Source of the DNA: Quadrisphaera setariae
Lineage (GTDB): Bacteria > Actinomycetota > Actinomycetes > Actinomycetales > Quadrisphaeraceae
DNA: 64,000 bases
Direction: 5' to 3'
Assembly (NCBI RefSeq): GCF_008041935.1
Contig: NZ_VKAC01000004.1
Location: forward strand, 310,001 to 374,000
Position 1 is the stretch's first letter. Each line of letters starts with the position of its first letter. Shown one piece after another: positions 1-64,000 of this stretch. The notes below the pieces were generated by a model. The model ran no database searches. It had not been told where the DNA came from and worked only from the letters and a program-made list of their open reading frames with translations. A program made the translations under genes and the position numbers.

Positions 1-406
1 GCGCCAGTCCGTAGAAGCCGGACCACTCCTCCCCCGGGTAGGAGGACGACGGCGACGGCTGCGAGGTGGCCGCCGGGGCCGGCGCACCGCTGCCGTCGTG
101 GACGGCGCTCAGCACGGCGGCGGCGATGACGGCCGCCGCCGCGGCGGACGCCACCGCCGCGACCACCAGGCGCGACCGCCAGCGCTTCGGCGCGGCGTCG
201 TCGTCCTGAGCTCCCACCAGCTCGACGACCGGGGCCGGCGCAGCCGGACCGGTGGCGCCGGCGCCGTCCCCGGCGGCGGCGTGCACGCGAGCCAGGCGCT
301 CCCCCAGCGCCGCGGGCTCGACGGTCTTGAGGGCGGCTCGGGCGCCGAGCGCCTGCGCGACCCGACGCTCCAGCGGCTCGTCGGTCGTGCGCTCGGTCGG
401 GGTCAT
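1..406 (-). CDS. Single-pass membrane protein following a SigE-family sigma factor (partial)
   Basis: The reading frame starts at an ATG that overlaps the TGA of the sigma-factor gene as ATGA, so the two are translationally coupled. It runs off the left edge after 135 codons. The N-terminal ~78 residues are hydrophilic and likely cytoplasmic. A transmembrane segment of Ala/Val/Ile follows (about residues 82-102), then a Pro/Ser-rich stretch typical of an extracytoplasmic linker. It has no clear anti-sigma zinc motif in the visible part. Proteins of this layout commonly follow SigE-family ECF sigma genes in actinomycetes and are presumed to sense or restrain the sigma factor; that role is inference from context. 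The linker contains an Asp run (AQDDDAAP) encoded by a 12-mer that recurs across the window. Confidence 0.75.
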   Translation of the reverse strand, partial: MTPTERTTDEPLERRVAQALGARAALKTVEPAALGERLARVHAAAGDGAGATGPAAPAPVVELVGAQDDDAAPKRWRSRLVVAAVASAAAAAVIAAAVLSAVHDGSGAPAPAATSQPSPSSSYPGEEWSGFYGLA

Positions 407-969
407 CGCGGGTCTCCTGCGGACGTCGAGGGACCGCCGAGCCGGCGGTGCAGCGCGGCCATGGCCTTGAGCGCGGTGGACTTCACGGTGCCGCGGGTGA
501 TGCCCATGGCCTCCGCGGTGGCGGCCTCGTCGAGCTGCGACCAGTAGCGCAGCACCACCACCTCGCGCTGGCGCTGCGGGAGGGCGGCGACGGCAGCGAG
601 CACCTCGCGGCGCTCGTCGCCGAGGAGGGCGAGCTCTTCGGCGGAGGGGTCGGGCGGGGCGTGCGGCGGGGTCCACGCGCGGGCGGTGCGGCGGCGGCGC
701 AGCGCCGAGCGGGCCCCGTTGACCACCGACCTGTTGAGGTAGGACTGCGCGCGGCTGGGGTCGCCGAGCTGGTGCCAGTGCCGCAGCAGACCGGTGAACG
801 CCTCCTGTGCGACGTCCTCGGCGGTGGCCTCGTCGTCGACGAGGAGCAGCGCGAGCCGGACGGTGGCGGCCCACCGCTGGACGAACAGGTCGTCGAACGT
901 CGGCGCCGCCTCTGCCGTCGGACCGGGCGGCGGGTGGTCGTCGTCCTGCGTGGTGGCCACTGCTGACAT
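403..969 (-). CDS. SigE-family ECF RNA polymerase sigma factor
   Basis: A 188-residue protein with sigma region 2 (about residues 24-95, including EDVAQEAF) and a region-4 helix-turn-helix (about 125-175: LPQRQREVVVLRYW, then AEAMGITRGTVKS). The order and spacing match the SigE/SCO family of ECF factors, which direct core RNA polymerase to stress or envelope promoters. The ATG at 967-969 is chosen because GAGGAG lies 8 bases upstream; an in-frame upstream extension to 1158 has no conserved content. The stop overlaps the start of the downstream membrane-protein gene (ATGA). This suggests a sigma/regulator pair. The target genes cannot be deduced from the sequence. Confidence 0.93.
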   Translation of the reverse strand: MSAVATTQDDDHPPPGPTAEAAPTFDDLFVQRWAATVRLALLLVDDEATAEDVAQEAFTGLLRHWHQLGDPSRAQSYLNRSVVNGARSALRRRRTARAWTPPHAPPDPSAEELALLGDERREVLAAVAALPQRQREVVVLRYWSQLDEAATAEAMGITRGTVKSTALKAMAALHRRLGGPSTSAGDPR

Positions 970-1097
970 CACCGGGTCTCCTCGGGCGCCACCACGGTGA
1001 TGGCTTCCCCTGCAAGACGTCTCAGGCGCCCCTGGGGTTGCCTGCCGCGCCGGACTTCTTCGACGGCGAGGCGGAGCAGCGCCGCGGTGGGCCGCGC

Positions 1098-1436
1098 TCA
1101 GGGCTCCGGGTGCCAGGGCTCGAGGTAGGTGACGGCGACGCCGCGCGCCCGTGCGCACGCGATCTCGCCGCGGGTGCTGGTCCCCACGTACCCGCCGAGG
1201 TTGATGACGTGGATGCGCTGGCTGAGGTCGATCTTGCGCTGGTGGAGGGCGTCGAGGTCCACCTCGACCTGCGAGGACTCGTCGAGACCCTCCTCGTGCC
1301 CGAACATCCCCACGCTGAGGACGATGCGCCCCTCCAGCGTGAGGCGCCGCTGCTCAGCCTCGAAGGCCTCGCGGAACCGGGTGGACCCGCACAGGGTCAC
1401 GACCTCGGGGAACGGTCCGGGTCCGGGTCCGGGCAC
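1098..1436 (-). CDS. Nucleoside 2-deoxyribosyltransferase-like small protein
   Basis: A 112-residue protein with the N-terminal signature VTLCGSTRF, then a long helix-forming region and GGYVGTSTRGEIACAR near the C-terminus. This layout resembles small Rossmann-like proteins related to nucleoside 2-deoxyribosyltransferase and DUF4406, seen in actinomycetes and phages. The catalytic Glu of true deoxyribosyltransferases cannot be assigned confidently, so enzymatic activity is uncertain. The gene stands alone between the sigma-factor operon and the STAS gene, reading away from the latter. The start could be a little downstream of the Pro/Gly-rich first ten residues. Confidence 0.7.
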   Translation of the reverse strand: MPGPGPGPFPEVVTLCGSTRFREAFEAEQRRLTLEGRIVLSVGMFGHEEGLDESSQVEVDLDALHQRKIDLSQRIHVINLGGYVGTSTRGEIACARARGVAVTYLEPWHPEP

Positions 1437-1580
1437 GGCAGCACGCTAGAGGGTGGTGGTCCTGCGTCGTCGCCGTCGCACCCCACGGCGCGGGCGGGTG
1501 ATCGACGGGCAGGGACCCGGGACGTGATCGACGCTGGGACCTCTGAGGCCCGAGCGGTGGTCCCCGGTGAAAGCGAGCGC

Positions 1581-2042
1581 ATGGCTCACGGCCTGCAGAT
1601 CCACCTCCACCTCGACCGGGGGGTCCCCGTCCTGGAGCTGACGGGTGACCTGGACCTCACCACGGCGGACGAGCTGCGGGTGCACGGTCGGGAGCTGGTC
1701 GACGCGGCGCTGGACCGGACGCGCTCGGACGCCGCGGGCGTCTCCGAGCCACCCGCGGTGGTGGTGCTCGACGCGTCCGGGGTCACCTTCGTCGACTCCT
1801 CCGGCCTCGGTGCGGTGGTGAGCATCCTCAAGCGGGCGCTGGCGCACCGGGCGGGGTTCAGCATCGCCGGGTCAGGGCCCCAGCTGCGGGCCCGGCTCGC
1901 GCAGACCGGGCTCGACCGCGTGGTCGCGCTGCACGCCTCCACGGGTGAGGCGGTGGTCGCGGCCATCGGCCCGGCGGCCGATCCGAACAGGCGTATCCCC
2001 GAAGGAGGCCATCGCGCTGGCCGCGGTGACGGTGCTGGATGA
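1581..2042 (+). CDS. STAS-domain anti-sigma factor antagonist
   Basis: A 153-residue protein. Residues ~5-125 form a STAS domain: LELTGDLDL strand, then VVVLDASGVTFVDSSGLG, where the DSSG serine pair (about S73/S74) is the usual site of phosphorylation by an RsbW-type kinase. The ATG at 1581 has GGTGAAAG upstream; the longer open frame before it has atypical content. The last ~25 residues are basic and extend beyond the usual STAS end. The next gene is a SpoIIE/PP2C phosphatase in the same direction, the classical partner that dephosphorylates such antagonists. No anti-sigma kinase lies in the window, so the partner kinase and sigma factor are unknown. Confidence 0.9.
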   Translation: MAHGLQIHLHLDRGVPVLELTGDLDLTTADELRVHGRELVDAALDRTRSDAAGVSEPPAVVVLDASGVTFVDSSGLGAVVSILKRALAHRAGFSIAGSGPQLRARLAQTGLDRVVALHASTGEAVVAAIGPAADPNRRIPEGGHRAGRGDGAG

Positions 2043-2091
2043 CATCATCAGGACCGGCACGGAGGTGTCTGACAGCTCCTCCGGTTCCACA

Positions 2092-2113
2092 GACCCACCA
2101 CCCGGGGTGGGTC
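2092..2113 (+). terminator. Hairpin between the STAS and LOV-phosphatase genes
   Basis: A perfect 8-bp inverted repeat (2092-2099 with 2106-2113, 6-base loop) lies 50 bases after the STAS stop and 43 bases before the phosphatase start. There is no T-tract. It could terminate or attenuate transcription between the two genes, giving the antagonist more transcript than the phosphatase. Confidence 0.5.
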
Positions 2114-2155
2114 GGCGCCCCCGCTCCGGCGCTGACGACCACAGAAGGCGAGACC

Positions 2156-4579
2156 GTGATCGGCTCCGACCCCGTCGCTGCGGGATCACCCCCTGCCCGT
2201 CAGACCCCGGGCCGGACGGCGGCCGTGGTGCAGGTGCAGTCAGACGCGTCGGCGGCCGTCCTCATGGTGGACCTGCCCTCGCGCACGGTGCTGTACGCCA
2301 ACGACGTCGCCGCGCAGATGGCGCCCGGCCTGTCCCTCCCGGTCAGCGCCGACGCCTGGTCGACCGCGGCGGACCTGCGCGACCTCGACGGCGAGCCGCT
2401 GGACGAGACCGACCACCCCCTCTCCCGCATCGCCCGCTTCGAGCCGGTCGCCGGTCAGGGCGTGTCGGCCGCGCGCCGCAGCGACCTGGGCGAGCGCCGC
2501 GAGCCGCTGTGGGTGGTGGCGCTCCCCCTCGACGACGCCCCCAACCTCGCCGGCCACGCGCTGGTGGTGTTCCTGCCGGTGCGCGACCGCGAGGAGCTCC
2601 AGCAGCGCGCCGAGGACGCCCACGCCGCGAGCCCGTCAGCGGCGGAGGTGGGCACCTCCTCCTCCGGTGACGGCGTGGCCGTGCGGGAGGCAGCGGTGCT
2701 CGCCACGGGCCTGTCCTTCACCGTGGCGGACGCGCGCACGCCGGACATGCCGCTGGTCTGGGTGAACCCCGCCTTCACCGCGGTGACCGGGTACACCTTC
2801 GAGCAGACGGTCGGCACCAACTGCCGCTTCCTGCAGGGGACGGCCACCGACCGGTCCGCCACCGCCCGCATCCGCGCGGCGCTGCGCGCCGGGGAGCCCA
2901 TCACCGAGACGCTCCTCAACTTCCGCGCCGACGGCACCGCCTTCTGGAACCAGGTGGCCCTCAGCCCGGTGCACGACGCCGACGGTGTGCTCAGCCACTA
3001 CGTGGGCATCCAGACCGACGTGTCGGCCCGGGTGGCCGCGGACGCCGAGCGCGAGCGCGCCCTGGCCGCCGCCAGGGAGGCGCGCGCCGAGGCCGAGTCC
3101 GCCCGCGCCGAGGCGGAGGCGGCCCGCGCCGACGTGGAGGGCGCGCACGCGCGCCTGCAGCTGCTGGCCGAGGTGACCCGGCAGCTGTCGGAGGTGGTCG
3201 ACCCCCAGGCGGCGCTGGACCGGCTGGCGCACCTCGTGGTGCCGGGCATCGCCGACTTCGCCATCCTCGCCGTCGTCGCCGACGGGGTGCAGCTGCCCGT
3301 GCCGACGCGCGACAGCCAGCGGGCCGTGGCCTCCGGTGTGCGCAACGGACGCCTGGGCATGCACGACGTCGCCTGGTGGCACCGCGACCCGGAGAAGCTC
3401 GACGCGCTCGCCGAGCACGCCCGCCTCCGGCTGACCTCCATGACCCCCGAGGGCCGCCGGGCCCTGGCCTCTCTGGTGGGCCCCGACGCGCAGACCGTGC
3501 TGGCGCTCCCGGCTCAGGACGACGACGAGCGCGCGGCGACCACCGGAGTCGCTGCCGGCACCGGCGGCTCCGACGAGCCCGACGTCGTCGCCACGATCTG
3601 CTCGCTGCTGGCTCCGGGCCCCGCACGGACCACGATGGAGCAGCTCGCGCCGTCGTCGATGGTGACGCTCCCCCTGCGCAGCCGCGGTCGCACGCTCGGC
3701 CTCATGACGCTGGCCACGGACGGCGTGCGTCCGCCGCTGGGCCGCACCGAGCTGGCGCTCGCCGCGGACATCGCCGCCCGCGCGGGCCTCGCGCTGGACC
3801 GCGCGCGGCTGTTCCGCCAGCAGCGCGACCTGGCCGAGGGTCTGCAGCGCGCCCTGCTCGACCTGTCGCCCACGGCCGCGCCGGGGCACGTGAAGGTGGC
3901 GGTCCGCTACGTGGCCGCAGCGGAGGCCGCGGCCGTCGGCGGCGACTTCTACGACGTCTTCACCCAGCCCGACGGCGCCGCCGTCGCCGTCATCGGCGAC
4001 GTCATGGGGCACGACACCCAGGCCGCGGCGGCGATGTCCCAGCTGCGCTCGATCGTGCGGACCCTCGGCATGGTCGGCACCGACGACCCGCGCCAGGTGC
4101 TGACCCGCGCTGACGAGGTCATGCGCGCCTCCGGCGTGGAGACCACCGCGACCGCCGCCGTCGTCCGGATCGACGTCCTGCAGGACGGCGGGCCCGCGAT
4201 CGAGGGCGTGCCCGGCTCGGTGGAGGTGCAGTGGTCGAACGCCGGCCACCCGCCGCCGGTGGTGGTCGGCGCCGACGGCCGGGTCTCGCTGCTCGAGGCG
4301 AGGACCACCGACCTGCTCATGGGAGTCGACCCGCGCACCAACCGCCGCCTGCACCGCACGCAGCTGGCCCCCGGCGCGCTGCTGCTGCTCTACACCGACG
4401 GGCTGGTGGAGCGGCGCGGGCAGGCGCTCTCGGAGGGCATCGCCCGGCTGCAGGAGGTGGTCGCCGCGGCGGTGGCCTCCTGCGGTGACCTGGAGGAGCT
4501 GGTGGACGCCGTCCTCGAGCAGCTGCTCCCCGCGGCCGCCTCCGACGACGTCGCCGTGCTCGCCGTCTGCCTCAGCTGA
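2156..4579 (+). CDS. LOV (blue-light) PAS-GAF-SpoIIE PP2C phosphatase
   Basis: An 807-residue protein from the GTG at 2156, chosen because AGAAGG lies 7 bases upstream. Order: a divergent PAS-like segment (about 25-150); a LOV domain (about 180-292); a short coiled coil of Ala/Glu/Arg (about 295-330); a GAF-like region (about 335-545); a SpoIIE/PP2C phosphatase (about 555-807). The LOV domain has the photoactive motif NCRFLQG with Cys223, and the expected flavin contacts Asn255 (LLNFRADG), Asn265 (FWN) and Gln286 (GIQTD). The phosphatase keeps the metal-binding motifs GGDFYD, GDVMGHD, YTDGLVER and DDVAVLAV. Inference: blue light controls dephosphorylation of a STAS antagonist, probably the product of the preceding gene, and so a sigma factor. 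Light responsiveness needs testing, but no known LOV key residue is missing. Confidence 0.93.
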   Translation: MIGSDPVAAGSPPARQTPGRTAAVVQVQSDASAAVLMVDLPSRTVLYANDVAAQMAPGLSLPVSADAWSTAADLRDLDGEPLDETDHPLSRIARFEPVAGQGVSAARRSDLGERREPLWVVALPLDDAPNLAGHALVVFLPVRDREELQQRAEDAHAASPSAAEVGTSSSGDGVAVREAAVLATGLSFTVADARTPDMPLVWVNPAFTAVTGYTFEQTVGTNCRFLQGTATDRSATARIRAALRAGEPITETLLNFRADGTAFWNQVALSPVHDADGVLSHYVGIQTDVSARVAADAERERALAAAREARAEAESARAEAEAARADVEGAHARLQLLAEVTRQLSEVVDPQAALDRLAHLVVPGIADFAILAVVADGVQLPVPTRDSQRAVASGVRNGRLGMHDVAWWHRDPEKLDALAEHARLRLTSMTPEGRRALASLVGPDAQTVLALPAQDDDERAATTGVAAGTGGSDEPDVVATICSLLAPGPARTTMEQLAPSSMVTLPLRSRGRTLGLMTLATDGVRPPLGRTELALAADIAARAGLALDRARLFRQQRDLAEGLQRALLDLSPTAAPGHVKVAVRYVAAAEAAAVGGDFYDVFTQPDGAAVAVIGDVMGHDTQAAAAMSQLRSIVRTLGMVGTDDPRQVLTRADEVMRASGVETTATAAVVRIDVLQDGGPAIEGVPGSVEVQWSNAGHPPPVVVGADGRVSLLEARTTDLLMGVDPRTNRRLHRTQLAPGALLLLYTDGLVERRGQALSEGIARLQEVVAAAVASCGDLEELVDAVLEQLLPAAASDDVAVLAVCLS

Positions 4580-4598
4580 CGGCACCGGCCTCGGCACG

Positions 4599-5237
4599 TC
4601 AGGGCAGGAGGCCCGAGCGGTAGGCCCACACCACGGTCTGCAGGCGGTCGCGCGTGCCGAGCTTGGTCATCACGCGGGTCAGGTGGGACTTCACCGTGGC
4701 GGTCTCGACGACGAGCCGGGCGGCGACCTCCTCGTTCGACAGCCCCTCCCCGAGCAGCCGCACGACCTCCACCTCGCGCGGCGTCAGGTCGTGCTCGGGC
4801 GGTGCGGGGGCGGCTCGGCGCCGGGCGAACTCGGCGATGACGCGCCGGGTGGTGGCCGTGTCGATGGCTCCACGACCGGCGGCGAGGGCGCGCACCGCGG
4901 CGACCACCTCGGCGGGCTCGGCGTCCTTGAGCACGAACCCGCTCGCTCCGGCCTCCAGCGCCCCGAAGACGTGCTCGTCGAGGTCGAAGGTGGTCATGAC
5001 GAGCACGGGCGGGGCGTCGTCGCGGGCCGTGATGGCCCGGGTGGCCTCCAGGCCGTCGCCGCCGGGCATCCGGACGTCCATGACCACGACGTCGGGCCGC
5101 TCCCGGCCCACCACGGCCACGGCCTCGCGGCCGCTGGAGGCCTCGCCGACCACGGCGAGGTCGCCCTCGGACTCGAAGACCACCCGGAAGCCCGCTCGCA
5201 CCACGGCCTGGTCGTCCGCCACGACGAGGCGGATCAC
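4599..5237 (-). CDS. NarL/LuxR-family response regulator
   Basis: A 212-residue protein with an N-terminal receiver (acidic pair ADD near residue 8, phospho-acceptor Asp54 in VVMDVRMP, Thr in MTTFD, Lys in FVLKD) and a C-terminal LuxR HTH (about 148-205: LTPREVEVVRLL and SNEEVAARL). The GTG at 5235-5237 overlaps the TGA of the upstream kinase gene (GTGA), so it is coupled to its cognate sensor. The operon order is CPBP membrane protease, kinase, regulator. Targets are not evident; autoregulation or control of the membrane protease gene is plausible. Confidence 0.95.
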   Translation of the reverse strand: MIRLVVADDQAVVRAGFRVVFESEGDLAVVGEASSGREAVAVVGRERPDVVVMDVRMPGGDGLEATRAITARDDAPPVLVMTTFDLDEHVFGALEAGASGFVLKDAEPAEVVAAVRALAAGRGAIDTATTRRVIAEFARRRAAPAPPEHDLTPREVEVVRLLGEGLSNEEVAARLVVETATVKSHLTRVMTKLGTRDRLQTVVWAYRSGLLP

Positions 5238-6487
5238 GGGTGCGCCTCTGCCACCGGGACGGCAGGGACCGCGACCTCGAAGACCACCCGCCACGTCCCG
5301 CGCCCGGTCATGCCCACGTCCAGGTGTCCGCGGACGAGGTCCGCGCGCTCGCGCATGCCCGTCAGCCCCAGCCCCGGTCGCGAGACCGGACCCGGCTGAC
5401 CGGGGTGTGCAGCGCTCCCCTGCCGCACCTCGCTCTCGACCTCCAGCCGCACCCGGTCCGCGGCGGTGGTCACCGCCAGCACCACCCTCGCGCCCGGCGC
5501 GTGGCGGCGCGCGTTGGCGAGCGCCTCCTGCGCGGTGCGGTACACGGCGACGTCGGCGAGCGGCGGGAGCACCACCTCCGGCCCGCTCCACCGCGCCTCG
5601 ACGCTGTCGCCGGCGGACCTGGCCGACTCGACGAGGGCGGGCAGCTGCGCGAGGCCCGGGACGGGCGCGCCTCCGCCGTCGTCGTCCTGCTGGCCCGCGG
5701 CCGACGCGTCCGCGCTGGCGCGCAGGATGCCGACGATCGAGCGCATGTCGCGCAGGGTGGCACGGCCCTGCTCGCGCAGTTCGCGCAAGGCGGCCTTGGC
5801 GCGCTCGGGGTCGGTGTCGACGAGGCGCTCGGCGGCGCCGGCCTGCACGACGATCCCTGACAGGTGGTGGGCGGCGACGTCGTGCAGCTCCCGCGCCATC
5901 CGGGTCCGCTCCTCCGCCACGGCCGTCCGGGCGAGCACCGCCTGGTGCTCCACCTGGGCGGCCGCAGCAGCCAGCAGCGACCGCTGGTGCGCTCGGCGCA
6001 GCGCCACCCATCCGCCGACCGCCGCGGCCGCGGACGTGGTGGTGGCAGCACCCGCAGCCGCGAGGAGCGCTGCGCCCGGGCCAGGGGCGGCTGCCGCGAG
6101 CCCGACGGCCTGCACGGCGACCGACGCGGTGACCGCCACCACCAGGCGGCGGCCCGGCAGCAGCGTCCCCGCGGTGTACGCGGCGACGAGCAGCCCGGCG
6201 CCCTGCAGGCTCGTGTCGGCCGGCAGGACGGCGAGCAGTCCCGCCTGCAGGACGGACACCAGCGCCAGGGTCACGAGCGGCCTGCGGTGGCGCAGCACCA
6301 GCAGCAGGCACTGGGCCACCGCCACCGCGACGACGCTCGCCGTCAGCAGCGGGGCCACCTGGACGCCTTCGCTGCGCGCGACCGGACCGAGCAGCAGCAG
6401 GAGCCCGCCCGCGCTCACCACCGCCCACGCCAGCGCCGCCACAGCGTCCCGGCGGTGGGCGTGGTCAGCGTGGGACCGGGCTGTCAC
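5234..6487 (-). CDS. DesK/NarX-type sensor histidine kinase (HisKA_3)
   Basis: A 417-residue kinase. About residues 14-170 hold several hydrophobic segments, so the sensor is membrane-embedded with little periplasmic domain. The dimerisation box MARELHDVAAHHLSG carries phospho-accepting His202. The C-terminal HATPase domain shows the N-box in QEALANARRHAP and the G-box in LGLTGMRERADLV. An acidic/glycine linker (GQQDDDGGG) separates parts of the catalytic core. The GTG at 6485-6487 overlaps the stop of the CPBP gene (GTGA), and its own stop overlaps the response-regulator start. Small membrane-sensor kinases of this class often detect membrane or cell-wall stress; the stimulus here is unknown. 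Confidence 0.94.
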   Translation of the reverse strand: MTARSHADHAHRRDAVAALAWAVVSAGGLLLLLGPVARSEGVQVAPLLTASVVAVAVAQCLLLVLRHRRPLVTLALVSVLQAGLLAVLPADTSLQGAGLLVAAYTAGTLLPGRRLVVAVTASVAVQAVGLAAAAPGPGAALLAAAGAATTTSAAAAVGGWVALRRAHQRSLLAAAAAQVEHQAVLARTAVAEERTRMARELHDVAAHHLSGIVVQAGAAERLVDTDPERAKAALRELREQGRATLRDMRSIVGILRASADASAAGQQDDDGGGAPVPGLAQLPALVESARSAGDSVEARWSGPEVVLPPLADVAVYRTAQEALANARRHAPGARVVLAVTTAADRVRLEVESEVRQGSAAHPGQPGPVSRPGLGLTGMRERADLVRGHLDVGMTGRGTWRVVFEVAVPAVPVAEAHP

Positions 6488-7416
6488 ACCGGCGATCCTG
6501 CCGAGCGGACCGGGGCACCGCCCAGCGGAGCGGTCCCGCGGGGCAGGCCGAGACGGCCTCGGGTCAGGACGACGACGACCGCCGCCGCCACCGCCGCCCC
6601 CAGGAGCAGCCAGCGCTGCAGCTCGTCGCCGCCGACGCCGGGGAAGGTCGCCGCCCAGAAGACCGTGACGGTGTTGTTGAGGCTGACGTGGAAGAGCATG
6701 ACGATCGGCAGGCTCTGCCCGGTCCGGTTGAACAGCCAGATGATGACGACGTTGAACAGGGCGCTGAAGGCGACGAACACCACCACGGCCGTCCAGGTGA
6801 CGTCGGGCCAGGAGCCCCACTCGGTGAGGAACAGGGGCAGGTGCCACACGCCCCAGAGCGGTCCGAGCACCGCGGCAGCGCCGAGCGGGCCGAAGCGCTC
6901 CTGCAGGAGCGGCAGGGCGAAGTCGCGCCACCCCGGCTCCTCCGCCAGTCCCGTGGTGAGCATCTGCAGCAGCAGGAGCGGCACGTAGGAGACCACGAGC
7001 AGGAGGCCCGGGGCGCGCACGTCACCGCCGGAGGCGACCGCTCCCAGCGACAGCACCGCGACCGGCACGGCGAACAGGGCGACGGCGTACCAGCGGGGAG
7101 CAACCCGCCAGCGCAGCAGGCGACCGACCCACACCCGCAGCCCGGCGCGGCCGGTGGTCAGCGCGGTGACGACGAAGGCAGCGCCGAGCGGGCCGAGGTA
7201 GGCGCCGGGGAGCATCCCTGTGAACTGGGTGGTGCCCAGCACCGAGGGGAAGGAGAAGTCGAGCACCCCCAGGCCGTTGCGGGACAGCACCCACGGTGTC
7301 CACGCGAGCCAGCTCAGACCGAGCGCGAGGGTGAAGAAGGCGACGAGCGGGTGCTCGCGCACCAGGGTGGCGGCGCGCGGCGCACGGGTGCGCTGCGGCC
7401 TGTCGACGACGGTCAT
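6484..7416 (-). CDS. CPBP-family intramembrane metalloprotease
   Basis: A 310-residue, multi-pass membrane protein. The family motifs are present in order: EEPGWR (the EExxxR motif), WGVWHLPLF (the second-motif His) and FHVSLNNT (the third-motif His/Asn). These residues form the glutamate/histidine metal site of CAAX/CPBP proteases. The ATG at 7414-7416 has AGGGAGGA upstream. It is the first gene of a coupled operon with a DesK-type kinase and NarL regulator, which suggests the protease takes part in the same membrane-stress pathway, for instance by processing a membrane protein. The leader from the likely promoter at 7584-7612 is about 160 bases and contains a strong hairpin. Confidence 0.9.
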   Translation of the reverse strand: MTVVDRPQRTRAPRAATLVREHPLVAFFTLALGLSWLAWTPWVLSRNGLGVLDFSFPSVLGTTQFTGMLPGAYLGPLGAAFVVTALTTGRAGLRVWVGRLLRWRVAPRWYAVALFAVPVAVLSLGAVASGGDVRAPGLLLVVSYVPLLLLQMLTTGLAEEPGWRDFALPLLQERFGPLGAAAVLGPLWGVWHLPLFLTEWGSWPDVTWTAVVVFVAFSALFNVVIIWLFNRTGQSLPIVMLFHVSLNNTVTVFWAATFPGVGGDELQRWLLLGAAVAAAVVVVLTRGRLGLPRGTAPLGGAPVRSAGSPV

Positions 7417-7508
7417 GGTGGGGTCCTCCCTGGGTGAGAGCCCCTCGAGCGGGGCTGCTCCGACGCTAGGAACGGGACCCCTCCCGACTCGACGTCCACA
7501 GGTCGGCA

Positions 7509-7538
7509 CCTGGCCTGCGACTCGAGTCGCAAGCCAGG
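7509..7538 (-). promoter_or_regulatory. 30-bp inverted repeat in the CPBP mRNA leader
   Basis: A near-perfect palindrome: arms 7509-7522 and 7525-7538 match except for one position, which becomes a G-U pair in the minus-strand RNA. In RNA this gives a ~13-bp stem with a tetraloop, inside the predicted 5' leader of the CPBP operon, 93 bases before its start. It may be an RNA control element or a binding site for a dimeric protein. Confidence 0.5.
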
Positions 7539-7580
7539 GCGTGGCGTTCACGGACGTCGGCCATCACTGACGACCACCGC

Positions 7581-7624
7581 GTCAACCTAGGGTTGACGAC
7601 TGAACGCGTCAACCCTAGGTTGAC
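7581..7624. promoter_or_regulatory. Symmetric divergent promoter built from two palindromes
   Basis: Two 17-bp palindromes, GTCAACCTAGGGTTGAC (7581-7597) and its exact reverse complement GTCAACCCTAGGTTGAC (7608-7624), are separated by 10 bases. On the plus strand they supply a -35 TTGACG (7593-7598) and a -10 TAGGTT (7616-7621) 17 bases apart; the start codon at 7628 follows the -10 box by 6 bases, predicting a leaderless mRNA. On the minus strand the same repeats supply TTGACG (7612-7607) and TAGGTT (7589-7584), again 17 apart, towards the CPBP operon. A protein binding either palindrome would cover both promoters. The Clp-N/HTH protein encoded next is the obvious candidate. Confidence 0.85.
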
Positions 7625-7627
7625 GAC

Positions 7628-8323
7628 ATGACCAGCTCCCCGAGCATCCGCCTGCACGACCTCATCGACGCCGTCGACGCCGCGCACCCCGACCCGCTGC
7701 AGCGCCTCAGCGGAGCGGTGCAGGTGGCCGAGCAGCTGGGTGAGACCGCTGACTCCCTCGTCGGCCACTACGTCGACCAGGCCCGGCGCTCCGGCGCCAC
7801 GTGGACGCAGATCGGCGCCAGCATGGGCGTCAGCAAGCAGGCCGCCCAGAAGCGCTTCGTCAGCGGCGGGGCGCAGCCGGCGGCGACCTCGGCGGACCAG
7901 GGCTTCCACCGCTTCACCGACGACGCCCGCGCCGTGGTCGTCGAGGCCCAGCGCCTCGCGCACGAGGCACACCACGACCGGATCACCCTGGCCCACCTGG
8001 TGCTGGCGCTGCTGCAGGGGGGCGACGGGCCGGTGGGGCCCCTGGTCGCCGCGGCGGGCGTCGACGTCGCCGAGGCCGTCCGCATCACGTCAGCGCAGCT
8101 GCCGGAGCGCTCGGCGGAGGTGCCGGCGCTGGTCCCCTTCGACGAGCGCTCCAAGCAGGCGCTGCAGCGCAGCTTCGCGGAGGCGGACCGGCTCGGCGAG
8201 GACCTGGTCGACGCTCCGCACGTCCTCCTGGCCGTCCTGGCCGTCGAGGACGGCACCGGTGCGCTGGCCGGGCTGGGTCTGAGCGAGCAGGCCGTGGTCG
8301 ACGCTCTGCGCTCCCGGAGCTGA
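7628..8323 (+). CDS. HTH regulator with Clp N-terminal (ClpN) repeats
   Basis: A 231-residue protein. The N-terminal ~80 residues carry a helix-turn-helix (ATWTQIGASMGVSKQAAQKR). About residues 92-231 form a double Clp-N repeat (FTDDARAVVVEAQRLAHE, ITLAHLVLALL, and later VDAPHVLLAVLAVEDG), the adaptor- or substrate-binding fold of ClpA/ClpC. There is no AAA+ ATPase domain, so it is not a chaperone. This combination is known in actinobacterial transcription-factor-like proteins, but its ligand is not established. The start lies 6 bases after a perfect -10 box and has no ribosome-binding site, consistent with leaderless translation. Autoregulation through the flanking palindromes is inferred. 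Confidence 0.85.
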   Translation: MTSSPSIRLHDLIDAVDAAHPDPLQRLSGAVQVAEQLGETADSLVGHYVDQARRSGATWTQIGASMGVSKQAAQKRFVSGGAQPAATSADQGFHRFTDDARAVVVEAQRLAHEAHHDRITLAHLVLALLQGGDGPVGPLVAAAGVDVAEAVRITSAQLPERSAEVPALVPFDERSKQALQRSFAEADRLGEDLVDAPHVLLAVLAVEDGTGALAGLGLSEQAVVDALRSRS

Positions 8324-8361
8324 CGCCAGCGGGCCCCGGTCGCTGCGACCACCTCCACGGC

Positions 8362-8409
8362 GGTGCAGTCCAGGGTCAGAACGGGCCTGTCCTGGCCCTG
8401 GACCGCACC
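8362..8409. terminator. Bidirectional hairpin terminator
   Basis: Between convergent genes, arms 8362-8375 and 8396-8409 pair at 13 of 14 positions. The core GTCCAGGGTCAG recurs in the longer hairpin at 42669-42727, so both may belong to one small repeat family. Confidence 0.65.
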
Positions 8410-8477
8410 ACCGTGAGGACGGGCGGAGGCACGGAGGGCGCGGAGGCGCCTGTTGTCCGCGGACCGGTGACCGTCGG

Positions 8478-9605
8478 TCAGGTCCTTCGCAGGAGGCTGA
8501 CGCGGCTGAGCATCCGGTCGCCGTCGGTGATGGGCAGGTCGAGCACGCAGTTCGGCCCTTCGGCGGCGAGCACGACGAGCCGGACGTCGCGGTCCCAGCA
8601 GAGGTCGACGAGGTTCGCGAAGCGGCGCCACGGGTCCACCCCGGCCGCAGCCGGAGCCGGGACGCCCACCAGGACGACGGTGCGGTAGCGGTCGGTCAGC
8701 TCCAGGAGGTCGCCCACGGAGGTCGGCTGCTCGCACAGGTCGGCGAAGTGCAAGTGCACCGCCGGGACAGCGCTCTCGTCGTCGTCATGGTCGAGGGGGT
8801 CTGCCGCCAGCACGTGCAGCGGGCGACCACCCACCACCAGCTGGCGCCGGTGGGACGGGTCGGGCGGGGCGAGGCCCACCGCCACCAGCTGCGCCGCCCC
8901 TCCCGGTGAGAGCCACGCCCCGGTGCACCAGTGCGGGCGACCTCCGCCGTGCCCGACCGCTCGGTGGTCGACGGCTCCGTCCACCGCGACCACGTGGCAC
9001 GTCGTCTCCAGGGCGGCGACCAGCGGTAGCACGAGGTGGTGGTGGCGCGGGTCGGGCAGGAGGCCCGAGGGGGCGTAGTTCGACGTGGCGAGCAGCACCA
9101 CCCCGCGCTCCGGCAGGGCCCGCAGGAGGCGCGAGAGGAGCATCGCGTCGCCGGGGTCGTGGGCGTGCAGCTCGTCGAGGAAGAGCACCCGGGCGCCCCC
9201 GAGGAGGTCGGTGGTGGCGCCGTCCAGGCCGGTGCTGGTGCCGACCCGGGCGGCGACGGCCCGGTGGAGGCGGCGGGCGGCCTCGTAGGCGTGCAGCCGC
9301 AGCACCGCACCGGCGGGGAGGTGTGCTGCGAGGTGCTCGGCGAGCACCTCGACGAGCCAGGTCTTGCCGCGCCCGACGGGCCCGTGGAGGTAGGCACCGC
9401 GAGCCGGCGGGCGGCGCAGCCGGCTCCCCGCTCCCCTGGCGGGTGGGGCGGCGAGCAGGGAGACGCCGACCGCGGCGAGCACGTCAGCGGCCGGCTGCTG
9501 CTCGCGGTCGAGCTCGGAGCCGAGGTCCCGCGCGGCGCGGTCGAAGACCTCGCGCAGCCCGGCACCGGCGTTCCGCGCGACCACCACCGGGGCAGCCTGC
9601 CGCAC
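8478..9605 (-). CDS. zapE: AFG1/ZapE-like P-loop ATPase
   Basis: A 375-residue ATPase with Walker A GPVGRGKTW, Walker B VLFLDELH and the downstream sensor stretch LLATSNYAPSGLLPDP, all typical of the AFG1/ZapE family. In Escherichia coli ZapE acts on FtsZ during division under stress, and the mitochondrial homologue helps degrade proteins. Length fits the bacterial family. The N-terminal DREQQPAADVLAAVG segment replaces the usual helical lead-in. The frame opens at a GTG with no strong ribosome-binding site. It ends close to a bidirectional hairpin and precedes nothing co-directional downstream. The gene name is used for family membership only. Confidence 0.85.
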   Translation of the reverse strand: MRQAAPVVVARNAGAGLREVFDRAARDLGSELDREQQPAADVLAAVGVSLLAAPPARGAGSRLRRPPARGAYLHGPVGRGKTWLVEVLAEHLAAHLPAGAVLRLHAYEAARRLHRAVAARVGTSTGLDGATTDLLGGARVLFLDELHAHDPGDAMLLSRLLRALPERGVVLLATSNYAPSGLLPDPRHHHLVLPLVAALETTCHVVAVDGAVDHRAVGHGGGRPHWCTGAWLSPGGAAQLVAVGLAPPDPSHRRQLVVGGRPLHVLAADPLDHDDDESAVPAVHLHFADLCEQPTSVGDLLELTDRYRTVVLVGVPAPAAAGVDPWRRFANLVDLCWDRDVRLVVLAAEGPNCVLDLPITDGDRMLSRVSLLRRT

Positions 9606-9617
9606 GCGAGCGCCGAC

Positions 9618-10538
9618 TCAGGCGTCGGCCAGGACGCGGTCGATGATGTGGAGCTGGGCCTCCTGCTCGGCGTGGTGCAGCTGCTCGTCGAGCGCGCGCA
9701 GCTCGGCGAGGACGATCAGCGCCTTCCACAGCGCCCACGCCCGGCCGCGGGCCCACGCGCCGTCGTCGAGCTGGGCCGCCTCGCGGAACGCCTGCCGCGC
9801 GTCGCCGTCGAAGCGGGTCCAGGCGAGGACGAGGTCGCAGGCGGGGTCGCCGACGCCGCACGTGCCGAAGTCGATGGCGGCCGCGAGCGCTGCTCCGCCG
9901 TCGTCGTCCTCCTCGACCAGCAGGTTCCCCGGGGCGACGTCGCCGTGGAACCAGACCGGCGGGTGCTCCCACGCCGTCGTCATCCCCTGCGCCCAGGCGC
10001 GTTCGCAGGCGGCGACGTCCACCGCGCCCGCCAGCTGCTCGAGTGCGACCTGCACCTCGTGGCCGTAGGCGCTGGGGTGGCAGCCGCGGAAGAAGGAGTG
10101 CTGGCCGCCGGCCGGGCCGCCTGCGGTGGGGGCGGCGCGCAGCTCTCGCAGGAACGCGCCGACGTCAGCGGCGAGCTGTTCGTCGTCGACGACGGCGGAG
10201 GTCGCGTCCAGGGCGGTGCCCGGCAGCCAGCGGCGCACCGAGAAGGACATCGGGAACGCCTCGCTCGGGCGGCCGGTGGCCACCACTTCGGGGACGGCAG
10301 TGCGGAGGTGGTGGCGCAGCAGCGGGAGGGCGGCGTCCTCCTTGGCGACGCCCGCGGCATAGCGCTGGTGGGAGGGCAGCCTGACGGTGAGGTCGTCGCC
10401 GAGGCGGAACGTGCGGTTGTCGTTGCCCTGCGCCTCGACGGTGACGACGGGCAGGTCCGCCCACTGCGGCAGCTGCTCGCGCAGCAGCCGGCGCACCAGA
10501 GGGACGTCGGCCTCCACGCGCGGGTCGGCGTGCGCCAT
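9618..10538 (-). CDS. Aminoglycoside phosphotransferase-family kinase
   Basis: A 306-residue APH/ChoK-fold protein. The catalytic loop HGDVAPGNLLV contains the base Asp200 and the metal-binding Asn; IDFGTCGVGDPACDLVLAW supplies the DFG-equivalent. The N-terminal lobe has GNDNRTFRLGDDLTVRLP as a nucleotide-binding loop. Family members phosphorylate aminoglycosides, macrolides, homoserine-like substrates or sugars; the residues here do not decide the substrate, and resistance is not implied. The start has no ribosome-binding site but lies 6 bases downstream of TAGCGT on the minus strand, pointing to a leaderless mRNA. The AFG1/ZapE-like gene follows 12 bases after its stop and may be co-transcribed. 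Confidence 0.87.
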   Translation of the reverse strand: MAHADPRVEADVPLVRRLLREQLPQWADLPVVTVEAQGNDNRTFRLGDDLTVRLPSHQRYAAGVAKEDAALPLLRHHLRTAVPEVVATGRPSEAFPMSFSVRRWLPGTALDATSAVVDDEQLAADVGAFLRELRAAPTAGGPAGGQHSFFRGCHPSAYGHEVQVALEQLAGAVDVAACERAWAQGMTTAWEHPPVWFHGDVAPGNLLVEEDDDGGAALAAAIDFGTCGVGDPACDLVLAWTRFDGDARQAFREAAQLDDGAWARGRAWALWKALIVLAELRALDEQLHHAEQEAQLHIIDRVLADA

Positions 10539-10544
10539 GCCCGA

Positions 10545-10550
10545 ACGCTA
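10545..10550 (-). promoter_or_regulatory. -10 box TAGCGT of a leaderless promoter
   Basis: TAGCGT on the minus strand matches TANNNT and ends 6 bases before the phosphotransferase ATG. No clear -35 box is present. Confidence 0.6.
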
Positions 10551-10595
10551 GGACGGGCGCCCGCCCGCGACCATGCGTTTTCGCGGCGCCGCCGA

Positions 10596-10928
10596 TCAGT
10601 CGAGAGACGAAGGCCGGTTCGCGACGCCGTCCAGGTGCAGCTCGGTGGAGGCGTCGCGGTGGCTGCCCGTGGTGCCGACGTGCTTGTCGCTGATGGTCGA
10701 GCCGTTCTTCAGCACGCCGTAGAAGGCCATCGCGTGGCCGCGGCCGATGCCGTACTCCTCGGCGAGCCACGCGACCACCTCACCGGCCTTGGTGGTGGGG
10801 CCGTAGCCGCGCTCGGCCGCGACGTCGAGCAGCTGGCGCGGCGTCCTGCCGCTCTTGGCCTCGATGGCGTCGAGGTAGGCCTGGTAGGACACGGTTCCTC
10901 CGCGGTCGGTCGTCTTCGTCGTCGTCAC
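10596..10928 (-). CDS. DUF4287 domain protein
   Basis: A 110-residue protein. The core SYQAYLDAIEAKSGRTPRQL followed by KAGEVVAWLAEEYGIGRGHAMAFYGVLKNG is diagnostic of DUF4287, small soluble proteins of unknown function that often lie beside DUF1801/DUF5655 proteins. The ~13 residues after the first GTG are Thr-rich and non-conserved, so translation may begin at the later GTG before SYQAYLD. The C-terminal 20 residues extend beyond the domain. It stands alone between the phosphotransferase and nucleotidyltransferase genes, all on the minus strand. Confidence 0.85.
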   Translation of the reverse strand: MTTTKTTDRGGTVSYQAYLDAIEAKSGRTPRQLLDVAAERGYGPTTKAGEVVAWLAEEYGIGRGHAMAFYGVLKNGSTISDKHVGTTGSHRDASTELHLDGVANRPSSLD

Positions 10929-10962
10929 TGTGACCTGTGGACGGGATCGGACTCATCGGTCG

Positions 10963-11466
10963 TCACGGCTGGGTTCCGTACGCCTCAGGCAGCGGCAGTC
11001 CGAAGCGCGTCGCGAGCGCGAGCACGTCGGCGCGGTCCTCCGGCTGCGGCTCGTACCCCTGGTGGGCGCGCAGCTGCGACTCGGCGCTGACGCACGCCAC
11101 CTCCACGCCGTCGAGGTGCCCGGTGGACGGCGGCCCGTAGTGGAAGGGCGGGTCGGGGGCGAAGAGCTCCTGGTCCCCTCCGCCGTCGGCGGTCGGGGTG
11201 ACGGGGTGCAGGTCGACCTCGCGGCCGTCGGGGTGCCGCACGGCGAGCGCCGTGGGCAGCCACTCCCTCAGGATGGCGAAGCCCGCCTCCGCGAGCAGCT
11301 CCCGCGCCCGCGGGACGTCGGCGACGAGGACGACGACGTCGAGGTCGGCGTGCGGTCGCGTCTGCTCTCCGAGGAGGGCGTCCACGCCCCACCCGCCGTC
11401 GACCCACACCTCGATGCCGGCGCGCTCGAACAGTCGCAGGAGGTCGAGCGCGGTGGAGGCCGTCAT
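10963..11466 (-). CDS. Nucleotidyltransferase (AadB/LinB-like fold)
   Basis: A 167-residue protein with WVDGGWGVDALLG and RPHADLDVVV, which give the GGWG and DxD elements of the pol-beta nucleotidyltransferase fold used by 2''-aminoglycoside and lincosamide adenylyltransferases. EVDLHPV near residue 85 supplies the third carboxylate. Homologues are common chromosomal proteins of actinomycetes and most have no proven resistance role. The ATG overlaps the stop of the alpha/beta-hydrolase gene (TGATG) and has GGAGGAGGT upstream inside that gene, so the two are a coupled pair. Confidence 0.85.
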   Translation of the reverse strand: MTASTALDLLRLFERAGIEVWVDGGWGVDALLGEQTRPHADLDVVVLVADVPRARELLAEAGFAILREWLPTALAVRHPDGREVDLHPVTPTADGGGDQELFAPDPPFHYGPPSTGHLDGVEVACVSAESQLRAHQGYEPQPEDRADVLALATRFGLPLPEAYGTQP

Positions 11467-12278
11467 CACGGTGAGACCTCCTCCGCCAGGAAGGTGCTGA
11501 GGACGCGCGCCCACTGGTCGAACGCGTCGAGGTGCGCGTCATGCGAGGCACCCGCCAGGTCGGCGCGGCGGACCCGGCGACCGGCAGCGACGAAGGAGCG
11601 CTTCCGCTCCTCGGTGAACATGCCGCCGTCGGCGTAGACGACGAGCGTCGGTGCCTCGACGCTCGCCCACTCCGCCCGACGGGGCGTGCTCATCGTCCGC
11701 GCGACAGCCCCCACCACGGCGGCGCCGAAGCGCGGGTGCAGCCCGTCCGGTCGCTCCTCGAGGTCAGCCACCCACGCTGCGGCCAGGGGGCCGTCTCCCA
11801 GCGCCTGCCGCGCCGCCGCGCGATCGGCGAAGGGCACGGGCCAGGAGGCGAAGAACGCCTCCAGCGCGTCGCTGTCCTCGCCCTCCCCGTCAGCGCTCCC
11901 GCCCTCGTGGCACTCCAGCAGCACGAGCCGGCGCACCAGGTCCGGCCGGGCCGCGGCGACCAGCATCGCCGTGTGGGCACCCATCGACTGGCCCACCAGG
12001 TCGACAGGACCGGTGCACTCGCCGAGCACCACCTGCACGACGTCCTCGATGAACGCCTCGCGCGAGAGGTCGTCCGGTCTGCGGGTGCTGCCGCCGTGGC
12101 CGCGCTGGTCGACGACGAGCACGCGCCGCCCGGCCAGCGCCCGCGCCGTCGGGAGCATCTCGCGACCGCTGCCCGCCAGGCCGTGCAGCAGGACGACGTC
12201 GGGTGCTCCGCCGTCGAGGACGGCGTAGGAGATGACCGTCCCGTCGTCCACGGTGGTCGAGCGGTGCTGTGGGTCCAC
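11466..12278 (-). CDS. Alpha/beta hydrolase
   Basis: A 270-residue single-domain hydrolase: oxyanion strand VVLLHGLAGSG, nucleophile elbow VGQSMGAHTA with the catalytic Ser, and catalytic His in GASHDAHLD near the C-terminus; an acid around LVVYADGG is plausible. There is no signal peptide, so it acts in the cytoplasm. The substrate cannot be told from sequence. The GTG start lies 6 bases after TAGGTT on the minus strand and lacks a ribosome-binding site. It is the first gene of a two-gene unit with a nucleotidyltransferase. Confidence 0.9.
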   Translation of the reverse strand: MDPQHRSTTVDDGTVISYAVLDGGAPDVVLLHGLAGSGREMLPTARALAGRRVLVVDQRGHGGSTRRPDDLSREAFIEDVVQVVLGECTGPVDLVGQSMGAHTAMLVAAARPDLVRRLVLLECHEGGSADGEGEDSDALEAFFASWPVPFADRAAARQALGDGPLAAAWVADLEERPDGLHPRFGAAVVGAVARTMSTPRRAEWASVEAPTLVVYADGGMFTEERKRSFVAAGRRVRRADLAGASHDAHLDAFDQWARVLSTFLAEEVSP

Positions 12279-12284
12279 GACCCG

Positions 12285-12290
12285 AACCTA
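12285..12290 (-). promoter_or_regulatory. -10 box TAGGTT of a leaderless promoter
   Basis: TAGGTT on the minus strand ends 6 bases before the hydrolase GTG, the same spacing as in the double-palindrome promoter. Confidence 0.6.
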
Positions 12291-12353
12291 GGCGGCGGGG
12301 AGCGTCGACGTACGAGCACGCGATCATGGGCTCGTGCGGACGGGGATCGATGG

Positions 12354-12710
12354 GTGAGCGGCAGCACGGGGTCCCGCGGTCGCCGCAGGGACCCGAGAGG
12401 GCCGAAGCCCGCCCTGGTGGAGATCCGGGAAGGGCTGGTCGACGGGCTCGTCGGCCTGCCGCGCCGTGTCGTGAGCGCACTGCTCGAGGAGGTGGTGTGG
12501 CTCGTCGTCGCCGTCCTGCCGCTGTGGGGCCTGTCCCTGCTCGCCTGGTGGGTGAGCCCGTGGGCGCTCGTCGCGCTCGTCGTCGGGGTCGTGGGGTGGA
12601 CGGCCTGGTCGCTCCTGCACGCCGGCACCTCCGGATGGGCCCTCGCAGGCGTCGTCAGTGGTCTGGCGCTGCTGCAGCTGGCGCCCGTCCTCCTGGTGAT
12701 GGCCCTGTGA
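12354..12710 (+). CDS. Small hypothetical membrane protein
   Basis: From the GTG at 12354 the frame gives 118 residues. A basic N-terminus is followed by an amphipathic stretch (VEIREGLVDGLVGLPRRVV) and three hydrophobic segments (about residues 40-60, 62-82 and 92-117). I recognise no family. The G-rich region before the GTG is only a weak ribosome-binding site, so the start is uncertain. It diverges from the hydrolase and ends 15 bases before the stop of a convergent nucleotidyltransferase-like gene. Confidence 0.5.
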   Translation: MSGSTGSRGRRRDPRGPKPALVEIREGLVDGLVGLPRRVVSALLEEVVWLVVAVLPLWGLSLLAWWVSPWALVALVVGVVGWTAWSLLHAGTSGWALAGVVSGLALLQLAPVLLVMAL

Positions 12711-12725
12711 GACGCCTCCGCCAGC

Positions 12726-13304
12726 TCAGACCGGTGCCGGCCAGGGGTCCACGCGCAGGGACGGCCACTCGGTCTTCCACCGGTTCGCCTTGGTCTCGTA
12801 CACCGACCGCGGTGCCAGCACCGGGTTGGGCCTGACGCGGCGGCCGAAGAGGTCGTCGTACCCGTGCGGGGCGTACACCTCCACGGTGCCGTCGGCGGCG
12901 GACGTGACGGCGTAGCAGCACGTGGTGGAGGAGAAGTGGTCCACAGCGTCCCTGGAGCTGGTGAACGGCCTCGCCGGAACGCCGAAGTGGTCCTCGTACC
13001 AGAGGTGCACGCGCGCCTCGTTGCGGACCTCGACGGCGGCGTCGACGTCCGCGAACAGGCGGGCGGCCGCCTGGATCGCGCGGTCCTCCGCGCCGTGGCT
13101 CACGTCGTCGTCGAAGTAGAAGAGGTCGTAGTCGCGGATGCCGGCGGTCGGGTCACGGCCGTCGAGACCGTTCCACACCGTCTGGAACAGGGCGCCGGCG
13201 GTGAGCCACCAGTCGGGCAGCCCGAGCAGAGGGGCTCCCTCGAGGACCGCCCGGTTGACCGGGTTGGCCATGACGAGCTCGAGGAACCTGGCGCGGTCGT
13301 CCAC
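12726..13304 (-). CDS. Nucleotidyltransferase-family protein (DUF925/NTP_transf_6)
   Basis: A 192-residue protein with AGALFQTVWNGLDGRDP and IRDYDLFYFDDDVSHGAED, the paired motifs of the DUF925 branch of the pol-beta nucleotidyltransferase superfamily; the acidic cluster would bind metal. The C-terminal NPVLAPRSVYETKANRWK is also characteristic of this family. Function is unknown in general. The GTG start is preceded by CAGACT plus 6 bases (minus strand), a plausible weak -10 box of a leaderless mRNA; no Shine-Dalgarno sequence is seen. Confidence 0.85.
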   Translation of the reverse strand: MDDRARFLELVMANPVNRAVLEGAPLLGLPDWWLTAGALFQTVWNGLDGRDPTAGIRDYDLFYFDDDVSHGAEDRAIQAAARLFADVDAAVEVRNEARVHLWYEDHFGVPARPFTSSRDAVDHFSSTTCCYAVTSAADGTVEVYAPHGYDDLFGRRVRPNPVLAPRSVYETKANRWKTEWPSLRVDPWPAPV

Positions 13305-13355
13305 AGAGCGAGTCTGGTTCGCCCCACCGACAGCCGGTGCCGGCAGCGCGACGGG

Positions 13356-14138
13356 TCACAGGCCGCCGGCGACCCGCAGCGTCGCGCCCGTGGTGTAGCT
13401 CGCCTCCGCGCCGAGCAGCCAGGCGACGGCCCGGGCGACCTCCACCGGCTGCCCCGCACGTCCGGCGGGGATGCGCGGCACCACCCGCTCCAGCCGGTCC
13501 GGATCACCAGCCGCGGCGTGGATGCCCGTGGCGACCAGCCCGGGAGCCACCGCGTTCACCCGCACCCCCTCGGCGGCGAGCTCCTTGGCGAGCCCGACCG
13601 TCAGCGCCTCCAGCCCCGCCTTCGCCGCCGCGTAGTGCACGTACTCGTGGGGTGAGCCGAGGGTCGCCGCCGCGGAGGAGACGTTGACGACAGCGCCGCC
13701 CGCACCGCCTCTCGCCGTGGACATCACCTGCGCTGCGCGCCGGGCGCACCAGATCGCCCCCAGGAGGTTGGTCTCGACCACGCGCACGATCACCTCGACG
13801 GGGGTGTCCGCCAGGTCCCCGAGGTGGGCGGTGAGGCCGGCGTTGTTGACCAGGCCGGTCACCTGCCCGAGGTCGCCGGCCGCGTCGAAGAGGAGGTCGG
13901 CGGTGGCCGGGTCACGCACGTCTCCGGGGACGATGACGACCTCGGCCCCTCGCGCGCGTGCGTTCGCGGCGACCGCGTCGACAGCGGTGCGGTCGGAGAG
14001 GTGCCCGAGGACGAGGTCGTGGCCCCGCTGGGCGAGGAGCTCGGCGGTCGCGGCGCCGATGCCGCGCCCGGCTCCGGTGACGACCGTGACCGGACGCGGC
14101 ATGGGGGGCTCGGGTGACATGGGCCGAGCATGGTCCAC
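13356..14138 (-). CDS. Short-chain dehydrogenase/reductase (SDR)
   Basis: A classical SDR of 249-260 residues: TGAGRGIG cofactor loop near the N-terminus, NNAG, the catalytic Ser in VVNVSSAAATLG and the YAAAKAGLEAL Tyr/Lys pair, followed by the PGLVATG segment. The closest general type is FabG-like or sugar-alcohol reductase; the substrate is not deducible. Three starts are possible (14138 GTG, 14120 ATG, 14102 ATG). The last gives the usual distance of the TG motif from the N-terminus, and none has a convincing ribosome-binding site. It diverges from the second STAS gene. Confidence 0.88.
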   Translation of the reverse strand: MDHARPMSPEPPMPRPVTVVTGAGRGIGAATAELLAQRGHDLVLGHLSDRTAVDAVAANARARGAEVVIVPGDVRDPATADLLFDAAGDLGQVTGLVNNAGLTAHLGDLADTPVEVIVRVVETNLLGAIWCARRAAQVMSTARGGAGGAVVNVSSAAATLGSPHEYVHYAAAKAGLEALTVGLAKELAAEGVRVNAVAPGLVATGIHAAAGDPDRLERVVPRIPAGRAGQPVEVARAVAWLLGAEASYTTGATLRVAGGL

Positions 14139-14332
14139 CTGGACCGCTGGGAGCCGGACGCGGAGTGACCGCTGTCACCACCCGCGGCGGGGACCGCTGG
14201 ACCGGGCCACGCCCTCGTCGTGCGATCGGCGACCACCACCTGCCATGATCCAGGGGGTTCTCGGTCCGGTACTGCGAGCGTGAAGCAGCAGCGCGCTCCG
14301 CCGGACGTGGCCCGGCGGGCAGGGGACACGAC

Positions 14333-14701
14333 GTGGAGATCGCAGCAGAGCAGTACGACCGAGGCCGCTTCCGGGTCCTCGCGGTGAGCGGTGAGGTCGA
14401 CGTCTACAGCGCCCCGTCGCTGAAGAGCGCCCTCGTCGACGTCGTCGACACCGTCTCCGGCTCGACGGCGCGCAGCGCCGGTGGTGAGGCGGTCAGCGGC
14501 GTCGTGCTGGACCTGTCCGGGGTCACCTTCATGGACTCCGCCGGACTGGGCGTGCTGGTCGGGGCCAATCGCCGGGCACGCGACGCCGGGATGACGATGC
14601 GGCTGGCCGGCGGGTCCGTGCAGGTCCTCAAGCTGCTTGCCATGACCGGGCTGGCGAGCGTCATGCCGCCCTTCGACGACGTCGCCTCCGCCACCGCCTG
14701 A
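14333..14701 (+). CDS. STAS-domain anti-sigma factor antagonist (second)
   Basis: A 122-residue single STAS domain with VLAVSGEVDVYSAPSLK and VVLDLSGVTFMDSAGLGVLV, where DSAG carries the usual phosphorylatable Ser. It is clearly homologous to, but distinct from, the STAS protein at 1581-2042. The GTG at 14333 has AGGGGAC 7-9 bases upstream. The following genes are Ser/Thr kinases rather than RsbW-type kinases, and a palindromic repeat separates them, so co-transcription is uncertain. Confidence 0.9.
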   Translation: MEIAAEQYDRGRFRVLAVSGEVDVYSAPSLKSALVDVVDTVSGSTARSAGGEAVSGVVLDLSGVTFMDSAGLGVLVGANRRARDAGMTMRLAGGSVQVLKLLAMTGLASVMPPFDDVASATA

Positions 14702-14721
14702 GCAGAGGACCGCGGCATGAC

Positions 14722-14804
14722 GGCGTCCCGTCGAGCATGCAGAACCCTCCCCGCACCGGTTCCCAGGCCTTCCAGGACGACTTCTGCCTGCTGGTCGGGA
14801 CACC
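14722..14804. repeat. Imperfect inverted repeat between STAS and kinase genes
   Basis: Arms 14722-14744 and 14782-14804 match at 19 of 23 positions in inverted orientation around a 37-base loop. The loop-side sequence TGCAGAA followed by CCCGCACCGG recurs in the 27-bp hairpin at 23124-23182. It may terminate the STAS transcript. Bases 14805-14897 show nothing else recognisable. Confidence 0.5.
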
Positions 14805-14897
14805 TTCCCCCGTCGACGCTCCTGCGCGGGGGATGGGAGCATCGGCGCAGGCCGGGCCCGGGCGGACCGACTGGCCATCGCGACGGCGGGAGGGTGC

Positions 14898-16673
14898 ATG
14901 GAGGTCGGCGACCGCTTCGGCGGCTACCGGCTGGACGCGCAGCTCGGCCGCGGCGGCATGGGCGTCGTGTACGAGGCGTACGACACCGTCCGCGAGCGCC
15001 GCGTGGCCCTGAAGGTGCTGGTGCCGCACCTCGCCGACGACGAGACCTTCCGGGCGCGGTTCCTGCGCGAGGCGCGCACGGTGGCGGGCCTGAGCAGCCC
15101 GCACACCGTCCCGGTGCATGACTTCGGGGTGCTCGACGGCCACCTCTTCCTCGACATGGCGCTGGTGGACGGCAGCGACCTGGCGGTGCTGCTGGCGCGC
15201 GGCCCCCTCTCGCCGGTGCGGGCGGTGGGGATCGCCGAGCAGGTGGCGGACGCGCTGGACACGGCCCACGAGCGGGGCCTGGTGCACCGGGACGTGAAGC
15301 CGGCCAACGTGCTGCTGGCGCGGCGGCGCCCGGACCAGCCGGACTTCGCGTACCTGTCGGACTTCGGGCTGGCCCGCTCGACGTCGGGGAGCGACGGCCT
15401 GACCGCCACCGGCACGGTGGTGGGCACGGCCGACTACATGAGCCCGGAGCAGATCGAGGGCCGTCCGGTGGACGCGCGCAGCGACGTGTACGCGCTGGGC
15501 TGCCTGCTGTTCCACTGCCTGGCGGGGCGGCCGCCGTACACCGGCTCCAACCAGGTGCTGGTGCTCGACGCGCACCGCACGGCCGCTCCGCCGCTGCTGC
15601 CGGCGGGCGGGACGTGGGGCGACCTCGACGCGGTCGTCGCGAGAGCCCTGGCCAAGGACCCCTCACAGCGCTTCCCGTCGGCCGGGGCCCTGGCGACCGC
15701 AGCGCGCGCGGCCCTCGCGAGCGCTGCGGCCAGCGGGTCCGCTCCGACGGTGATCGGCCCGCGCACTGACCCGACGCCCACCGTCGACCGGCACACGCCG
15801 CCGCCGGCGTCCGAGGCTGCGACAGGGCCCGCAGCGGCCTCCTGGCAGCACGAGCCCCCGCCGCCCTCCTGGCAGCCGCAGCCGCCCCCGCCTGGCGCGG
15901 CGGGCCTGCAGCACCTGCAGCACCAGATGGCGCAGGCCTCCCCCACGGGCACCGTCGGTGCGCCGCGCCCGCAGGGGCTGAGCCGGCGAGCGGTGGTGGG
16001 CGTCGTGCTGGGGTCGGTGGCGCTCGTCGTCGTCCTCGGGGGTGCGGCCGCCCTGGCGCTGGGGATCGCGCTGAACGGCGGCTCGTCGTCGGCGAACGGC
16101 ACGAGCACCGGCACGACCACGAGCGGCAGCAGCCAGAGCGGCGGTCAGCCCAGCCCGTCGGACCCGGCTCTGGGCGCCACCCCCGCCGGCGAGGTGCTCC
16201 CGGAGGACGCGGCGCTCATGCAGCAGCTGCCGGCGGACCTCACCGGCTGCCGCTCGGCGGCGCTGGACGAGTACGGCGGCGAGGCGTCGGTGGCAGCCGT
16301 CGCGTGCCTGGCCCGGAGCCTGCCCGGCGCACAGGTCAACGCGCTCGCCTACCCCGACGAGGCCAGCCGCGACGCCGCCTTCGCGGCGTACAGCGGCCCG
16401 GACGCCACCGGCGACGTGCGCTGCCCCGAGGTCGGCGGGGTGGGGCCGTGGAGCTCCCCCGACGGGACCAGCGGCGGGCGGGCCCTGTGCTACCTCGTGA
16501 CCGACCCCGCCTCCGACGACGGCGCGGAGTACGCCGTCATGACCTGGTCGGTCACGGGCCGCGCCTTCTTCCTCGTGGTGCACGACGCCGACGGCACCGA
16601 CCCGGCCCCGCTGTACGACTGGCAGCAGCGGCACGCCGCGCACTACGGGACGGGCACCGCGACGTCGTCCTGA
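14898..16673 (+). CDS. PknB-type Ser/Thr protein kinase with ectodomain (1)
   Basis: A 591-residue receptor kinase. Kinase domain, about residues 8-265: GRGGMGVVYEAYD nucleotide loop, VALKVL with the catalytic Lys, LVHRDVKPANVLLA (Asp132 as base), SDFGLARS and the activation segment ending MSPEQIEG. A Pro/Ala-rich juxtamembrane linker of ~100 residues follows, then one membrane helix (about 368-393), a Ser/Gly/Thr stalk and an extracellular domain of ~150 residues with four conserved Cys. There are no PASTA repeats, so muropeptide sensing of the PknB kind is not expected. A paralogue follows in tandem. Confidence 0.93.
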   Translation: MEVGDRFGGYRLDAQLGRGGMGVVYEAYDTVRERRVALKVLVPHLADDETFRARFLREARTVAGLSSPHTVPVHDFGVLDGHLFLDMALVDGSDLAVLLARGPLSPVRAVGIAEQVADALDTAHERGLVHRDVKPANVLLARRRPDQPDFAYLSDFGLARSTSGSDGLTATGTVVGTADYMSPEQIEGRPVDARSDVYALGCLLFHCLAGRPPYTGSNQVLVLDAHRTAAPPLLPAGGTWGDLDAVVARALAKDPSQRFPSAGALATAARAALASAAASGSAPTVIGPRTDPTPTVDRHTPPPASEAATGPAAASWQHEPPPPSWQPQPPPPGAAGLQHLQHQMAQASPTGTVGAPRPQGLSRRAVVGVVLGSVALVVVLGGAAALALGIALNGGSSSANGTSTGTTTSGSSQSGGQPSPSDPALGATPAGEVLPEDAALMQQLPADLTGCRSAALDEYGGEASVAAVACLARSLPGAQVNALAYPDEASRDAAFAAYSGPDATGDVRCPEVGGVGPWSSPDGTSGGRALCYLVTDPASDDGAEYAVMTWSVTGRAFFLVVHDADGTDPAPLYDWQQRHAAHYGTGTATSS

Positions 16674-16694
16674 GCTGTCCGTGCTGTTCCGGCT

Positions 16695-16740
16695 GGGCGG
16701 GCCGCAAGCGGCTCGCCAGCGGGCTGCAAGCGGCCCGCCC
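16695..16740 (+). terminator. Hairpin between the tandem kinase genes
   Basis: Arms 16695-16705 and 16730-16740 pair over 11 bp; the 9-mer GCAAGCGGC occurs twice at the loop side. It likely ends or attenuates the first kinase transcript. Confidence 0.55.
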
Positions 16741-16814
16741 CACCGTCTCCTCCGTATCCGGGCGGCGTCCCGGACGGCGCAGCGGGCAGCGGCCCGCGGG
16801 ACGAGGAGCCAGAC

Positions 16815-18815
16815 GTGGACATCGGGCAGCAGTTCGGCGGCTACCGCATCGAGGGGCAGGTCGGCAGGGGCGGCATGGGCGTCGTGCACGAGGCTTACGA
16901 CACCGTCCGCGAGCGCCGCGTGGCCCTCAAGGTGCTCGCCCCCGACCTCGCCGACGACGAGGGCTACCGCGCCCGGTTCCTCCACGAGGCGCGCACCGTC
17001 GCCGGGCTGACCAGCCCGCATGTGGTGCCGGTGCACGACTTCGGCGTGGTGGACGGGCGGCTGTTCCTCGACATGGCGCTCATCGACGGCTTGGACCTGG
17101 CCGCGGTGCTGGCCGCCGGCCCGGTGAGCGCGGCGAGGGCGGTGGGGATCGTCGAGCAGGTGGCCGACGCGCTCGACGTCGCCCACGAGCGCGGGCTGGT
17201 GCACCGCGACGTCAAGGCCGCCAACGTGCTGGTGGTGCGGCGCCGCGCCGACCAGCCCGACTTCGTCTACCTGTCCGACTTCGGCCTGGCCCGCTCGACC
17301 GCCCCCTCGGCGGCCGCGGCGGGGCTGACGGCCGTGGGCACGGTGGTCGGCACGGCGGAGTGCATGAGCCCGGAGCAGATCGAGGGCCGCCCCGTGGACG
17401 CGCGCAGCGACGTCTACGCGCTGGGGTGCCTGCTGTTCCACTGCCTCACCGGCAGACCCCCCTTCACGACGACGGCGGACGGCCGCCCCGCCAGCGCCAT
17501 CAGCGTGCTGGACGCCCACCGCGCCGCGCCGGTGCCGCTGCTGCCGCCGGGCGGTGCGTGGGGCTCCCTCGACCTGGTGCTGGCGACGGCGATGGCCAAG
17601 GACCCCGCCCACCGCTACGCCAGCGCCGGAGCCCTGGGCCGCGCCGCCCGCGAGGCCCTGTCCGTCGCTCCGGCCGCAGCTCCCGCGGCGGCTGCTGCGG
17701 CTCCTGTGCTCGCGCACGCCGCGGCCGGCGGCCAGACAGCACCGACAGCACCGACGGCCCGCGGGCTCGACTCCAGCGAGACCATGGCCGCGCCCGCCCG
17801 CACCGCTCCTCCCACCACCGCACCCGCGGGTGGCGGCGGTGGAGCGTTCGGTCCGGCCTACGGCGGCCCGGTCACGCCCCTCGCGGCGACGGCCGTCGCC
17901 GCCTCGTCGGTCCCGCCCGTCCCGGTGGCTCCTCTCGCCCCCACCGGCCGGCCACCGGTGCCGGGCCACGGCGCGGGTGGGTACGCCGGGCAGCCCACAC
18001 CGCCCGGGCGGGGTCTGCGCACCGGCGCCGTCATCGGCATCGTCGGAGGCAGCCTCGCTGTGCTGGGTCTCATCGCAGCCGGCGGCGTGATCGCGGTCGG
18101 CGCGTTCTCCGAGGACGAGCCGGCGGCGGCTGCCAGCACGCCGAGGCCGTCGGCGAGCGCGCCGGCGTCGTCGTCGTCCTCCGCCCCCTCGAGCACCTCG
18201 CCGAGCACCTCACCGAGCGCCGCCACCCCGGCGCCGCCGGCGACCGTCCCCAACCCGGCGCTGGGCGCCACCACCACCCAGCCAATGGACGCCGCCCACA
18301 CCGCGCTGCTGGCCGCTCTGCCCAGGGAGCTCAACGCGTGCGAGCCGATCACGCTGGACCCGGGCGACAGCCCCATCCCCACCGCGGCCGCGGTGAGCTG
18401 CCTGGGCACCAACCTGCCCGGCGGTGAGGTCTACGCGATGAGCTACCCCGACGAGGCCACCCGCGACACGGCCTTCAACGACCTCGTCCACATGGAGGGC
18501 AACACCAACGGGCAGTGCCCCAACAACGACGGCGCGGGCCCCTGGACGTCACCGAGCGGGGCGAGCGGCGGCACCGCCGCCTGCTACCAGGTCTTCGACG
18601 ACCCGGAGGACCCGGACTCGACCTCCCACGCCGTGATGGCCTGGACGGTGGCCGGGCAGCCGATCTTCCTCACGGCGTTCGACCCGTGGAGCAGCCTCGT
18701 GCCGCCGCTCGTGCAGTGGCAGCAGGGCCACGCCGCGGAGTACGCCGCCACCGTCCCCGACCCGGCGCTCGCGTCGGCACCCGCGACGGCCCCCGCATCC
18801 GCCGGCCAGGTCTGA
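16815..18815 (+). CDS. PknB-type Ser/Thr protein kinase with ectodomain (2)
   Basis: A 666-residue tandem paralogue of the preceding kinase. The kinase domain is nearly collinear with it (GRGGMGVVHEAYD, LVHRDVKAANVLVV, SDFGLARS, MSPEQIEG). The cytoplasmic linker is longer and very Ala/Pro-rich (about 275-400), followed by a membrane helix (about 403-430), a Ser/Pro stalk and the same four-Cys ectodomain (ACEPITL, AVSCLG, GQCPNNDGAGPW, AACYQVF). In the activation segment TAECMSPEQ replaces TADYMSPEQ, so the Tyr is Cys. The GTG start has GAGGAGCC about 8 bases upstream. The shared but diverged ectodomain suggests two related extracellular ligands or partners. Confidence 0.92.
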   Translation: MDIGQQFGGYRIEGQVGRGGMGVVHEAYDTVRERRVALKVLAPDLADDEGYRARFLHEARTVAGLTSPHVVPVHDFGVVDGRLFLDMALIDGLDLAAVLAAGPVSAARAVGIVEQVADALDVAHERGLVHRDVKAANVLVVRRRADQPDFVYLSDFGLARSTAPSAAAAGLTAVGTVVGTAECMSPEQIEGRPVDARSDVYALGCLLFHCLTGRPPFTTTADGRPASAISVLDAHRAAPVPLLPPGGAWGSLDLVLATAMAKDPAHRYASAGALGRAAREALSVAPAAAPAAAAAAPVLAHAAAGGQTAPTAPTARGLDSSETMAAPARTAPPTTAPAGGGGGAFGPAYGGPVTPLAATAVAASSVPPVPVAPLAPTGRPPVPGHGAGGYAGQPTPPGRGLRTGAVIGIVGGSLAVLGLIAAGGVIAVGAFSEDEPAAAASTPRPSASAPASSSSSAPSSTSPSTSPSAATPAPPATVPNPALGATTTQPMDAAHTALLAALPRELNACEPITLDPGDSPIPTAAAVSCLGTNLPGGEVYAMSYPDEATRDTAFNDLVHMEGNTNGQCPNNDGAGPWTSPSGASGGTAACYQVFDDPEDPDSTSHAVMAWTVAGQPIFLTAFDPWSSLVPPLVQWQQGHAAEYAATVPDPALASAPATAPASAGQV

Positions 18816-18907
18816 CGGCCAGGCCCGACGACCAGGCCCGACGACCAGGACACCTCCGACCCCGGGCTACCGCCCGGCCCGCCCCGACGCCGCGGGGCAC
18901 CCCGCCC

Positions 18908-18940
18908 CCCGGCGGTGCGCCCGCCCAGCGCACCGCCGGG
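18908..18940 (+). terminator. 13-bp hairpin terminator
   Basis: A perfect G/C-rich stem (18908-18920 with 18928-18940, 7-base loop) follows the second kinase gene by about 90 bases. The preceding bases contain a short direct repeat of CCAGGCCCGACGA. Confidence 0.7.
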
Positions 18941-19026
18941 CGGCGTGTCTGCGCCGGATCACCTCGTGGACGACCTACCGTCACCGTGACGGACCCGCCG
19001 GTCCGTGGACGACCAGGAGGCACCAC

Positions 19027-20097
19027 GTGGCACGCGAGCGGGCGATCGACCTGACGGCCCTCGGAGAGGGCGCCCGGCCCGCGCACGACCGCGTGCCGTC
19101 CCCGCGCTTCCCGTCCTGGGAGGAGCTCGGGCTGCAGGGCACGGCGCCGACCAGCGCCCAGAGCGGTGCGCAGACCAGCGCTGCCACCGCGCCCGTGGCC
19201 GCTCCGCAGCGCCGCCGCGACCTGCGCGCCAGCACCCCCGCCCCGGCCGCCGCTCCCGCTCCTGCCGCGACCACCCGCTGGGTCTCGCCGCAGCAGCCCG
19301 CGACCGAGCGGTCCTGGTACGACGACGACAGCGCGCCCACCCACCACGGCGAGTTCGGCGACCACGGGTCGTACGACGCCTACGGCAGCGCCGACGCGTA
19401 CGACAGCTACGCCCAGCTCCCTGCTGCGGCCCGCACCGCGGCTGCCCCCTCGGCCACGGCCTCCTACGCGGCCCCGCGCAGCGCCCGGCAGCCGGTGTCG
19501 TACGAGCTGCCGCGGCCGGTGGGCCCGGAGCTCGAGCTGGCCGACGAGGCCTACGACGACGAGTACGACGACCTCGCCCCGCGCCGCCAGCGCCCGCCCG
19601 TGCTGACGTGGCTGCTGGTGGCGGCCGCGCTGGTGCTCACGGGCATGGTCGGCTACCTGCTGGGCTCCAACGGCCAGACCGCGGAGCTCACCGCGGCGCG
19701 CACGGCGGTGGCCGACGCCCAGCAGGCGCAGCACACGGCCGAGAAGCAGCTCGCCGACCTGCAGCAGGCCCCGGCGGACGCTGCGGCCGCCGCCGCGCAG
19801 GACGCGAAGGCGCAGGTGGCTGAGGCCGCCGAGCCCGCGGCCAGCGCAGCCGCCACCGCCAAGGCGAAGGCGTCCGCCGCCCCCTCGGCCAGCGCGGAGC
19901 CGGCCACTGCTGACGCCGCCGGGGTGACCGGTACCGGGTCCGCCGCGGCCCCCGTCGCTTCCAAGGCCCCGTCCAAGGCCCCGACCTCCGACGCCGGCTC
20001 GGGCTCCAGCTCGGACGCCGGCGCTGACCAGGGCGCCGGGGACTCGGGCTCCATCGGCTCCGACCCGGCCGCCCCCGCCGCGGCCCCGATGGGCTGA
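19027..20097 (+). CDS. Low-complexity single-pass membrane protein
   Basis: A 356-residue protein with GGAGG upstream of its GTG. It begins with a short conserved-looking N-terminus (RERAIDLTALGEGARP), then a long Ala/Pro/Gln- and Asp/Tyr-rich cytoplasmic region. One membrane helix follows (about 194-216, VLTWLLVAAALVLTGMVGYLLG), then an Ala/Gln helical region of coiled-coil type (about 220-290) and an Ala/Ser/Gly/Pro tail. I recognise no family. It follows the two receptor kinases and could be a phosphorylation substrate, but only position suggests this. Confidence 0.75.
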   Translation: MARERAIDLTALGEGARPAHDRVPSPRFPSWEELGLQGTAPTSAQSGAQTSAATAPVAAPQRRRDLRASTPAPAAAPAPAATTRWVSPQQPATERSWYDDDSAPTHHGEFGDHGSYDAYGSADAYDSYAQLPAAARTAAAPSATASYAAPRSARQPVSYELPRPVGPELELADEAYDDEYDDLAPRRQRPPVLTWLLVAAALVLTGMVGYLLGSNGQTAELTAARTAVADAQQAQHTAEKQLADLQQAPADAAAAAAQDAKAQVAEAAEPAASAAATAKAKASAAPSASAEPATADAAGVTGTGSAAAPVASKAPSKAPTSDAGSGSSSDAGADQGAGDSGSIGSDPAAPAAAPMG

Positions 20098-20120
20098 GCC
20101 CCTCGACCCTCCTCGCCCCG

Positions 20121-20137
20121 GCTCCCGTCACGGGAGC
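20121..20137. terminator. Short bidirectional hairpin
   Basis: GCTCCCG and CGGGAGC flank a 3-base loop in the 50-base gap between two convergent stops. Confidence 0.6.
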
Positions 20138-20147
20138 AGCACGGCTC

Positions 20148-21755
20148 CTAGACCAGCAGAGCGCGGACCGCGTCGACGTCGTCGGCCTGGTCCGCGCTCT
20201 TGTCGGGGCGGTAGCGCAGCACGCGCGCGAAGCGCAGCGCCACGCCCCCCGGGTAGCGGCTGCTGCGCTGCGCGCCGTCCAGGGCCACCTCCACCACCAG
20301 CTCCGGGCGCAGCACCACGCCCCAGGCGGGCTCGTCGGTGGCCAGTCCCGGGAACGTGGCGGTCTGCCAGGCCAGCAGCTCGTCCGTCATGCCCTTGAAC
20401 GTCTTGCCGACCATCACCGGCGGTCCGCCCTCGGGGTCGCGGGCGCCGAGGTGGATGTTCGACAGCGTCCCGGTGCGCCGCCCGTAGCCCCACTCGGCGG
20501 CGAGCACCACGAGGTCGAGGGTGTGGACCGGCTTGACCTTCTGCCACGCCTTGCCGCGGCGGCCCGCCGCGTACGGGGAGGCGAGGTCCTTGAGCACCAC
20601 GCCCTCGTGCCCGGCCTCCAGGGCGCTCGCCAGGGCAGCGTCTGCGGCCGCTGAATCGGGTCGGCGCGCACCGGGCATCCGCAGCCGCGCGTGCAGCTCG
20701 GGGGCGAGCAGCGCGTCGAGGGCCGCCAGGCGCGCCTCGAGCGGCTCGTCGAGCAGGTCGCGCCCGTCGAGGTGGAGCAGGTCGAAGAAGAACGGGCTCA
20801 GCAGCACCTGCGCGTCGTCGTCCTGCTCTCCCGGGGTGCTGCCGAAGCGGCTCATGGTGTCCTGGAAGCGGCGGGGACGGCCGTCGTCGTCGAGGGCGAG
20901 GGTCTCGCCGTCGAGCACGGCGCGCTCGGCCGGGAGGGCGAGCACGGCGGCGGCGATCTCCGGGACCCCGTCGGTGATCTCCCGCAGGGTCCGCGTCCAG
21001 ACGCGCACCCTCGGTGACGGCTCGGGCGCCGTCCTGTCGAGGTGCACCTGGATGCGGGCGCCGTCCAGCTTCGGTTCGACGACGACGTCGGCGCCCAGGG
21101 CCGCGAGCGCGTCCGCGACGGTGCCGCCGGGGCTGGCGAGCATCGGCGCCACGGGCGTGCCGACCCGCAGCCGCACCTGCTGCAGCGCACGGGCGGCCGC
21201 CTCCGGCGAGCCGGCGCCGAGAGCCGTGGCGGCGGTGGTGGTCAGGCTCCCCGACAGCATCGCCGCGCGCCGCACCAGCGCGGCCGGGGCGCCCGAGGCG
21301 GCGGCCACCGCGTCGAGCACCAGACCCTCCAGCGCGCCCTGGCGCAGCTCGCCCGTGACGAGGCGCACGAGGAAGCCGCGCTCGTCGGGGGTGGCAGCGG
21401 CGAAGAGCTCGTCGAGCAGGGCCTCGCGGCGAGCGGTGGAGCCGGCGCCGGTGGTGGCGGCGAGGCGCTCGAGGACGTCGTCGACGACGAGCACCTCCAG
21501 GCGCGGCTCGTGGGAGCCGGCGGGCGGCCCCGCCGCGGAGCTCGCCGGGGTCGCGCCGTCCACCCGGCCGGCCAGCGTGCGCCAGCCCACCCCGAGCTTG
21601 CGCTGGCGCGGCTCCCCCGCCAGCCAGCTGGTGACGACGGGCACCTCGGCCGCGGAGACCTCCCGGAGCACGTCGGCGACCAGCTGCGCCTTGGTGGAGC
21701 GGGCGCGGGTGGCGGCGACGGCCGCCGACGCGGCGACGACCTCGGCGAGCAGCAC
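20148..21755 (-). CDS. ligB: ATP-dependent DNA ligase LigB
   Basis: A 535-residue ligase that aligns along its whole length with mycobacterial LigB. It has an N-terminal DNA-binding domain (about 1-205), the adenylation domain with EPKLDGAR (adenylated Lys229), DGETLALDDDGRPRRFQDTMSRFG and the motif KTFKGMTDELLAWQT, and a C-terminal OB domain ending in RFARVLRYRPDKSADQAD. It seals nicks using ATP, as an accessory to the NAD-dependent LigA. The GTG at 21755 begins the typical VLLAEVVAAS N-terminus; the longer open frame upstream is not conserved. A QDDD insertion (GEQDDDAQ) lies in a loop of the adenylation domain. Confidence 0.95.
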   Translation of the reverse strand: MLLAEVVAASAAVAATRARSTKAQLVADVLREVSAAEVPVVTSWLAGEPRQRKLGVGWRTLAGRVDGATPASSAAGPPAGSHEPRLEVLVVDDVLERLAATTGAGSTARREALLDELFAAATPDERGFLVRLVTGELRQGALEGLVLDAVAAASGAPAALVRRAAMLSGSLTTTAATALGAGSPEAAARALQQVRLRVGTPVAPMLASPGGTVADALAALGADVVVEPKLDGARIQVHLDRTAPEPSPRVRVWTRTLREITDGVPEIAAAVLALPAERAVLDGETLALDDDGRPRRFQDTMSRFGSTPGEQDDDAQVLLSPFFFDLLHLDGRDLLDEPLEARLAALDALLAPELHARLRMPGARRPDSAAADAALASALEAGHEGVVLKDLASPYAAGRRGKAWQKVKPVHTLDLVVLAAEWGYGRRTGTLSNIHLGARDPEGGPPVMVGKTFKGMTDELLAWQTATFPGLATDEPAWGVVLRPELVVEVALDGAQRSSRYPGGVALRFARVLRYRPDKSADQADDVDAVRALLV

Positions 21756-21866
21756 CCGTCGATCGTCGCAGCGCCCCCGCCCGGCGGCTCGTCGGCGGCT
21801 GCGGCGCGTGACCTCCGGACGGGTGCTGCCCAGCGGACACCCAGGTGCGGTGCCCACGGTGGGTGC

Positions 21867-22394
21867 ATGAGAGCGACCACGACGTCCCTCACCCGCTCCA
21901 CCGTCGCGCCGGGGGTGGTGCTGGTGCCGGGCACCCTCGCCGACGTGACCACCGCCGCCCGGCTCCTGCAGCCCCTGGCCCCCGCCGGCACGGGCGCCCG
22001 CGAGCGCGAGGCGCTGCTCCGCCTGGCGCTCGCCCACGCGGCGCTCAGCTCGGGGGCGCTGTGGCTGGCGCTCGACCCGTCGACGCAGGAGGCGGCGTCG
22101 GCGGTCGCGCTGCTCCCCCCGCCGACCCACCCCGACGTCGCCGCGACGGTCTGGATGGCGCACCTGCAGCTGGAGCTGGCTCCGCCGCCCGGGCGGGACG
22201 CGCCGGAGGCGCACCTGCTGCTGCCCCCGCGCCGGGCCACGGCCGCCCGGGACCTGGTGCACGCAGCGCTGGCCGGGGCGGACGGGCTCGAGGTCGTCGC
22301 GCCCGTCCCCAGCCACCCCGTGGTCGCTGCGGTCCTGCGCGCCCGGGGCTTCCGACCGGACCGTCCGCAAGGCCTCTTGCGCCGAGCGGGCTAG
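21867..22394 (+). CDS. Hypothetical protein, possible GNAT acetyltransferase
   Basis: A 175-residue protein with Ala/Leu-rich helices and a C-terminus (SHPVVAAVLRARGFRPDR) resembling the last strand-helix of N-acetyltransferases. The canonical acetyl-CoA loop (R/QxxGxG/A) is not evident, so the protein is either highly divergent or unrelated. There is no ribosome-binding site near the ATG. It lies between the divergent ligase gene and the exonuclease-like gene, with no operon partner. Confidence 0.55.
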   Translation: MRATTTSLTRSTVAPGVVLVPGTLADVTTAARLLQPLAPAGTGAREREALLRLALAHAALSSGALWLALDPSTQEAASAVALLPPPTHPDVAATVWMAHLQLELAPPPGRDAPEAHLLLPPRRATAARDLVHAALAGADGLEVVAPVPSHPVVAAVLRARGFRPDRPQGLLRRAG

Positions 22395-22464
22395 CGACCT
22401 GCTGCGAACGGATGGCAGTTGATCACCTTCCCTCAACCGCTCTCCGGCGGAGCCCGATCCCCCT

Positions 22465-22494
22465 GACGTCCCTGCCCGTTCAGAAAAGGACGTC
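22465..22494 (+). promoter_or_regulatory. Hairpin overlapping a ribosome-binding site
   Basis: GACGTCC (22465-22471) pairs with GGACGTC (22488-22494). The second arm includes part of the AAAAGGA ribosome-binding site of the exonuclease-like gene starting at 22501, so folding could limit translation. Confidence 0.4.
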
Positions 22495-22500
22495 TGACTG

Positions 22501-23097
22501 ATGAGCAGCACCACTGAGCCCCTGCGCACCGCCGTCCTCCCCCGCCAGCGGCGGGACCTGACCGGCTTCGACTTCGTCGCCCTCGACGTCGAGACCTGGA
22601 ACGGCCGCACCGGCTCCGTCTGCGCCGTCGGCCTGGCCGTGGTCCGCGGCGGCGTCGTCGTGGACGAGTACGAGGCCCTGTGCCACCCCGCCGCCGAGCT
22701 GGGCGAGGCCGACTACGCCCACATGGCCGTCAACCACCTGCAGCTGGGCGACATCTACCACGCGCAGCCGTTCACCGACCTCCTCGAGACCGTCAGCGCC
22801 TTCGTCGGCGACCTGCCCGTCGTCGCCCACCGGGCGCCCCTGGACGCCCGCCACCTGGCCCGCGCCTGCGAGGTCGCCGGCGTCGAGGCTCCGACGTGGG
22901 AGTGGCACTGCACCGAGGCGATCGCCCGCAAGGCGCTGGACCTCACCAGCTGGGCCCTGCCGGACGTCGCCGCCGCGCTGTCGCTGCCGCGCTTCTCGCT
23001 GCACCAGTCCGGCGCGGAGGCCCGCTCCACCGCGGCCGTGCTGCTGGGCCTGGCCGAGCAGACCGGCGCCGTCCGCCTGGGACACCTGCCCCGCTGA
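22501..23097 (+). CDS. DEDDh-type 3'-5' exonuclease-like protein (DnaQ fold)
   Basis: A 198-residue protein with FVALDVETWNGRTGSVCAVG (Exo I, Asp and Glu), VVAHRAPLDARHLARACE (Exo II Asp) and LHQSGAEARSTAAVLL (Exo III). Members of this group are DNA polymerase III epsilon-like exonucleases. At the Exo III position the usual H-x4-D is H-x4-E, which could alter metal binding. AAAAGGA precedes the ATG. The protein is shorter than replicative epsilon subunits and lacks BRCT or GIY-YIG partners, so a repair or RNA-processing role is as likely as proofreading. Confidence 0.85.
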   Translation: MSSTTEPLRTAVLPRQRRDLTGFDFVALDVETWNGRTGSVCAVGLAVVRGGVVVDEYEALCHPAAELGEADYAHMAVNHLQLGDIYHAQPFTDLLETVSAFVGDLPVVAHRAPLDARHLARACEVAGVEAPTWEWHCTEAIARKALDLTSWALPDVAAALSLPRFSLHQSGAEARSTAAVLLGLAEQTGAVRLGHLPR

Positions 23098-23123
23098 GCC
23101 CTCCGGAACCGCCACGCCCGTCC

Positions 23124-23182
23124 GTGACCGTGCAGAAGACCCGCACCGGGAGGTCCCCGGTGCGGGTCTTCTGCACGGTCAC
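23124..23182. terminator. Perfect 27-bp bidirectional hairpin
   Basis: Arms 23124-23150 and 23156-23182 are exact reverse complements around a 5-base loop. The hairpin separates convergent genes and includes the stop codon of the minus-strand gene (23179-23181). Confidence 0.85.
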
Positions 23183-23556
23183 GGCGGAGGCGGGGTGGGT
23201 CCGCGCATCGTGTCGAGCAGCACACCGCTGACCAGCGGCATCAGCGCCTCGGGGCTGCCGTCGTCGGGGACGCCGTCCCACGCGACGGGCTCACCGCGCT
23301 CCGCGCCCACCGGGTAGAGGCTGACGCCCCAGCTGCGGTGCTCCGCGCGGCGGGCGGCCAGCCAGCCGTCGACCTCGGTGATCACGAGCGCCTGCCCGTC
23401 GTCCAGCACCACCTCGATGGCGCGCAGCTCGTCGCCGTCGTGGGTCAGGGAGGCGTCGAGGCCGGCCCGGTCGAGCAGGTCCAGCACGTCGCAGTACTCC
23501 CCGTGGCCTCCCTGGCGAGGGAGGGCTGTGGGCGTCGTCGCCCCGTCGCGAGTCAC
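23179..23556 (-). CDS. Hypothetical protein
   Basis: 125 residues from the GTG at 23556 (132 from an upstream in-frame GTG at 23577). No family is recognised. The sequence has a hydrophilic alternating beta/helix pattern with RAIEVVLDDGQALVITEVDG and two further acidic strands, so a small soluble domain is likely. The chosen start is preceded by CAGGCT plus 7 bases, resembling other leaderless -10 boxes here. Its stop codon lies inside a perfect 27-bp hairpin. Confidence 0.6.
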   Translation of the reverse strand: MTRDGATTPTALPRQGGHGEYCDVLDLLDRAGLDASLTHDGDELRAIEVVLDDGQALVITEVDGWLAARRAEHRSWGVSLYPVGAERGEPVAWDGVPDDGSPEALMPLVSGVLLDTMRGPTPPPP

Positions 23557-23639
23557 CTGTCCCAGCCTGCCCCACACCGCCCCTCCTGGCGAGCGCGCAG
23601 AGGGTGGTGTGGATCACCACCCGAGGCCGGGACGGCAGA

Positions 23640-24704
23640 TCAGGACGACGACGGGGCCCAGCCGAGCGCGGGCCCGAGCGAACCCGCGGTGTCGGTGAGG
23701 ATCTGCTCGTGGTCGGCGGCCTCGAAGGTGAACGGCAGGGCGAACACCGCCTCGTCGATGACGCGGAACCCGGCGTGGTCCCAGAGCCGCTCAGCGATCT
23801 CGGCGGAGCTGCCGACGAGGTCGCGGGCGAACAGCAGGCGCCCAGGACCCTGCGGCCTTGCCGTGCGGGCGTCCCGCGAGGCGGCGTACGCGCGGTAGCG
23901 CTCCACCTGGGCGGGGGTGGCGGAGTCGGTGGGGATCACGACCAGCCCCTGCGAGATCCGCCCCGCTCCTGCGCGCTCGCCCCAGCCGGCGCGGTAGGCA
24001 GCGACGTGCTCGGCCTGGACGGAGCCGAAGTCCCAGGCGTGGTCCTCCTCGGGCGCAGCGCCCGGGCGCTGGCCGACGCCGTCCTCGGCCCTCACCACCG
24101 AGGAGAGCAGCAGGTTCAGCCCCTGCTGCCCGGCCCAGTGCGCGGAGGAGGTGCTGCCGACACCGCACCACGTGCGCGCCGCCAGCCCGGGCGAGTGCGG
24201 CTGCACCCGCTCGGAGAACACCTCGGTGCCCAGCGCGGCGCGGGTGCCGGCGGGTTCGCCGCGCAGCAGCGCGAGCAGGCGCTCGCCGCGGCGGTGGGTG
24301 AAGTCCTCGACGTCGGCGGTGTCGGGGTAGAGGGCGTCGCGCACGTCGTCGAACCGCATCGGGGTGCCGGTGGAGAACCCCGGGTTGAGACGACCGCCGG
24401 AGAGGACGTCGACCGTGGCCCAGTCCTCCGCGACGCGCAGCGGGTTCTCCCAGCCGAGCGGGGTGACCGCCGTCCCCAGCTCGATGCGGGTGGTGCGCTG
24501 CGTGGCGGCGGCGAGCACCGCGACGGGTGAGGAGATGCCGGGCTGGAGGTGGCGGTGGCGCAGCCACGCGGAGTCGAACCCGAGGCGCTCCCCGAGCTCG
24601 ATGACGCGGAGGACCTCCTCGTGGCCGGGGCCGGGGTCGTCTTCGGCGAAGGTCCCGATGGTGAGGAAGCCGAGCCGGCGCAGCGGCTCACCCTGGTGCG
24701 GCAC
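23640..24704 (-). CDS. LLM-class flavin-dependent oxidoreductase
   Basis: A ~354-residue luciferase-like TIM barrel: LGFLTIGTFAEDDP, LGERLGFDSAWLRHRHLQPG, TTRIELGTAVTPLGWENPLRVAEDWATVDVLSGGR and GFSTGTP are the family landmarks for binding reduced flavin. Relatives include alkanal monooxygenases and coenzyme F420-dependent enzymes; the F420 signature is not clear. The GTG at 24704 is preferred over 24713 because TAGCGT ends exactly 7 bases before it, as in other leaderless genes here. The last codons and stop coincide with one copy of the recurrent 12-mer. Confidence 0.9.
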   Translation of the reverse strand: MPHQGEPLRRLGFLTIGTFAEDDPGPGHEEVLRVIELGERLGFDSAWLRHRHLQPGISSPVAVLAAATQRTTRIELGTAVTPLGWENPLRVAEDWATVDVLSGGRLNPGFSTGTPMRFDDVRDALYPDTADVEDFTHRRGERLLALLRGEPAGTRAALGTEVFSERVQPHSPGLAARTWCGVGSTSSAHWAGQQGLNLLLSSVVRAEDGVGQRPGAAPEEDHAWDFGSVQAEHVAAYRAGWGERAGAGRISQGLVVIPTDSATPAQVERYRAYAASRDARTARPQGPGRLLFARDLVGSSAEIAERLWDHAGFRVIDEAVFALPFTFEAADHEQILTDTAGSLGPALGWAPSSS

Positions 24705-24711
24705 ACCCGTC

Positions 24712-24717
24712 ACGCTA
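24712..24717 (-). promoter_or_regulatory. -10 box TAGCGT of a leaderless promoter
   Basis: TAGCGT (minus strand) ends 7 bases before the oxidoreductase GTG. It is identical to the box preceding the phosphotransferase gene. Confidence 0.55.
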
Positions 24718-24725
24718 GCCGCGGC

Positions 24726-26213
24726 TCACAGCGCGGGGTAGGCGGGGAAGGTGCAGGCGGGTGCTGCTCCCGCGGACGGCGCTGCGGCAGCGCCGGGCAG
24801 GGGCGCTCCCCCGAACGTCGCGCCGGAGGCGGTGACGTGCGCGTGCGCGACCAGCACGTGGGGGGCGTCCACGGAGACGCCGGCCAGGGTCAGGTCGAGC
24901 GGGTGGTCGTCGTCGTAGCCGTCCAGGGTGGAGGTCGCCCCAGGGGGCGAGCGCACGGCCGTGAGGCCGTCCACGGTGATGCCGGTGAACCACGGCACAC
25001 GAGCGCCGCTCTCACTCGGACCGCTGGGGTCGTCGTAGCGCGGGTCGACGTCGATCGGGGCCGTCACCGCCGCCACGCAGACGTCGCGGTAGACGACGTC
25101 GTCGACCGCGCCACCGGCCTTCGGGTCGCTCTTGATGCGGATGCCGGCGCTGTCCGCGCTGGGCGTGCCGCTCGGGTCGGTGCCGCTGACGGTGTCGTCG
25201 GTGACGAGCACGTCGCTGACACCCGCCGTCGTCTCCGAGCCGATGGAGATGCCGTGCGTGCCGTAGAAGTGGTCGTTGCTGACGGTGGTGTGCGACGACG
25301 GCGCGGAGCCGCCCTTGATGGCGACGCCGTCGTCACCGTCGGCGATCCAGCTGTCGGTGATCGTGACGTCGGTGGCGCCGGCGGGGTCGATGCCGTCGGT
25401 GTTGCGGGCGGTGGCGGGCTCGTCGATGCGCACGCCCCAGGCGGTGAAGCCGTCGCCGCCCTCGTCGGAGACGTTGGAGCCGGGGGCGTCGACGAGGTCG
25501 ACGTCGTGCAGGACGACGTCGTCGGAGTGCTCCGACTCCACCAGCCGCGGCACCTGCTGCTGCCCTCCGCTGCCCTTCGCGGCGGTGGCGAGCTGCCACC
25601 AGCTGGTGGTGGTCCCGAGCACGGGCAGGTCGCCCCGGCCGTCGACCCGCCCCCGGGTCCCGTCGGCGGCGCGGGTCGACTCGAGCCCGTCGTCCCCGCC
25701 CCTGAGGGCGATGAACGGCCGGCACCCGCTGCTGCCGCCGCTGCGGGCGACGGTGCCGCAGGTCGGCTGGCCGGGTGCCTGGTAGTCGGCGGCGTCGCGG
25801 GAGGCGTAGAGGGTGGTGGCCGGGTCGAGCAGCAGCACCTCCCCGCGGTGCACGGTCAGCGGCCCGGACAGGAAGCTCGACGAGCCGTGCTGACCGGCCC
25901 CGGCGACCAGCCGCACCGCGACGACGGCACCGCCCTCCTGCGCGCACCGGTCCAGCGCCTGCTGGATGCGTGCGGTGTCGGGCGGGGCGGCCTCGTCGGC
26001 GGCGCTCGCCGTGCGCCCGGTCATGACCACCTGCGCCGGGACGGTGGCGCACGTGGTGGTGGGGGCTGTGGGCTCGACCACGTGGCGGCGGTCCCCGGGG
26101 ACGCCGTCACCCGTCGTCGTGCTCGACCCGGTGGCCGTGCACCCCGTCAGCCCGAGCAGGACGACGACGGCAGCCGCTGCGAGGCCCGGGGCGCGCACAG
26201 CGCCGAGCCTCAC
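24726..26213 (-). CDS. GH28 polygalacturonase-like lipoprotein
   Basis: A 495-residue secreted lipoprotein. The signal peptide has lipobox LTGC (Cys25). The parallel beta-helix carries all four GH28 landmarks in order: NTDGID, DGDDGVAIKG (catalytic Asp pair), GTHGISIGSE (His) and RIKS. It probably hydrolyses galacturonan or rhamnogalacturonan outside the cell while anchored to the membrane. The GTG at 26213 overlaps the stop of the upstream EamA transporter gene (GTGA), hence coupled expression. Ala/Pro-rich residues near the C-terminus are not part of the helix. Substrate specificity is not certain, since exo- and endo-enzymes share these motifs. Confidence 0.9.
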   Translation of the reverse strand: MRLGAVRAPGLAAAAVVVLLGLTGCTATGSSTTTGDGVPGDRRHVVEPTAPTTTCATVPAQVVMTGRTASAADEAAPPDTARIQQALDRCAQEGGAVVAVRLVAGAGQHGSSSFLSGPLTVHRGEVLLLDPATTLYASRDAADYQAPGQPTCGTVARSGGSSGCRPFIALRGGDDGLESTRAADGTRGRVDGRGDLPVLGTTTSWWQLATAAKGSGGQQQVPRLVESEHSDDVVLHDVDLVDAPGSNVSDEGGDGFTAWGVRIDEPATARNTDGIDPAGATDVTITDSWIADGDDGVAIKGGSAPSSHTTVSNDHFYGTHGISIGSETTAGVSDVLVTDDTVSGTDPSGTPSADSAGIRIKSDPKAGGAVDDVVYRDVCVAAVTAPIDVDPRYDDPSGPSESGARVPWFTGITVDGLTAVRSPPGATSTLDGYDDDHPLDLTLAGVSVDAPHVLVAHAHVTASGATFGGAPLPGAAAAPSAGAAPACTFPAYPAL

Positions 26214-27211
26214 CGCACCGGCTCCGACTCCGCTGGACGGCACCTGCGCGGTGGGGGTGGAGCCGCACGCTGGAGAGCCCGTCGGCGCCGCCACCGGACC
26301 GCGGCCGCAGCGTTGGCGGCCGCCACGAGCAGCGCCCCGACCACCTCGTGCGAGGTGACCTCCTGGTGCAGCACCAGCGCTCCTGCCGCGAAGGCCCAGA
26401 CCGGGTTCGCGCTGGCGAGCGTGGAGAACAGGGAGGCCGGGAGCAGCCGCAGCGCACTGAGGTCGGCGGCGTACGGCACCGCGGAGGACAGCAGCCCGCA
26501 CACGACCGCCAGCGCCACCGCCTGCCACGGCGGGCCCGCCAGCAGGGTGACGACGAGCACGGGCAGCGACCAGGTCAGGGCCAGCACGGTGGTCGCCGCG
26601 GTGGCACCGCCCAGACCCGGCAGGCGAGGGCCCAGCGCGCGGTTGAGGAGGATGTAGCCGGCCCACATGGCCGCGGCCACCAGCGCCAGCGCGATGCCCG
26701 CGACGTCGCTGGAGGGGCCGGGGCGCACGAGGACCAGCACCCCCAGGGCTGCCAGCAGGGCTGCGAGCACGTCCACCGCCCGTCGGGAGGACCCCACGGC
26801 CACGGCGAGCGGTCCGAGGAACTCGAGGGTGACCGCCAGACCCAGGCCGATCCTGTCGATGGCGGCGAAGAGGGTGAGGTTCATGGTGCCCATGACCGCC
26901 GCCAGCGCCACCACGAGCAGCCAGGTGCGGCGGTCCACGCTCCGCCAGGCCGGGTGGGCCACGGCGTTCAGCGCGAGAGCCGCCACCACCTGGCGCACCG
27001 CGACGACCCCGGGCGCGCCCAGGGAGGTCATGGCGACGGCTCCGGCGCTGGCGCCGCCCTGGTTGGACAGCGAGGCGGCCAGGGCGAGGGCCACCCCTGC
27101 GGTGCGGTGCCCGGACGGGGTGCGCCCACCGGGGCGGCGGGAGGCCCTGCCGGCGAGGCGGGTACCGGCTGCGGGACGGGCGGGGCGGGTCACACGACCA
27201 TCCGAGGGCAT
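26210..27211 (-). CDS. EamA/DMT-family transporter (RhtA-like)
   Basis: A 333-residue protein with about ten membrane helices in two repeated EamA halves (RHTAGVALALAASL..., AGIALALVAAAMWAGYILLNRALG). The layout fits RhtA-like exporters of amino acids and related metabolites. The ATG at 27211 gives a 50-residue basic N-terminus before the first helix; a later start is possible. It diverges from a LysR gene across 50 bases and is translationally coupled to the GH28 lipoprotein gene downstream. The LysR protein is the likely regulator of both. Confidence 0.88.
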   Translation of the reverse strand: MPSDGRVTRPARPAAGTRLAGRASRRPGGRTPSGHRTAGVALALAASLSNQGGASAGAVAMTSLGAPGVVAVRQVVAALALNAVAHPAWRSVDRRTWLLVVALAAVMGTMNLTLFAAIDRIGLGLAVTLEFLGPLAVAVGSSRRAVDVLAALLAALGVLVLVRPGPSSDVAGIALALVAAAMWAGYILLNRALGPRLPGLGGATAATTVLALTWSLPVLVVTLLAGPPWQAVALAVVCGLLSSAVPYAADLSALRLLPASLFSTLASANPVWAFAAGALVLHQEVTSHEVVGALLVAAANAAAAVRWRRRRALQRAAPPPPRRCRPAESEPVR

Positions 27212-27249
27212 CACCGGCCATGCGGGAAATGCACCGCGCCATCGGGCCA

Positions 27250-27255
27250 TACGCT
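27250..27255 (+). promoter_or_regulatory. -10 box TACGCT of a leaderless promoter
   Basis: TACGCT ends 6 bases before the LysR ATG at 27262, within the 50-base divergent gap with the EamA gene. The gap is too short for separate LysR and RNA polymerase sites, so autoregulation is likely. Confidence 0.6.
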
Positions 27256-27261
27256 GCACGC

Positions 27262-28149
27262 ATGGCTGGAGCGCCGCACTCCGAGGAGGGGGCGACCTGG
27301 GAGCTGCGGCACCTGCGCTGCTTCCTCGCGGTGGTGGACGAGGGCACCTTCACCGACGCCGCCATCGCCCTGGGGACGTCGCAGGCAGCGGTGTCCCGCA
27401 CCGTCGCGGCGCTGGAGCAGGCGCTGGGCGCCCGGCTGCTGACGCGGCACCGGTCCGGTGCGCACCCCACGAGCTCGGGGCAGGACCTCATCGCGCCGGC
27501 CCGCCGGCTGCTCACCGACGCCCAGCGGCTGCAGCAGGCCGTCGCCTCCCGGGGCAGCACCCTCCGCCTGGGCTACGCCTGGGCCGCGCTGGGAGAGCAC
27601 ACCACCCCGCTGCTGCGCGGCTGGGCCCGGGCGCACCCCGACGTGGAGCTGCAGCTGGTGCGCCACCACTCGCCCACCGGTGGCCTGGCCGAGGGGCTGT
27701 GCGACGCGGCGGTGGTCCGCACGGCGGTCGACGAGCGCCGCCACGCCTCGGTGGTGGTGGGACTGGAGCGCCGTCTGGTCGCCTTCGCCGCGGACGACCC
27801 GGTGTGGGCGCGGCGCCGTTCGCTGCGGATGGCCGAGGTCGCCCAGCGCACCGTGCTGGTCGACGAGCGCGCCGGGACCACCACGCCGGACCTGTGGCCG
27901 CCGGGACAGGGCCCTGCGAGCACCGCGCCCACCGCTGACGTGGAGCAGTGGCTCGACGACATCGCCGCGGGTCGCGGGGTGGGCACCACCGCGCAGGCCA
28001 CCGCGGTGCACAACCCCCGGCCCGGTGTGCTGTACCGGCCCCTCAGCGACGGGCCCCCGATCACGGTCCGGCTGGTCTGGGACCGTGAGGACCCGCCGCC
28101 GGCCCTGCGGGCGCTCGTCGAGGCGGTCTCGGCGCTCTACGCCCGCTGA
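27262..28149 (+). CDS. LysR-family transcriptional regulator
   Basis: A 295-residue regulator. HTH at about residues 13-72 (WELRHLRCFLAVVDEGTFTDA, TSQAAVSRTVAALEQ) and a substrate-binding-like effector domain after about residue 90. The effector is not deducible. It starts 51 bases from the divergent EamA transporter gene, the normal arrangement for a LysR regulator and its target. The 3' end overlaps the end of the convergent LysR gene by 13 bases. Confidence 0.92.
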   Translation: MAGAPHSEEGATWELRHLRCFLAVVDEGTFTDAAIALGTSQAAVSRTVAALEQALGARLLTRHRSGAHPTSSGQDLIAPARRLLTDAQRLQQAVASRGSTLRLGYAWAALGEHTTPLLRGWARAHPDVELQLVRHHSPTGGLAEGLCDAAVVRTAVDERRHASVVVGLERRLVAFAADDPVWARRRSLRMAEVAQRTVLVDERAGTTTPDLWPPGQGPASTAPTADVEQWLDDIAAGRGVGTTAQATAVHNPRPGVLYRPLSDGPPITVRLVWDREDPPPALRALVEAVSALYAR

Positions 28150-29036
28150 GCGGTGGGGCGCAGGGCCGCGAGGAGGGGCTCGACGAGCCGGTGCTGCTCG
28201 CGGCCCGCGCCGGCCGCCGGACCGCTGAGCACGAGGCGGCGCCGCAGCTCGGGGACCAGCGGCAGCAGCCGCGCCCCGCTCGGCACCAGCGGCGCCGCCA
28301 GCTCGGGCACCACGGCGACGCCGTCACCGCGGGCCACCATCGCCATCAGCGCCAGCATGCCCGCGACCTCCGCGACGGGCCGGAACGGCAGGCCCGCCAC
28401 CCGGTGCAGGGCGCGCAGCTGCGCCTGGCAGCCGCCGCTGCCGGCGAGCAGCCGGTCGTCGGCGAGCTCCTCCAGCGACACCACGGTCCGTCCGCTCGAC
28501 GCGTGCCCGGCGGGCACCACGGCGCACAGCGGATCTCCCGGGAGCTCCACCGCGCCCGGGCCGAGGTCGCGCGGGCCCGGGTCGACGAGGACGGCCACGT
28601 CGGCGAGGCCGGCGTCGAGCCAGTCGGGCATCTCGGAGTCGTCGCCCTCGATCACCTCCACGGCGACGGCGGGCAGCGCCTGCCCCCACGTGCGCAGCAG
28701 CCGCGGCACCAGGCCGGCCCGCACCGACGTGACGACGGCGAGGCGCACGGCCCCGTGCGGGGCGCCGCGGTGCTCCGCGGCCGTCGCCGACAGCCCGGCC
28801 AGCGCGTCGAGGGCGGCGCGAGCGTGCGGGAGCAGCCTCTCGCCCAGCGGGGTCAGCGCGACGGGCCGGCCGGAGCCGCCGCGGTCGAGCACGGCGCCGC
28901 CGACCTCGGCCTCCAGGGCCTTGACCGCCCCGGACACCGCGGGCTGCGACACGCCGAGGGCGTCTGCAGCGGCGGAGAACGACCCGCTCCGCTCGACCTC
29001 GACGAGCGCTCGCAGCTGCACCAGGGTCAGGGCCAT
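28137..29036 (-). CDS. LysR-family transcriptional regulator
   Basis: A 299-residue LysR protein: HTH in LVQLRALVEVERSGSFSAAA and GVSQPAVSGAVKALEAEVGG, effector domain with VRLAVVTSVRAGLVPRLL and a C-terminal helix. It diverges from an EamA transporter gene across 69 bases, suggesting it controls that exporter. It resembles the CbbR/CysB-like group only in outline, so the ligand is unknown. It converges on, and overlaps by 13 bases, the preceding LysR gene. Confidence 0.92.
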   Translation of the reverse strand: MALTLVQLRALVEVERSGSFSAAADALGVSQPAVSGAVKALEAEVGGAVLDRGGSGRPVALTPLGERLLPHARAALDALAGLSATAAEHRGAPHGAVRLAVVTSVRAGLVPRLLRTWGQALPAVAVEVIEGDDSEMPDWLDAGLADVAVLVDPGPRDLGPGAVELPGDPLCAVVPAGHASSGRTVVSLEELADDRLLAGSGGCQAQLRALHRVAGLPFRPVAEVAGMLALMAMVARGDGVAVVPELAAPLVPSGARLLPLVPELRRRLVLSGPAAGAGREQHRLVEPLLAALRPTAQRA

Positions 29037-29105
29037 CAGAAGACCTTATGGCGCTTCGGTCGTGCTTCTTCGCCTCCGGGCCCCTCCTCCCCGAGACTCG
29101 GACGC

Positions 29106-30104
29106 GTGTCCGCACCACCCCGCACCCGCACGCCCCGCGCCCGGTCCCGCTCTCTCGGCACCGGACGCCCGCGCACCGGCGTCCTCGTCGTCTACGGTCT
29201 GCTCGCCCTCACCTGGGGCAGCAGCTTCCTGCTCATCAAGGTGGCGCTCGAGGGCTTCAGCGTGGGCGGGGTCGCCGTCGGGCGGATCGTGCTGGGGGCG
29301 GTGGCGCTCGTCGTCCTCATGACCGCGTCCCGGACCCGGTGGCCGCGGCAGCGGTGGCTGTGGGCGCACCTCGCGGTGGTCGGGGTGCTGCTGTGCCTGG
29401 CGCCGTTCCTGCTCTACTCCTGGGCGGGCACGCAGCTGCCGTCCGGGCTGTCGGCCATCCTCAACGCCAGCACGCCGATCTGGACGGCGCTGGCGGTGAC
29501 GGCGGCCGTCCGCAGCGAGCGGCTCACGCTCGGCCAGGTGGCGGGGGTGGCGCTCGGGGTGGTCGGCGTCGCCGTCGTCATGGGGGTGTGGCGGGTGCTC
29601 GGTGACGCCGTCGACGGAGGCTTCGCAGCCTCGGTGCCCGCGCAGCTCGCGTGCCTGGGGGCGACCGCCTGCTACGGCGCGGGCTTCGCCTGGATGCGGC
29701 GCTTCGTCACCGGGCGGCACGAGCACGGGCCGCTGGCGGTCGCCGCCGGGCAGGTGGGGGCGGCGGCGGTGCTCGGGCTGCTGCTGAGCCCGGTGCTCGT
29801 GCCGCATCTGGTCGCCGGTGGTGGCGCGCTCGGCAGCGTCGGCCTCGCGCCGGTGCTGGCGCTCGTGGCGCTCGGGGTGCTCGGCACCGGGCTGGCGTAC
29901 GCGTGGAACATGCGGGTGGTCGTGGAGTGGGGCTCGCTGGCGGCCTCGAGCGTCACGTACCTGACGCCGGTGGTGGGTGTGCTGGCCGGAGTGCTGGTGC
30001 TGGGCGAGCGGACCACCTGGAACGAGCCGGTGGGCGCGCTCGTGGTGGTGGTCAGCGTGCTGCTCGTCCAGAAGCGCTGGCCCCGGCCCTCCCCCACCCC
30101 CTGA
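29106..30104 (+). CDS. EamA/DMT-family transporter
   Basis: A 332-residue protein with about ten membrane helices in two EamA repeats (LLALTWGSSFLLIKVALEG, LGATACYGAGFAWMRRFV) and a GTG start. Family members export amino acids or other metabolites. Upstream of the GTG is GAGACT plus 7 bases, a possible weak -10 box of a leaderless transcript; no ribosome-binding site is visible. The divergent LysR gene is the probable regulator. A second, distantly related EamA gene with its own LysR partner lies 2 kb away. Confidence 0.9.
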   Translation: MSAPPRTRTPRARSRSLGTGRPRTGVLVVYGLLALTWGSSFLLIKVALEGFSVGGVAVGRIVLGAVALVVLMTASRTRWPRQRWLWAHLAVVGVLLCLAPFLLYSWAGTQLPSGLSAILNASTPIWTALAVTAAVRSERLTLGQVAGVALGVVGVAVVMGVWRVLGDAVDGGFAASVPAQLACLGATACYGAGFAWMRRFVTGRHEHGPLAVAAGQVGAAAVLGLLLSPVLVPHLVAGGGALGSVGLAPVLALVALGVLGTGLAYAWNMRVVVEWGSLAASSVTYLTPVVGVLAGVLVLGERTTWNEPVGALVVVVSVLLVQKRWPRPSPTP

Positions 30105-30119
30105 CCGCGGTGGTCGAGG

Positions 30120-31391
30120 TCAGAGGACGGAGCGCAGGGCGTCCAGGAGGCGGGTGACGTCGTCGTCGGAGGTGTACGGCGCGGTGCCCACGCGGATGCC
30201 CGGCCCGTCCAGCGCGCCCGCGCGCTGCAGCGCCCGGTACGGCTCCTCGGCGTAGAACCACCCGGCCGGCGCGAGCACCCGCTGCTCCGCGAGCGCGGCG
30301 GACACGGCGGCGGCGTCGCGGCCGGGGGTGGAGAAGTACAGCGTGGGCGTGCGGTCGGCGGCGCGGGAGTGGACGACGACGGCGCCGCGCTCGGCGAGCT
30401 CCGCCAGGCCCGCCTCGATGCGGGCGCGCAGCCGGTCCTCGTGGGCCTCCGCGGCGGCGCAGGAGGCGGCGAGGCGCTCGCGCCGCGACTCCTGCGCCGC
30501 TGGCGACGAGGGGACCAGCCCGGCCAGCACGTCCACGGCGGCGGTGACCCCGGCGAGCTGCTCGTAGGGCAGGGTGCCGAGCTCGAAGCGCTCCGGGACG
30601 GCGTCCGTGGACGGGACGAGCTTGTCGGGGCGGAGGGTCTCCAGCAGGGCCGGGTCGGCGGCGAGGACGCCGCAGTGCGGGCCGAGGAACTTGTACGGCG
30701 AGCACACCCAGACGTCAGCGCCGCTGGTCCGCAGCGACGGCAGCTCGTGGGCGGTGGCGTGCACGCCGTCCACCCACAGCAGCGCCCCGACGGCGTGGGC
30801 TGCGTCGGCGATGAGCCGCAGCGGCGGCCTGGTGCCGAGCAGGTTGGAGGCGCCGGTGACGGCGACCAGGCGGGTGCGGTCGCTGAGCAGCTCGCCCAGC
30901 TGGTCCACGCGCAGCTCGCCGGTCGCGGCGTCGACGTCGAGCCAGCGCACGACCGCGCCGGCGCGCTCGGCGGCCTGCACCCAGGGGCGGACGTTCGCGT
31001 CGTGGTCGAGGCGGGAGAGCACCACCTCGTCGCCGGGCTGCCACGTGCGGGCCAGCGCCCGGGAGAGGTCGTAGGTGAGGGCGGTGGCGGAGCGGCCGTG
31101 GACGACGCCGCGGGGGTCGGCGTCCAGGAGGTCCGCGGCCGCGGCGCGGAAGTCCGCCACGGCGTGCTCGGCGAGGCGCTGCGACGGGGAGGCGGCCCCG
31201 CGGTTGGACAGCGGCCCGGTGAGCGCCGCGGCGACGGCCTCGCCGACCTCCCGCGGGGTCTGCGTGCCGCCGGGGGCGTCGAACAGCGCCCAGCCACCAC
31301 CGCGGCCAGCCGGGTCGAGGGAGGGGAAGCGGGAGCGCAGGGCGTCGACGTCGAGCGCGGGGAGGCTGGCGGTCTGGCTGGCGGCGGTCAC
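30120..31391 (-). CDS. Cysteine desulfurase-like PLP enzyme (class V aminotransferase)
   Basis: A 423-residue protein of the SufS/CsdA-like subfamily. The PLP Lys lies in VCSPYKFLGPHCG, the cofactor Asp/His region in LWVDGVHATAH, and the phosphate contacts in GASNLLG. Members of this actinobacterial branch usually lack a defined SufU/SufE partner, and a persulfide Cys equivalent to the SufS catalytic loop is not obvious here. It may therefore be a generic class V enzyme rather than a true desulfurase. The GTG start is preceded by CAGGAT plus 6 bases. It stands alone, convergent with the EamA gene. Confidence 0.87.
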   Translation of the reverse strand: MTAASQTASLPALDVDALRSRFPSLDPAGRGGGWALFDAPGGTQTPREVGEAVAAALTGPLSNRGAASPSQRLAEHAVADFRAAAADLLDADPRGVVHGRSATALTYDLSRALARTWQPGDEVVLSRLDHDANVRPWVQAAERAGAVVRWLDVDAATGELRVDQLGELLSDRTRLVAVTGASNLLGTRPPLRLIADAAHAVGALLWVDGVHATAHELPSLRTSGADVWVCSPYKFLGPHCGVLAADPALLETLRPDKLVPSTDAVPERFELGTLPYEQLAGVTAAVDVLAGLVPSSPAAQESRRERLAASCAAAEAHEDRLRARIEAGLAELAERGAVVVHSRAADRTPTLYFSTPGRDAAAVSAALAEQRVLAPAGWFYAEEPYRALQRAGALDGPGIRVGTAPYTSDDDVTRLLDALRSVL

Positions 31392-31499
31392 CCGAGCATC
31401 CTGGCCCCAGCACGCACCGCCACCAGTGCCAGGTCCTGGCGCAGTGCCAGGTCACCGAGACCGGATCCGGCCTTCACAGCCTGACGCTGCGGCTCGGGG

Positions 31500-31934
31500 T
31501 CACCAGGGCCAGGGGGACGGCCAGCGGCGGCGCTCCTCGTCGGCGCGCTGCCAGCGCTGGTGGGCGACGTCCGCCTCCAGCCGGGCGTCCGCGAGGTCGC
31601 CCACCAGCTCGGGGTAGTCGCGGCTGCGGTACTCCAGCGTCAGCACGCGGTCCTCCGCGGCGCGCAGCGCGCGGTGGCAGCGGCGCTCCTCGTCCTCGGC
31701 GGCGCGCCGCAGCCGGTCGCTCTCGGTGCGGTGGGCCCGCTCGCGCGCGAGCCGCTCCTGCTCGTCGCGGCGGCGGCGCTCGTCGTCCTCCCGCTCCCTG
31801 CGGCGGCGCTGCTCGTCGTCCTGGCGCCGCTCGGCCTCCTCCAGCGCGCGCCGGCGGTGCTCCGCGTCGGTGCGGCGGCGCTCCTCCTCCCGGCGCAGCT
31901 GCTCGTCGCGGCGCCGGCGCTCGTCCCACGTCAT
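31500..31934 (-). CDS. Highly charged coiled-coil protein
   Basis: About 144 residues, dominated by Arg, Glu, Asp and Gln in a long uninterrupted helix (residues ~3-95: ERRRRDEQLRREEERRR and similar), then a less charged tail with ALRAAEDRVLTLEYRSRDYPELV. No family is recognised. Such strand-biased GAG/CGC-rich sequence can be a coding artefact, but the tail looks like a real helical domain. The ATG at 31934 follows a strong hairpin; an in-frame start at 32039 would add 35 residues. Confidence 0.55.
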   Translation of the reverse strand: MTWDERRRRDEQLRREEERRRTDAEHRRRALEEAERRQDDEQRRRREREDDERRRRDEQERLARERAHRTESDRLRRAAEDEERRCHRALRAAEDRVLTLEYRSRDYPELVGDLADARLEADVAHQRWQRADEERRRWPSPWPW

Positions 31935-31950
31935 CGTGATCGGCCCCCAG

Positions 31951-31979
31951 CCCGGTGGCCTCCCCAGGGGGCCACCGGG
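31951..31979. promoter_or_regulatory. Perfect 10-bp hairpin in a divergent gap
   Basis: Arms 31951-31960 and 31970-31979 are exact complements with a 9-base loop. It lies 16 bases upstream of the coiled-coil ATG and could hinder its translation or act as an operator. The rest of 31980-32082 shows nothing else clear. Confidence 0.45.
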
Positions 31980-32082
31980 TCGCAGCGTGCCACTGCGCAC
32001 CTGCCCATGACGAGTCGAGCGCCTGCACAACTCCTCCACACGTCCGGTACAGGACCTCCGCCACCGCGTGCGCCGGCGTCCC

Positions 32083-32088
32083 TAGCCT
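32083..32088 (+). promoter_or_regulatory. -10 box TAGCCT of a leaderless promoter
   Basis: TAGCCT ends 7 bases before the response-regulator GTG at 32096. No ribosome-binding site is present. Confidence 0.6.
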
Positions 32089-32095
32089 TCGGGGC

Positions 32096-32890
32096 GTGGT
32101 CACAGGAGGTCAGCCAGCGCAGCAGCCGACGCCCGCCGCCCGGCGCGCCCGGGTGGTGGTGGTGGAGGACGAGCCGGCCATCGCCGACGCCGTCGCCGCC
32201 CGCCTGCGCGCCGACGGGCACGAGGTGAGCATCGCCGCCGACGGTCCGGCGGGCGTGGAGCTGTGCCGCCGCGCGCGCCCCGACCTCGTGGTGCTCGACC
32301 TCATGCTGCCCGGCTTCGACGGCTACGAGGTGTGCCGCCGCATCCAGTCCGAGCCGGGCGGGCTGCACGCGGCCGTGCTCATGCTCACCGCGCGCGACGA
32401 CGAGGCCGACCTCGTGCTGGGCCTGCGCCTGGGCGCAGACGACTACCTCACCAAGCCCTTCAGCCCCCGCGAGCTGTCGGCGCGGGTGGGGGCGCTGCTG
32501 CGCCGCGCCGCCCGCTCGGCCGGCGCGAGCAGCACGACGACGACCGCCAGCGCCGCTGCGCCGGCGCTGCGGCTCGGTGACGTGGCGGTGGACGTGGAGT
32601 CGCGGCTGGTCCACCGCGGGGAGCAGGTGGTGCACCTGACGCCCACGGAGTTCGACCTGCTGGTGCGCCTGGCCGAGCGCCCCGGCGCAGTGGTCTCCCG
32701 CGAGCAGCTGCTCACCGACGTGTGGGGCTGGCGCGACCTCGACGGAAGCCGGAGCGGGGCTGAGGTGTCGACGACCACCCGCACCGTCGACAGCCACGTC
32801 GCCGCGCTGCGCCGCAAGCTGGGCGACGACGTCGTGCGCACCGTCCACGGCGTCGGCTACGCCGGCGCCCTGCCGGGGGCCGGCTCGTGA
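32096..32890 (+). CDS. OmpR-family response regulator
   Basis: A 264-residue regulator: receiver with VVEDEP, phospho-acceptor Asp68 in VVLDLMLPG, TARDDE and the Lys of DDYLTKPFSP; a linker of Thr/Ser/Ala; and a C-terminal winged helix (about 155-258: LTPTEFDLLVRLAERPG, VDSHVAALRRKLGDD, RTVHGVGY). The DNA-binding wing carries an unusual insertion, DLDGSRSGAEVSTTT, between the recognition-side elements. The leaderless-type start is at 32096, and the stop overlaps the GTG of the histidine kinase gene. The product presumably acts on the downstream DUF4173 gene or on itself; this is inference. Confidence 0.94.
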   Translation: MVTGGQPAQQPTPAARRARVVVVEDEPAIADAVAARLRADGHEVSIAADGPAGVELCRRARPDLVVLDLMLPGFDGYEVCRRIQSEPGGLHAAVLMLTARDDEADLVLGLRLGADDYLTKPFSPRELSARVGALLRRAARSAGASSTTTTASAAAPALRLGDVAVDVESRLVHRGEQVVHLTPTEFDLLVRLAERPGAVVSREQLLTDVWGWRDLDGSRSGAEVSTTTRTVDSHVAALRRKLGDDVVRTVHGVGYAGALPGAGS

Positions 32891-33972
32891 CGAGCCCGCT
32901 GGTCGCGCCGCTGGCCTGGATGACGTCCGTCAAGGCCAAGCTCGGCGCGGTCGTGCTCGGGTCGGTGGTGGCGGGCCTGGCCGGTGGGGCGTTCCTGCTG
33001 CTGCAGGGCTTCCGCATGCGCTACTCCCTGGTCATCGCCGTCGTCGTGTCCGTGGTGGTCATCCAGGTGCTGGCCCGCGGCGTCACCGCCCCGCTGCGCG
33101 AGATGGCCGCGGCCGCCGGGCGCATGGCCCGCGGCGAGCACGGCGTGCGGGTCTCCGCGGCCGGACGCGACGAGGTGGGCCAGCTGGCCGCCGCCTTCAA
33201 CTCGATGGCCGCCGAGCTGGAGCGCACCGACGCGCAGCGCCGCCGCCTCGTCGCCGACGCCAGCCACGAGCTCCGCACCCCGCTCACCGCGCTGCAGGCC
33301 CAGCTGGAGAACCTCGCGGACGGCGTCACCGAGCCCGACCCGGCGGCCCTCGAGGTGGCGCTCGCGCAGACCCAGCGCCTGTCCCGCCTCGTGGCGCAGC
33401 TGCTGGACCTGTCCCGGTTGGAGGCCGGCGAGGTGCCCCTGCACCGGCGCCGGGTGCTGGTCCGGGACCTGCTGGAGTCCGCTGCCGCGGAGGCGCGGGC
33501 GCAGTGCGCGGCGCTGGGGCGCGACGTCGCCGTCGTCATCTCCCTCGACGAGCACCCCGACCCTCCCGACGACGGCGAGGGGCTCGTGCTCGACGCCGAC
33601 CCGGAGCGCCTCGCCCAGGTGCTCGCCAACCTCCTCGACAACGCCACCCGCCACTCCCCGCCCGGCTCCGCCGTGCACGTCACCGGACGCCTCCAGGAGG
33701 ACGACGGACGACCCACCGGGTGCCTGGTCCTGGAGGTGCTCGACGCCGGCCCCGGCGTGGACCCCGCCGACCGCCAGCGGGTCTTCGACAGGTTCGCCCG
33801 CACCGACACCTCCCGCGCCCGCTCGGCCGGGCAGACCGGCGGCAGCGGGCTGGGCCTGGCCATCGTGAGGTGGGTGGTGGACCTGCACGGCGGGTCCGTG
33901 CGCATCGCCGACCCGCTGCCCGACCTGCAGCCCGCCGGTGGCTGCCGCGTGGTCGTCACCCTCCCCGCCTGA
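32887..33972 (+). CDS. Sensor histidine kinase (HisKA/HATPase)
   Basis: A 361-residue membrane kinase. Two hydrophobic segments (about 19-40 and 47-63) are almost contiguous, so there is virtually no extracytoplasmic domain and sensing must be in the membrane or cytoplasm. A HAMP domain follows (about 64-116), then the H-box LVADASHELRTPL (His127), N-box LANLLDNATRHSPPG, G1 LDAGPGV and G2 GSGLGLAIV. The start GTG overlaps the regulator stop (GTGA). Confidence 0.94.
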   Translation: MTSPLVAPLAWMTSVKAKLGAVVLGSVVAGLAGGAFLLLQGFRMRYSLVIAVVVSVVVIQVLARGVTAPLREMAAAAGRMARGEHGVRVSAAGRDEVGQLAAAFNSMAAELERTDAQRRRLVADASHELRTPLTALQAQLENLADGVTEPDPAALEVALAQTQRLSRLVAQLLDLSRLEAGEVPLHRRRVLVRDLLESAAAEARAQCAALGRDVAVVISLDEHPDPPDDGEGLVLDADPERLAQVLANLLDNATRHSPPGSAVHVTGRLQEDDGRPTGCLVLEVLDAGPGVDPADRQRVFDRFARTDTSRARSAGQTGGSGLGLAIVRWVVDLHGGSVRIADPLPDLQPAGGCRVVVTLPA

Positions 33973-33986
33973 GACGCCCTCCTCCT

Positions 33987-34017
33987 CCTTCGTCGCCCCT
34001 TCGTCGCCCCTTCGTCG
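33987..34017 (+). repeat. Tandem 11-bp repeat
   Basis: CCTTCGTCGCC occurs as two perfect copies (33987-33997, 33998-34008) plus a partial third, in the 103-base gap between the kinase and DUF4173 genes. It may be a slippage tract. Confidence 0.5.
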
Positions 34018-34075
34018 TCGCCAGGCACCCGGACACCCCGGGGGCCTCCACCCGCCTGCCCCCAGGAGGCCCTCC

Positions 34076-35752
34076 GTGCCTGCACCCGCTCCCCCGGCTC
34101 CGCCCGTCCGGTCGGTGGGCCGGGAGCTGCTCACCCACGCCCCCGCCGCGCCGCTGCGCGCGCTCGTGGCGGTGGGAGCGGTCGCGGCGCTGGCCGCCCG
34201 CGTGCTCCCCGGCGAGCGGCCGGGCGCGGGCGTCGCGGTGCTGGCGCTGGCCGTGGCGCTCGCCGTCGTCGTCGTGGTCCGCGACGCGCGGCCGGCCGGT
34301 CGGGCGGGCCGGCCCGGTGGCTGGCAGCTGGTGCACGGCACCGCGGCGGTGCTGCTGGCCGGCTCGGCGGCGCTGCGCGACGCCGGCTGGGTGGTGGCGC
34401 TGGACCTGCTGGCCGCGCTGCTGCTGGGAGCCCTCGCGCTGGCGCCCACCGGCCGCGTGCGGGTGTGGAGCGCCGTGCTGCTCGCTCCGCTGCGCCCGCT
34501 GGCGCGCGTCGCCTCGGGCACGGGGTGGACGGCCCGCGGGGTGCGCCGCGTGCTGCTGCTGCGCGCCGCCCGTCCCCGCCGGGCAGTGCGGCGGTGGCCG
34601 TGGCTCGTGCCCGCGCTGCGGGCGACCGCGGTGACGGCCGTGCTGCTGGTGGTCTTCGTGCCGTTGCTGGCCAGCGCCGACGCGCGCTTCGGCGGTCTGC
34701 TCGAGAAGCTCACGGGCAGCACCGGAGCCTGGCTCGCCGACGCGCTCTCCCGGCTGACCAGCACGCTGCTGGGGACCCGCCCCGACCTCGTGGTGGGCCG
34801 CGCCGTCGTGTTCGCCCTCGCCGCGGTGGCGCTGTCCGCGGCGCTGTCCACGGCCTGGGACGCCGCCCGCCGCTCCCCCGCGGGGAGCACGTCTGGCAGC
34901 ACAGGTGGCCCGCCGGCGGGGCGGCGTCCGCGCCCGGTGCTGGCGCGCCGCGTGGAGTGGCTGCTGCCGCTGGGCGCGCTGGACGCGCTCTTCGCCGCCT
35001 TCCTCGTGGTGCGCCTGACGGCGCCGGAGGTGGCCGACACCGCCGGTGCCACGCTCGCCGGTCAGGTGCACGCCGGCTTCGCGCAGCTGGTGGTCGCCAC
35101 GGCGCTCGTGCTCGCCGTCGTCGCCCTGGCGGTGCGGTGCACGCCCATGACGGCGGGGCCGCGGGCCGCGCTGGCCCTGCTGTGCGCGCTGTCCCTCGGC
35201 CTGGACGCCGCGGCGCTGGCCGACCTGCGGGCCTACGTCGACGCCTACGGCCTCACGCGGCTGCGCATCGGCGTGGGGGTCGTCTGCGCCGGGCTCGCCG
35301 GGCTGCTCGTGCTGCTGCTGGTGGCCGGTGCCCGCTGGCAGCGGCGCCGCCAGCAGCCGTGGGTGCCGCACGCCGCCGTCGCGGTGGCCGCCGCGTGCCT
35401 GCTGGGCCTGACCGCTGCCGACCCCGACGCCGCCATCGCCCGTGCGCAGCTGGCGCGCGGCGCCGCGGGCACCGCCGGCAGCAGCGCGAGTGCAGGCCCC
35501 GACGTGGCGTACCTGTCGACCCTGTCGGCAGACGCGGCCCCGGGGCTGGCCGACGCCCTGCGCGAGGACCCGGCGGCGCTCGGCGCCGAGGGGCCCTGCG
35601 TGCTGTGGAGCGTGGCCGGAGGACGGTCGGAGCAGGACGCCTCGGACGAGGGGTGGCCCTCGGCGAACCTGTCCCGGGCACGGGCAGCCGGTCTCGCCGG
35701 GCTCCTCAGCGCGGCCGAGCAGCCGTGCGCGGAGGTCGGCGCGCTCGGCTGA
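34076..35752 (+). CDS. DUF4173 multi-pass membrane protein
   Basis: A 558-residue integral membrane protein with about ten to twelve helices. The conserved segment AYGLTRLRIGV (about residue 392), preceded by LRAYVDA, is the hallmark of DUF4173. Function is unknown. The GTG at 34076 has GGAGG 7 bases upstream. It follows a two-component system in the same direction and may be under its control. The ~120-residue C-terminal part after the last helix is soluble and contains a conserved-looking APGLADALREDP segment. Confidence 0.88.
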   Translation: MPAPAPPAPPVRSVGRELLTHAPAAPLRALVAVGAVAALAARVLPGERPGAGVAVLALAVALAVVVVVRDARPAGRAGRPGGWQLVHGTAAVLLAGSAALRDAGWVVALDLLAALLLGALALAPTGRVRVWSAVLLAPLRPLARVASGTGWTARGVRRVLLLRAARPRRAVRRWPWLVPALRATAVTAVLLVVFVPLLASADARFGGLLEKLTGSTGAWLADALSRLTSTLLGTRPDLVVGRAVVFALAAVALSAALSTAWDAARRSPAGSTSGSTGGPPAGRRPRPVLARRVEWLLPLGALDALFAAFLVVRLTAPEVADTAGATLAGQVHAGFAQLVVATALVLAVVALAVRCTPMTAGPRAALALLCALSLGLDAAALADLRAYVDAYGLTRLRIGVGVVCAGLAGLLVLLLVAGARWQRRRQQPWVPHAAVAVAAACLLGLTAADPDAAIARAQLARGAAGTAGSSASAGPDVAYLSTLSADAAPGLADALREDPAALGAEGPCVLWSVAGGRSEQDASDEGWPSANLSRARAAGLAGLLSAAEQPCAEVGALG

Positions 35753-35758
35753 GCCGCC

Positions 35759-36643
35759 TCACCAGTCGGCGTCGGACTCGGCCTCGCGCAGGCGGGGCAT
35801 CATCGCGGTCACGCGGTCCTCGGTGATGACGCCCTCGGAGATGACGGCCACGTCGGTGCGCAGCTCGGGCCTGTCGTCGAGGCGGCCGGCGGCCTCCACG
35901 GCCGTGGCCAGGCAGGTCGACCAGGGCGTCGAGCGGGCCGACGGCGCGTCGAGCAGGTGCAGCGCGTCGACGACCTCCCGCGGGAAGCTCCACGAGGAGA
36001 GCACCAGCGCGGAGACCTCGCTGTGCGGCACCCCGAAGGCGCGCACCTCGGCGGCGACGAGCGCCGCTCGGCCGCCCTCTGCCACCTCCTGCTCCTCCAG
36101 CAGCCCGGTGTAGACGTCAGGGGCGGCGTGGGAGAGCACCGCCTGTCCGAGCCCGGCCAGCAGGCCGAGGGTGAACGCGTCCAGGCGGGCGACGCCGAAG
36201 GACGGCGCCATCTCGTCGCAGGCACGAGCGACGGCCCGGGAGCGGGCCCAGAAGCTGCGGGGCAGCACCTCCTCGGCGTCGGCCCCGACCACCGCCGCGG
36301 CGGCCATGGCGCGGATGGTGGTGAAGCCGACCAGCGTGACGGCGAACGGCACGGTGCGGACCCGGCCGCCGAGGCCGTAGTAGGCGCTGTTGGCGAGGCG
36401 CAGCACCCGGGCCGTGAGGGTGACGTCGCACGTGAGCACCGCCGCCAGCTCGGGCGAGCCGACGGAGTTGTCGGCGGTCATCGCCACGAGCCGGGCGGCC
36501 ACGGGGCGGCGGGCGGCCAGCTCGTCGACGACGTCCAGCAGCTCCTCGACCGTGTGCAGCGCGGTCGCCCGCTCACCGGCTCCGTCCGCCTCGCTGCTCC
36601 CACCGTCGGCGGCGCGCTCCACGGGGCTGTCGAGCAGGCTCAC
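35759..36643 (-). CDS. HDOD-domain signalling protein
   Basis: A 294-residue protein whose core (about 40-240) is an HDOD domain: VARLVAMTADNSVGSPELAAVL, LTARVLRLANSAYYG and AFTLGLLAGLGQAVLSH. HDOD is an HD-like fold without a metal site and typically mediates stress or chemotaxis signalling. The GTG at 36641-36643 overlaps the stop of a 35-codon upstream ORF (GTGA) in the same pattern as other coupled genes here, so it is preferred although no ribosome-binding site is near. Longer in-frame starts up to 36877 are possible. It converges on DUF4173. Confidence 0.85.
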   Translation of the reverse strand: MSLLDSPVERAADGGSSEADGAGERATALHTVEELLDVVDELAARRPVAARLVAMTADNSVGSPELAAVLTCDVTLTARVLRLANSAYYGLGGRVRTVPFAVTLVGFTTIRAMAAAAVVGADAEEVLPRSFWARSRAVARACDEMAPSFGVARLDAFTLGLLAGLGQAVLSHAAPDVYTGLLEEQEVAEGGRAALVAAEVRAFGVPHSEVSALVLSSWSFPREVVDALHLLDAPSARSTPWSTCLATAVEAAGRLDDRPELRTDVAVISEGVITEDRVTAMMPRLREAESDADW

Positions 36644-36747
36644 CGGGCGCGCCCCGGCGTCCGGTGGCGGGCGGAGCCGACGGCCGGCTCGACCTCGGGT
36701 GCCGTCGGGTGGGGCCGGGGGTGACCGGTCTGTGCGGGGGTGTTCAT
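36640..36747 (-). CDS. Short Pro-rich leader ORF coupled to the HDOD gene
   Basis: A 35-codon ORF starting at ATG (36745-36747) with AGAGG upstream. Its TGA (36642-36640) overlaps the HDOD GTG as GTGA. The peptide (MNTPAQTGHPRPHPT...) is Pro/His/Arg-rich with no recognised family. It could be a translational leader that controls HDOD synthesis, for example through ribosome arrest at the Pro-rich region. Existence of the peptide is inferred from the overlap and ribosome-binding site only. Confidence 0.5.
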   Translation of the reverse strand: MNTPAQTGHPRPHPTAPEVEPAVGSARHRTPGRAR

Positions 36748-36878
36748 CACGGACCTCTCGGTGCTCGAGCGCCGAGGGGCGCTCACAGAGTCCATCGGCC
36801 GGTCTGCGGCGCACCTGATGCCCGGGACGTCGGCGGATCTCCGCGTGGTCTGATCGGCGCAACACCGCGGCCGTCAAC

Positions 36879-36947
36879 GGCCCTCACGCAGCAGCCGCCG
36901 CCCGCTCCGTCGGAGGACGAGGGCGCGGACGGCGGCTGGTGAGGGCC
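36879..36947 (-). terminator. Terminator-like hairpin after the DUF4190 gene
   Basis: Paired arms 36879-36887/36939-36947 (9 bp) and 36892-36900/36930-36938 (9 bp) make a nested hairpin downstream of the DUF4190 stop. Bases 36748-36878 hold nothing else recognisable. Confidence 0.6.
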
Positions 36948-36978
36948 CGGCCCAGCGCGGGCCGGGTGGAGCTGTGGC

Positions 36979-37254
36979 TCAGGGAGCGGTCTGCATGCTC
37001 GCGGCGAGCGCGAAGATCCCGATGTAGCCGATGATGGCGAAAGCGGTGAAGGCTGTGCCCAACCACATGCCGGCGGTCGCCAGGCCGCGGCCGCTGTTGC
37101 CGTTCCTGGCGATGTTCTTGCGCCCGATGACACCGAAGACGATGCCGAGCGGGGAGAACACGAACGCGAAGATGATGGCGAGGATCGCCATGGTCTCGGT
37201 GGGCCGCTGCACGGGCGCGGCGCCGTACCCGTACTGCGCAGGCTGCTGGGACAT
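36979..37254 (-). CDS. DUF4190 small membrane protein
   Basis: A 91-residue protein. A short Gln/Tyr-rich N-terminus (SQQPAQYGYGAAP) precedes two membrane helices joined by IGRKNIARNGNSGRGLATAGMWLG, the DUF4190 signature. Such proteins are small membrane proteins of unknown function often linked to envelope or phosphorylation-domain proteins. AGGGAGA lies about 6 bases upstream of the ATG. It has no operon partner. Confidence 0.85.
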   Translation of the reverse strand: MSQQPAQYGYGAAPVQRPTETMAILAIIFAFVFSPLGIVFGVIGRKNIARNGNSGRGLATAGMWLGTAFTAFAIIGYIGIFALAASMQTAP

Positions 37255-37382
37255 GGCGTCTCCCTGAGGTCTCGGTCGATGATCAGGCGTGCGCCGGGCA
37301 TCCTGGCGCAGCCGGTGATCCGAGCACCAGCGGCCCCGCCGCAGTCCCCTCGTCCGTCCCGGGCGGGTCACCCGTGTGCACC

Positions 37383-38393
37383 TCAGCGCAGCGCCGGTGC
37401 CCCGCGCCGCCGGAACTGCTCCGCGACGAGCGCGAGCACGTCCACCGAGCCCTCAGCCGAGCCCGCGGGGGTCCCGCGCAGCAGCGCGGCCAGGAGCACC
37501 CGCGCCTGCCCGGCGCGCAGCAGCCCCGCGGGCACGGCACCGGCGGCCACGAGGTCGGCGCCGCCCCCGCCGTCGCCGTAGGAGGGGACCACCGTCCCGT
37601 CGGGCACGCGCGTGGTGAGCACCACGGGCACCCCGCCGGCGGTCGCGCCGCGCACCGCGGTCACCACGGCGGCGGTGGCGTTGCCGGACCCCAGCGCCTG
37701 CAGCACCACGCCGCGTGCGCCGAGGCCGAGGACCGCGCGCAGCACCGCGCCGTCGTCACCGGGCACGACGGCGACGACGTCGACGCGCGGCCACGGGACC
37801 GGTGCTGCAGCGGGGGTCAAGGGCGCGGTTCGCGGCAGCGGTGCGGCGGCCGGGGCGAAGGCGGCGAGGTCGGTGGTGTGCCGCTTGGTGGTGCCCGCCA
37901 CCGGCAGCAGCGCACCGCCGAAGGCCACGAGCACCCCCGCGCCGCGGTGGACCGGGTCCGCGGCGGCGACCAGCGCGGCGAGGAGGTTGGCGGGGGCGTC
38001 GGAGGCGGGGGCGTCGGCGGTGCGCTGCGAGCCGGTGACCACCACCGGGCGCTCGTCGTCGTGGTGGAGGTCGAGCAGGTACCCCGTCTCCTCGAGGGAG
38101 TCGGTGCCGTGGACGACCACCACCCCCACCACCGCGGGGTCGGTGAGGGCGTCGGCGACGGCGGCGCGCACGGCGTCGGCCTGAGGGAGGGTCGTGGTGG
38201 AGGAGTCGACGCGCAGCGCCTCCACCACGCGCACCTCCACACCGGCGCGCTGGGCGGCGTCCCCGAGGACGCCCTCGCCAGAGAGCGTGGGGCGGCTGAC
38301 GCCGTCCTCGCCGGTGGTGCTGGCGATGGTGCCGCCCGTGGTCACCACCGCGACGAGCGCCCGCGCGGGGCGTCCGCCGGCGGAGGGCGTCAC
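37383..38393 (-). CDS. L-asparaginase family amidohydrolase
   Basis: A 336-residue asparaginase: TTGGTIAST supplies the catalytic Thr (T22), and VVHGTDSLEETGYLL the second Thr/Asp pair. Length fits the type I/II family. It hydrolyses asparagine (or glutamine) to the acid and ammonia. There is no signal peptide, so it is cytoplasmic. Its GTG overlaps the stop of an upstream single-TM gene (GTGA). The sequence between SGEGVLG and VHGTDS is Ala-rich and typical of high-GC homologues. Confidence 0.92.
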   Translation of the reverse strand: MTPSAGGRPARALVAVVTTGGTIASTTGEDGVSRPTLSGEGVLGDAAQRAGVEVRVVEALRVDSSTTTLPQADAVRAAVADALTDPAVVGVVVVHGTDSLEETGYLLDLHHDDERPVVVTGSQRTADAPASDAPANLLAALVAAADPVHRGAGVLVAFGGALLPVAGTTKRHTTDLAAFAPAAAPLPRTAPLTPAAAPVPWPRVDVVAVVPGDDGAVLRAVLGLGARGVVLQALGSGNATAAVVTAVRGATAGGVPVVLTTRVPDGTVVPSYGDGGGGADLVAAGAVPAGLLRAGQARVLLAALLRGTPAGSAEGSVDVLALVAEQFRRRGAPALR

Positions 38394-38680
38394 GAGATGG
38401 CCCGCCAGCCCAGGTAGCCGGCGCCAGCGGCGAGGACGAGCAGCAGCGGCGCGGCGATGGCCCAGCCCGACGGGGGGGCGAGCGGGTCGCGGTCGGGGAA
38501 GGGCCGGCTCAGGTCCGTGCCGCCAGCGGCACCGGTGAGGAAGCCGTCCACGCCGTGGCCGACGGAGTCCGCGAAGCGCGAGGCGCTGTCGTGCCGGGCG
38601 GCCTGCGGGTCGACGGGCCGCTCTCCCGGCCGTCGCTGTGCTCGGTCGCTGCGGCGAGGGTCGTCGTCGTGCGCTGCCAC
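38390..38680 (-). CDS. Hypothetical tail-anchored membrane protein
   Basis: 96 residues from the GTG at 38680, which has GGAGGACC 3-9 bases upstream. A hydrophilic Arg/Asp-rich N-terminus (HDDDPRRSDRAQRRPGERP) leads to one C-terminal helix (about 74-92, AIAAPLLLVLAAGAGYLGW). It is coupled to the asparaginase gene through GTGA. No family is recognised. Confidence 0.65.
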   Translation of the reverse strand: MAAHDDDPRRSDRAQRRPGERPVDPQAARHDSASRFADSVGHGVDGFLTGAAGGTDLSRPFPDRDPLAPPSGWAIAAPLLLVLAAGAGYLGWRAIS

Positions 38681-38781
38681 GGTGGTCCTCCGCTCAGGGG
38701 TGGTCACCGGAGTGTGCCGCACGGCGGCTGCCGAGCCGGTCGCGGTGGTCGGGGCGCCGGACCGCTGGCACCCTCGGGCGC

Positions 38782-39294
38782 GTGCCCCTCGACGAGCGCG
38801 ACCTCGCGCACCTGACCCGCTGCGTCGACCTCGCCGAGGAGGCCGTCGCCGCGGGCGACGAGCCGTTCGGGTCGCTGCTGGTCAGCGCGAGCGGTGAGGT
38901 GCTGTTCGAGGACCGCAACCGCGTGGGCGGCGGTGACGGCACGCGCCACCCTGAGCTGGCGCTGGCGCAGTGGGCCGGCGCGCACCTGCCGGTGGAGCAG
39001 CGGTCGTCGACCACGGCGTACACGTCCGGTGAGCACTGCGCGATGTGCTCCGCGGCGCACGGCTGGGTGGGCCTAGGGCGCATCGTCGTCGCCACCACCA
39101 CGGCCCAGCTCACGGCGTGGCGGCGCGAGACGGGCGGCGGAGACGATGCCGGCGAGGACGCGTCGCCGGTGGCCGCGCTGCCCATCAGCGCCGTGCTGCC
39201 GGCCGCGGTGGTCGACGGACCGGCGCCGCAGCTGGCCGACCGCGTCCGGGAGCTGCACGCGCGGAGCCTGCGATCAGGCGGTTCCCAGCCCTAG
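38782..39294 (+). CDS. Cytidine/nucleoside deaminase-like zinc enzyme
   Basis: A 170-residue protein: RHPELALAQWA gives the zinc His with the catalytic Glu (HPE), and TSGEHCAMCSAAHGW gives the two Cys in the order C-x2-C. It lacks the PCxxC Pro of many deaminases but matches an actinobacterial nucleoside deaminase-like branch with EHCAMC. Probable roles are deamination of a purine, guanine or pyrimidine base. The GTG start has no ribosome-binding site. The TAG stop (39292-39294) is also the first half of the next -10 box. Confidence 0.85.
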   Translation: MPLDERDLAHLTRCVDLAEEAVAAGDEPFGSLLVSASGEVLFEDRNRVGGGDGTRHPELALAQWAGAHLPVEQRSSTTAYTSGEHCAMCSAAHGWVGLGRIVVATTTAQLTAWRRETGGGDDAGEDASPVAALPISAVLPAAVVDGPAPQLADRVRELHARSLRSGGSQP

Positions 39295-39297
39295 GCT
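39292..39297 (+). promoter_or_regulatory. -10 box TAGGCT of a leaderless promoter
   Basis: TAGGCT overlaps the deaminase stop and ends 7 bases before the GTG of a 19-codon ORF at 39305. Confidence 0.55.
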
Positions 39298-39304
39298 CGC
39301 GCCC

Positions 39305-39364
39305 GTGCACCAGGCCTCCGCGCTCGAGCCCGACACGTCCGCCGTCGCGGGGGTGCGGCGGTGA
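39305..39364 (+). CDS. 19-codon leaderless leader ORF coupled to DUF808 gene
   Basis: A GTG 7 bases after a -10 box opens a 19-residue ORF (VHQASALEPDTSAVAGVRR). Its TGA overlaps the GTG of the DUF808 gene as GTGA. It is probably a translational leader; the sequence has no recognised motif. Peptide production is not shown by the sequence alone. Confidence 0.5.
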   Translation: MHQASALEPDTSAVAGVRR

Positions 39365-40347
39365 GCGGCGGGCTGTTCGCGCTCCTCGACGACGTCGCCG
39401 CGCTCGTGCGGATGTCGGCGGCCTCGATCGACGACGTCGCCGCCGCCACGGGGCGCGCCAGCGCCAAGGCGGCCGGGGTGGTGGTGGACGACGCCGCGGT
39501 GACGCCCCGCTACGTGCAGGGCATCGAGCCGAAGCGCGAGCTGTCGATCATCTGGCGCATCACCAAGGGCTCGCTGCGCAACAAGCTGCTGATCATCCTG
39601 CCGGTCGCGCTGCTGCTGAGCGCGTTCCTGCCCTGGCTGCTCACGCCGATCCTCATGCTGGGCGGGCTGTACCTGTCCTACGAGGGCGCGGAGAAGATCT
39701 GGGAGAAGGTCCAGGAGAGGCGCGGCGTGGTCGGCCACGGGCACGCGGCCGCCGCTGACGAGGCCGCCAGCGCCGCGCAGGACCCGGCCGAGCGCGAGAA
39801 GGGCATCGTCTCCTCGGCGGTGCGCACCGACCTCATCCTGTCCGCGGAGATCATGGTGATCGCCCTCAACGAGGTCGGCGCCGAGCCGGTGTGGGAGCAG
39901 GCGATCATCCTCGCCGTCGTGGCGGTCTTCATCACGGCGGTCGTCTACGGCGCGGTGGGTCTCATCGTGAAGATGGACGACATCGGGCTCGCGCTGTCGA
40001 AGCGCAGCTCGAGCGGGGTGGCGGCGTTCGGGCGCGGGCTCGTGAAGGCGATGCCGGTGGTCCTCTCGACGCTGTCGACCGTGGGCGTCGTGGCGATGCT
40101 GTGGGTGGGCGGCCACATCCTGCTCGTGGGCACCGACGAGCTCGGCTGGCACGGGCCGTACGGCCTCGTGCACCACGCGGAGGAGGCCGTGCACGACGCG
40201 ACCGGCGCGCTGGGCGGGGTGCTCGGGTGGCTGGTCAACACGGCGTTCTCGGCGCTGGTCGGCGCACTGGTCGGAGCGGTGCTCGTCGTCGTCATGCACC
40301 TCGTGCCGAAGCGCGGCGCGAAGGCCGCCGGCTCCGCCGCCCACTGA
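39361..40347 (+). CDS. DUF808 (YedI-type) membrane protein
   Basis: A 328-residue protein with the DUF808 N-terminus (GGLFALLDDVAALVRMSAAS) and later GIEPKRELSIIWRITKGSLRNK, EVGAEPVWEQAIILAVVAVFITAVVYG and about five to six membrane helices. YedI-type proteins are inner-membrane proteins of unknown function. The GTG start overlaps a short leader ORF. The 3' end borders an array of 20-bp inverted repeats. Confidence 0.88.
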   Translation: MSGGLFALLDDVAALVRMSAASIDDVAAATGRASAKAAGVVVDDAAVTPRYVQGIEPKRELSIIWRITKGSLRNKLLIILPVALLLSAFLPWLLTPILMLGGLYLSYEGAEKIWEKVQERRGVVGHGHAAAADEAASAAQDPAEREKGIVSSAVRTDLILSAEIMVIALNEVGAEPVWEQAIILAVVAVFITAVVYGAVGLIVKMDDIGLALSKRSSSGVAAFGRGLVKAMPVVLSTLSTVGVVAMLWVGGHILLVGTDELGWHGPYGLVHHAEEAVHDATGALGGVLGWLVNTAFSALVGALVGAVLVVVMHLVPKRGAKAAGSAAH

Positions 40348-40491
40348 CGACGCCCCGTCGGCGGGGCAGACGACGCCTCTTCCTCGCAGAAAGCGCCCCA
40401 TCAGCCGGATCGATGGGGCGCTTTCCGCATCCATGAGGCGTCTTCTGCACCCATGGGGCACTTCCTCCCCTGATCGGGCCGATACCCGAGA
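40343..40491. repeat. Head-to-head 20-bp repeat array A
   Basis: Plus-strand units GATGGGGCGCTTTCCGCATC (40412-40431), CATGAGGCGTCTTCTGCACC (40432-40451), CATGGGGCACTTCCTCCCCT (40452-40471) and a degenerate fourth (40472-40491) follow at an exact 20-base period. Minus-strand units run the other way from the same centre: 40402-40383, 40382-40363 and a shifted third. The central units make a perfect 13-bp hairpin (40390-40402/40412-40424). The array begins at the DUF808 stop and ends before the VOC gene, and could terminate both. No spacer sequences exist. Confidence 0.75.
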
Positions 40492-40525
40492 CCCGCCCCC
40501 CCCCCGGGGCAGCCCCCGGGCCGCG

Positions 40526-41302
40526 TCAGGTCGACGGCGAGGGAGGCAGCACGCAGAGCTCGTTGCCGGACGGGTCGGCGAAGACCAGCCACGGCAGCTC
40601 GCCAGGAGCCGACAGGGACGTCGCGCCCAGCGCGAGCAGCCGCTCGACCACCGCGCGCTCGCCGTCGTCGTCCTGCTCCTGCAGGTCCGACGCGTCGCGG
40701 CGCACGTCGAGGTGGACGCGGTTCTTGCCGCCCCGTCCTGCTGGCTTGGGGCGCGGCTCCGGGCAGAGCGCCAGCAGGGGCCCGATGCCGCCGGGGTGCT
40801 GCAGCGCGGGCGCACCAGCGACGTCGTCCGTGCGCCTCCAGCCGGAGACCGCCGCCCAGAAGGCGGCGTCGCGCTCGGGGTCGGCGCTGTCGAGGGGCAG
40901 GCCGACGACCGGGCCGGTCGTGACCTCGTACCCGGGGCGGTCGGGCATGACGCAGAAGGCACCGCCCTCGGGGTCGACGAGGACGGTCCAGGGGACGTCG
41001 TCGCCCTGGCCGACGTCCGCGGGCTCAGCCCCCAGCCCCAGCAGCCGCTGGACGAGGTCGTCGAGCGCGGTGCCGCCGCGGAGGTCCAGGTGGAGCCGAG
41101 GCGGCGCGGCGCTGGGGTGCCCGACGCGGGGGAAGCACAGGTCGAGGAACGCACCGGTCGCCGGGTCGAGCGCCAGCCGCGCCTCCAGGAGGTCGGGCTC
41201 GTCGGTGATGACGCGGGCGCCGAGCGCCGCGGCCCAGAAGCCGCCGAGCGCGCGCGGGTCGCGGGCGTCCCAGACCACGTTCTCCAGGTGCACGCCGCCC
41301 AT
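40526..41302 (-). CDS. VOC-family (glyoxalase-like) protein with two domains
   Basis: A 258-residue protein with two VOC (glyoxalase-6 type) halves: the first starts VHLENVVWDARDPRALGGFWAAAL, the second around PERDAAFWAAVSGW. Each has the pseudo-symmetric betaalphabetabetabeta pattern ending in WTVLVDPEGGAFCVMP and WLVFADPSGNELCVLP. The DPEGNEFC-like ends are common to this metal-independent subgroup, whose substrates are unknown. A QEQDDDGER loop contains the recurrent 12-mer. The gene diverges from the OYE gene. Confidence 0.87.
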   Translation of the reverse strand: MGGVHLENVVWDARDPRALGGFWAAALGARVITDEPDLLEARLALDPATGAFLDLCFPRVGHPSAAPPRLHLDLRGGTALDDLVQRLLGLGAEPADVGQGDDVPWTVLVDPEGGAFCVMPDRPGYEVTTGPVVGLPLDSADPERDAAFWAAVSGWRRTDDVAGAPALQHPGGIGPLLALCPEPRPKPAGRGGKNRVHLDVRRDASDLQEQDDDGERAVVERLLALGATSLSAPGELPWLVFADPSGNELCVLPPSPST

Positions 41303-41338
41303 GCTCGCCGCTCTCAGCCAGCACTGCGCGCTGTGAGG

Positions 41339-41365
41339 AGGTCGTCACTGAGCGCACGACGACCT
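41339..41365. promoter_or_regulatory. Inverted repeat in the VOC/OYE divergent gap
   Basis: AGGTCGTC (41339-41346) and GACGACCT (41358-41365) form an 8-bp dyad with 11-base spacing in the 146-base gap between divergent genes. It may be an operator for a dimeric regulator, none of which is encoded next to it. Confidence 0.35.
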
Positions 41366-41448
41366 GACACACCGTTGACGCGGGGACGTCGTCGACTGTC
41401 CACGAGGCCAGTTCCACCCGGCCCCCCGATCCGAGCGAAGGACGTGAC

Positions 41449-42648
41449 GTGGCCGACCTCTTCTCCCCCTTCACCCTCAAGGGCGTGACGCTGCGCAACC
41501 GGATCGTCATGTCACCGATGACGATGTACCGGTCCGTGGACGGCCACGCCAACGACTTCCACGTCATGCACCTGGGTGCCCGGGCCGCCGGCGGCTTCGG
41601 GCTGCTGTTCCCCGAGCAGATCGCCATCACCCCCGACGGCCGCACCACCGTGCACTGCGGAGGCCTGTACGACGACAGCCAGATCGCCGGGTGGAAGCGC
41701 ACCACCGACATCGTGAAGTCCATGGGTGGCGTCAGCGCCATCCAGCTGGGCCACACCGGCCGCAAGGGCAGCGCGGTGGCGCCCTGGGAGGGCGGACACC
41801 AGATCGCCGCCGACCACCCCGAGGGCTGGGAGTGCCGCGGCCCGTCCGCGGTGCCGTACGGAGCCGACCACCCCCACCCGGTGCACGAGCTGACCGTCGC
41901 GGAGATCGCCGAGGTCCACCAGGCGTACGCCGAGACCGCCGTGCGGGCCGTCGAGGCGGGCTACGAGTGGATCGAGATGCACTACGCGCACGGCTACCTC
42001 GGCGCGAGCTTCTTCTCGCCCCTCGCCAACCAGCGCACCGACCAGTACGGGGGCAGCCTGGAGAACCGGGTGCGCTTCCACACCGAGGCCCTCGACGCGG
42101 TGCGGTCCGTCATCCCCGAGCGCATCCCGCTGACGATGCGCCTGGGCGCCGACGACCTGCACCCCGCCGGCGCCACCATGGACGAGGCCGTCGCGGCGAT
42201 CTCCCTCATGAAGGAGCACGGTCTCGACCTGGCCGACATCTCCGCCGGCTTCAACACCCCCGACATGGACGGCACACCGCTCGGTGAGCCGTCCGGCTTC
42301 CTCGCCCGGGCCCTGCGCGTCAAGCGCGAGGCGGGCCTGCCCGTCGGCGTGAGCTGGAACCTGGGGGTGCCGGCCAACGCCGAGCGCGCGGTGCAGGCGG
42401 GCCTCGACCTCGTCTTCCTCGGCCGGCCGGCGCTGGCCAACCCGCACTGGCCGGTGTGGGCCGCGCGCGAGCTGGGCCACCCCTCGCCGTTCGACCTCGT
42501 CCCCGAGGATTACAGCTGGTGGCTCAAGAACTTCCGCGGCCACGCACCCAGCATCGGGTGGCCCGAGCCCGCCCCTGCCGCGGAGATCGACCTCGACGCC
42601 GCGGGCACCGGCGTGCCCCACCAGCAGCGCTCGCGCGTCGACGCCTGA
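41449..42648 (+). CDS. Old Yellow Enzyme-family NADH:flavin oxidoreductase
   Basis: A 399-residue FMN TIM barrel: RNRIVMSPMTMYRS near the N-terminus, AIQLGHTGRKG, EMHYAHGYLGASFFSPLANQR, TDQYGGSLENRVRF, and the C-terminal LVFLGRPALANPHW. It is closest to the YqjM/NamA (thermophilic-like) group by its SPM-MY motif, but the redox-sensing Cys found there is Thr here (SPMTMY). OYEs reduce activated C=C bonds using NADPH. GAAGGA precedes the GTG. The C-terminal ~30 residues are less conserved. Confidence 0.92.
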   Translation: MADLFSPFTLKGVTLRNRIVMSPMTMYRSVDGHANDFHVMHLGARAAGGFGLLFPEQIAITPDGRTTVHCGGLYDDSQIAGWKRTTDIVKSMGGVSAIQLGHTGRKGSAVAPWEGGHQIAADHPEGWECRGPSAVPYGADHPHPVHELTVAEIAEVHQAYAETAVRAVEAGYEWIEMHYAHGYLGASFFSPLANQRTDQYGGSLENRVRFHTEALDAVRSVIPERIPLTMRLGADDLHPAGATMDEAVAAISLMKEHGLDLADISAGFNTPDMDGTPLGEPSGFLARALRVKREAGLPVGVSWNLGVPANAERAVQAGLDLVFLGRPALANPHWPVWAARELGHPSPFDLVPEDYSWWLKNFRGHAPSIGWPEPAPAAEIDLDAAGTGVPHQQRSRVDA

Positions 42649-42668
42649 CGCACCGGGCACTCCTGCCG

Positions 42669-42727
42669 GCTGCGGCGGAGTCCAGGGTCAGGATCAGTGC
42701 GTTCCTGACCCTGGACTCCGCCGCAGC
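42669..42727. terminator. Perfect 25-bp bidirectional hairpin
   Basis: Arms 42669-42693 and 42703-42727 are exact complements with a 9-base loop, located between the convergent OYE and aldo/keto reductase stops. The core GTCCAGGGTCAG is shared with the hairpin at 8362-8409. Confidence 0.85.
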
Positions 42728-42744
42728 GGGAAGTGGGCTCAGCC

Positions 42745-43605
42745 TCAGCCGAAGACGTCGGGGTCCGGGCCGAGGCGCTGGCCGCGCTCGAGGCCGGCGA
42801 TCGCGCTCATGTCCTCGTCGGTGAGCTCGAAGCCGAACAGGTCGATGTTCGACCGGATGCGCGAGGGCGTCACCGACTTCGGGATGACGATGTTCCCCAG
42901 CTGCAGGTGCCAGCGGAGCACGACCTGCGCGGGCTCCTTGCCGTGCGCGGCGGCGATCTTGCCGATGGTCTCGTCGGCGAGGAGGTCACCGCCCTGGCCG
43001 ATGGGGCTCCACGCCTCGGTGGCGATGCCGTGCTCGGCGTGGAACGCGCGCAGGTCCTCCTGCTGCATCCACGGGTGCAGCTCCACCTGGTTCACCGAGG
43101 GGACCACGCCGGTCTCGTCGAACAGCGCGCGCAGGTGCGTCTTCTGGAAGTTGGAGACGCCGATGGAGCGGATGCGGCCGGCCTCCTTGAGCTCAGCGAA
43201 GGTCTTCCACACCTCCACGAAGTTCACCTGGTCCGAGCCGGGCCAGTGGATGAGCCACAGGTCGAGGCGCTCCAGCTGCAGCTTGGCCATCGAGTCGTCG
43301 AAGGCCGCCAGCGCCGCGTCGCGGCCGCCGGCGCGGTCGGCGTTGGCGAGCTTGGTGGTGACGAAGACGTCCTCGTGGGTCAGGCCGAGGCTGCTCTGGG
43401 CGGTGCGCAGCGCGTCACCGACACCGGCCTCGTTGCGGTAGCCGGCCGCGGTGTCGACGTGCCGGTACCCACTGGACAGAGCCTCCAGCACGGTCTCGTC
43501 GGTCCTCTCGGGCGCGACCTGGAAGACGCCGAGGCCGACCTGCGGGATCTGCACGCCGTCGTTGAGGGTGACGAAGGGGACGGTGGTTCCGAACTCGAGG
43601 GGCAT
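42745..43605 (-). CDS. Aldo/keto reductase
   Basis: A 286-residue AKR with the complete catalytic tetrad: Asp51 and Tyr56 (HVDTAAGYRNE), Lys in VTTKLAN and His in LIHWPG. Cofactor contacts SNFQ and the C-terminal PKSVTPSRIRSN are present, pointing to NADPH. It belongs to the 2,5-diketogluconate reductase-like group. The ATG at 43605 lies 6 bases after TACGGT on the minus strand and has no ribosome-binding site. Confidence 0.94.
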   Translation of the reverse strand: MPLEFGTTVPFVTLNDGVQIPQVGLGVFQVAPERTDETVLEALSSGYRHVDTAAGYRNEAGVGDALRTAQSSLGLTHEDVFVTTKLANADRAGGRDAALAAFDDSMAKLQLERLDLWLIHWPGSDQVNFVEVWKTFAELKEAGRIRSIGVSNFQKTHLRALFDETGVVPSVNQVELHPWMQQEDLRAFHAEHGIATEAWSPIGQGGDLLADETIGKIAAAHGKEPAQVVLRWHLQLGNIVIPKSVTPSRIRSNIDLFGFELTDEDMSAIAGLERGQRLGPDPDVFG

Positions 43606-43611
43606 CGTTCG

Positions 43612-43617
43612 ACCGTA
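43612..43617 (-). promoter_or_regulatory. -10 box TACGGT of a leaderless promoter
   Basis: TACGGT (minus strand) ends 6 bases before the aldo/keto reductase ATG. Confidence 0.6.
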
Positions 43618-43764
43618 GGCGCGCCGGCGCGGCGCGGCACGTCAGAGGACCGGTGCACGCTCGCTCCCTCGGCGGCCGCTGGTGCACCACCACCCCGCCC
43701 GGCCCGGCACCACCTCGCACGATCATGCGGCTCCGCGCCACATCCGCAGAGCGGTCCGCCCTTC

Positions 43765-43853
43765 GACCGAGGAAGCGCCTCATGAGTCGAGAAGACGCCC
43801 CGTCAGCGCGCCTCTTGGGGCGTCTTCTCGGGCGGAGGGACGCTTTCGCGTGC
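43765..43853. repeat. Head-to-head 20-bp repeat array B
   Basis: Minus-strand units GACGGGGCGTCTTCTCGACT (43804-43785) and CATGAGGCGCTTCCTCGGTC (43784-43765) face plus-strand units CTTGGGGCGTCTTCTCGGGC (43814-43833) and GGAGGGACGCTTTCGCGTGC (43834-43853). The inner pair forms a 13-bp perfect stem (43789-43801/43817-43829). The stop and last codons of the dehydrogenase gene (43803) lie inside the array. Confidence 0.75.
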
Positions 43854-44726
43854 GCTCCGGTCGGTGATCGTCCGCACCACCGCCGCCACGTCCAGACCGC
43901 CGTCGCCGCGCTCCACGCCCTCCGCGCACAAGTCGCGGCAGACGTCGAGCAGCGGGCTCGCGATCCCGGCAGCGCGCGCGGCGTCGGTCATGAGGGAGGC
44001 GTTCATGAGCACGTCGGCCAGTGAGGCCCGTGGCGCCCAGTCCTGGTCGACGAGCTCGGCGGACTTCACCCTGGAGATCGGCGACGACACCTGCCCGGAG
44101 TCGAGCACCTCGCGCAGCAGCGTGGGATCGAGTCCGTGGGCCGCGGCGAAGTGGAAGGACTCCGCCAGCCCGGTCATCAGCGCGATGAGGAACGTGTTCA
44201 CCGCGAGCTTCGTCGTCAGCGCCGCTGGGACCTCACCGCAGAACGTGGTGGAGGCGCAGAAGTGGCGCAGTAGCGGGGTGACGCGCTCGACGGCGTCGCG
44301 CGCACCGGCCGTCATCCCCACCAGCGCCGCCTCCTCGGCAGGGCGGCGGGACCCGGAGACCGGCGCCTCGACGAGCACGCCGCCGTCGGCCGAGACCCGC
44401 TCGGGCAGCGCGCGCGAGCGCTCCGGCGCCACCGTGCCGGTGTTGACCACCGTCCGCCCGGCGAGCAGCTCGCTGCGCCGGTCACCCAGGGCGGCGAGGA
44501 CGTCGTCGAGGGCGTCGGCGTTCGCGGGCATGAGGACGACGACGTCGCTGCGCTCGAACAGGTCGAGGACGTCGACGGCGCGGCGAGCGCCGGCGGCCTC
44601 CAGGGCCAGCGCCGGTGCTGGCGAGCGGTTCCACACCGTCAGCGGGACACCCGCTCGGAGGAGGTGGCCCGCCATCGGAGCACCCATGATCCCCAGCCCG
44701 GCGAACCCCACGCGCACGTCGTCCAC
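43803..44726 (-). CDS. NAD(P)-dependent beta-hydroxyacid dehydrogenase (HIBADH family)
   Basis: A 307-residue protein with Rossmann loop VGFAGLGIMGAPMAGHLL, the substrate motif VEAPVSGSRRPAE (DxPVSGG type) and the catalytic Lys in LTTKLAVNTFL. This is the family of 3-hydroxyisobutyrate and tartronate semialdehyde reductases. The specific substrate is not set by these motifs. The GTG at 44726 is preceded by CACGAT plus 7 bases; the longer frame to 44813 runs into a repeat array and is not preferred. The last ~50 bases of the coding region form part of repeat array B. Confidence 0.9.
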   Translation of the reverse strand: MDDVRVGFAGLGIMGAPMAGHLLRAGVPLTVWNRSPAPALALEAAGARRAVDVLDLFERSDVVVLMPANADALDDVLAALGDRRSELLAGRTVVNTGTVAPERSRALPERVSADGGVLVEAPVSGSRRPAEEAALVGMTAGARDAVERVTPLLRHFCASTTFCGEVPAALTTKLAVNTFLIALMTGLAESFHFAAAHGLDPTLLREVLDSGQVSSPISRVKSAELVDQDWAPRASLADVLMNASLMTDAARAAGIASPLLDVCRDLCAEGVERGDGGLDVAAVVRTITDRSARESVPPPEKTPQEAR

Positions 44727-44754
44727 GCCGGGGATCGTGGCACCGCGCTCCGGC

Positions 44755-44862
44755 TCCTTCGTGATGGCCCCTTGGCTGCGCAGATGCCCCATCGGCAGCG
44801 TCGATGGGGCCATCTGCGTCGCGAAGGGGCCATCTCAGCGGGCATGGGGCCACCTCCGCAGC
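44755..44862. repeat. Head-to-head 20-bp repeat array C
   Basis: Plus-strand units GATGGGGCCATCTGCGTCGC (44803-44822), GAAGGGGCCATCTCAGCGGG (44823-44842) and CATGGGGCCACCTCCGCAGC (44843-44862) are spaced 20 bases apart. Minus-strand units 44793-44775 (19 bases) and 44774-44755 face them. An 11-bp outer arm and a ~12-bp inner arm can pair. Located between the putA end and the dehydrogenase start. Confidence 0.75.
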
Positions 44863-44959
44863 TCAGGAAGGAGCGGTCGGGCCAGGGGTCCGGCGGGAAG
44901 GGAGGTGTGGGGCTCGTCCGGCGCTGCGGCCCCCCGGTCTCGCAGCGCCGGACGAGCGG

Positions 44960-47900
44960 TCAGGACAGCAGGTCGTCCACCAGGGGGGACGGCGTGCCGA
45001 ACCGGTGGGCCGTGGCGCTGACGGCCTGCTCGCGGAGGAACGGGAGCAGCTCCAGGCGGCCGGAGGCCGTGACCTGGCCGTGCCACACGGCGAGGTCGGG
45101 ACGACCGCCGGTGGCCCCCGCGAGCGCGCTCGCCGCGGCGGCAGCGCCCTCACGAGCACCGGCCGGGCCGATGAGCCTCACCCGCGTCAGCGACGACGAC
45201 GGCGCAGCCGCGGCGCGCGCCAGCCAGGCGTCGTCGTCCTCGACCACGGCGGTCGGGGCGCACGGCAGGGGCGCGGCCAGCGACACCTCGACGGGCGCTC
45301 CGGTCCGCGCAGCAGCGGCGAGGACTCGCTCGACGTCGACCGGCGAGGCACCGGGGACGGCGCGCACGGTGACCGGCGTCGGCACGTGGCGCAGCCAGTT
45401 GCGCTCGGAGACCAGGCCCGACGGGTCCTGCGGGGAGCCGAGCAGCGACTCCCACGCGGCGGCGTCGGACGCCGCGGCGCGGGCCAGGAAGCCCGCACCC
45501 TCGAGCGCGTCCGCGTCATCAGTGCGCTCCCACCGGGTGAGCCCCAGCAGGTAGGAGGGTCCACCGGCCTTGGTGCCCGCGCCCACCGCGGAGCGCTTCC
45601 ACCCGCCGAACGGCTGGCGCTGGACGATGGCGCCCGTGGTGCCGCGGTTGACGTAGAGGTTGCCGGCCTGGATGCGCGACGCCCACCGCCGCAGCTCGCC
45701 CGCGTCGAGGGAGTGGATGCCGGAGGTGAGCCCGTAGTCGACGTCGTTGACGACGTCGATCGCCTCGTCCAGCGTGCGCGCCGTCATGACGCCGAGCACC
45801 GGCCCGAACACCTCGGTGCGGTGGTACTTCGAGCCGCGCGCAACACCGGAGCGGATGCCCGGCGTCCACAGGCGCCCCGCGAGCGCGGCCTCGGGGCCGT
45901 CGGCGGGGACGTCGAGCGCGCGGGGCGCGAGCGCCCAGTGCTGCCCGGGCTCCAGCTCGGTGAGCCCCCAGTGCAGCGCGGAGCCCGGCTCGGGCCGCTC
46001 GGTGACGGGGCCGACCTGCGTGCGCGGGTCCCACGGGGCACCCACCACGAGGGAGGCGGCGGCGTCGAGCAGCTGGTCGTGGAAGCGGCGCGAGGTGGCC
46101 ACCGACCCGACGAGCACCACGAGCGAGGCCGCGGAGCACTTCTGCCCGGCGTGCCCGAACGCCGACGCCACGACGTCCCTCGCGGCGAGGTCGAGGTCGG
46201 CCGACGGCGTGACGACCATCGCGTTCTTGCCGGACGTCTCCGCCAGCAGCGGCAGGTCGGCGCGGAAGGTGCGGAACAGCTCAGCGGTGGCGTACGCGCC
46301 GGTGAGGATGACGCGGTCCACACGGGGCGAGCTCACGAGCTGCCGGCCGAGGCCGCCCTCGTCGACGGTGACCACGCGCAGCGCGTCGGCCGCGCCGACC
46401 TCGGCCAGGGCGGACGCGATGGCCTCGGCGAGCACCGCGCCGCAGCGCTGCGCGGGCTCAGCGGGCTTGAGGACGACGGCGGAGCCCGCGGCCAGCGCCG
46501 CGAGCACGCCCCCGGCGGGGATCGCCACGGGGAAGTTCCACGGCGGGGTGACCAGGGTGAGGCGCGCGGGCACGGCCCGGACGCCGTCGCGGGCCTCGAC
46601 CGCGGCCAGCTCGAGGGCCTGCCGCGCGTAGTAGTGCGCGAAGTCGACGGCCTCGGAGATCTCCGGGTCGGCCTGGTCGGCGGTCTTGCCGGCCTCGGAG
46701 GCCATCACCTCGAGCAGCTCGGGGCGGCGCGCCTCCAGGGCGCGACCGGCGGCGTGCAGCACCTCAGCCCGCTCGCGCGCAGGGCGGCGGCCCCACGCCT
46801 CCCCGGCGGTGGCCGTGCGGGCGAGGAGCTCGTCGAGGAGCTCGGCGTCATCGACGAGCGAGCCGGTGGCGCTGTGCCGGCCGGTGGTCCCGGCGCGCGA
46901 CGTGGCGGCGCGGGTGAGCGCGGCACGCACCCAGGCGCGGTGGCCCTCGACGGCCGGGTCGGAGTCGGGGGTGTTGACGAACCCCTCTTCCCACGGCACG
47001 TGCGGCAGCGCGAGGTACCGGTCCGCGGGCCGGTCGTAGCGGCGGTGGGCGAGCGGGGGCGCGTCGGCGTCGCCGTGCTCGACGAGCGCCTGGTCGCGCC
47101 AGCTCTCGAGCAGCCGCAGCGACTCCTCGTGGCGGGCCAGCTCGCGGGCGAACAGCGGAGAGGCGGGCGTGATCTCCGTGATGGCCGACATGAAGTTGTC
47201 GGGGCTGGCCACCTCCTCGAGGCGTCGCACGAGGTAGGCGATGGCCACGTCGAACTCCCGCGGGTGCACCACGGGTGTGTAGAGCAGCAGCGAGCCGGTC
47301 TCGCGACGCACGGCGGCGGCCTGCCCGGCGGCCATGCCGAGCAGCATCTCCACCTCCATGCCCTCGCGGGCGCCGCGCGCACCGGCGAGCAGCCAGGCGT
47401 GGGCGATGTCGAAGAGGTTGTGCCCGGCCACGCCCAGGCGCACGTTGGCGGTGCGCTCGGGGGTGAGCGCCCAGTCGAGCACCCGCTTGTAGTGGGCGTC
47501 GGAGGCGGCCTTGGTGTCCCAGGTGGCCAGGGGCCAGCCGTGGACGTCGGCGTCGACGCGCTCCATGGAGAGGTTGGCGCCCTTGACCAGGCGCACCTTG
47601 ATGGGGGCGCCTCCGGTGGCCACGCGCTGGGCGGCCCAGGACTGCAGGTGCTGCATGGCCGCGAGGGCGTCGGGCAGGTAGGCCTGCAGCACGATCCCGG
47701 CCTCGTAGCCCTTCAGGGACGGGCGGTCCAGCAGCCGGGTGAAGACCTCGAGGGTGAGGTCGAGGTCCTTGTACTCCTCCATGTCGAGGTTCAGGAACGT
47801 CGGGCGTCCGGCGGTGCGCGCTGCGGTCTCGTACAGCGGCGCGAGGCGCTCGACGACGTGCTCGACGTCCTCCTCGAACCCCCAGGGCGCGTGCGGGCCG

Positions 47901-48499
47901 ACCACGGCGGAGGTCTTCACCGAGACGTAGTCGACGTCGGGTCGCTCCACGAGGCGGCGCAGTCCCGCGAGGCGGCGGTCGGCCTCCCGCCCGCCGAGCA
48001 CGGCCTCGCCGAGGAGGTTGAGGTTGAGGCGCACGGGGGCGTCCGGCGTCCCGGCGCGGCGGGTCCGGGCCAGGCTCGTGCCGAGCTTGGCGTCGGTCGC
48101 GTCGACCACGAGGTGGCCCACCATCTCGCGCAGCGCCCGCTTGGCGGCGGGGACGACGACGCCGGGCACCACCGGCCCGAGCGCGCCTCCGGCCTTCACG
48201 GCCGAGCGCAGCGCCGGGGACAGGAACGCCGGCGGGCGCTGGGCGAGGCGGCGCAGCACGGCGGCGCCGGCGGCCGGATCCTCGGGACGGACGACGCCGT
48301 CGACGAAGCCGGTGGCGAACGCCAGGCCGTCGGGGTCGCGCAGGAGGCCGGCGAGCTGGTCGGCGGCGCGGGCCTCGGCGCCCTTGACGGGGTGTGCGGC
48401 GGCCTCGTCCAGCCAGCGGCGCACGAGGGCGGCGACGTCCTCGACGGACACCTCCGGAGCCGTGGGAGCGGCGGGGCGGCTGAGCTCGGCGGCGGTCAT
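44960..48499 (-). CDS. putA: Bifunctional proline dehydrogenase/L-glutamate gamma-semialdehyde dehydrogenase
   Basis: An 1179-residue PutA. The N-terminal half is a PRODH TIM barrel (about 60-440: VRLVKGANLSMERVDADVHGWPL, RLGVAGHNLFDIAHAWLL). The second half is the aldehyde dehydrogenase (about 520-980) with TSGKNAMVV near the general-base Glu, catalytic Cys788 in GHAGQKCSAAS and the cofactor-binding EVFGPVLGVMTA. The C-terminal ~200 residues form an extra domain, as in other actinobacterial PutA. It oxidises proline to glutamate using FAD and NAD. The ATG at 48499 follows CAGACT plus 7 bases; no ribosome-binding site is seen. A LysR gene diverges 147 bases away. Confidence 0.96.
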   Translation of the reverse strand: MTAAELSRPAAPTAPEVSVEDVAALVRRWLDEAAAHPVKGAEARAADQLAGLLRDPDGLAFATGFVDGVVRPEDPAAGAAVLRRLAQRPPAFLSPALRSAVKAGGALGPVVPGVVVPAAKRALREMVGHLVVDATDAKLGTSLARTRRAGTPDAPVRLNLNLLGEAVLGGREADRRLAGLRRLVERPDVDYVSVKTSAVVGPHAPWGFEEDVEHVVERLAPLYETAARTAGRPTFLNLDMEEYKDLDLTLEVFTRLLDRPSLKGYEAGIVLQAYLPDALAAMQHLQSWAAQRVATGGAPIKVRLVKGANLSMERVDADVHGWPLATWDTKAASDAHYKRVLDWALTPERTANVRLGVAGHNLFDIAHAWLLAGARGAREGMEVEMLLGMAAGQAAAVRRETGSLLLYTPVVHPREFDVAIAYLVRRLEEVASPDNFMSAITEITPASPLFARELARHEESLRLLESWRDQALVEHGDADAPPLAHRRYDRPADRYLALPHVPWEEGFVNTPDSDPAVEGHRAWVRAALTRAATSRAGTTGRHSATGSLVDDAELLDELLARTATAGEAWGRRPARERAEVLHAAGRALEARRPELLEVMASEAGKTADQADPEISEAVDFAHYYARQALELAAVEARDGVRAVPARLTLVTPPWNFPVAIPAGGVLAALAAGSAVVLKPAEPAQRCGAVLAEAIASALAEVGAADALRVVTVDEGGLGRQLVSSPRVDRVILTGAYATAELFRTFRADLPLLAETSGKNAMVVTPSADLDLAARDVVASAFGHAGQKCSAASLVVLVGSVATSRRFHDQLLDAAASLVVGAPWDPRTQVGPVTERPEPGSALHWGLTELEPGQHWALAPRALDVPADGPEAALAGRLWTPGIRSGVARGSKYHRTEVFGPVLGVMTARTLDEAIDVVNDVDYGLTSGIHSLDAGELRRWASRIQAGNLYVNRGTTGAIVQRQPFGGWKRSAVGAGTKAGGPSYLLGLTRWERTDDADALEGAGFLARAAASDAAAWESLLGSPQDPSGLVSERNWLRHVPTPVTVRAVPGASPVDVERVLAAAARTGAPVEVSLAAPLPCAPTAVVEDDDAWLARAAAAPSSSLTRVRLIGPAGAREGAAAAASALAGATGGRPDLAVWHGQVTASGRLELLPFLREQAVSATAHRFGTPSPLVDDLLS

Positions 48500-48646
48500 G
48501 CAGCGAAGTCTGCGCCGGACGGGCGTCGTGCAACAGGTCACCACCGATGAGCGTTGAGGCGCAGTACCGTTCACCCCAGGTGATCGCTCGTCCCGCCACC
48601 AGGACGACGACAGCGACGACAGCAACGACGACGGCGAGGAGCGCCC

Positions 48647-49591
48647 GTGCTCGACGTGAGGCGGCTGCTGCTCCTGCGCGAGGTCGCCGCGCGCGGCACG
48701 CTCGCCGCGGCCGCGGAGGCGCTCAGCTACTCCCCCTCCCACGTCTCCCAGCAGCTCACGCTGCTCGCCAAGGAGGCGGGGGCGCCGCTGCTGCGCCGCT
48801 CGGGCCGCCGGGTGGTGCTCACCGCCGAGGCCGAGGAGCTGGTGGCGGCCGCCGGTGAGGTGCTCGACGTGCTCGAGCGGGCCAGCGCCCGCGTGGCCGT
48901 GACCTCCCGCGAGCGCGGCGGCGGCCCGCTCGCGCCGCTCACGGGGCGCGTGCGCCTGGCCGTGTTCCAGTCGGCGGCGCTCGCGCTGGTGCCGGGCGCG
49001 CTGCGCCAGCTCGCCGTCGAGCACCCCGGGCTGCGGGTGGAGGTGGTGCAGGCCGAGCCCGGCGCCGCGCTGGAGTCGGCGGCCCTGCGCGCAGAGGCCT
49101 CACGCGCCCGGGACTTCGACCTCGTCGTCGCCGAGGAGTACCCCGCGCACTCCCGGCCGCACCTGCCGGGCCTGGCGCGCACCGAGCTGGTCCGCGACCC
49201 CCTGCGCCTGGCGCTGCCGCCGGAGCACCTCGCCCCCGACGTCCACGACCTCGCCGACCTCGCGTCGGGGCTGCCGTGGGTGGCCGAGCCCGAGGGCACC
49301 GCCAGCCGTGACTTCACCGAGCAGACGTGCCGCACGAGCGGCTTCGAGCCCGACGTGAGGTTCACCAGCGCCGACCTGCAGACGCACCTGCGCCTGGTGG
49401 AGACCGGCTGCGCCGTCGCCGTCCTGCCCGACCTCGTGCACGCCGGGCGCCAGACGACGGCCCGCCTCGTGGAGCTGCCGGGTCAGCCGCGCCGCACGGT
49501 CTTCGCCGCGCAGCGGGCCGCGGCGTCGGGGCAGCCTGCCCTCGCCGTCGTCGTCGCCGCCCTCAGGGCCCAGGCGGGTCCGCCGACCTGA
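48647..49591 (+). CDS. LysR-family regulator divergent from putA
   Basis: A 314-residue LysR regulator: HTH in RRLLLLREVAARGTLAAAAEAL and SPSHVSQQLTLLAKEAG; effector domain from about residue 100 (RVRLAVFQSAALALVPGALRQL). It is divergent from putA, the usual arrangement for the controlling regulator. The 147-base gap holds a recurrent 12-mer (48600-48611), a candidate LysR T-N11-A box around TTGAGGCGCAGTA, and short GACGAC repeats. The effector may be proline, but this is inference. Confidence 0.92.
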   Translation: MLDVRRLLLLREVAARGTLAAAAEALSYSPSHVSQQLTLLAKEAGAPLLRRSGRRVVLTAEAEELVAAAGEVLDVLERASARVAVTSRERGGGPLAPLTGRVRLAVFQSAALALVPGALRQLAVEHPGLRVEVVQAEPGAALESAALRAEASRARDFDLVVAEEYPAHSRPHLPGLARTELVRDPLRLALPPEHLAPDVHDLADLASGLPWVAEPEGTASRDFTEQTCRTSGFEPDVRFTSADLQTHLRLVETGCAVAVLPDLVHAGRQTTARLVELPGQPRRTVFAAQRAAASGQPALAVVVAALRAQAGPPT

Positions 49592-49609
49592 CGCTCAGCC
49601 GCACGATCG

Positions 49610-50638
49610 TCAGACGGCGGCGGCGCGAGCCACGGGCTGGGCCACGAGCTCACCGGGGAAGTGGCACGCCACCTGGTGCCCGCCGCCGCAGCTGGCCCCC
49701 TCGGCCGGGGCCAGGGAGGGCGCCGTGGTGCGGCAGACCTGGCGGTCGTGGCCGACCGGACAGCGCGACGCGAACGGGCACCCCACCTCGGGGCGGCGGG
49801 CCAGCGGCTCGCCGCGCAGCAGGATCCGCTCGCGCGCCCGGGTGCCCCGCGGCTGCGGCGCCGCCGACAGCAGCGCCGCCGAGTACGGGTGCAGCGGCGA
49901 GGCGAAGAGGTCTTCCGACGTCGCGGTCTCCACCACCCGCCCGAGGTACAGCACCATGACGCGGTCGCAGAAGTGCTCGGCCGCGGACAGGTCGTGGGTG
50001 ATGAACAGGTAGGTCAGCCCCAGGCGCCGCTGCTCGCGGCGCAGCAGCGTGAGCACCTGCGCCTGCACGGACACGTCGAGGGCGGAGATCGGCTCGTCGA
50101 GCACGGTGATGTCCGGACGCAGCACCAGCGCCCGCGCGATCGCCACGCGCTGGCGCTGACCACCCGACAGCGCCGGCGGCAGGCGGTGGGCGAAGTCTCC
50201 GCCCAGGCCGACGTCGTCGAGCATCTCCGCCACGAGCCGCGCCCGCTCCGCCGGCGGGGTGCCGTGCACGGCCAGCGGCTGCTCCACGACCTCCTGCACG
50301 GTCATGCGCGGGTCGAGGGAGCCGAACGGGTCCTGGAAGACCATCTGGAAGCGGCGGCGCTCCCGCCGCAGCGCGGCCCCGCGCAGCGAGGCGAGGTCGA
50401 CGCCGTCCAGCTCCACGCTCCCGTCGTCGACGGGGTCGAGGCGCACGAGCGCGCGCGCCAGCGTCGACTTGCCGCAGCCGGACTCCCCCACCACGCCCAC
50501 GGTCTCGCCGCGGCGCACGTCGAAGGAGACCCCGTCGAGCACGGCGTAGGACCGCGGTCCGCCGTAGGAGCGGCGCAGGTCGCGCACGCGCAGCAGCGGC
50601 GCACCGGCGTCCGCGCCGTGAGGGGTCTGCTCAGCCAC
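49610..50638 (-). CDS. Oligopeptide/dipeptide ABC transporter ATP-binding protein (DppF type)
   Basis: A 342-residue ATPase: Walker A GESGCGKST, Q-loop FQDPFGSLDPRMTV, signature LSGGQRQRVAIARAL, Walker B ITVLDEPISALDV and switch His in FITHDLS. The C-terminal oligopeptide extension carries CPFASRCPVGHD and further Cys residues typical of DppF/OppF Fe-S-like motifs. GGAGG precedes the GTG, which overlaps the DppD-type stop by 8 bases. It forms the ATPase pair of the importer encoded by the genes up to 56611. Confidence 0.95.
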   Translation of the reverse strand: MAEQTPHGADAGAPLLRVRDLRRSYGGPRSYAVLDGVSFDVRRGETVGVVGESGCGKSTLARALVRLDPVDDGSVELDGVDLASLRGAALRRERRRFQMVFQDPFGSLDPRMTVQEVVEQPLAVHGTPPAERARLVAEMLDDVGLGGDFAHRLPPALSGGQRQRVAIARALVLRPDITVLDEPISALDVSVQAQVLTLLRREQRRLGLTYLFITHDLSAAEHFCDRVMVLYLGRVVETATSEDLFASPLHPYSAALLSAAPQPRGTRARERILLRGEPLARRPEVGCPFASRCPVGHDRQVCRTTAPSLAPAEGASCGGGHQVACHFPGELVAQPVARAAAV

Positions 50639-51695
50639 GGGTCGCCTCCTGGGCTCGGGCGTCGGCTCGGGACTCGGAGCGGCCGGAGGCCACGACGTCC
50701 AGCGCGCGGCGGCACTCGGCCGCGTGCACCGGACCACCAGCGCCACCAGGGCCGGGGACGACGACGCGGGGCGGCTGCCCCGCGCTGCACTCCGGCTGCG
50801 CCCAGGCGCACCGCGGCGCGAAGCTGCACCCGGGCGGCAGCGCCGCCAGCGGCGGCGGCGCGCCGGGGATCCACGTCAGGTCCTCCGACCGCGGACGCCC
50901 GGGCACCGGCAGCGACCCGAGCAGCGCGCGCGTGTAGGGGTGGGCCGCGCCGTCGAACAGCGCCGCCGACGGCACCTCCTCGACCACGCGGCCCGCGTAC
51001 ATCACCAGCACCCGGTCGCAGAACTCCGAGACGAGCCCGATGTCGTGGGTCACGAGCACCACGGCCACGCCGAGCCTGTCGACCAGGGAGTCGAGCAGGT
51101 CCACCACCTGCGCCTGCGTGGTGACGTCGAGGGCGGTGGTGGGCTCGTCGGCGATGAGGACGGCGGGGTCGTTGGCCACCGCGATGGCGATGAGCGCGCG
51201 CTGGCGCATGCCGCCGGAGAACTCGTGGGGGTACTGCTTGAGCCGTCGCTCCGGCTCGGGCACGCCGACGGCGGTGAGCAGCTCCGCGCAGCGCGCCCGC
51301 ACCGCGGCCCGCGACGCGCGGGGGCTGTAGCGGCGCAGCGCCTCGGCGATCTGCGAGCCGATGGTCTTCACGGGGTCGAGCGAGGTGAGCGGGTCCTGGA
51401 AGACCAGCGACAGCTGCGAGCCGCGCATCCGGTCGAGGGCCTTCTCGTCGCGGTAGTCGACGCGGGCCCCGCTCACGCTGACCACGCCGCCGGTGACGGA
51501 GCCGCCGCTGGCGAGCAGCCCCATGAGCGCCAGCGCGACGGTCGACTTGCCGCAGCCGGACTCCCCCACCACGCCGACCTTCTCGCCGGGGCGCACCACG
51601 AGGTCGACGCCGCGGACCACCTCGACGTCGCCGTAGGCCACGCGCAGGCCCTCCGCCGACAACGCCGGCAGCGCCGTGCCCGTCGTCGTGCTCAC
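50631..51695 (-). CDS. Oligopeptide/dipeptide ABC transporter ATP-binding protein (DppD type)
   Basis: A 354-residue ATPase with Walker A GESGCGKST, Q-loop FQDPLTSLDPVKTIG, signature FSGGMRQRALIAIAV, Walker B VLIADEPTTALDV and TLVTHD-like switch His (VLVTHDIGL). The DppD-type C-terminus has CSFAPRCAWAQPEC. The GTG overlaps the permease stop (GTGA). It heterodimerises with the following ATPase to power uptake. Confidence 0.95.
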   Translation of the reverse strand: MSTTTGTALPALSAEGLRVAYGDVEVVRGVDLVVRPGEKVGVVGESGCGKSTVALALMGLLASGGSVTGGVVSVSGARVDYRDEKALDRMRGSQLSLVFQDPLTSLDPVKTIGSQIAEALRRYSPRASRAAVRARCAELLTAVGVPEPERRLKQYPHEFSGGMRQRALIAIAVANDPAVLIADEPTTALDVTTQAQVVDLLDSLVDRLGVAVVLVTHDIGLVSEFCDRVLVMYAGRVVEEVPSAALFDGAAHPYTRALLGSLPVPGRPRSEDLTWIPGAPPPLAALPPGCSFAPRCAWAQPECSAGQPPRVVVPGPGGAGGPVHAAECRRALDVVASGRSESRADARAQEATRG

Positions 51696-52753
51696 TTCGA
51701 GCCTCCCCTCACGCGCAGGCGCGGGTCGATGAGTGCCACGGCGAGGTCCGCGACCGTGTTGGCGGCCACGTAGAGAACCGCCGAGAGCAGCACGAACGCC
51801 TGCACCACGGCGAAGTCCTGCCGCTGGATGCCCTGCACGAGCACCTGCCCGATGCCGGGCCAGTTGAAGACGGACTCCACGAGCACGCTGCCGGTGATGA
51901 GGCTGGCGAGCACGAGCCCCGCGGAGGAGACGCTGGGCAGCAGGGCGTTGTGCAGCACGTGGCGGCGGTGGGCCGCCCACCGCGAGACGCCCTTGCTGCG
52001 GACCACCGTGACGAACGGCGCCCTGGCGACGTCGAGCTGGTTGGCGGTGAGCAGCCGGGTGAGGAACGCGCCGGGGATGATGGCCAGGCTGATGGCGGGC
52101 AGCGCCAGGTGGGCGAGGGCGTCGGAGAAGACGATCGGCTGCCCCGCCAGGAGGCCGTCCACCGTGTACAGCCCGGTGACGTGGGGCGGCGGCTCGAGGA
52201 AGCTCGTGAGCCGTCCCGAGGGGCCGGGAAGCAGGCCCAGGCCGCCGCTGCCGAGCAGCAGGATGAGCACGAGCGCCACCCAGAACTGGGGGGTGCCGAG
52301 CCCGACCAGCGAGACGACCTTGGCGACGGCGGCGAGCGCGCCGCGGCGGAAGCTGGCGAGGGTGGCGACCACCACGGAGCCGACGACGGCGAAGAGGAAC
52401 GCCCACAGCGCCAGCTCCAGCGTGGCGGGCAGGCGAGCGGCCATCACCGCGGTGACGTCGGCGCCGTTGCTGTAGGAGTAGCCCCACTGGCCGGTGGCGA
52501 AGTCGCGGACGTAGCGCAGGTACTGCAGCCACAGCGGGTCGTCCAGGCCCAGCTGGGCGCGCACGCCGGCGAGGACGTCGGGGGTGGCGAGCGGTCCCAC
52601 GATGAGCCGGGCGGGGTCACCGGGCACCGCGCGCAGCACGACGAAGGAGACGACCGAGGCGAGCAGCAGCGTCGCGAGGACGCCGAGCAGCGCGCCGGCG
52701 CCGCGCCGCAGGGCTGCGGCACCGGGCAGCCGGGAGGTGGTCGTGGTGGGCAT
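51692..52753 (-). CDS. ABC transporter permease (DppB type)
   Basis: A 353-residue permease with six predicted helices. VPGDPARLIVGPLATPD at the N-terminal side, the EAA-type loop (FVTVVRSKGVSRWAAHRRHVLHN) and LITGSVLVESVFNWPGIGQ are hallmarks of DppB. The ATG overlaps the stop of the DppC gene as TGATG. Confidence 0.95.
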   Translation of the reverse strand: MPTTTTSRLPGAAALRRGAGALLGVLATLLLASVVSFVVLRAVPGDPARLIVGPLATPDVLAGVRAQLGLDDPLWLQYLRYVRDFATGQWGYSYSNGADVTAVMAARLPATLELALWAFLFAVVGSVVVATLASFRRGALAAVAKVVSLVGLGTPQFWVALVLILLLGSGGLGLLPGPSGRLTSFLEPPPHVTGLYTVDGLLAGQPIVFSDALAHLALPAISLAIIPGAFLTRLLTANQLDVARAPFVTVVRSKGVSRWAAHRRHVLHNALLPSVSSAGLVLASLITGSVLVESVFNWPGIGQVLVQGIQRQDFAVVQAFVLLSAVLYVAANTVADLAVALIDPRLRVRGGSK

Positions 52754-53667
52754 CAGGCCTCCTTCGCGGACGCGGCGGGGACGGGCTCGGAGCCCACGAC
52801 GACCGGAGCCGCTGACGACGCGGACGACCGGGACGACGGCGGCCGGGCGCCGCGGCGCCGGGCGAGCCGCGCGGCGCGGACGGCGGGGATGCTGTCGGCG
52901 AGGAGGTTGACGGCCACCACGGTGACCAGCAGCGCCAGGCCGGGGAACACCCCGGTCCACCACTGACCGGTCAGGGCGTTCTGCAGGCCGTCGGTGATCA
53001 TCGCGCCCCACTCGGGAGTGGGGGGCTGCGCGCCGACGCCGATGAAGCTCAGCCCCGACAGCACGAGGATGACGTTGCCGACGTTGGCCGCCGTCTGCAC
53101 CGAGAACGTCGTGCCGAGGTAGGGCACCACGTGGCGCACCGCGATCCGCGGGGTGGACAGGCCGATGGTGCGGGCGGCCTGGACGAACGGCTCCGAGGTG
53201 GCGCGCCGGGCCTCGGCGCGCAGCGTGCGGGCGAACACCGGGATGACCGTGACCACCACGCCGAGCAGCGCGGTGAGCAGCCCGGTGCCGAACGCCATCG
53301 TGACGGCCAGCGCCAGCAGGAGCGCCGGGAAGGCCATCACCGCGTCGAGCAGGCGCACGAGCACGGCGTCGAGCCAGCGCGGCCCCAGGCCGCAGACCAG
53401 CGCGATGAGCAGGCCGAGCCCGCCGCCCACGGCGACCGTGCCGAGCCCGGACGCCAGGGCGATGCTCGTGCCGACGGCCACCCGGGAGAAGACGTCGCGG
53501 CCCTGGGCGTCGGTGCCGAACCAGTGGCCCGGCCCGGGCGGCTGCAGCGCCTGCGACACGTCGACGGCGATCGCGGTCTCGCGCAGGAAGACGCCGGCCA
53601 CGGCGAGCACGACAAGCGCCGCCAGCAGCCCCACGGCGGCGCCGGCCTGGACGCGGGTGCCCTTCAC
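52753..53667 (-). CDS. ABC transporter permease (DppC type)
   Basis: A 304-residue permease: HWFGTDAQGRDVFSRV and the EAA loop (EPFVQAARTIGLSTPRIAVRHV) followed by LSFIGVGAQPPTPEWGAMI are diagnostic for DppC. The C-terminal ~35 residues are a Ser/Ala/Arg-rich soluble tail. The GTG overlaps the amidohydrolase stop (GTGA). Confidence 0.95.
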   Translation of the reverse strand: MKGTRVQAGAAVGLLAALVVLAVAGVFLRETAIAVDVSQALQPPGPGHWFGTDAQGRDVFSRVAVGTSIALASGLGTVAVGGGLGLLIALVCGLGPRWLDAVLVRLLDAVMAFPALLLALAVTMAFGTGLLTALLGVVVTVIPVFARTLRAEARRATSEPFVQAARTIGLSTPRIAVRHVVPYLGTTFSVQTAANVGNVILVLSGLSFIGVGAQPPTPEWGAMITDGLQNALTGQWWTGVFPGLALLVTVVAVNLLADSIPAVRAARLARRRGARPPSSRSSASSAAPVVVGSEPVPAASAKEA

Positions 53668-54968
53668 GACGCCTCCTCGGTGTCCCGGTGGTCTCGGTGG
53701 TCTCGGGGGGTCCGGGACACCACGGCGCCGCCGGCGAGGACGAGCCTCGGCCGGGTGGTCATGAGGAGGTCGGGGTGCGCCAGCAGGTCGCCGTCGAAGA
53801 CGGCGACGTCCGCCACCTTCCCCACCTCGAGGGTTCCGACCTCGTCGGCGATCCCGCAGATCTCGGCGTTGACGCGGGTGGCGCGCTGCAGCGCCACCGA
53901 CGCCCCGGACAGGCGCGCGTGCAGCGCCACCTCCCAGCCGCGGCGGTGCTGGCGCTCGCCGATGAGGTCGGAGCCGCAGCCGAGGCGCACGCCCGCGCGC
54001 TCCAGCGCGTCGATGGCGCGGGCGGCGGACTCGCGCAGCCGCGCGGAGTCCCCGGCGTCCACGGGGCCGGCGCCGAGGCTGGCGGGGTCCACGCGGAGCA
54101 CCTCCGAGACGGTCAGCGTGCCGACCGCGGCGACGTCGTGCGCGGCCATGAGCTCGACGGTCTCCTCGTCGACCAGGGTGGCGTGCTCGATGCAGCGGGC
54201 TCCGGCGCGCACGGCGCGCTGCAGCCCGCGAGGGCTGTGAGCGTGGGCCGTCACGTAGCTGCCGCGGTCCGCGGCGACCTCGACGACGGCGCGCAGCTCC
54301 GCCTCGCTCAGCTGCGGCGCCTCGATGGGGTCGCCGTGCGACAGCAGCCCGCCGGTGGCGAAGACCTTGATCTGGGTGGCGCCGCGGTGGAACTGCGCGC
54401 GGGCGGCGCGCGTGGCGGCGTCGGGCCCGTCCACCAGGAGCATCGGGAGGGTGAACCCGTCGGCACCGGTGCTCGGGTTCTGGCAAGGGTCCGCGCCGCC
54501 GGGCGTCGGACCGCGGAAGTCCCCGTGGCCGCCGGTCTGGCTGAGGATCTGCCCGCTGGGCAGCAGTCGCGGACCGGGCACCAGGCCCCGGCGCACCGCC
54601 TCCACCAGGCCGCCGTCGACGCCGCCGAGGTCGCGCAGAGTGGTGAAGCCCTGCGCGAGGGAGTCGGCGAGGACCGCGAAGACCATGGCGGCCTGCACGG
54701 GGGCCGGCAGCGCCGCCTGGCCGTGCAGGCGCAGGATGCCCACGTGGGCGTGGGCGTCGACGAGCCCGGGCAGCACCGTGGTCCCGGTGACGTCCTCGAC
54801 GACCACCCCCGGCCCGCGGCGGTCCGCGGGCCGGGCGGTCGGGTCGAGGGCTACCACCTCCGCGACCCGCCCCGCGCTGACCCGGAGGTCAGCGCGGAAC
54901 GGCTCCCGGCCGGTGGCGTCGAAGACGGTGCCCCCGGTGAGCCACACGTCCGCGGCGGGAGTGCTCAT
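53664..54968 (-). CDS. Metal-dependent amidohydrolase (imidazolonepropionase/prolidase-like)
   Basis: A 434-residue amidohydrolase: metal motif DAHAHVG (His73, His75), Lys in ATQIKVFATGG as a likely carboxylated bridge, His in TAHAHS and IEHATLVD, and the catalytic Asp in LGCGSDLIG. It lacks a signal peptide, so it acts in the cytoplasm. Placed inside the ABC operon, it probably cleaves an imported amide or dipeptide; proline-containing dipeptides are plausible because related enzymes act on Xaa-Pro. The ATG is 5 bases downstream of the binding-protein stop. Confidence 0.9.
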   Translation of the reverse strand: MSTPAADVWLTGGTVFDATGREPFRADLRVSAGRVAEVVALDPTARPADRRGPGVVVEDVTGTTVLPGLVDAHAHVGILRLHGQAALPAPVQAAMVFAVLADSLAQGFTTLRDLGGVDGGLVEAVRRGLVPGPRLLPSGQILSQTGGHGDFRGPTPGGADPCQNPSTGADGFTLPMLLVDGPDAATRAARAQFHRGATQIKVFATGGLLSHGDPIEAPQLSEAELRAVVEVAADRGSYVTAHAHSPRGLQRAVRAGARCIEHATLVDEETVELMAAHDVAAVGTLTVSEVLRVDPASLGAGPVDAGDSARLRESAARAIDALERAGVRLGCGSDLIGERQHRRGWEVALHARLSGASVALQRATRVNAEICGIADEVGTLEVGKVADVAVFDGDLLAHPDLLMTTRPRLVLAGGAVVSRTPRDHRDHRDTEEAS

Positions 54969-54973
54969 CAGGC

Positions 54974-56611
54974 TCAGGCGGCCTTCCAGGTCCGCATGTC
55001 GGTGATCGGGTTCCACAGGTACGTGGTGCCCTTCTTCACGGCGACGGCGGTCTTGTCGAGGTAGAGGATCGCCTTGGGGCTGGCTGCCACCCAGTTCGCC
55101 TGCAGCTGGTCGAGGGCTGCGGTGCGGGCCGCCTCGTCGGAGCTGGAGCGGACGGTGTCGAGCAGCGCCGCGTTACCCGGCACGCAGATCACGCCGGTGT
55201 TGTACTCGATGCCGCAGCGCTCGTCGTAGGACAGGTAGTAGCCGGCGTTGAAGACCGCGGGCCCGTCCAGGCGCAGCGCGGCCTGCGCGGTGCGGCCGTA
55301 GACCGCCTCGCCCCACGCGCTCTCCGACAGCGGGTTGACGTTGACCGTGATGCCGATCTCCTTGAGGGAGCCCTGCAGGATGGTCGCGATCGCGGCCTGG
55401 TTGGTGTCACCGGAGATGGTGTCGAGGGTGACCTCGACGGGTCCGCTCACGCCGGCCTCGCTCATGAGCTGCTCGGCCTTGGCGAGGTCGTAGGTGCGCG
55501 CGCCGGCCACCGAGGCGTCGTAGCCGGGCATGCTCGGCGGGACGGGGCCGTAGTACAGCTGGCCGTAGCCCTTGAGGACGTTGTCGAGGATGTCCTGGTA
55601 GGGGATGGCGTACGTGACGGCCTCGCGCAGCTTCGCGTTGTCCCACGGCGCCTTGTCGTTGGGCATGAGCATCTGCATGTTCGCCGTCGCCGTGCTGGCG
55701 ATGACCTGCGTGTCGGCGCTGCCCTCGAGCGACTTCGCGGAGCTCTTGCTCAGCCCCTGGGCGACGTCGAGCTCGCCGTTCTGGGCCTGCAGCAGCATCG
55801 CCGAGTCGGTCTTGACCCAGCTGACGTTGATGGTCTGCGAGGCCGGGGCCTCGCCCTTGAAGTCGGGGTCGCGCTCGAGCACGGCCTTGGTGCCCGGCTC
55901 GAAGGACTTCAGGCGGAACGGGCCGGAGCCGGCCTCGTGGGAGGCCATCCACTCGTTGGGCTTGCCGGCGGTGGTGCCGCCGTTGGCCTCGACCACCGAC
56001 GGGTCGACGATCGAGCCGGCCGGGGTGGCCAGCGCGAGCGGGAAGTCGGGGTCGGGGGTGGACAGCTCGACGGTGACCGTCGTGGCGTCGGTCGCGGTGA
56101 CCTGCTTGATGAGCGTGGGCGAGAGGTAGAGGTCGTTGATGATCGCCGACCCGCAGCCACCGATGGCGGTGGTGCGGTCCAGGGAGTACTTGACGGCCTC
56201 AGCGTCCATGGGCTCGCCGCTGGGGAAGGTCCAGCCGTCCTGCAGGTGGAACGTGTAGGTGAGGCCGTCCGAGGACACGTCGTAGCTCTTGGCGAAGTAC
56301 GGCTCGGCCTTGGTCGGGTCGAACGACGGGACGCCGTCTGCGTCCTTCGTCTGGCCCGGCTGCAGCAGCTGCACGTAGAGCGCCATGGTGAGGCGGGCGT
56401 CGTCGAGGGTGCAGCCCGACGCCGGGTCGATCGTGGTCGGCGCCACGTTGAACGCCACGTTGAGCGGCCTGGCCGCGCCGGACGTCCCGGAGCCCGAGCC
56501 GGAGCCGGCGGGCGCCTGGGCGGTGCAGCCGGCGAGCAGCGCGGCGGCGGCGAGAGCGGCGCCGGTCAGCAGGCGTGCGCGCGGCCTGCGACGTGGGGGT
56601 GACGAGACCAT
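54974..56611 (-). CDS. Extracellular solute-binding lipoprotein (SBP family 5)
   Basis: A 545-residue SBP_bac_5 lipoprotein. A signal peptide ends at lipobox LLAGC (Cys29); the N-domain follows with PTTIDPASGCTLDDARLTMAL and EPYFAKSYDVSSDGLTYTFHL, the family signature. Family 5 proteins bind peptides, nickel or glycosides; the genomic neighbours favour a peptide-like or cyclic amide ligand. GGAGGACCC precedes the ATG. A 16-bp hairpin between hyuB and this gene may set its expression level. Confidence 0.95.
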   Translation of the reverse strand: MVSSPPRRRPRARLLTGAALAAAALLAGCTAQAPAGSGSGSGTSGAARPLNVAFNVAPTTIDPASGCTLDDARLTMALYVQLLQPGQTKDADGVPSFDPTKAEPYFAKSYDVSSDGLTYTFHLQDGWTFPSGEPMDAEAVKYSLDRTTAIGGCGSAIINDLYLSPTLIKQVTATDATTVTVELSTPDPDFPLALATPAGSIVDPSVVEANGGTTAGKPNEWMASHEAGSGPFRLKSFEPGTKAVLERDPDFKGEAPASQTINVSWVKTDSAMLLQAQNGELDVAQGLSKSSAKSLEGSADTQVIASTATANMQMLMPNDKAPWDNAKLREAVTYAIPYQDILDNVLKGYGQLYYGPVPPSMPGYDASVAGARTYDLAKAEQLMSEAGVSGPVEVTLDTISGDTNQAAIATILQGSLKEIGITVNVNPLSESAWGEAVYGRTAQAALRLDGPAVFNAGYYLSYDERCGIEYNTGVICVPGNAALLDTVRSSSDEAARTAALDQLQANWVAASPKAILYLDKTAVAVKKGTTYLWNPITDMRTWKAA

Positions 56612-56692
56612 GGGTCCTCCGGTCTGCGGGGCAGCGCGTCCGGGGTGGGCGCTGCGAGGGGGCGTGCGGTGGTGCGGGTGGATCGGGTGGAG

Positions 56693-56738
56693 CCGCACCG
56701 GCCCGGCGGTCGGGGGGGGCTGCGCCGGGCCGGTGCGG
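56693..56738 (-). promoter_or_regulatory. 16-bp perfect hairpin between hyuB and the binding protein
   Basis: Arms 56693-56708 and 56723-56738 are exact complements around a 14-base loop. It sits directly after the hyuB stop, inside what otherwise looks like one operon. It could be an attenuator or an mRNA-stabilising element. Confidence 0.65.
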
Positions 56739-56740
56739 GA

Positions 56741-58513
56741 TCAGGCGCCGGCGCTGTGCTCTCGGGCGCTGGAGCGCAGCGCGGCGGTGGCCTCGTCGTC
56801 GACGTCCCAGGTGCCGGGCAGGGTCCCGGGCACGAGGGCCACCCGGTACAGGTCTGCGGCCTGCTCCAGGGTGATCCGCTCGTCGCGGACGTCGCAGGCG
56901 ACGCGGTGGGGGTCGCGGGCCGTGGGGCTGCCGAAGCCGCCACCGCCGCCGGTGCGCTGGCGCACGACGGTGCCGACGGCGACCGGCCTGTCGACGATCC
57001 GCTCGTCGACGCGCTCGAGGGTGCCGTCGGGGTGCACCAGCTCCACGTGCGTGGGGGCCCCGGTGAGGCCACCGCGCACCCCGAGGGCGATCGGGTCGAC
57101 CGTGCTCTCCGAGGCGGTCTTCGTCATGGAGCCGGTCTGCAGCACGCGCAGGTCGCGCCGCACCCCGGCGCCGCCGCGGAACTCCCCCGCACCGGAGTGC
57201 GCGGTCTCCAGGGCGAAGGCGTCGCAGCGCACCGGGAAGCGCAGCTCGAGCACCTCCACGGGGGTGTTGGAGCAGTCGCCGTCCGTCACGAACATCATGC
57301 AGGCGCCGTCGCGGCCGGGGAACGCCCCGTGGCCGCCCTGGACGGGCTCGGCGAAGACGTAGGCGTCCTCGGCGTCGCCGCGCGTGGACATCACGTACGT
57401 CGAGACCATCTGGTAGCCGCCGGCGCGCACGCGGTCGGGGGCGACCTCCGCGAAGGACTGCTGCATGGTCTCGATGACACCGGTCATGAGGTAGCCGTAG
57501 GAGTCGCACGGCGCCGGCTTGACGGGGTTGACCAGCGAGGGCGTGCTCGGCCAGACGATGTCGGCCAGCTCCAGGTGCGCCTGGTTGGCGGTCCCCAGCG
57601 GGTCGAGCACGCCCTTGAGCGCCTCGGCCACCGTGGCGCGCACGGCCTGCTCGCCGGCGTTGATGGGTCCGGAGGACTGCTTCGAGGTGCCCTCGAAGGA
57701 GACCTCGACGCGGTCACCGGTGATCGTGGTGCGGATGCGGACCACCGGGACCTCCTCCCGGTCGACGCCGCTGAAGTCGAACCGGAAGCCGGTCTCCAGC
57801 ACGCCGTCGGGCATGGCGGCCACCTCGCGGCGCAGGGCGCGCTCGGTGCTGGCGATGACGTGCGCCATGAGCGCCTCGACCTCGTCGGCGCCGTACCTGT
57901 CGCACAGCTGCTGCACGCGCTCGGCGCCCGTGCGGGCGGTGGCGATCTGCGCCCACAGGTCGCCCATCACCGTCTGGGGCACGCGCATGTTCTCGGCGAT
58001 GAGGTCGAAGACGTCCTCGTTCACCTCGCCGCGGCGCAGCAGCCGCTGGTGGGTGAAGGCGATGCCCTCCTGGTAGATCTCGGTGGAGTTGACGGTCCAC
58101 CCGCCGGGGCTCATGCCGCCGACGTCGGCCCAGTGGGCCATGGACCCGGTGAAGGCCACGAGCCGCCCGCCGTGGAAGACGGGCATGTACACGGCCGTGT
58201 CGGAGATGTGGGTGCCGTTGAGGTACGGGCTGTTGACGACGAAGACGTCGCCGTCGTGGATGCCGTCGCGGCCCCACTTCGCCAGCCCGGACTTCACGCT
58301 GGCGGGCAGCACCCCGGTGAAGACGGGAAGGCCCGGGGCGTCGGCCCACAGGTCGCCGTCGGCGGACATGACGCCCACCCCGAAGTCCTTCACGTCGAAG
58401 ATCAGCGGGTTGTAGGCGCTGCGCACCAGGGTGGTGTTCATCTCCACCGCGGCCGACTGCAGCGCGTTGCGCGTGATCTCGGCCTTGACGATGTCGACGT
58501 CCTGCTCGCTCAT
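56741..58513 (-). CDS. Hydantoinase B/oxoprolinase subunit
   Basis: A 590-residue HyuB-type protein: VKAEITRNALQSAAVEMNTTLVRSA, DTAVYMPVFHGGRLVAF, MAHWADVGG, SGPINAGEQAVRATVAEALK and RTGGGGGFGSP are landmarks of the family. With HyuA it forms the ATP-dependent enzyme that opens 5-oxoproline or hydantoin-type rings. ATG 58513 is preferred (AGAAGG 12 bases upstream); the GTG at 58522 is the alternative. It overlaps the hyuA stop by three bases. Confidence 0.94.
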   Translation of the reverse strand: MSEQDVDIVKAEITRNALQSAAVEMNTTLVRSAYNPLIFDVKDFGVGVMSADGDLWADAPGLPVFTGVLPASVKSGLAKWGRDGIHDGDVFVVNSPYLNGTHISDTAVYMPVFHGGRLVAFTGSMAHWADVGGMSPGGWTVNSTEIYQEGIAFTHQRLLRRGEVNEDVFDLIAENMRVPQTVMGDLWAQIATARTGAERVQQLCDRYGADEVEALMAHVIASTERALRREVAAMPDGVLETGFRFDFSGVDREEVPVVRIRTTITGDRVEVSFEGTSKQSSGPINAGEQAVRATVAEALKGVLDPLGTANQAHLELADIVWPSTPSLVNPVKPAPCDSYGYLMTGVIETMQQSFAEVAPDRVRAGGYQMVSTYVMSTRGDAEDAYVFAEPVQGGHGAFPGRDGACMMFVTDGDCSNTPVEVLELRFPVRCDAFALETAHSGAGEFRGGAGVRRDLRVLQTGSMTKTASESTVDPIALGVRGGLTGAPTHVELVHPDGTLERVDERIVDRPVAVGTVVRQRTGGGGGFGSPTARDPHRVACDVRDERITLEQAADLYRVALVPGTLPGTWDVDDEATAALRSSAREHSAGA

Positions 58514-58514
58514 C

Positions 58515-60611
58515 TCAGGCACCCGCCTTCTCGTCGTCGTCCTGCTCGGTGTGGTGGGCCGGCTCGTGGGTCAGGACCGCGGTCCCGTGCTCGTCCAGGG
58601 CCGCGGTCCACCCCGGCGGCACGATGACGGTGGTGGTCCACTCGTCCAGCACGCACGGGCCGGCGAGCACGTCGTCGGCGCTCATCTGCTCGCGCTCGTA
58701 CACCGGCACCCGCTCCACCCAGCCCGTGGCGGGGAACCAGACCCGGCGGTGGGCCACCGGCTGCGCCGGGGTGTCGGCGAAGACCCCGACGGTGCGGGGG
58801 CTGGTCACCGGGGCGATGGCCCGGCACCGCAGGGTGACCACCTGGACGGCGGCGCCGTCCTCGCCGTGGCCGTACCGCTGGCGGTGGCGAGCGGCGAACG
58901 CGCCGGGCAGGTGGGCCACGAGACCGGCCGCGTCGCCGTCGAGCCAGGACGGCTCCACGGGCGTGGTGATGGTGTGGTCCTGCCCGCGGAACCTGACGTC
59001 GGCGGAGAACGCCGCCTGCAGCGCGCCCGGCGCGAAGCCGTAGGCGACCAGGGAGGCGCGGGCCTCCTCCGCGAGGCGCGCGAAGGCGTCGCGCAGGTCG
59101 GGCGCCGAGGCCGCGTCGACGTCGTGCACGCGGGTCAGCGTGGCGTCCTCGCGGTAGTCGGCCGTGAGCATGCCCCACGCGGAGAAGCCCGCCGCGGCCT
59201 GCGGCACGAGCACCGAGGTGATGCCCAGCTCCTCCGCCACACCGGCGGCGAACAGGCCTCCCCCGCCGCCGAAGGACAGCATCGCGAAGCCGCGCGGGTC
59301 CAGGCCCCGCTGCGTGGTCATGATGCGGATGGCGTTGGCCATGTTGGCCTGCGCGATGGCCATGACCCCGCCGGCCAGCTGCGTGAGGTCGCGGTGCTCG
59401 CCGAGGTGCTTGCTCAGCGCCGTCTCCGCGCGCTCGCGGTCGAGGTGCATGCGGCCGCCGAGGAACCTGTCGGGGTCCAGCAGCCCGAGCACCACCTGGG
59501 CGTCGGTCACGGTGGGCAGCTCACCACCGAGCCCGAAGGCCGCGGGGCCGGGCGAGGCACCGGCGCTCTCGGGGCCCACGCGCAGGCTGCCGGAGGTCGG
59601 GTCGATGCTCGCGATGGAGCCGCCGCCTGCGCCCACGGACACGATGTCGATGACCGAGCCCATGACCGGGCGACCGGCGATGTCGGTGTTCGACCTCTCG
59701 ACGATCTCGCCGTCCTGGATGAGGGCGACGTCGTAGGTGGTGCCGCCGACGTCGGCGCACACGATGTTGCGGATGCCGGTGCGCTCGGACAGGGCGTGGG
59801 CGCCGATGACTCCACCGGCCGGCCCGGAGCCGAGCGTCTCCACCGGGCGCCCGCCGGCGGCCGCGAGGGTCATGACGCCGCCGTTGGAGCGCATGAAGGC
59901 GACACCGCGGGAGTAGCCCAGCTCCTGGACGCGGGAGTCGATGGTGGAGGCGTAGCGGCTGAACAGCGGCTGCGTGTAGGCGTTGGCCACCGTGGTGGCG
60001 GTGCGCTCGTACTCGCGCCACTCGCGCACCAGCTCGCTGGAGGCGGTCACGGAGACGCCCGGGAGCATCGCGCGGACCAGCTCGGCCACCGCGGCCTCGT
60101 GGGCGGGGTTGGCGTAGGCGTGGAGGAAGCAGATGGCCACCGCCTCCACGCCGTGGGCCGCGAGGAACTCGACCTCGGCGCGCACCGCGTCCAGGTCGAG
60201 CGGGACCAGCACCGCGCCGTCCGGGGCGGTGCGCTCGGTGACCTCGCGGCGCAGGTAGCGGGGCACGAGCGGCTCGGCCGGCTGGTAGCGCAGGTCGTAG
60301 ATGGCGGGGCGGCCGGCACGGCCCAGCTCGAGCACGTCGCGGAAGCCCGCGGTGGTGAGCAGCGCGGTCTTGGCGCCGCGCTCCTGCACCAGGGTGTTGA
60401 GGGCCACCGTCGTGCCGTGGATGAACATCGACAGCTCGCTCGGCGCCACGGGCAGGCGCTGCAGGCCGCGGACGAACTCGTCGGCCAGCGCGCTGGCGGT
60501 GGCCGGCTGCTTGTCGATGACGACCGACCCGTCCCGCTCGTCGAGGAGGATGTAGTCGATGAAGGTGCCGCCGACGTCGACGGCGAGCCTGTGGTGAGCA
60601 GGAGCACTCAC
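58515..60611 (-). CDS. Hydantoinase A/oxoprolinase subunit
   Basis: A 698-residue HyuA-type protein of the ASKHA fold: LAVDVGGTFIDYILLD phosphate-binding loop, FIHGTTVALNTLVQERG, CADVGGTTYDVALIQDGE and SFGGGGGLFAAGVAEELG. It couples ATP hydrolysis to lactam or imide cleavage. The closest broad classes are N-methylhydantoinase A and 5-oxoprolinase A. GGAGGGGAGGGAG precedes the GTG start. The promoter region carries an operator-like repeat at 60642-60663. A QDDD stretch lies at the C-terminus. Confidence 0.94.
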   Translation of the reverse strand: MSAPAHHRLAVDVGGTFIDYILLDERDGSVVIDKQPATASALADEFVRGLQRLPVAPSELSMFIHGTTVALNTLVQERGAKTALLTTAGFRDVLELGRAGRPAIYDLRYQPAEPLVPRYLRREVTERTAPDGAVLVPLDLDAVRAEVEFLAAHGVEAVAICFLHAYANPAHEAAVAELVRAMLPGVSVTASSELVREWREYERTATTVANAYTQPLFSRYASTIDSRVQELGYSRGVAFMRSNGGVMTLAAAGGRPVETLGSGPAGGVIGAHALSERTGIRNIVCADVGGTTYDVALIQDGEIVERSNTDIAGRPVMGSVIDIVSVGAGGGSIASIDPTSGSLRVGPESAGASPGPAAFGLGGELPTVTDAQVVLGLLDPDRFLGGRMHLDRERAETALSKHLGEHRDLTQLAGGVMAIAQANMANAIRIMTTQRGLDPRGFAMLSFGGGGGLFAAGVAEELGITSVLVPQAAAGFSAWGMLTADYREDATLTRVHDVDAASAPDLRDAFARLAEEARASLVAYGFAPGALQAAFSADVRFRGQDHTITTPVEPSWLDGDAAGLVAHLPGAFAARHRQRYGHGEDGAAVQVVTLRCRAIAPVTSPRTVGVFADTPAQPVAHRRVWFPATGWVERVPVYEREQMSADDVLAGPCVLDEWTTTVIVPPGWTAALDEHGTAVLTHEPAHHTEQDDDEKAGA

Positions 60612-60641
60612 AGCACTCCCTCCCCTCCGGTGGTCCGTTTG

Positions 60642-60663
60642 GTAGTGGGTAGAGCATTACGCA
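60642..60663. promoter_or_regulatory. Operator-like site upstream of hyuA (1)
   Basis: The site GTAGTGGGTAGAGCATTAC shares 16 of 19 bases with the site at 62501-62521 and is an imperfect palindrome of the GntR/FCD type (half-sites GTAnT...ATTAC). It lies 31 bases upstream of hyuA. Confidence 0.6.
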
Positions 60664-60815
60664 TGACCCGCCACGTGAACAGAGGGTGGCGCCAACTCCG
60701 CGAGGACGTCTTCGCGGCGGGACGGGGGTCGCAGACCGCTCAGGCAGCCGTCAGCACCCCCTGGGGCAGCGGCGCGACGGGGGTCCTGCGGGGTGGGGCG
60801 ACCAGCCCCACCCGC

Positions 60816-61496
60816 TCACTGCGGCGGGTCGCCGCTCCAGTCGTCCAGGACGTGGTGGAGGTGCTCGGTCATCCGCTGGGAGGCGGCCACCGGGTCGGCG
60901 TGGCGCAGCGCGTCGAGGATGCCGGAGTGCTCCGCGGCCGAGCGCAGGATGGAGGTGTGGTCGGCGAAGAGCCGGGTCCGGTCGCGCATGAGGGCCACCA
61001 CGTCCACCAGGGCCTCGTTGCCGAGCAGCCGGAGCAGCCCGAGGTGGAAGCGCCGGTCGGCGTCGAGGAAGGCCAGCAGGTCGTTGGCCTCGGCCGCCTG
61101 CGTGATCTCCTCGGCGACGCGGGTGAACTCCGAATCGGCGCGCCAGTACTCCTGCCGCCCGGCCAGCTGGGCCATGGCGGGCACCTCGAGCATCATGCGC
61201 ACCTGGAGGATGTCCTCGCGCTCGCGCCGGCTGAGCTGCACCACGCAGAACCCGCGGTTGCGCACCGCCTCCACGAGGCCCTGGTTCTGCAGCTCGAGCA
61301 TCGCCTCGCGCACCGGGGAGTTGGAGACGCCCAGCTCAGCGGCCAGCGCGGTCACCGAGTAGATGCGGCCGGGCACCAGGGCCCCGGTGACGAGGCGCTG
61401 GCGCAGCACGCGCAGCGTCTGGTCGCGCAGGGAGGGTCGCACGAGCTGCAGGCCGGCCCCCGGCGCCACGGAGGTCGCCGGCTCGGACGCGCTCAC
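60816..61496 (-). CDS. GntR-family regulator with FCD domain
   Basis: A 226-residue regulator: winged HTH (RQRLVTGALVPGRIYSVTALA, SNSPVREAMLELQNQGLVEAV) and a helical FCD domain with DADRRFHLGLLRLLGN, EHSGILDAL and TEHLHHV, including the D/H/H/H metal-binding set. The GTG overlaps the OCD stop (GTGA). The likely targets are the two operator-like sites at 60642-60663 and 62501-62521, controlling hyuA, the OCD-gntR pair and possibly the divergent hyuA2. The ligand is unknown. Confidence 0.93.
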   Translation of the reverse strand: MSASEPATSVAPGAGLQLVRPSLRDQTLRVLRQRLVTGALVPGRIYSVTALAAELGVSNSPVREAMLELQNQGLVEAVRNRGFCVVQLSRREREDILQVRMMLEVPAMAQLAGRQEYWRADSEFTRVAEEITQAAEANDLLAFLDADRRFHLGLLRLLGNEALVDVVALMRDRTRLFADHTSILRSAAEHSGILDALRHADPVAASQRMTEHLHHVLDDWSGDPPQ

Positions 61497-62473
61497 AGGG
61501 CCGCCGGGACGGGCAGGGCGCTGCGCCGGTGCACGGCCTCGGCGACGACGAGGTCCTGCCAGGCCATGCCGGTGCCCTTGAAGACCAGCGCCCCGCCCGG
61601 CACGGGAGCACGCCCGCTGACCAGGTCGGCCATGGTCACGAGCTCGTCGGCGCGCAGCGCGCCCGCCTCGACCGCCATCACGACGTCCCCCGCCTCCCTC
61701 AGCGCGGTGGCCAGGTCCTCCACCACCACGGTCGCGCGGCCCAGGAGGGCGTCGTCGAGCTCGCGGCGGTCGCGCTCGTGCGAGCCTACGGCCACGACCA
61801 CCACGTCGTCGCGCAGCAGCGCGGAGTCGAACAGCGGGGTGGCCGCCGAGGTGGCGCAGACGACGACGTCGGCCGCGGCCAGCGCGGACTCCGCCGACGG
61901 CGTCCCCAGGCCCACCACGCTCCCGAGCACCCCGACGGGCAGCACGGTGGAGGGGCTGAGCGCCTCGGGGCGGCGGACGAGCACGTCCACGCGCTCCAGG
62001 CCGCGCTCGCCGTCCTGCCCCAGCACGTCGGCGAGGACCTCGGCGTGGGCGCGGCCCTGCACGCCGCCTCCCACGACGACGACCCGCAGCGGGCCCGCCG
62101 CGGCGCCGCCGCGGCGCAACGCCGGGAGCACCGCCGCCACCGACGTCGCGGAGGTGCGCAGGCCGGTCAGGGCGGGGCCGTCGAGGGTGGCGAGCGGCGC
62201 CAGGGTCTCGCCGTCGAAGAGGACGTAGACGCCCTGGATGCGAGGCAGTCCGAGGGCGGCGTTCCCGGGGGCGACCACGGCCAGCTTGACGCCCGCGCAC
62301 CGCCCGGAGCTCGCGGGCATGGTCAGCAGCTCGCCGCTGCCGAGGGGGCTGCTCGTGCGGGGCGGGTCGGCGGCCGGGTCGAGGCCGGCGCGCAGCGCGT
62401 CTGCCAGGAGCGCGACGGCGTCAGCCGGACGGACGGCGGCGCGCACCTGGTCTGCGTCGTGGTGGGGCAGCAC
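61493..62473 (-). CDS. Ornithine cyclodeaminase/mu-crystallin-family protein
   Basis: A 326-residue protein with GVYVLFDGETLAPLATLDGPALTGLRTSATSVAA and the Rossmann loop VVVVGGGVQGRAHAEVL. Family members convert ornithine to proline, reduce cyclic imines, or act as amino-acid dehydrogenases. Lys and Asp residues expected for the ornithine cyclodeaminase mechanism (KLAVVAPGN) are present in part. Beside hyuA/B, an amino- or imino-acid role is likely. GTG start with GAGAGGA upstream; operator-like site at 62501. Confidence 0.9.
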   Translation of the reverse strand: MLPHHDADQVRAAVRPADAVALLADALRAGLDPAADPPRTSSPLGSGELLTMPASSGRCAGVKLAVVAPGNAALGLPRIQGVYVLFDGETLAPLATLDGPALTGLRTSATSVAAVLPALRRGGAAAGPLRVVVVGGGVQGRAHAEVLADVLGQDGERGLERVDVLVRRPEALSPSTVLPVGVLGSVVGLGTPSAESALAAADVVVCATSAATPLFDSALLRDDVVVVAVGSHERDRRELDDALLGRATVVVEDLATALREAGDVVMAVEAGALRADELVTMADLVSGRAPVPGGALVFKGTGMAWQDLVVAEAVHRRSALPVPAAL

Positions 62474-62500
62474 CGCTGCACCGTCCTCTCGGATCTTGGA

Positions 62501-62521
62501 GTAGTGCGTAAAGTATTACCA
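62501..62521. promoter_or_regulatory. Operator-like site upstream of the OCD gene (2)
   Basis: GTAGTGCGTAAAGTATTAC repeats the site at 60642-60660 with 16 of 19 identities. On the minus strand a possible -10 TACTTT overlaps it. The rest of the 253-base gap contains a possible promoter (TACGTT near 62674) for the divergent hyuA2. Confidence 0.6.
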
Positions 62522-62726
62522 GGCTTCCCTGGAGTCCGGAAGGTCTCCGTCGCGGTCCGCTCGCCCTCCGCGAGCGCCGGCCCAGCGCGTCGGGGGGCTC
62601 GTCCTGTGCCCACCGCCCACCGGGGCTCGCGTGGGTGGGCGTGCGGCACATCTCGCAGGACGACCCTCCGCCGTACGTTCCGGCCCTCGACACGACGAGG
62701 ACGACGGCGACGACGAGGAGCAGGAC

Positions 62727-64000
62727 GTGCCCGAACAGCCTTCCCCGGGGCGAGCCCGGGTCAGCATGGACATCGGCGGGACCTTCACCGACGTCGTCCA
62801 CTACGACGAGACGACCGGCGCGGTGACCGCCACCAAGGCGTCCACCACCCCGGCGGACCTGTCCGACGGCGTCCTGGCCGGCCTCGGTGCGGTGGTGGCC
62901 TCCCCGGCGGAGATCTCCTTCCTCGTGCACGGCACCACGCAGGGGCTCAACGCCTTCCTCGAGCGGAGGGGCGTGCCGGTGCTGCTGCTCGCCACCGCCG
63001 GCGTCGAGGACAGCTACCACATCGCCCGCGGCACCCGGCGCCGGCTGTACGACCTGCACTACCGCAAGCCCACCCCGCTGGTGCCCCGGCGCGACGTGGT
63101 CGGCGTCGGCGGCCGGATCGCCGCCGACGGCGGCGAGCTCGAACCGCTGGACGAGGACGCCGTGCGCGCCGCCGCGAAGCGGGTGCGCGACGAGGGCCAC
63201 GGGGCCGTCGCCGTCGCCCTGCTCTTCTCCTACGCCAACCCGGCGCACGAGCTGCGGGCGCGGGAGGTCCTGCGCGAGGAGCTCGGCCCGGACGTGTCCG
63301 TGTCGCTGTCGCACGAGGCGGCGAAGGAGTGGCGGGAGTACGAGCGCACCTCCTCCGCGGTGGTCGAGGCCTACACGGGCCCGGTGGTGCGGCGCTACCT
63401 GCAGCGCCTGGAGCGGCGCCTCGACGACGACGGCCTCGCGGTGCCGCTGCACGTCATGCAGTCCTCCGGCGGCATCGTCACCGCGACCTCCGCGCAAGAG
63501 CGGCCGCTGCAGACGCTGCTGTCCGGGCCGGTCGGCGGCGCGATCGCCTGCGCCGAGCTGTCCGCGCGCAGCGGGCGCCCCGACCTCATCGGCGTCGACA
63601 TGGGCGGCACGTCCTTCGACGTCTCGCTGGTGGCGGACGGCGAGCCCGACGTCACCGCCGAGGCCGAGCTCGAGGGCCTCCCGATGCTCATGAGCATCGT
63701 CAACATCCACACCGTGGGAGCCGGCGGCGGCTCGGTGGCCTGGAGCGAGGCGGGGGGCCTGCGCGTCGGGCCGCGCTCGGCGGGGGCCCGCCCGGGACCG
63801 GCCTGCTACGGCCGCGGCGGCGCCGAGCCGACCGTGACCGACGCGAACCTCGTGCTGGGGCGCATCGACCCCGAGGGCTTCGCCGGGGGCCAGATGACGC
63901 TGGACGCCGCCGCCGCGGAGCGCGCGGTGGGGGCGCTGGGCGAGCGGTTCGGTCTGAGCGCGCAGGCCATGGCCGAGGGCGTCTGCGACGTCGCGAACGC
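62727..64000 (+). CDS. Second hydantoinase A-type subunit (partial)
   Basis: The 5' 424 codons of another HyuA-type protein: VSMDIGGTFTDVVHYDE, LVHGTTQGLNAFLERRG, GVDMGGTSFDVSLVADGE, TVGAGGGSVAWSEAG and TVTDANLVLGRIDPEGF. It is distinct from the HyuA at 58515-60611 (different N-terminus, shared core), so it is a paralogue rather than a duplication artefact. The GTG has GGAGCAGGAC upstream. It continues past the window edge, where a HyuB partner is expected. Confidence 0.92.
   Translation, partial: MPEQPSPGRARVSMDIGGTFTDVVHYDETTGAVTATKASTTPADLSDGVLAGLGAVVASPAEISFLVHGTTQGLNAFLERRGVPVLLLATAGVEDSYHIARGTRRRLYDLHYRKPTPLVPRRDVVGVGGRIAADGGELEPLDEDAVRAAAKRVRDEGHGAVAVALLFSYANPAHELRAREVLREELGPDVSVSLSHEAAKEWREYERTSSAVVEAYTGPVVRRYLQRLERRLDDDGLAVPLHVMQSSGGIVTATSAQERPLQTLLSGPVGGAIACAELSARSGRPDLIGVDMGGTSFDVSLVADGEPDVTAEAELEGLPMLMSIVNIHTVGAGGGSVAWSEAGGLRVGPRSAGARPGPACYGRGGAEPTVTDANLVLGRIDPEGFAGGQMTLDAAAAERAVGALGERFGLSAQAMAEGVCDVAN

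Follow-up and report, generated by a model that had tools for sequence, protein, structure and literature searches.

A LOV-SpoIIE phosphatase gene paired with an STAS antagonist gene in Quadrisphaera, probably a light-controlled version of the bacterial stress switch

The window discussed in this report is the whole stretch of DNA that was analysed, 64,000 nucleotides long (C4:310001-374000 of the 4.9-Mb genome of Quadrisphaera setariae). Close to its beginning two genes follow each other on the forward strand, the first for a putative anti-sigma-factor antagonist and the second for a phosphatase with several N-terminal sensory domains:

1581-2042, forward strand: STAS anti-sigma-factor antagonist (RsbV/SpoIIAA-like), 153 aa; Pfam STAS, 60.5 bits
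2043-2155, forward strand: spacer with a hairpin (2092-2099/2106-2113), probably a leader that is not translated or a spacer inside a single transcript
2156-4579, forward strand: PAS-LOV-GAF-SpoIIE/PP2C phosphatase, 807 aa, GTG start; family models, structure matches, predicted model
2255-2581, forward strand: N-terminal PAS domain, residues 34-142; predicted model, sub-threshold PAS_8 match
2711-3019, forward strand: LOV domain, residues 186-288, with the Cys223 codon at 2822-2824; PAS_9, solved LOV structures, model
3023-3190, forward strand: 56-residue helix (290-345) from LOV to GAF, signalling-helix candidate; predicted model, pLDDT mostly >89
3203-3718, forward strand: GAF domain, residues 350-521; Pfam GAF, model
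3743-3856, forward strand: 38-residue helix (530-567) into the phosphatase domain; model
3890-4573, forward strand: SpoIIE/PP2C domain, residues 579-806, with GGDFYD, GDVMGHD, TDG and DD intact; Pfam, invariant columns, 3ke6 fold match

The product of the first gene is matched above cut-off by Pfam (PF01740, E 1.5e-16, 60.5 bits; PF13466, E 6.5e-14) and falls slightly under the cut-off of the NCBIfam model ant_ant_sig (48.4 bits, cut-off 53.45). Its predicted phospho-acceptor is Ser73, within a VDSSGLG segment that fits the pattern D-S-[ST]-G; among the LOV-linked STAS copies the first serine of this motif is kept in all, and the second position is occupied by S, A or T. A model of the STAS protein predicted from the single sequence without an alignment reached a pLDDT of 39 and was not relied on. 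The Pfam family models bear out the initial description, made in a sequence-only reading of this DNA, of an STAS antagonist followed by a LOV-SpoIIE phosphatase.

The two genes probably share one transcript. For the phosphatase, the GTG at 2156 is the favoured start, because the substitutions found upstream of it by comparison with two orthologues are spread nearly evenly over the codon positions and because a conserved ribosome-binding-site-like motif, GAAGGCGAG, precedes it (the start signal GAAGGCGAG-N3-GTG is kept in the orthologues). The less favoured start, an ATG in the same frame at 2039, shares bases with the STAS stop codon (ATGA) and would yield a form of 846 aa; its frame is open, over exactly 117 nt, in all three orthologous loci, but the pooled substitutions by codon position are 30:37:47 in these first 39 codons, against 174:154:638 in the body of the gene, with no protein-level constraint seen. 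The hairpin in the spacer, which the sequence-only reading had mentioned, does exist. No special significance can be given to it, as the spacer folds 1.63 standard deviations better than shuffled sequences (z -1.63), nothing unusual at this G+C content, and only one (L084) of the two orthologues compared retains the stem. The lack of a T-run, the weak z-score and the absence of the stem from the other (L077) are also the reasons for rejecting it as a terminator.

Ahead of the STAS gene lie two direct repeats of TGATCGACG (1499-1507 and 1525-1533, 26 bp apart), which recur with identical spacing in both orthologous loci (L077 and L084) and are nearly unique in the genomes of the genus, so that the pair might possibly be an operator. 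As the signature of a regulon the tandem was rejected, since beyond the three orthologous loci it had two hits, both in one species, and the one inspected was unrelated. Just upstream of the STAS/phosphatase pair, the opposite strand carries a gene for an ECF-type sigma factor (403-960) and, next in order, one for a likely regulatory partner (2-406). Elsewhere in the window, a further STAS gene at 14333-14701 is followed by two serine/threonine-kinase-like genes.

The domains of the phosphatase are recognized by the Pfam models for SpoIIE (PF07228, E 4.4e-38, 131.6 bits), PAS_9 (E 3.4e-18, across the LOV domain) and GAF (E 4.5e-5), and the LOV domain matches the sequences of solved LOV structures with E values down to 5.9e-33. 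In a fold search with the predicted model (mean pLDDT 86), the LOV part matched MrLOV (9vf8; TM 0.98 over 104 columns) and the PP2C part matched the RsbU domain of Rv1364c (3ke6) and the phosphatase domain of RssB. It is in this predicted model that the LOV fold is seen, as is the helical linker into the PP2C domain (530-567); the strands and helices at residues 34-142 likewise confirm the PAS-like segment that had been noticed ahead of the LOV domain. The predicted photoreceptor site consists of the adduct cysteine in a GXNCRFLQ motif and the flavin-contacting residues Asn, Asn and Gln, and its earlier numbering as Cys223, Asn255, Asn265 and Gln286 is right given the GTG start. These four residues, together with Asn222 and Gln227, are invariant in 92 of 92 homologues, and the same is true of the PP2C residues of GGD, GD (of GDVxGHD), TDG and DD, which agrees with the earlier description of a PP2C domain with intact metal motifs. 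The homologues were picked by similarity and are not an unbiased sample, so that their invariance supports constraint within a biased set. Relatives of the phosphatase at 55-84% identity occur in Quadrisphaera strains, an Actinomycetales MAG and a record named 'Streptomyces sp. NP160', and a search of plasmids for homologues found none. The loci L116, L119, L120 and L170 group with Quadrisphaera and Geodermatophilaceae-type loci; the names of the records that hold them (Streptomyces sp. NP160, Bacillus sp. AZ43) look wrong.

Within the genus, an STAS gene lies directly upstream and on the same strand at nine of the 13 LOV-PP2C loci. These nine fall into three paralogue groups: group A (the window locus, L077 and L084), group B1 (L076, L078, L085 and L081) and group B2 (L082 and L086). 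The loci L079, L080, L083 and L087 are without an upstream STAS gene. At all four B1 loci the STAS stop and the phosphatase start overlap by 4 nt (GTGA). The window genome (G000) holds two such pairs, that of the window and L076 (G000:C2:182142-184861), whose overlapping genes include one for a phosphatase 66% identical to that of the window. A chance origin of both pairs is very unlikely, because there are 18 STAS matches in 4.9 Mb, yet both LOV-PP2C genes have an STAS gene immediately upstream; the two loci are, however, related by duplication and not independent of each other. The 13 phosphatases form one genus-specific clade in the tree (support 100/100), and in the weakly supported STAS tree the B2 copies stand apart from those of A and B1. 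No adjacent STAS gene was found at the sampled loci of LOV-PP2C relatives in Kineococcus, Cellulomonas, Geodermatophilaceae and Actinomycetospora.

A fuller linkage occurs in Pseudonocardia, where a homologous LOV-PP2C gene lies next to, and points away from, an operon of three genes for an STAS protein, a HATPase_c_2 kinase and a SigB/F-type sigma factor. This arrangement was found first at L155, L158 and L194; among 20 further Pseudonocardia sigF-orthologue loci, eight have a LOV-PP2C gene with an intact NCR[FL]LQ motif beside rsbV, and the other 12 have none within the stretch fetched. All the parts of a partner switch thus lie in one locus in these Pseudonocardia homologues, but not at the window pair, which is without kinase and sigma factor. 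Since relatives keep the sensor beside a complete stress-sigma-factor switch, the STAS/LOV-PP2C pair is probably a light-controlled version of the same bacterial stress switch. The Quadrisphaera and Pseudonocardia linkages look like separate events, because Pseudonocardia is distant from Quadrisphaera in the tree and the other sampled lineages are without such neighbours. We lean slightly towards the broader view that actinobacteria wired a PAS-LOV-GAF-PP2C photoreceptor into RsbV/RsbW/SigF switches at least twice, by capture of an STAS gene in Quadrisphaera and by the divergent rsbV-rsbW-sigF arrangement in Pseudonocardia, as a stressosome-free blue-light route to a general stress sigma factor.

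Two sigma factors of the window genome score over the SigB/F/G cut-off. One of these, on contig C1 (SigBFG, 278 bits), has an RsbW-like gene directly upstream, the pair lying at about 581707-583077, which fits the earlier statement that neither the cognate kinase nor its sigma factor is encoded in the window. Genes for a kinase and a sigma factor of suitable type thus exist elsewhere in the genome, where the sequence-only reading had advised looking for a matching HATPase anti-sigma gene. The RsbW-like protein is divergent (46.5 bits for the RsbW model, with an equivalog cut-off of 145, and 24 bits for Pfam HATPase_c_2, with a cut-off of 27.4). Because the Pseudonocardia RsbW and SigF proteins both have the C1 pair as their best match in the window genome, it is the leading, though unproven, candidate target of the window STAS protein and phosphatase; the C1 RsbW, used as a query in three Pseudonocardia genomes, finds only the LOV-adjacent RsbW. 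Neither an STAS gene nor a phosphatase gene was found beside the C1 pair in the stretch read, so that a split arrangement would fit. The weak link in this assignment is the STAS protein of the window, which, judged by similarity (30% identity, E 0.003), is not orthologous to the RsbV of Pseudonocardia, several other STAS proteins of the genome being better matches. Besides its STAS matches, the genome has 19 SpoIIE matches (~18 genes) and dozens of HATPase matches, and crosstalk is therefore possible. Another SpoIIE phosphatase gene of this genome (G000:C6:262446-263452) is convergent with an STAS gene ~90 bp away.

It seems to us fairly probable that the two genes of the window pair feed light into a partner switch, in which the LOV phosphatase acts on the adjacent STAS protein and a sigma factor is released by way of an RsbW-type kinase. 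Blue light would lead to an adduct between the flavin and Cys223 in the LOV domain, and the resulting change might travel along the long helix and reach, by way of the GAF domain and the second helix, dimeric PP2C domains, whose activity would be altered and most likely raised. The phosphatase would then take the phosphate off Ser73 of the STAS protein, and the dephosphorylated antagonist would bind the RsbW-type kinase and free the sigma factor, with the C1 rsbW-sigF pair as the leading target; the PAS and GAF domains may contribute redox or metabolite input. In LOV proteins, adduct formation alters the helix that leaves the LOV core, and the counterpart here would be the helix 290-345. In RsbU, coiled-coil linkers dimerise and activate the PP2C domains, a route that diverse N-terminal sensors have been argued to share (PMC12143880); the modelled helices that flank the GAF domain fit such linker activation by analogy. 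The light-to-sigma-factor proposal of the sequence-only reading has gained from the STAS adjacency in three paralogue groups across the genus and from the Pseudonocardia rsbV-rsbW-sigF loci, and has lost the hairpin as support.

The phosphatase might be photoactive and yet have another STAS protein as its main substrate, for instance the RsbV-like protein encoded next to an RsbW-like kinase on C15, with the adjacent STAS protein serving a different partner. The 18 STAS matches, the position of the C15 protein rather than the window protein as the closest to Pseudonocardia RsbV and the many LOV-PP2C homologues without an adjacent STAS gene would suit such a choice of substrate, but we consider it unlikely in view of an adjacency that three paralogue groups have repeatedly retained, one of them with overlapping start and stop codons. 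It is also improbable that the switch ends in a HATPase with no sigma factor of its own, or that its target is something else than a sigma factor: neither of the two pairs in the genome has a sigma factor or HATPase gene directly beside it and stand-alone HATPase_c_2 proteins are many, but members of this phosphatase family are encoded next to rsbV-rsbW-sigF in Pseudonocardia, and the window genome has the corresponding rsbW-sigF pair. It is quite doubtful that the LOV domain serves chiefly as a sensor of flavin redox state or oxygen, or that light lowers the phosphatase activity in a dark-activated switch. The sequence does not reveal the sign of the response, and a LOV histidine kinase whose logic is inverted has been described (PMC12148442), but the invariance of the adduct cysteine and its surroundings in the 92 homologues argues for photosensor use.

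The preferred scheme, with the adjacent STAS protein as substrate, can be compared with several known systems. It has in common with the RsbP/RsbU-RsbV-RsbW-SigB switch of Bacillus subtilis a PP2C phosphatase that carries a sensor at its N-terminus and a helical linker, an STAS antagonist, an RsbW-type kinase and a SigB/F-type sigma factor, but the sensor is a LOV domain of the photoactive type accompanied by PAS and GAF domains, and the RsbW-SigF pair lies at another locus. Rv1364c of Mycobacterium tuberculosis (a PAS-PP2C-RsbW-RsbV fusion) is likewise an actinobacterial PAS-PP2C protein, and the fold search placed its RsbU domain (3ke6) among the top matches; Rv1364c joins kinase and antagonist in one chain, whereas antagonist and phosphatase are here the products of separate genes and the sensor has a complete LOV site. 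YtvA is also a LOV blue-light sensor that feeds an STAS/partner-switch pathway, with its LOV domain fused to STAS inside the stressosome, through which the light input reaches SigB and which the fusion of LOV to a phosphatase would, on sequence grounds, bypass. Partner switching and the light input through YtvA are textbook matters (PMC7522486), and LOV-SpoIIE fusions of bacteria, which share the combination seen here, have already been named as a class of LOV effectors in passages of PMC4844311. Those passages on LOV-SpoIIE mention no linkage with STAS or rsbW-sigF genes, so that the genomic wiring adds information, and no report of such linkage for LOV-PP2C genes was found in the open literature that the search covered, to which subscription papers did not belong. 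What appears to be new is thus that a LOV phosphatase is wired in a conserved manner to RsbV/RsbW/SigF modules, the fusion and partner switching being already known.

If the scheme holds, it would amount to a direct route from light to a sigma factor through two to four proteins, simpler than the stressosome route of YtvA. It would show how actinobacteria of leaves and soil that do not photosynthesize may link the expression of stress genes to daylight, and a compact optogenetic switch could be built from its parts. What bacterial LOV-SpoIIE proteins do can be tested directly on the Pseudonocardia loci, where every component is found in one place. The window genome encodes two further LOV domains. 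A third, short LOV-PP2C protein (L269; G000:C10:125470-126651) has GRNCRFLH, with His for Gln, and a loop insertion after the motif, and a fourth LOV domain (L268; G000:C8:174488-174832), with GRNCRFLQ, occurs in a protein with an EAL phosphodiesterase-like beginning.
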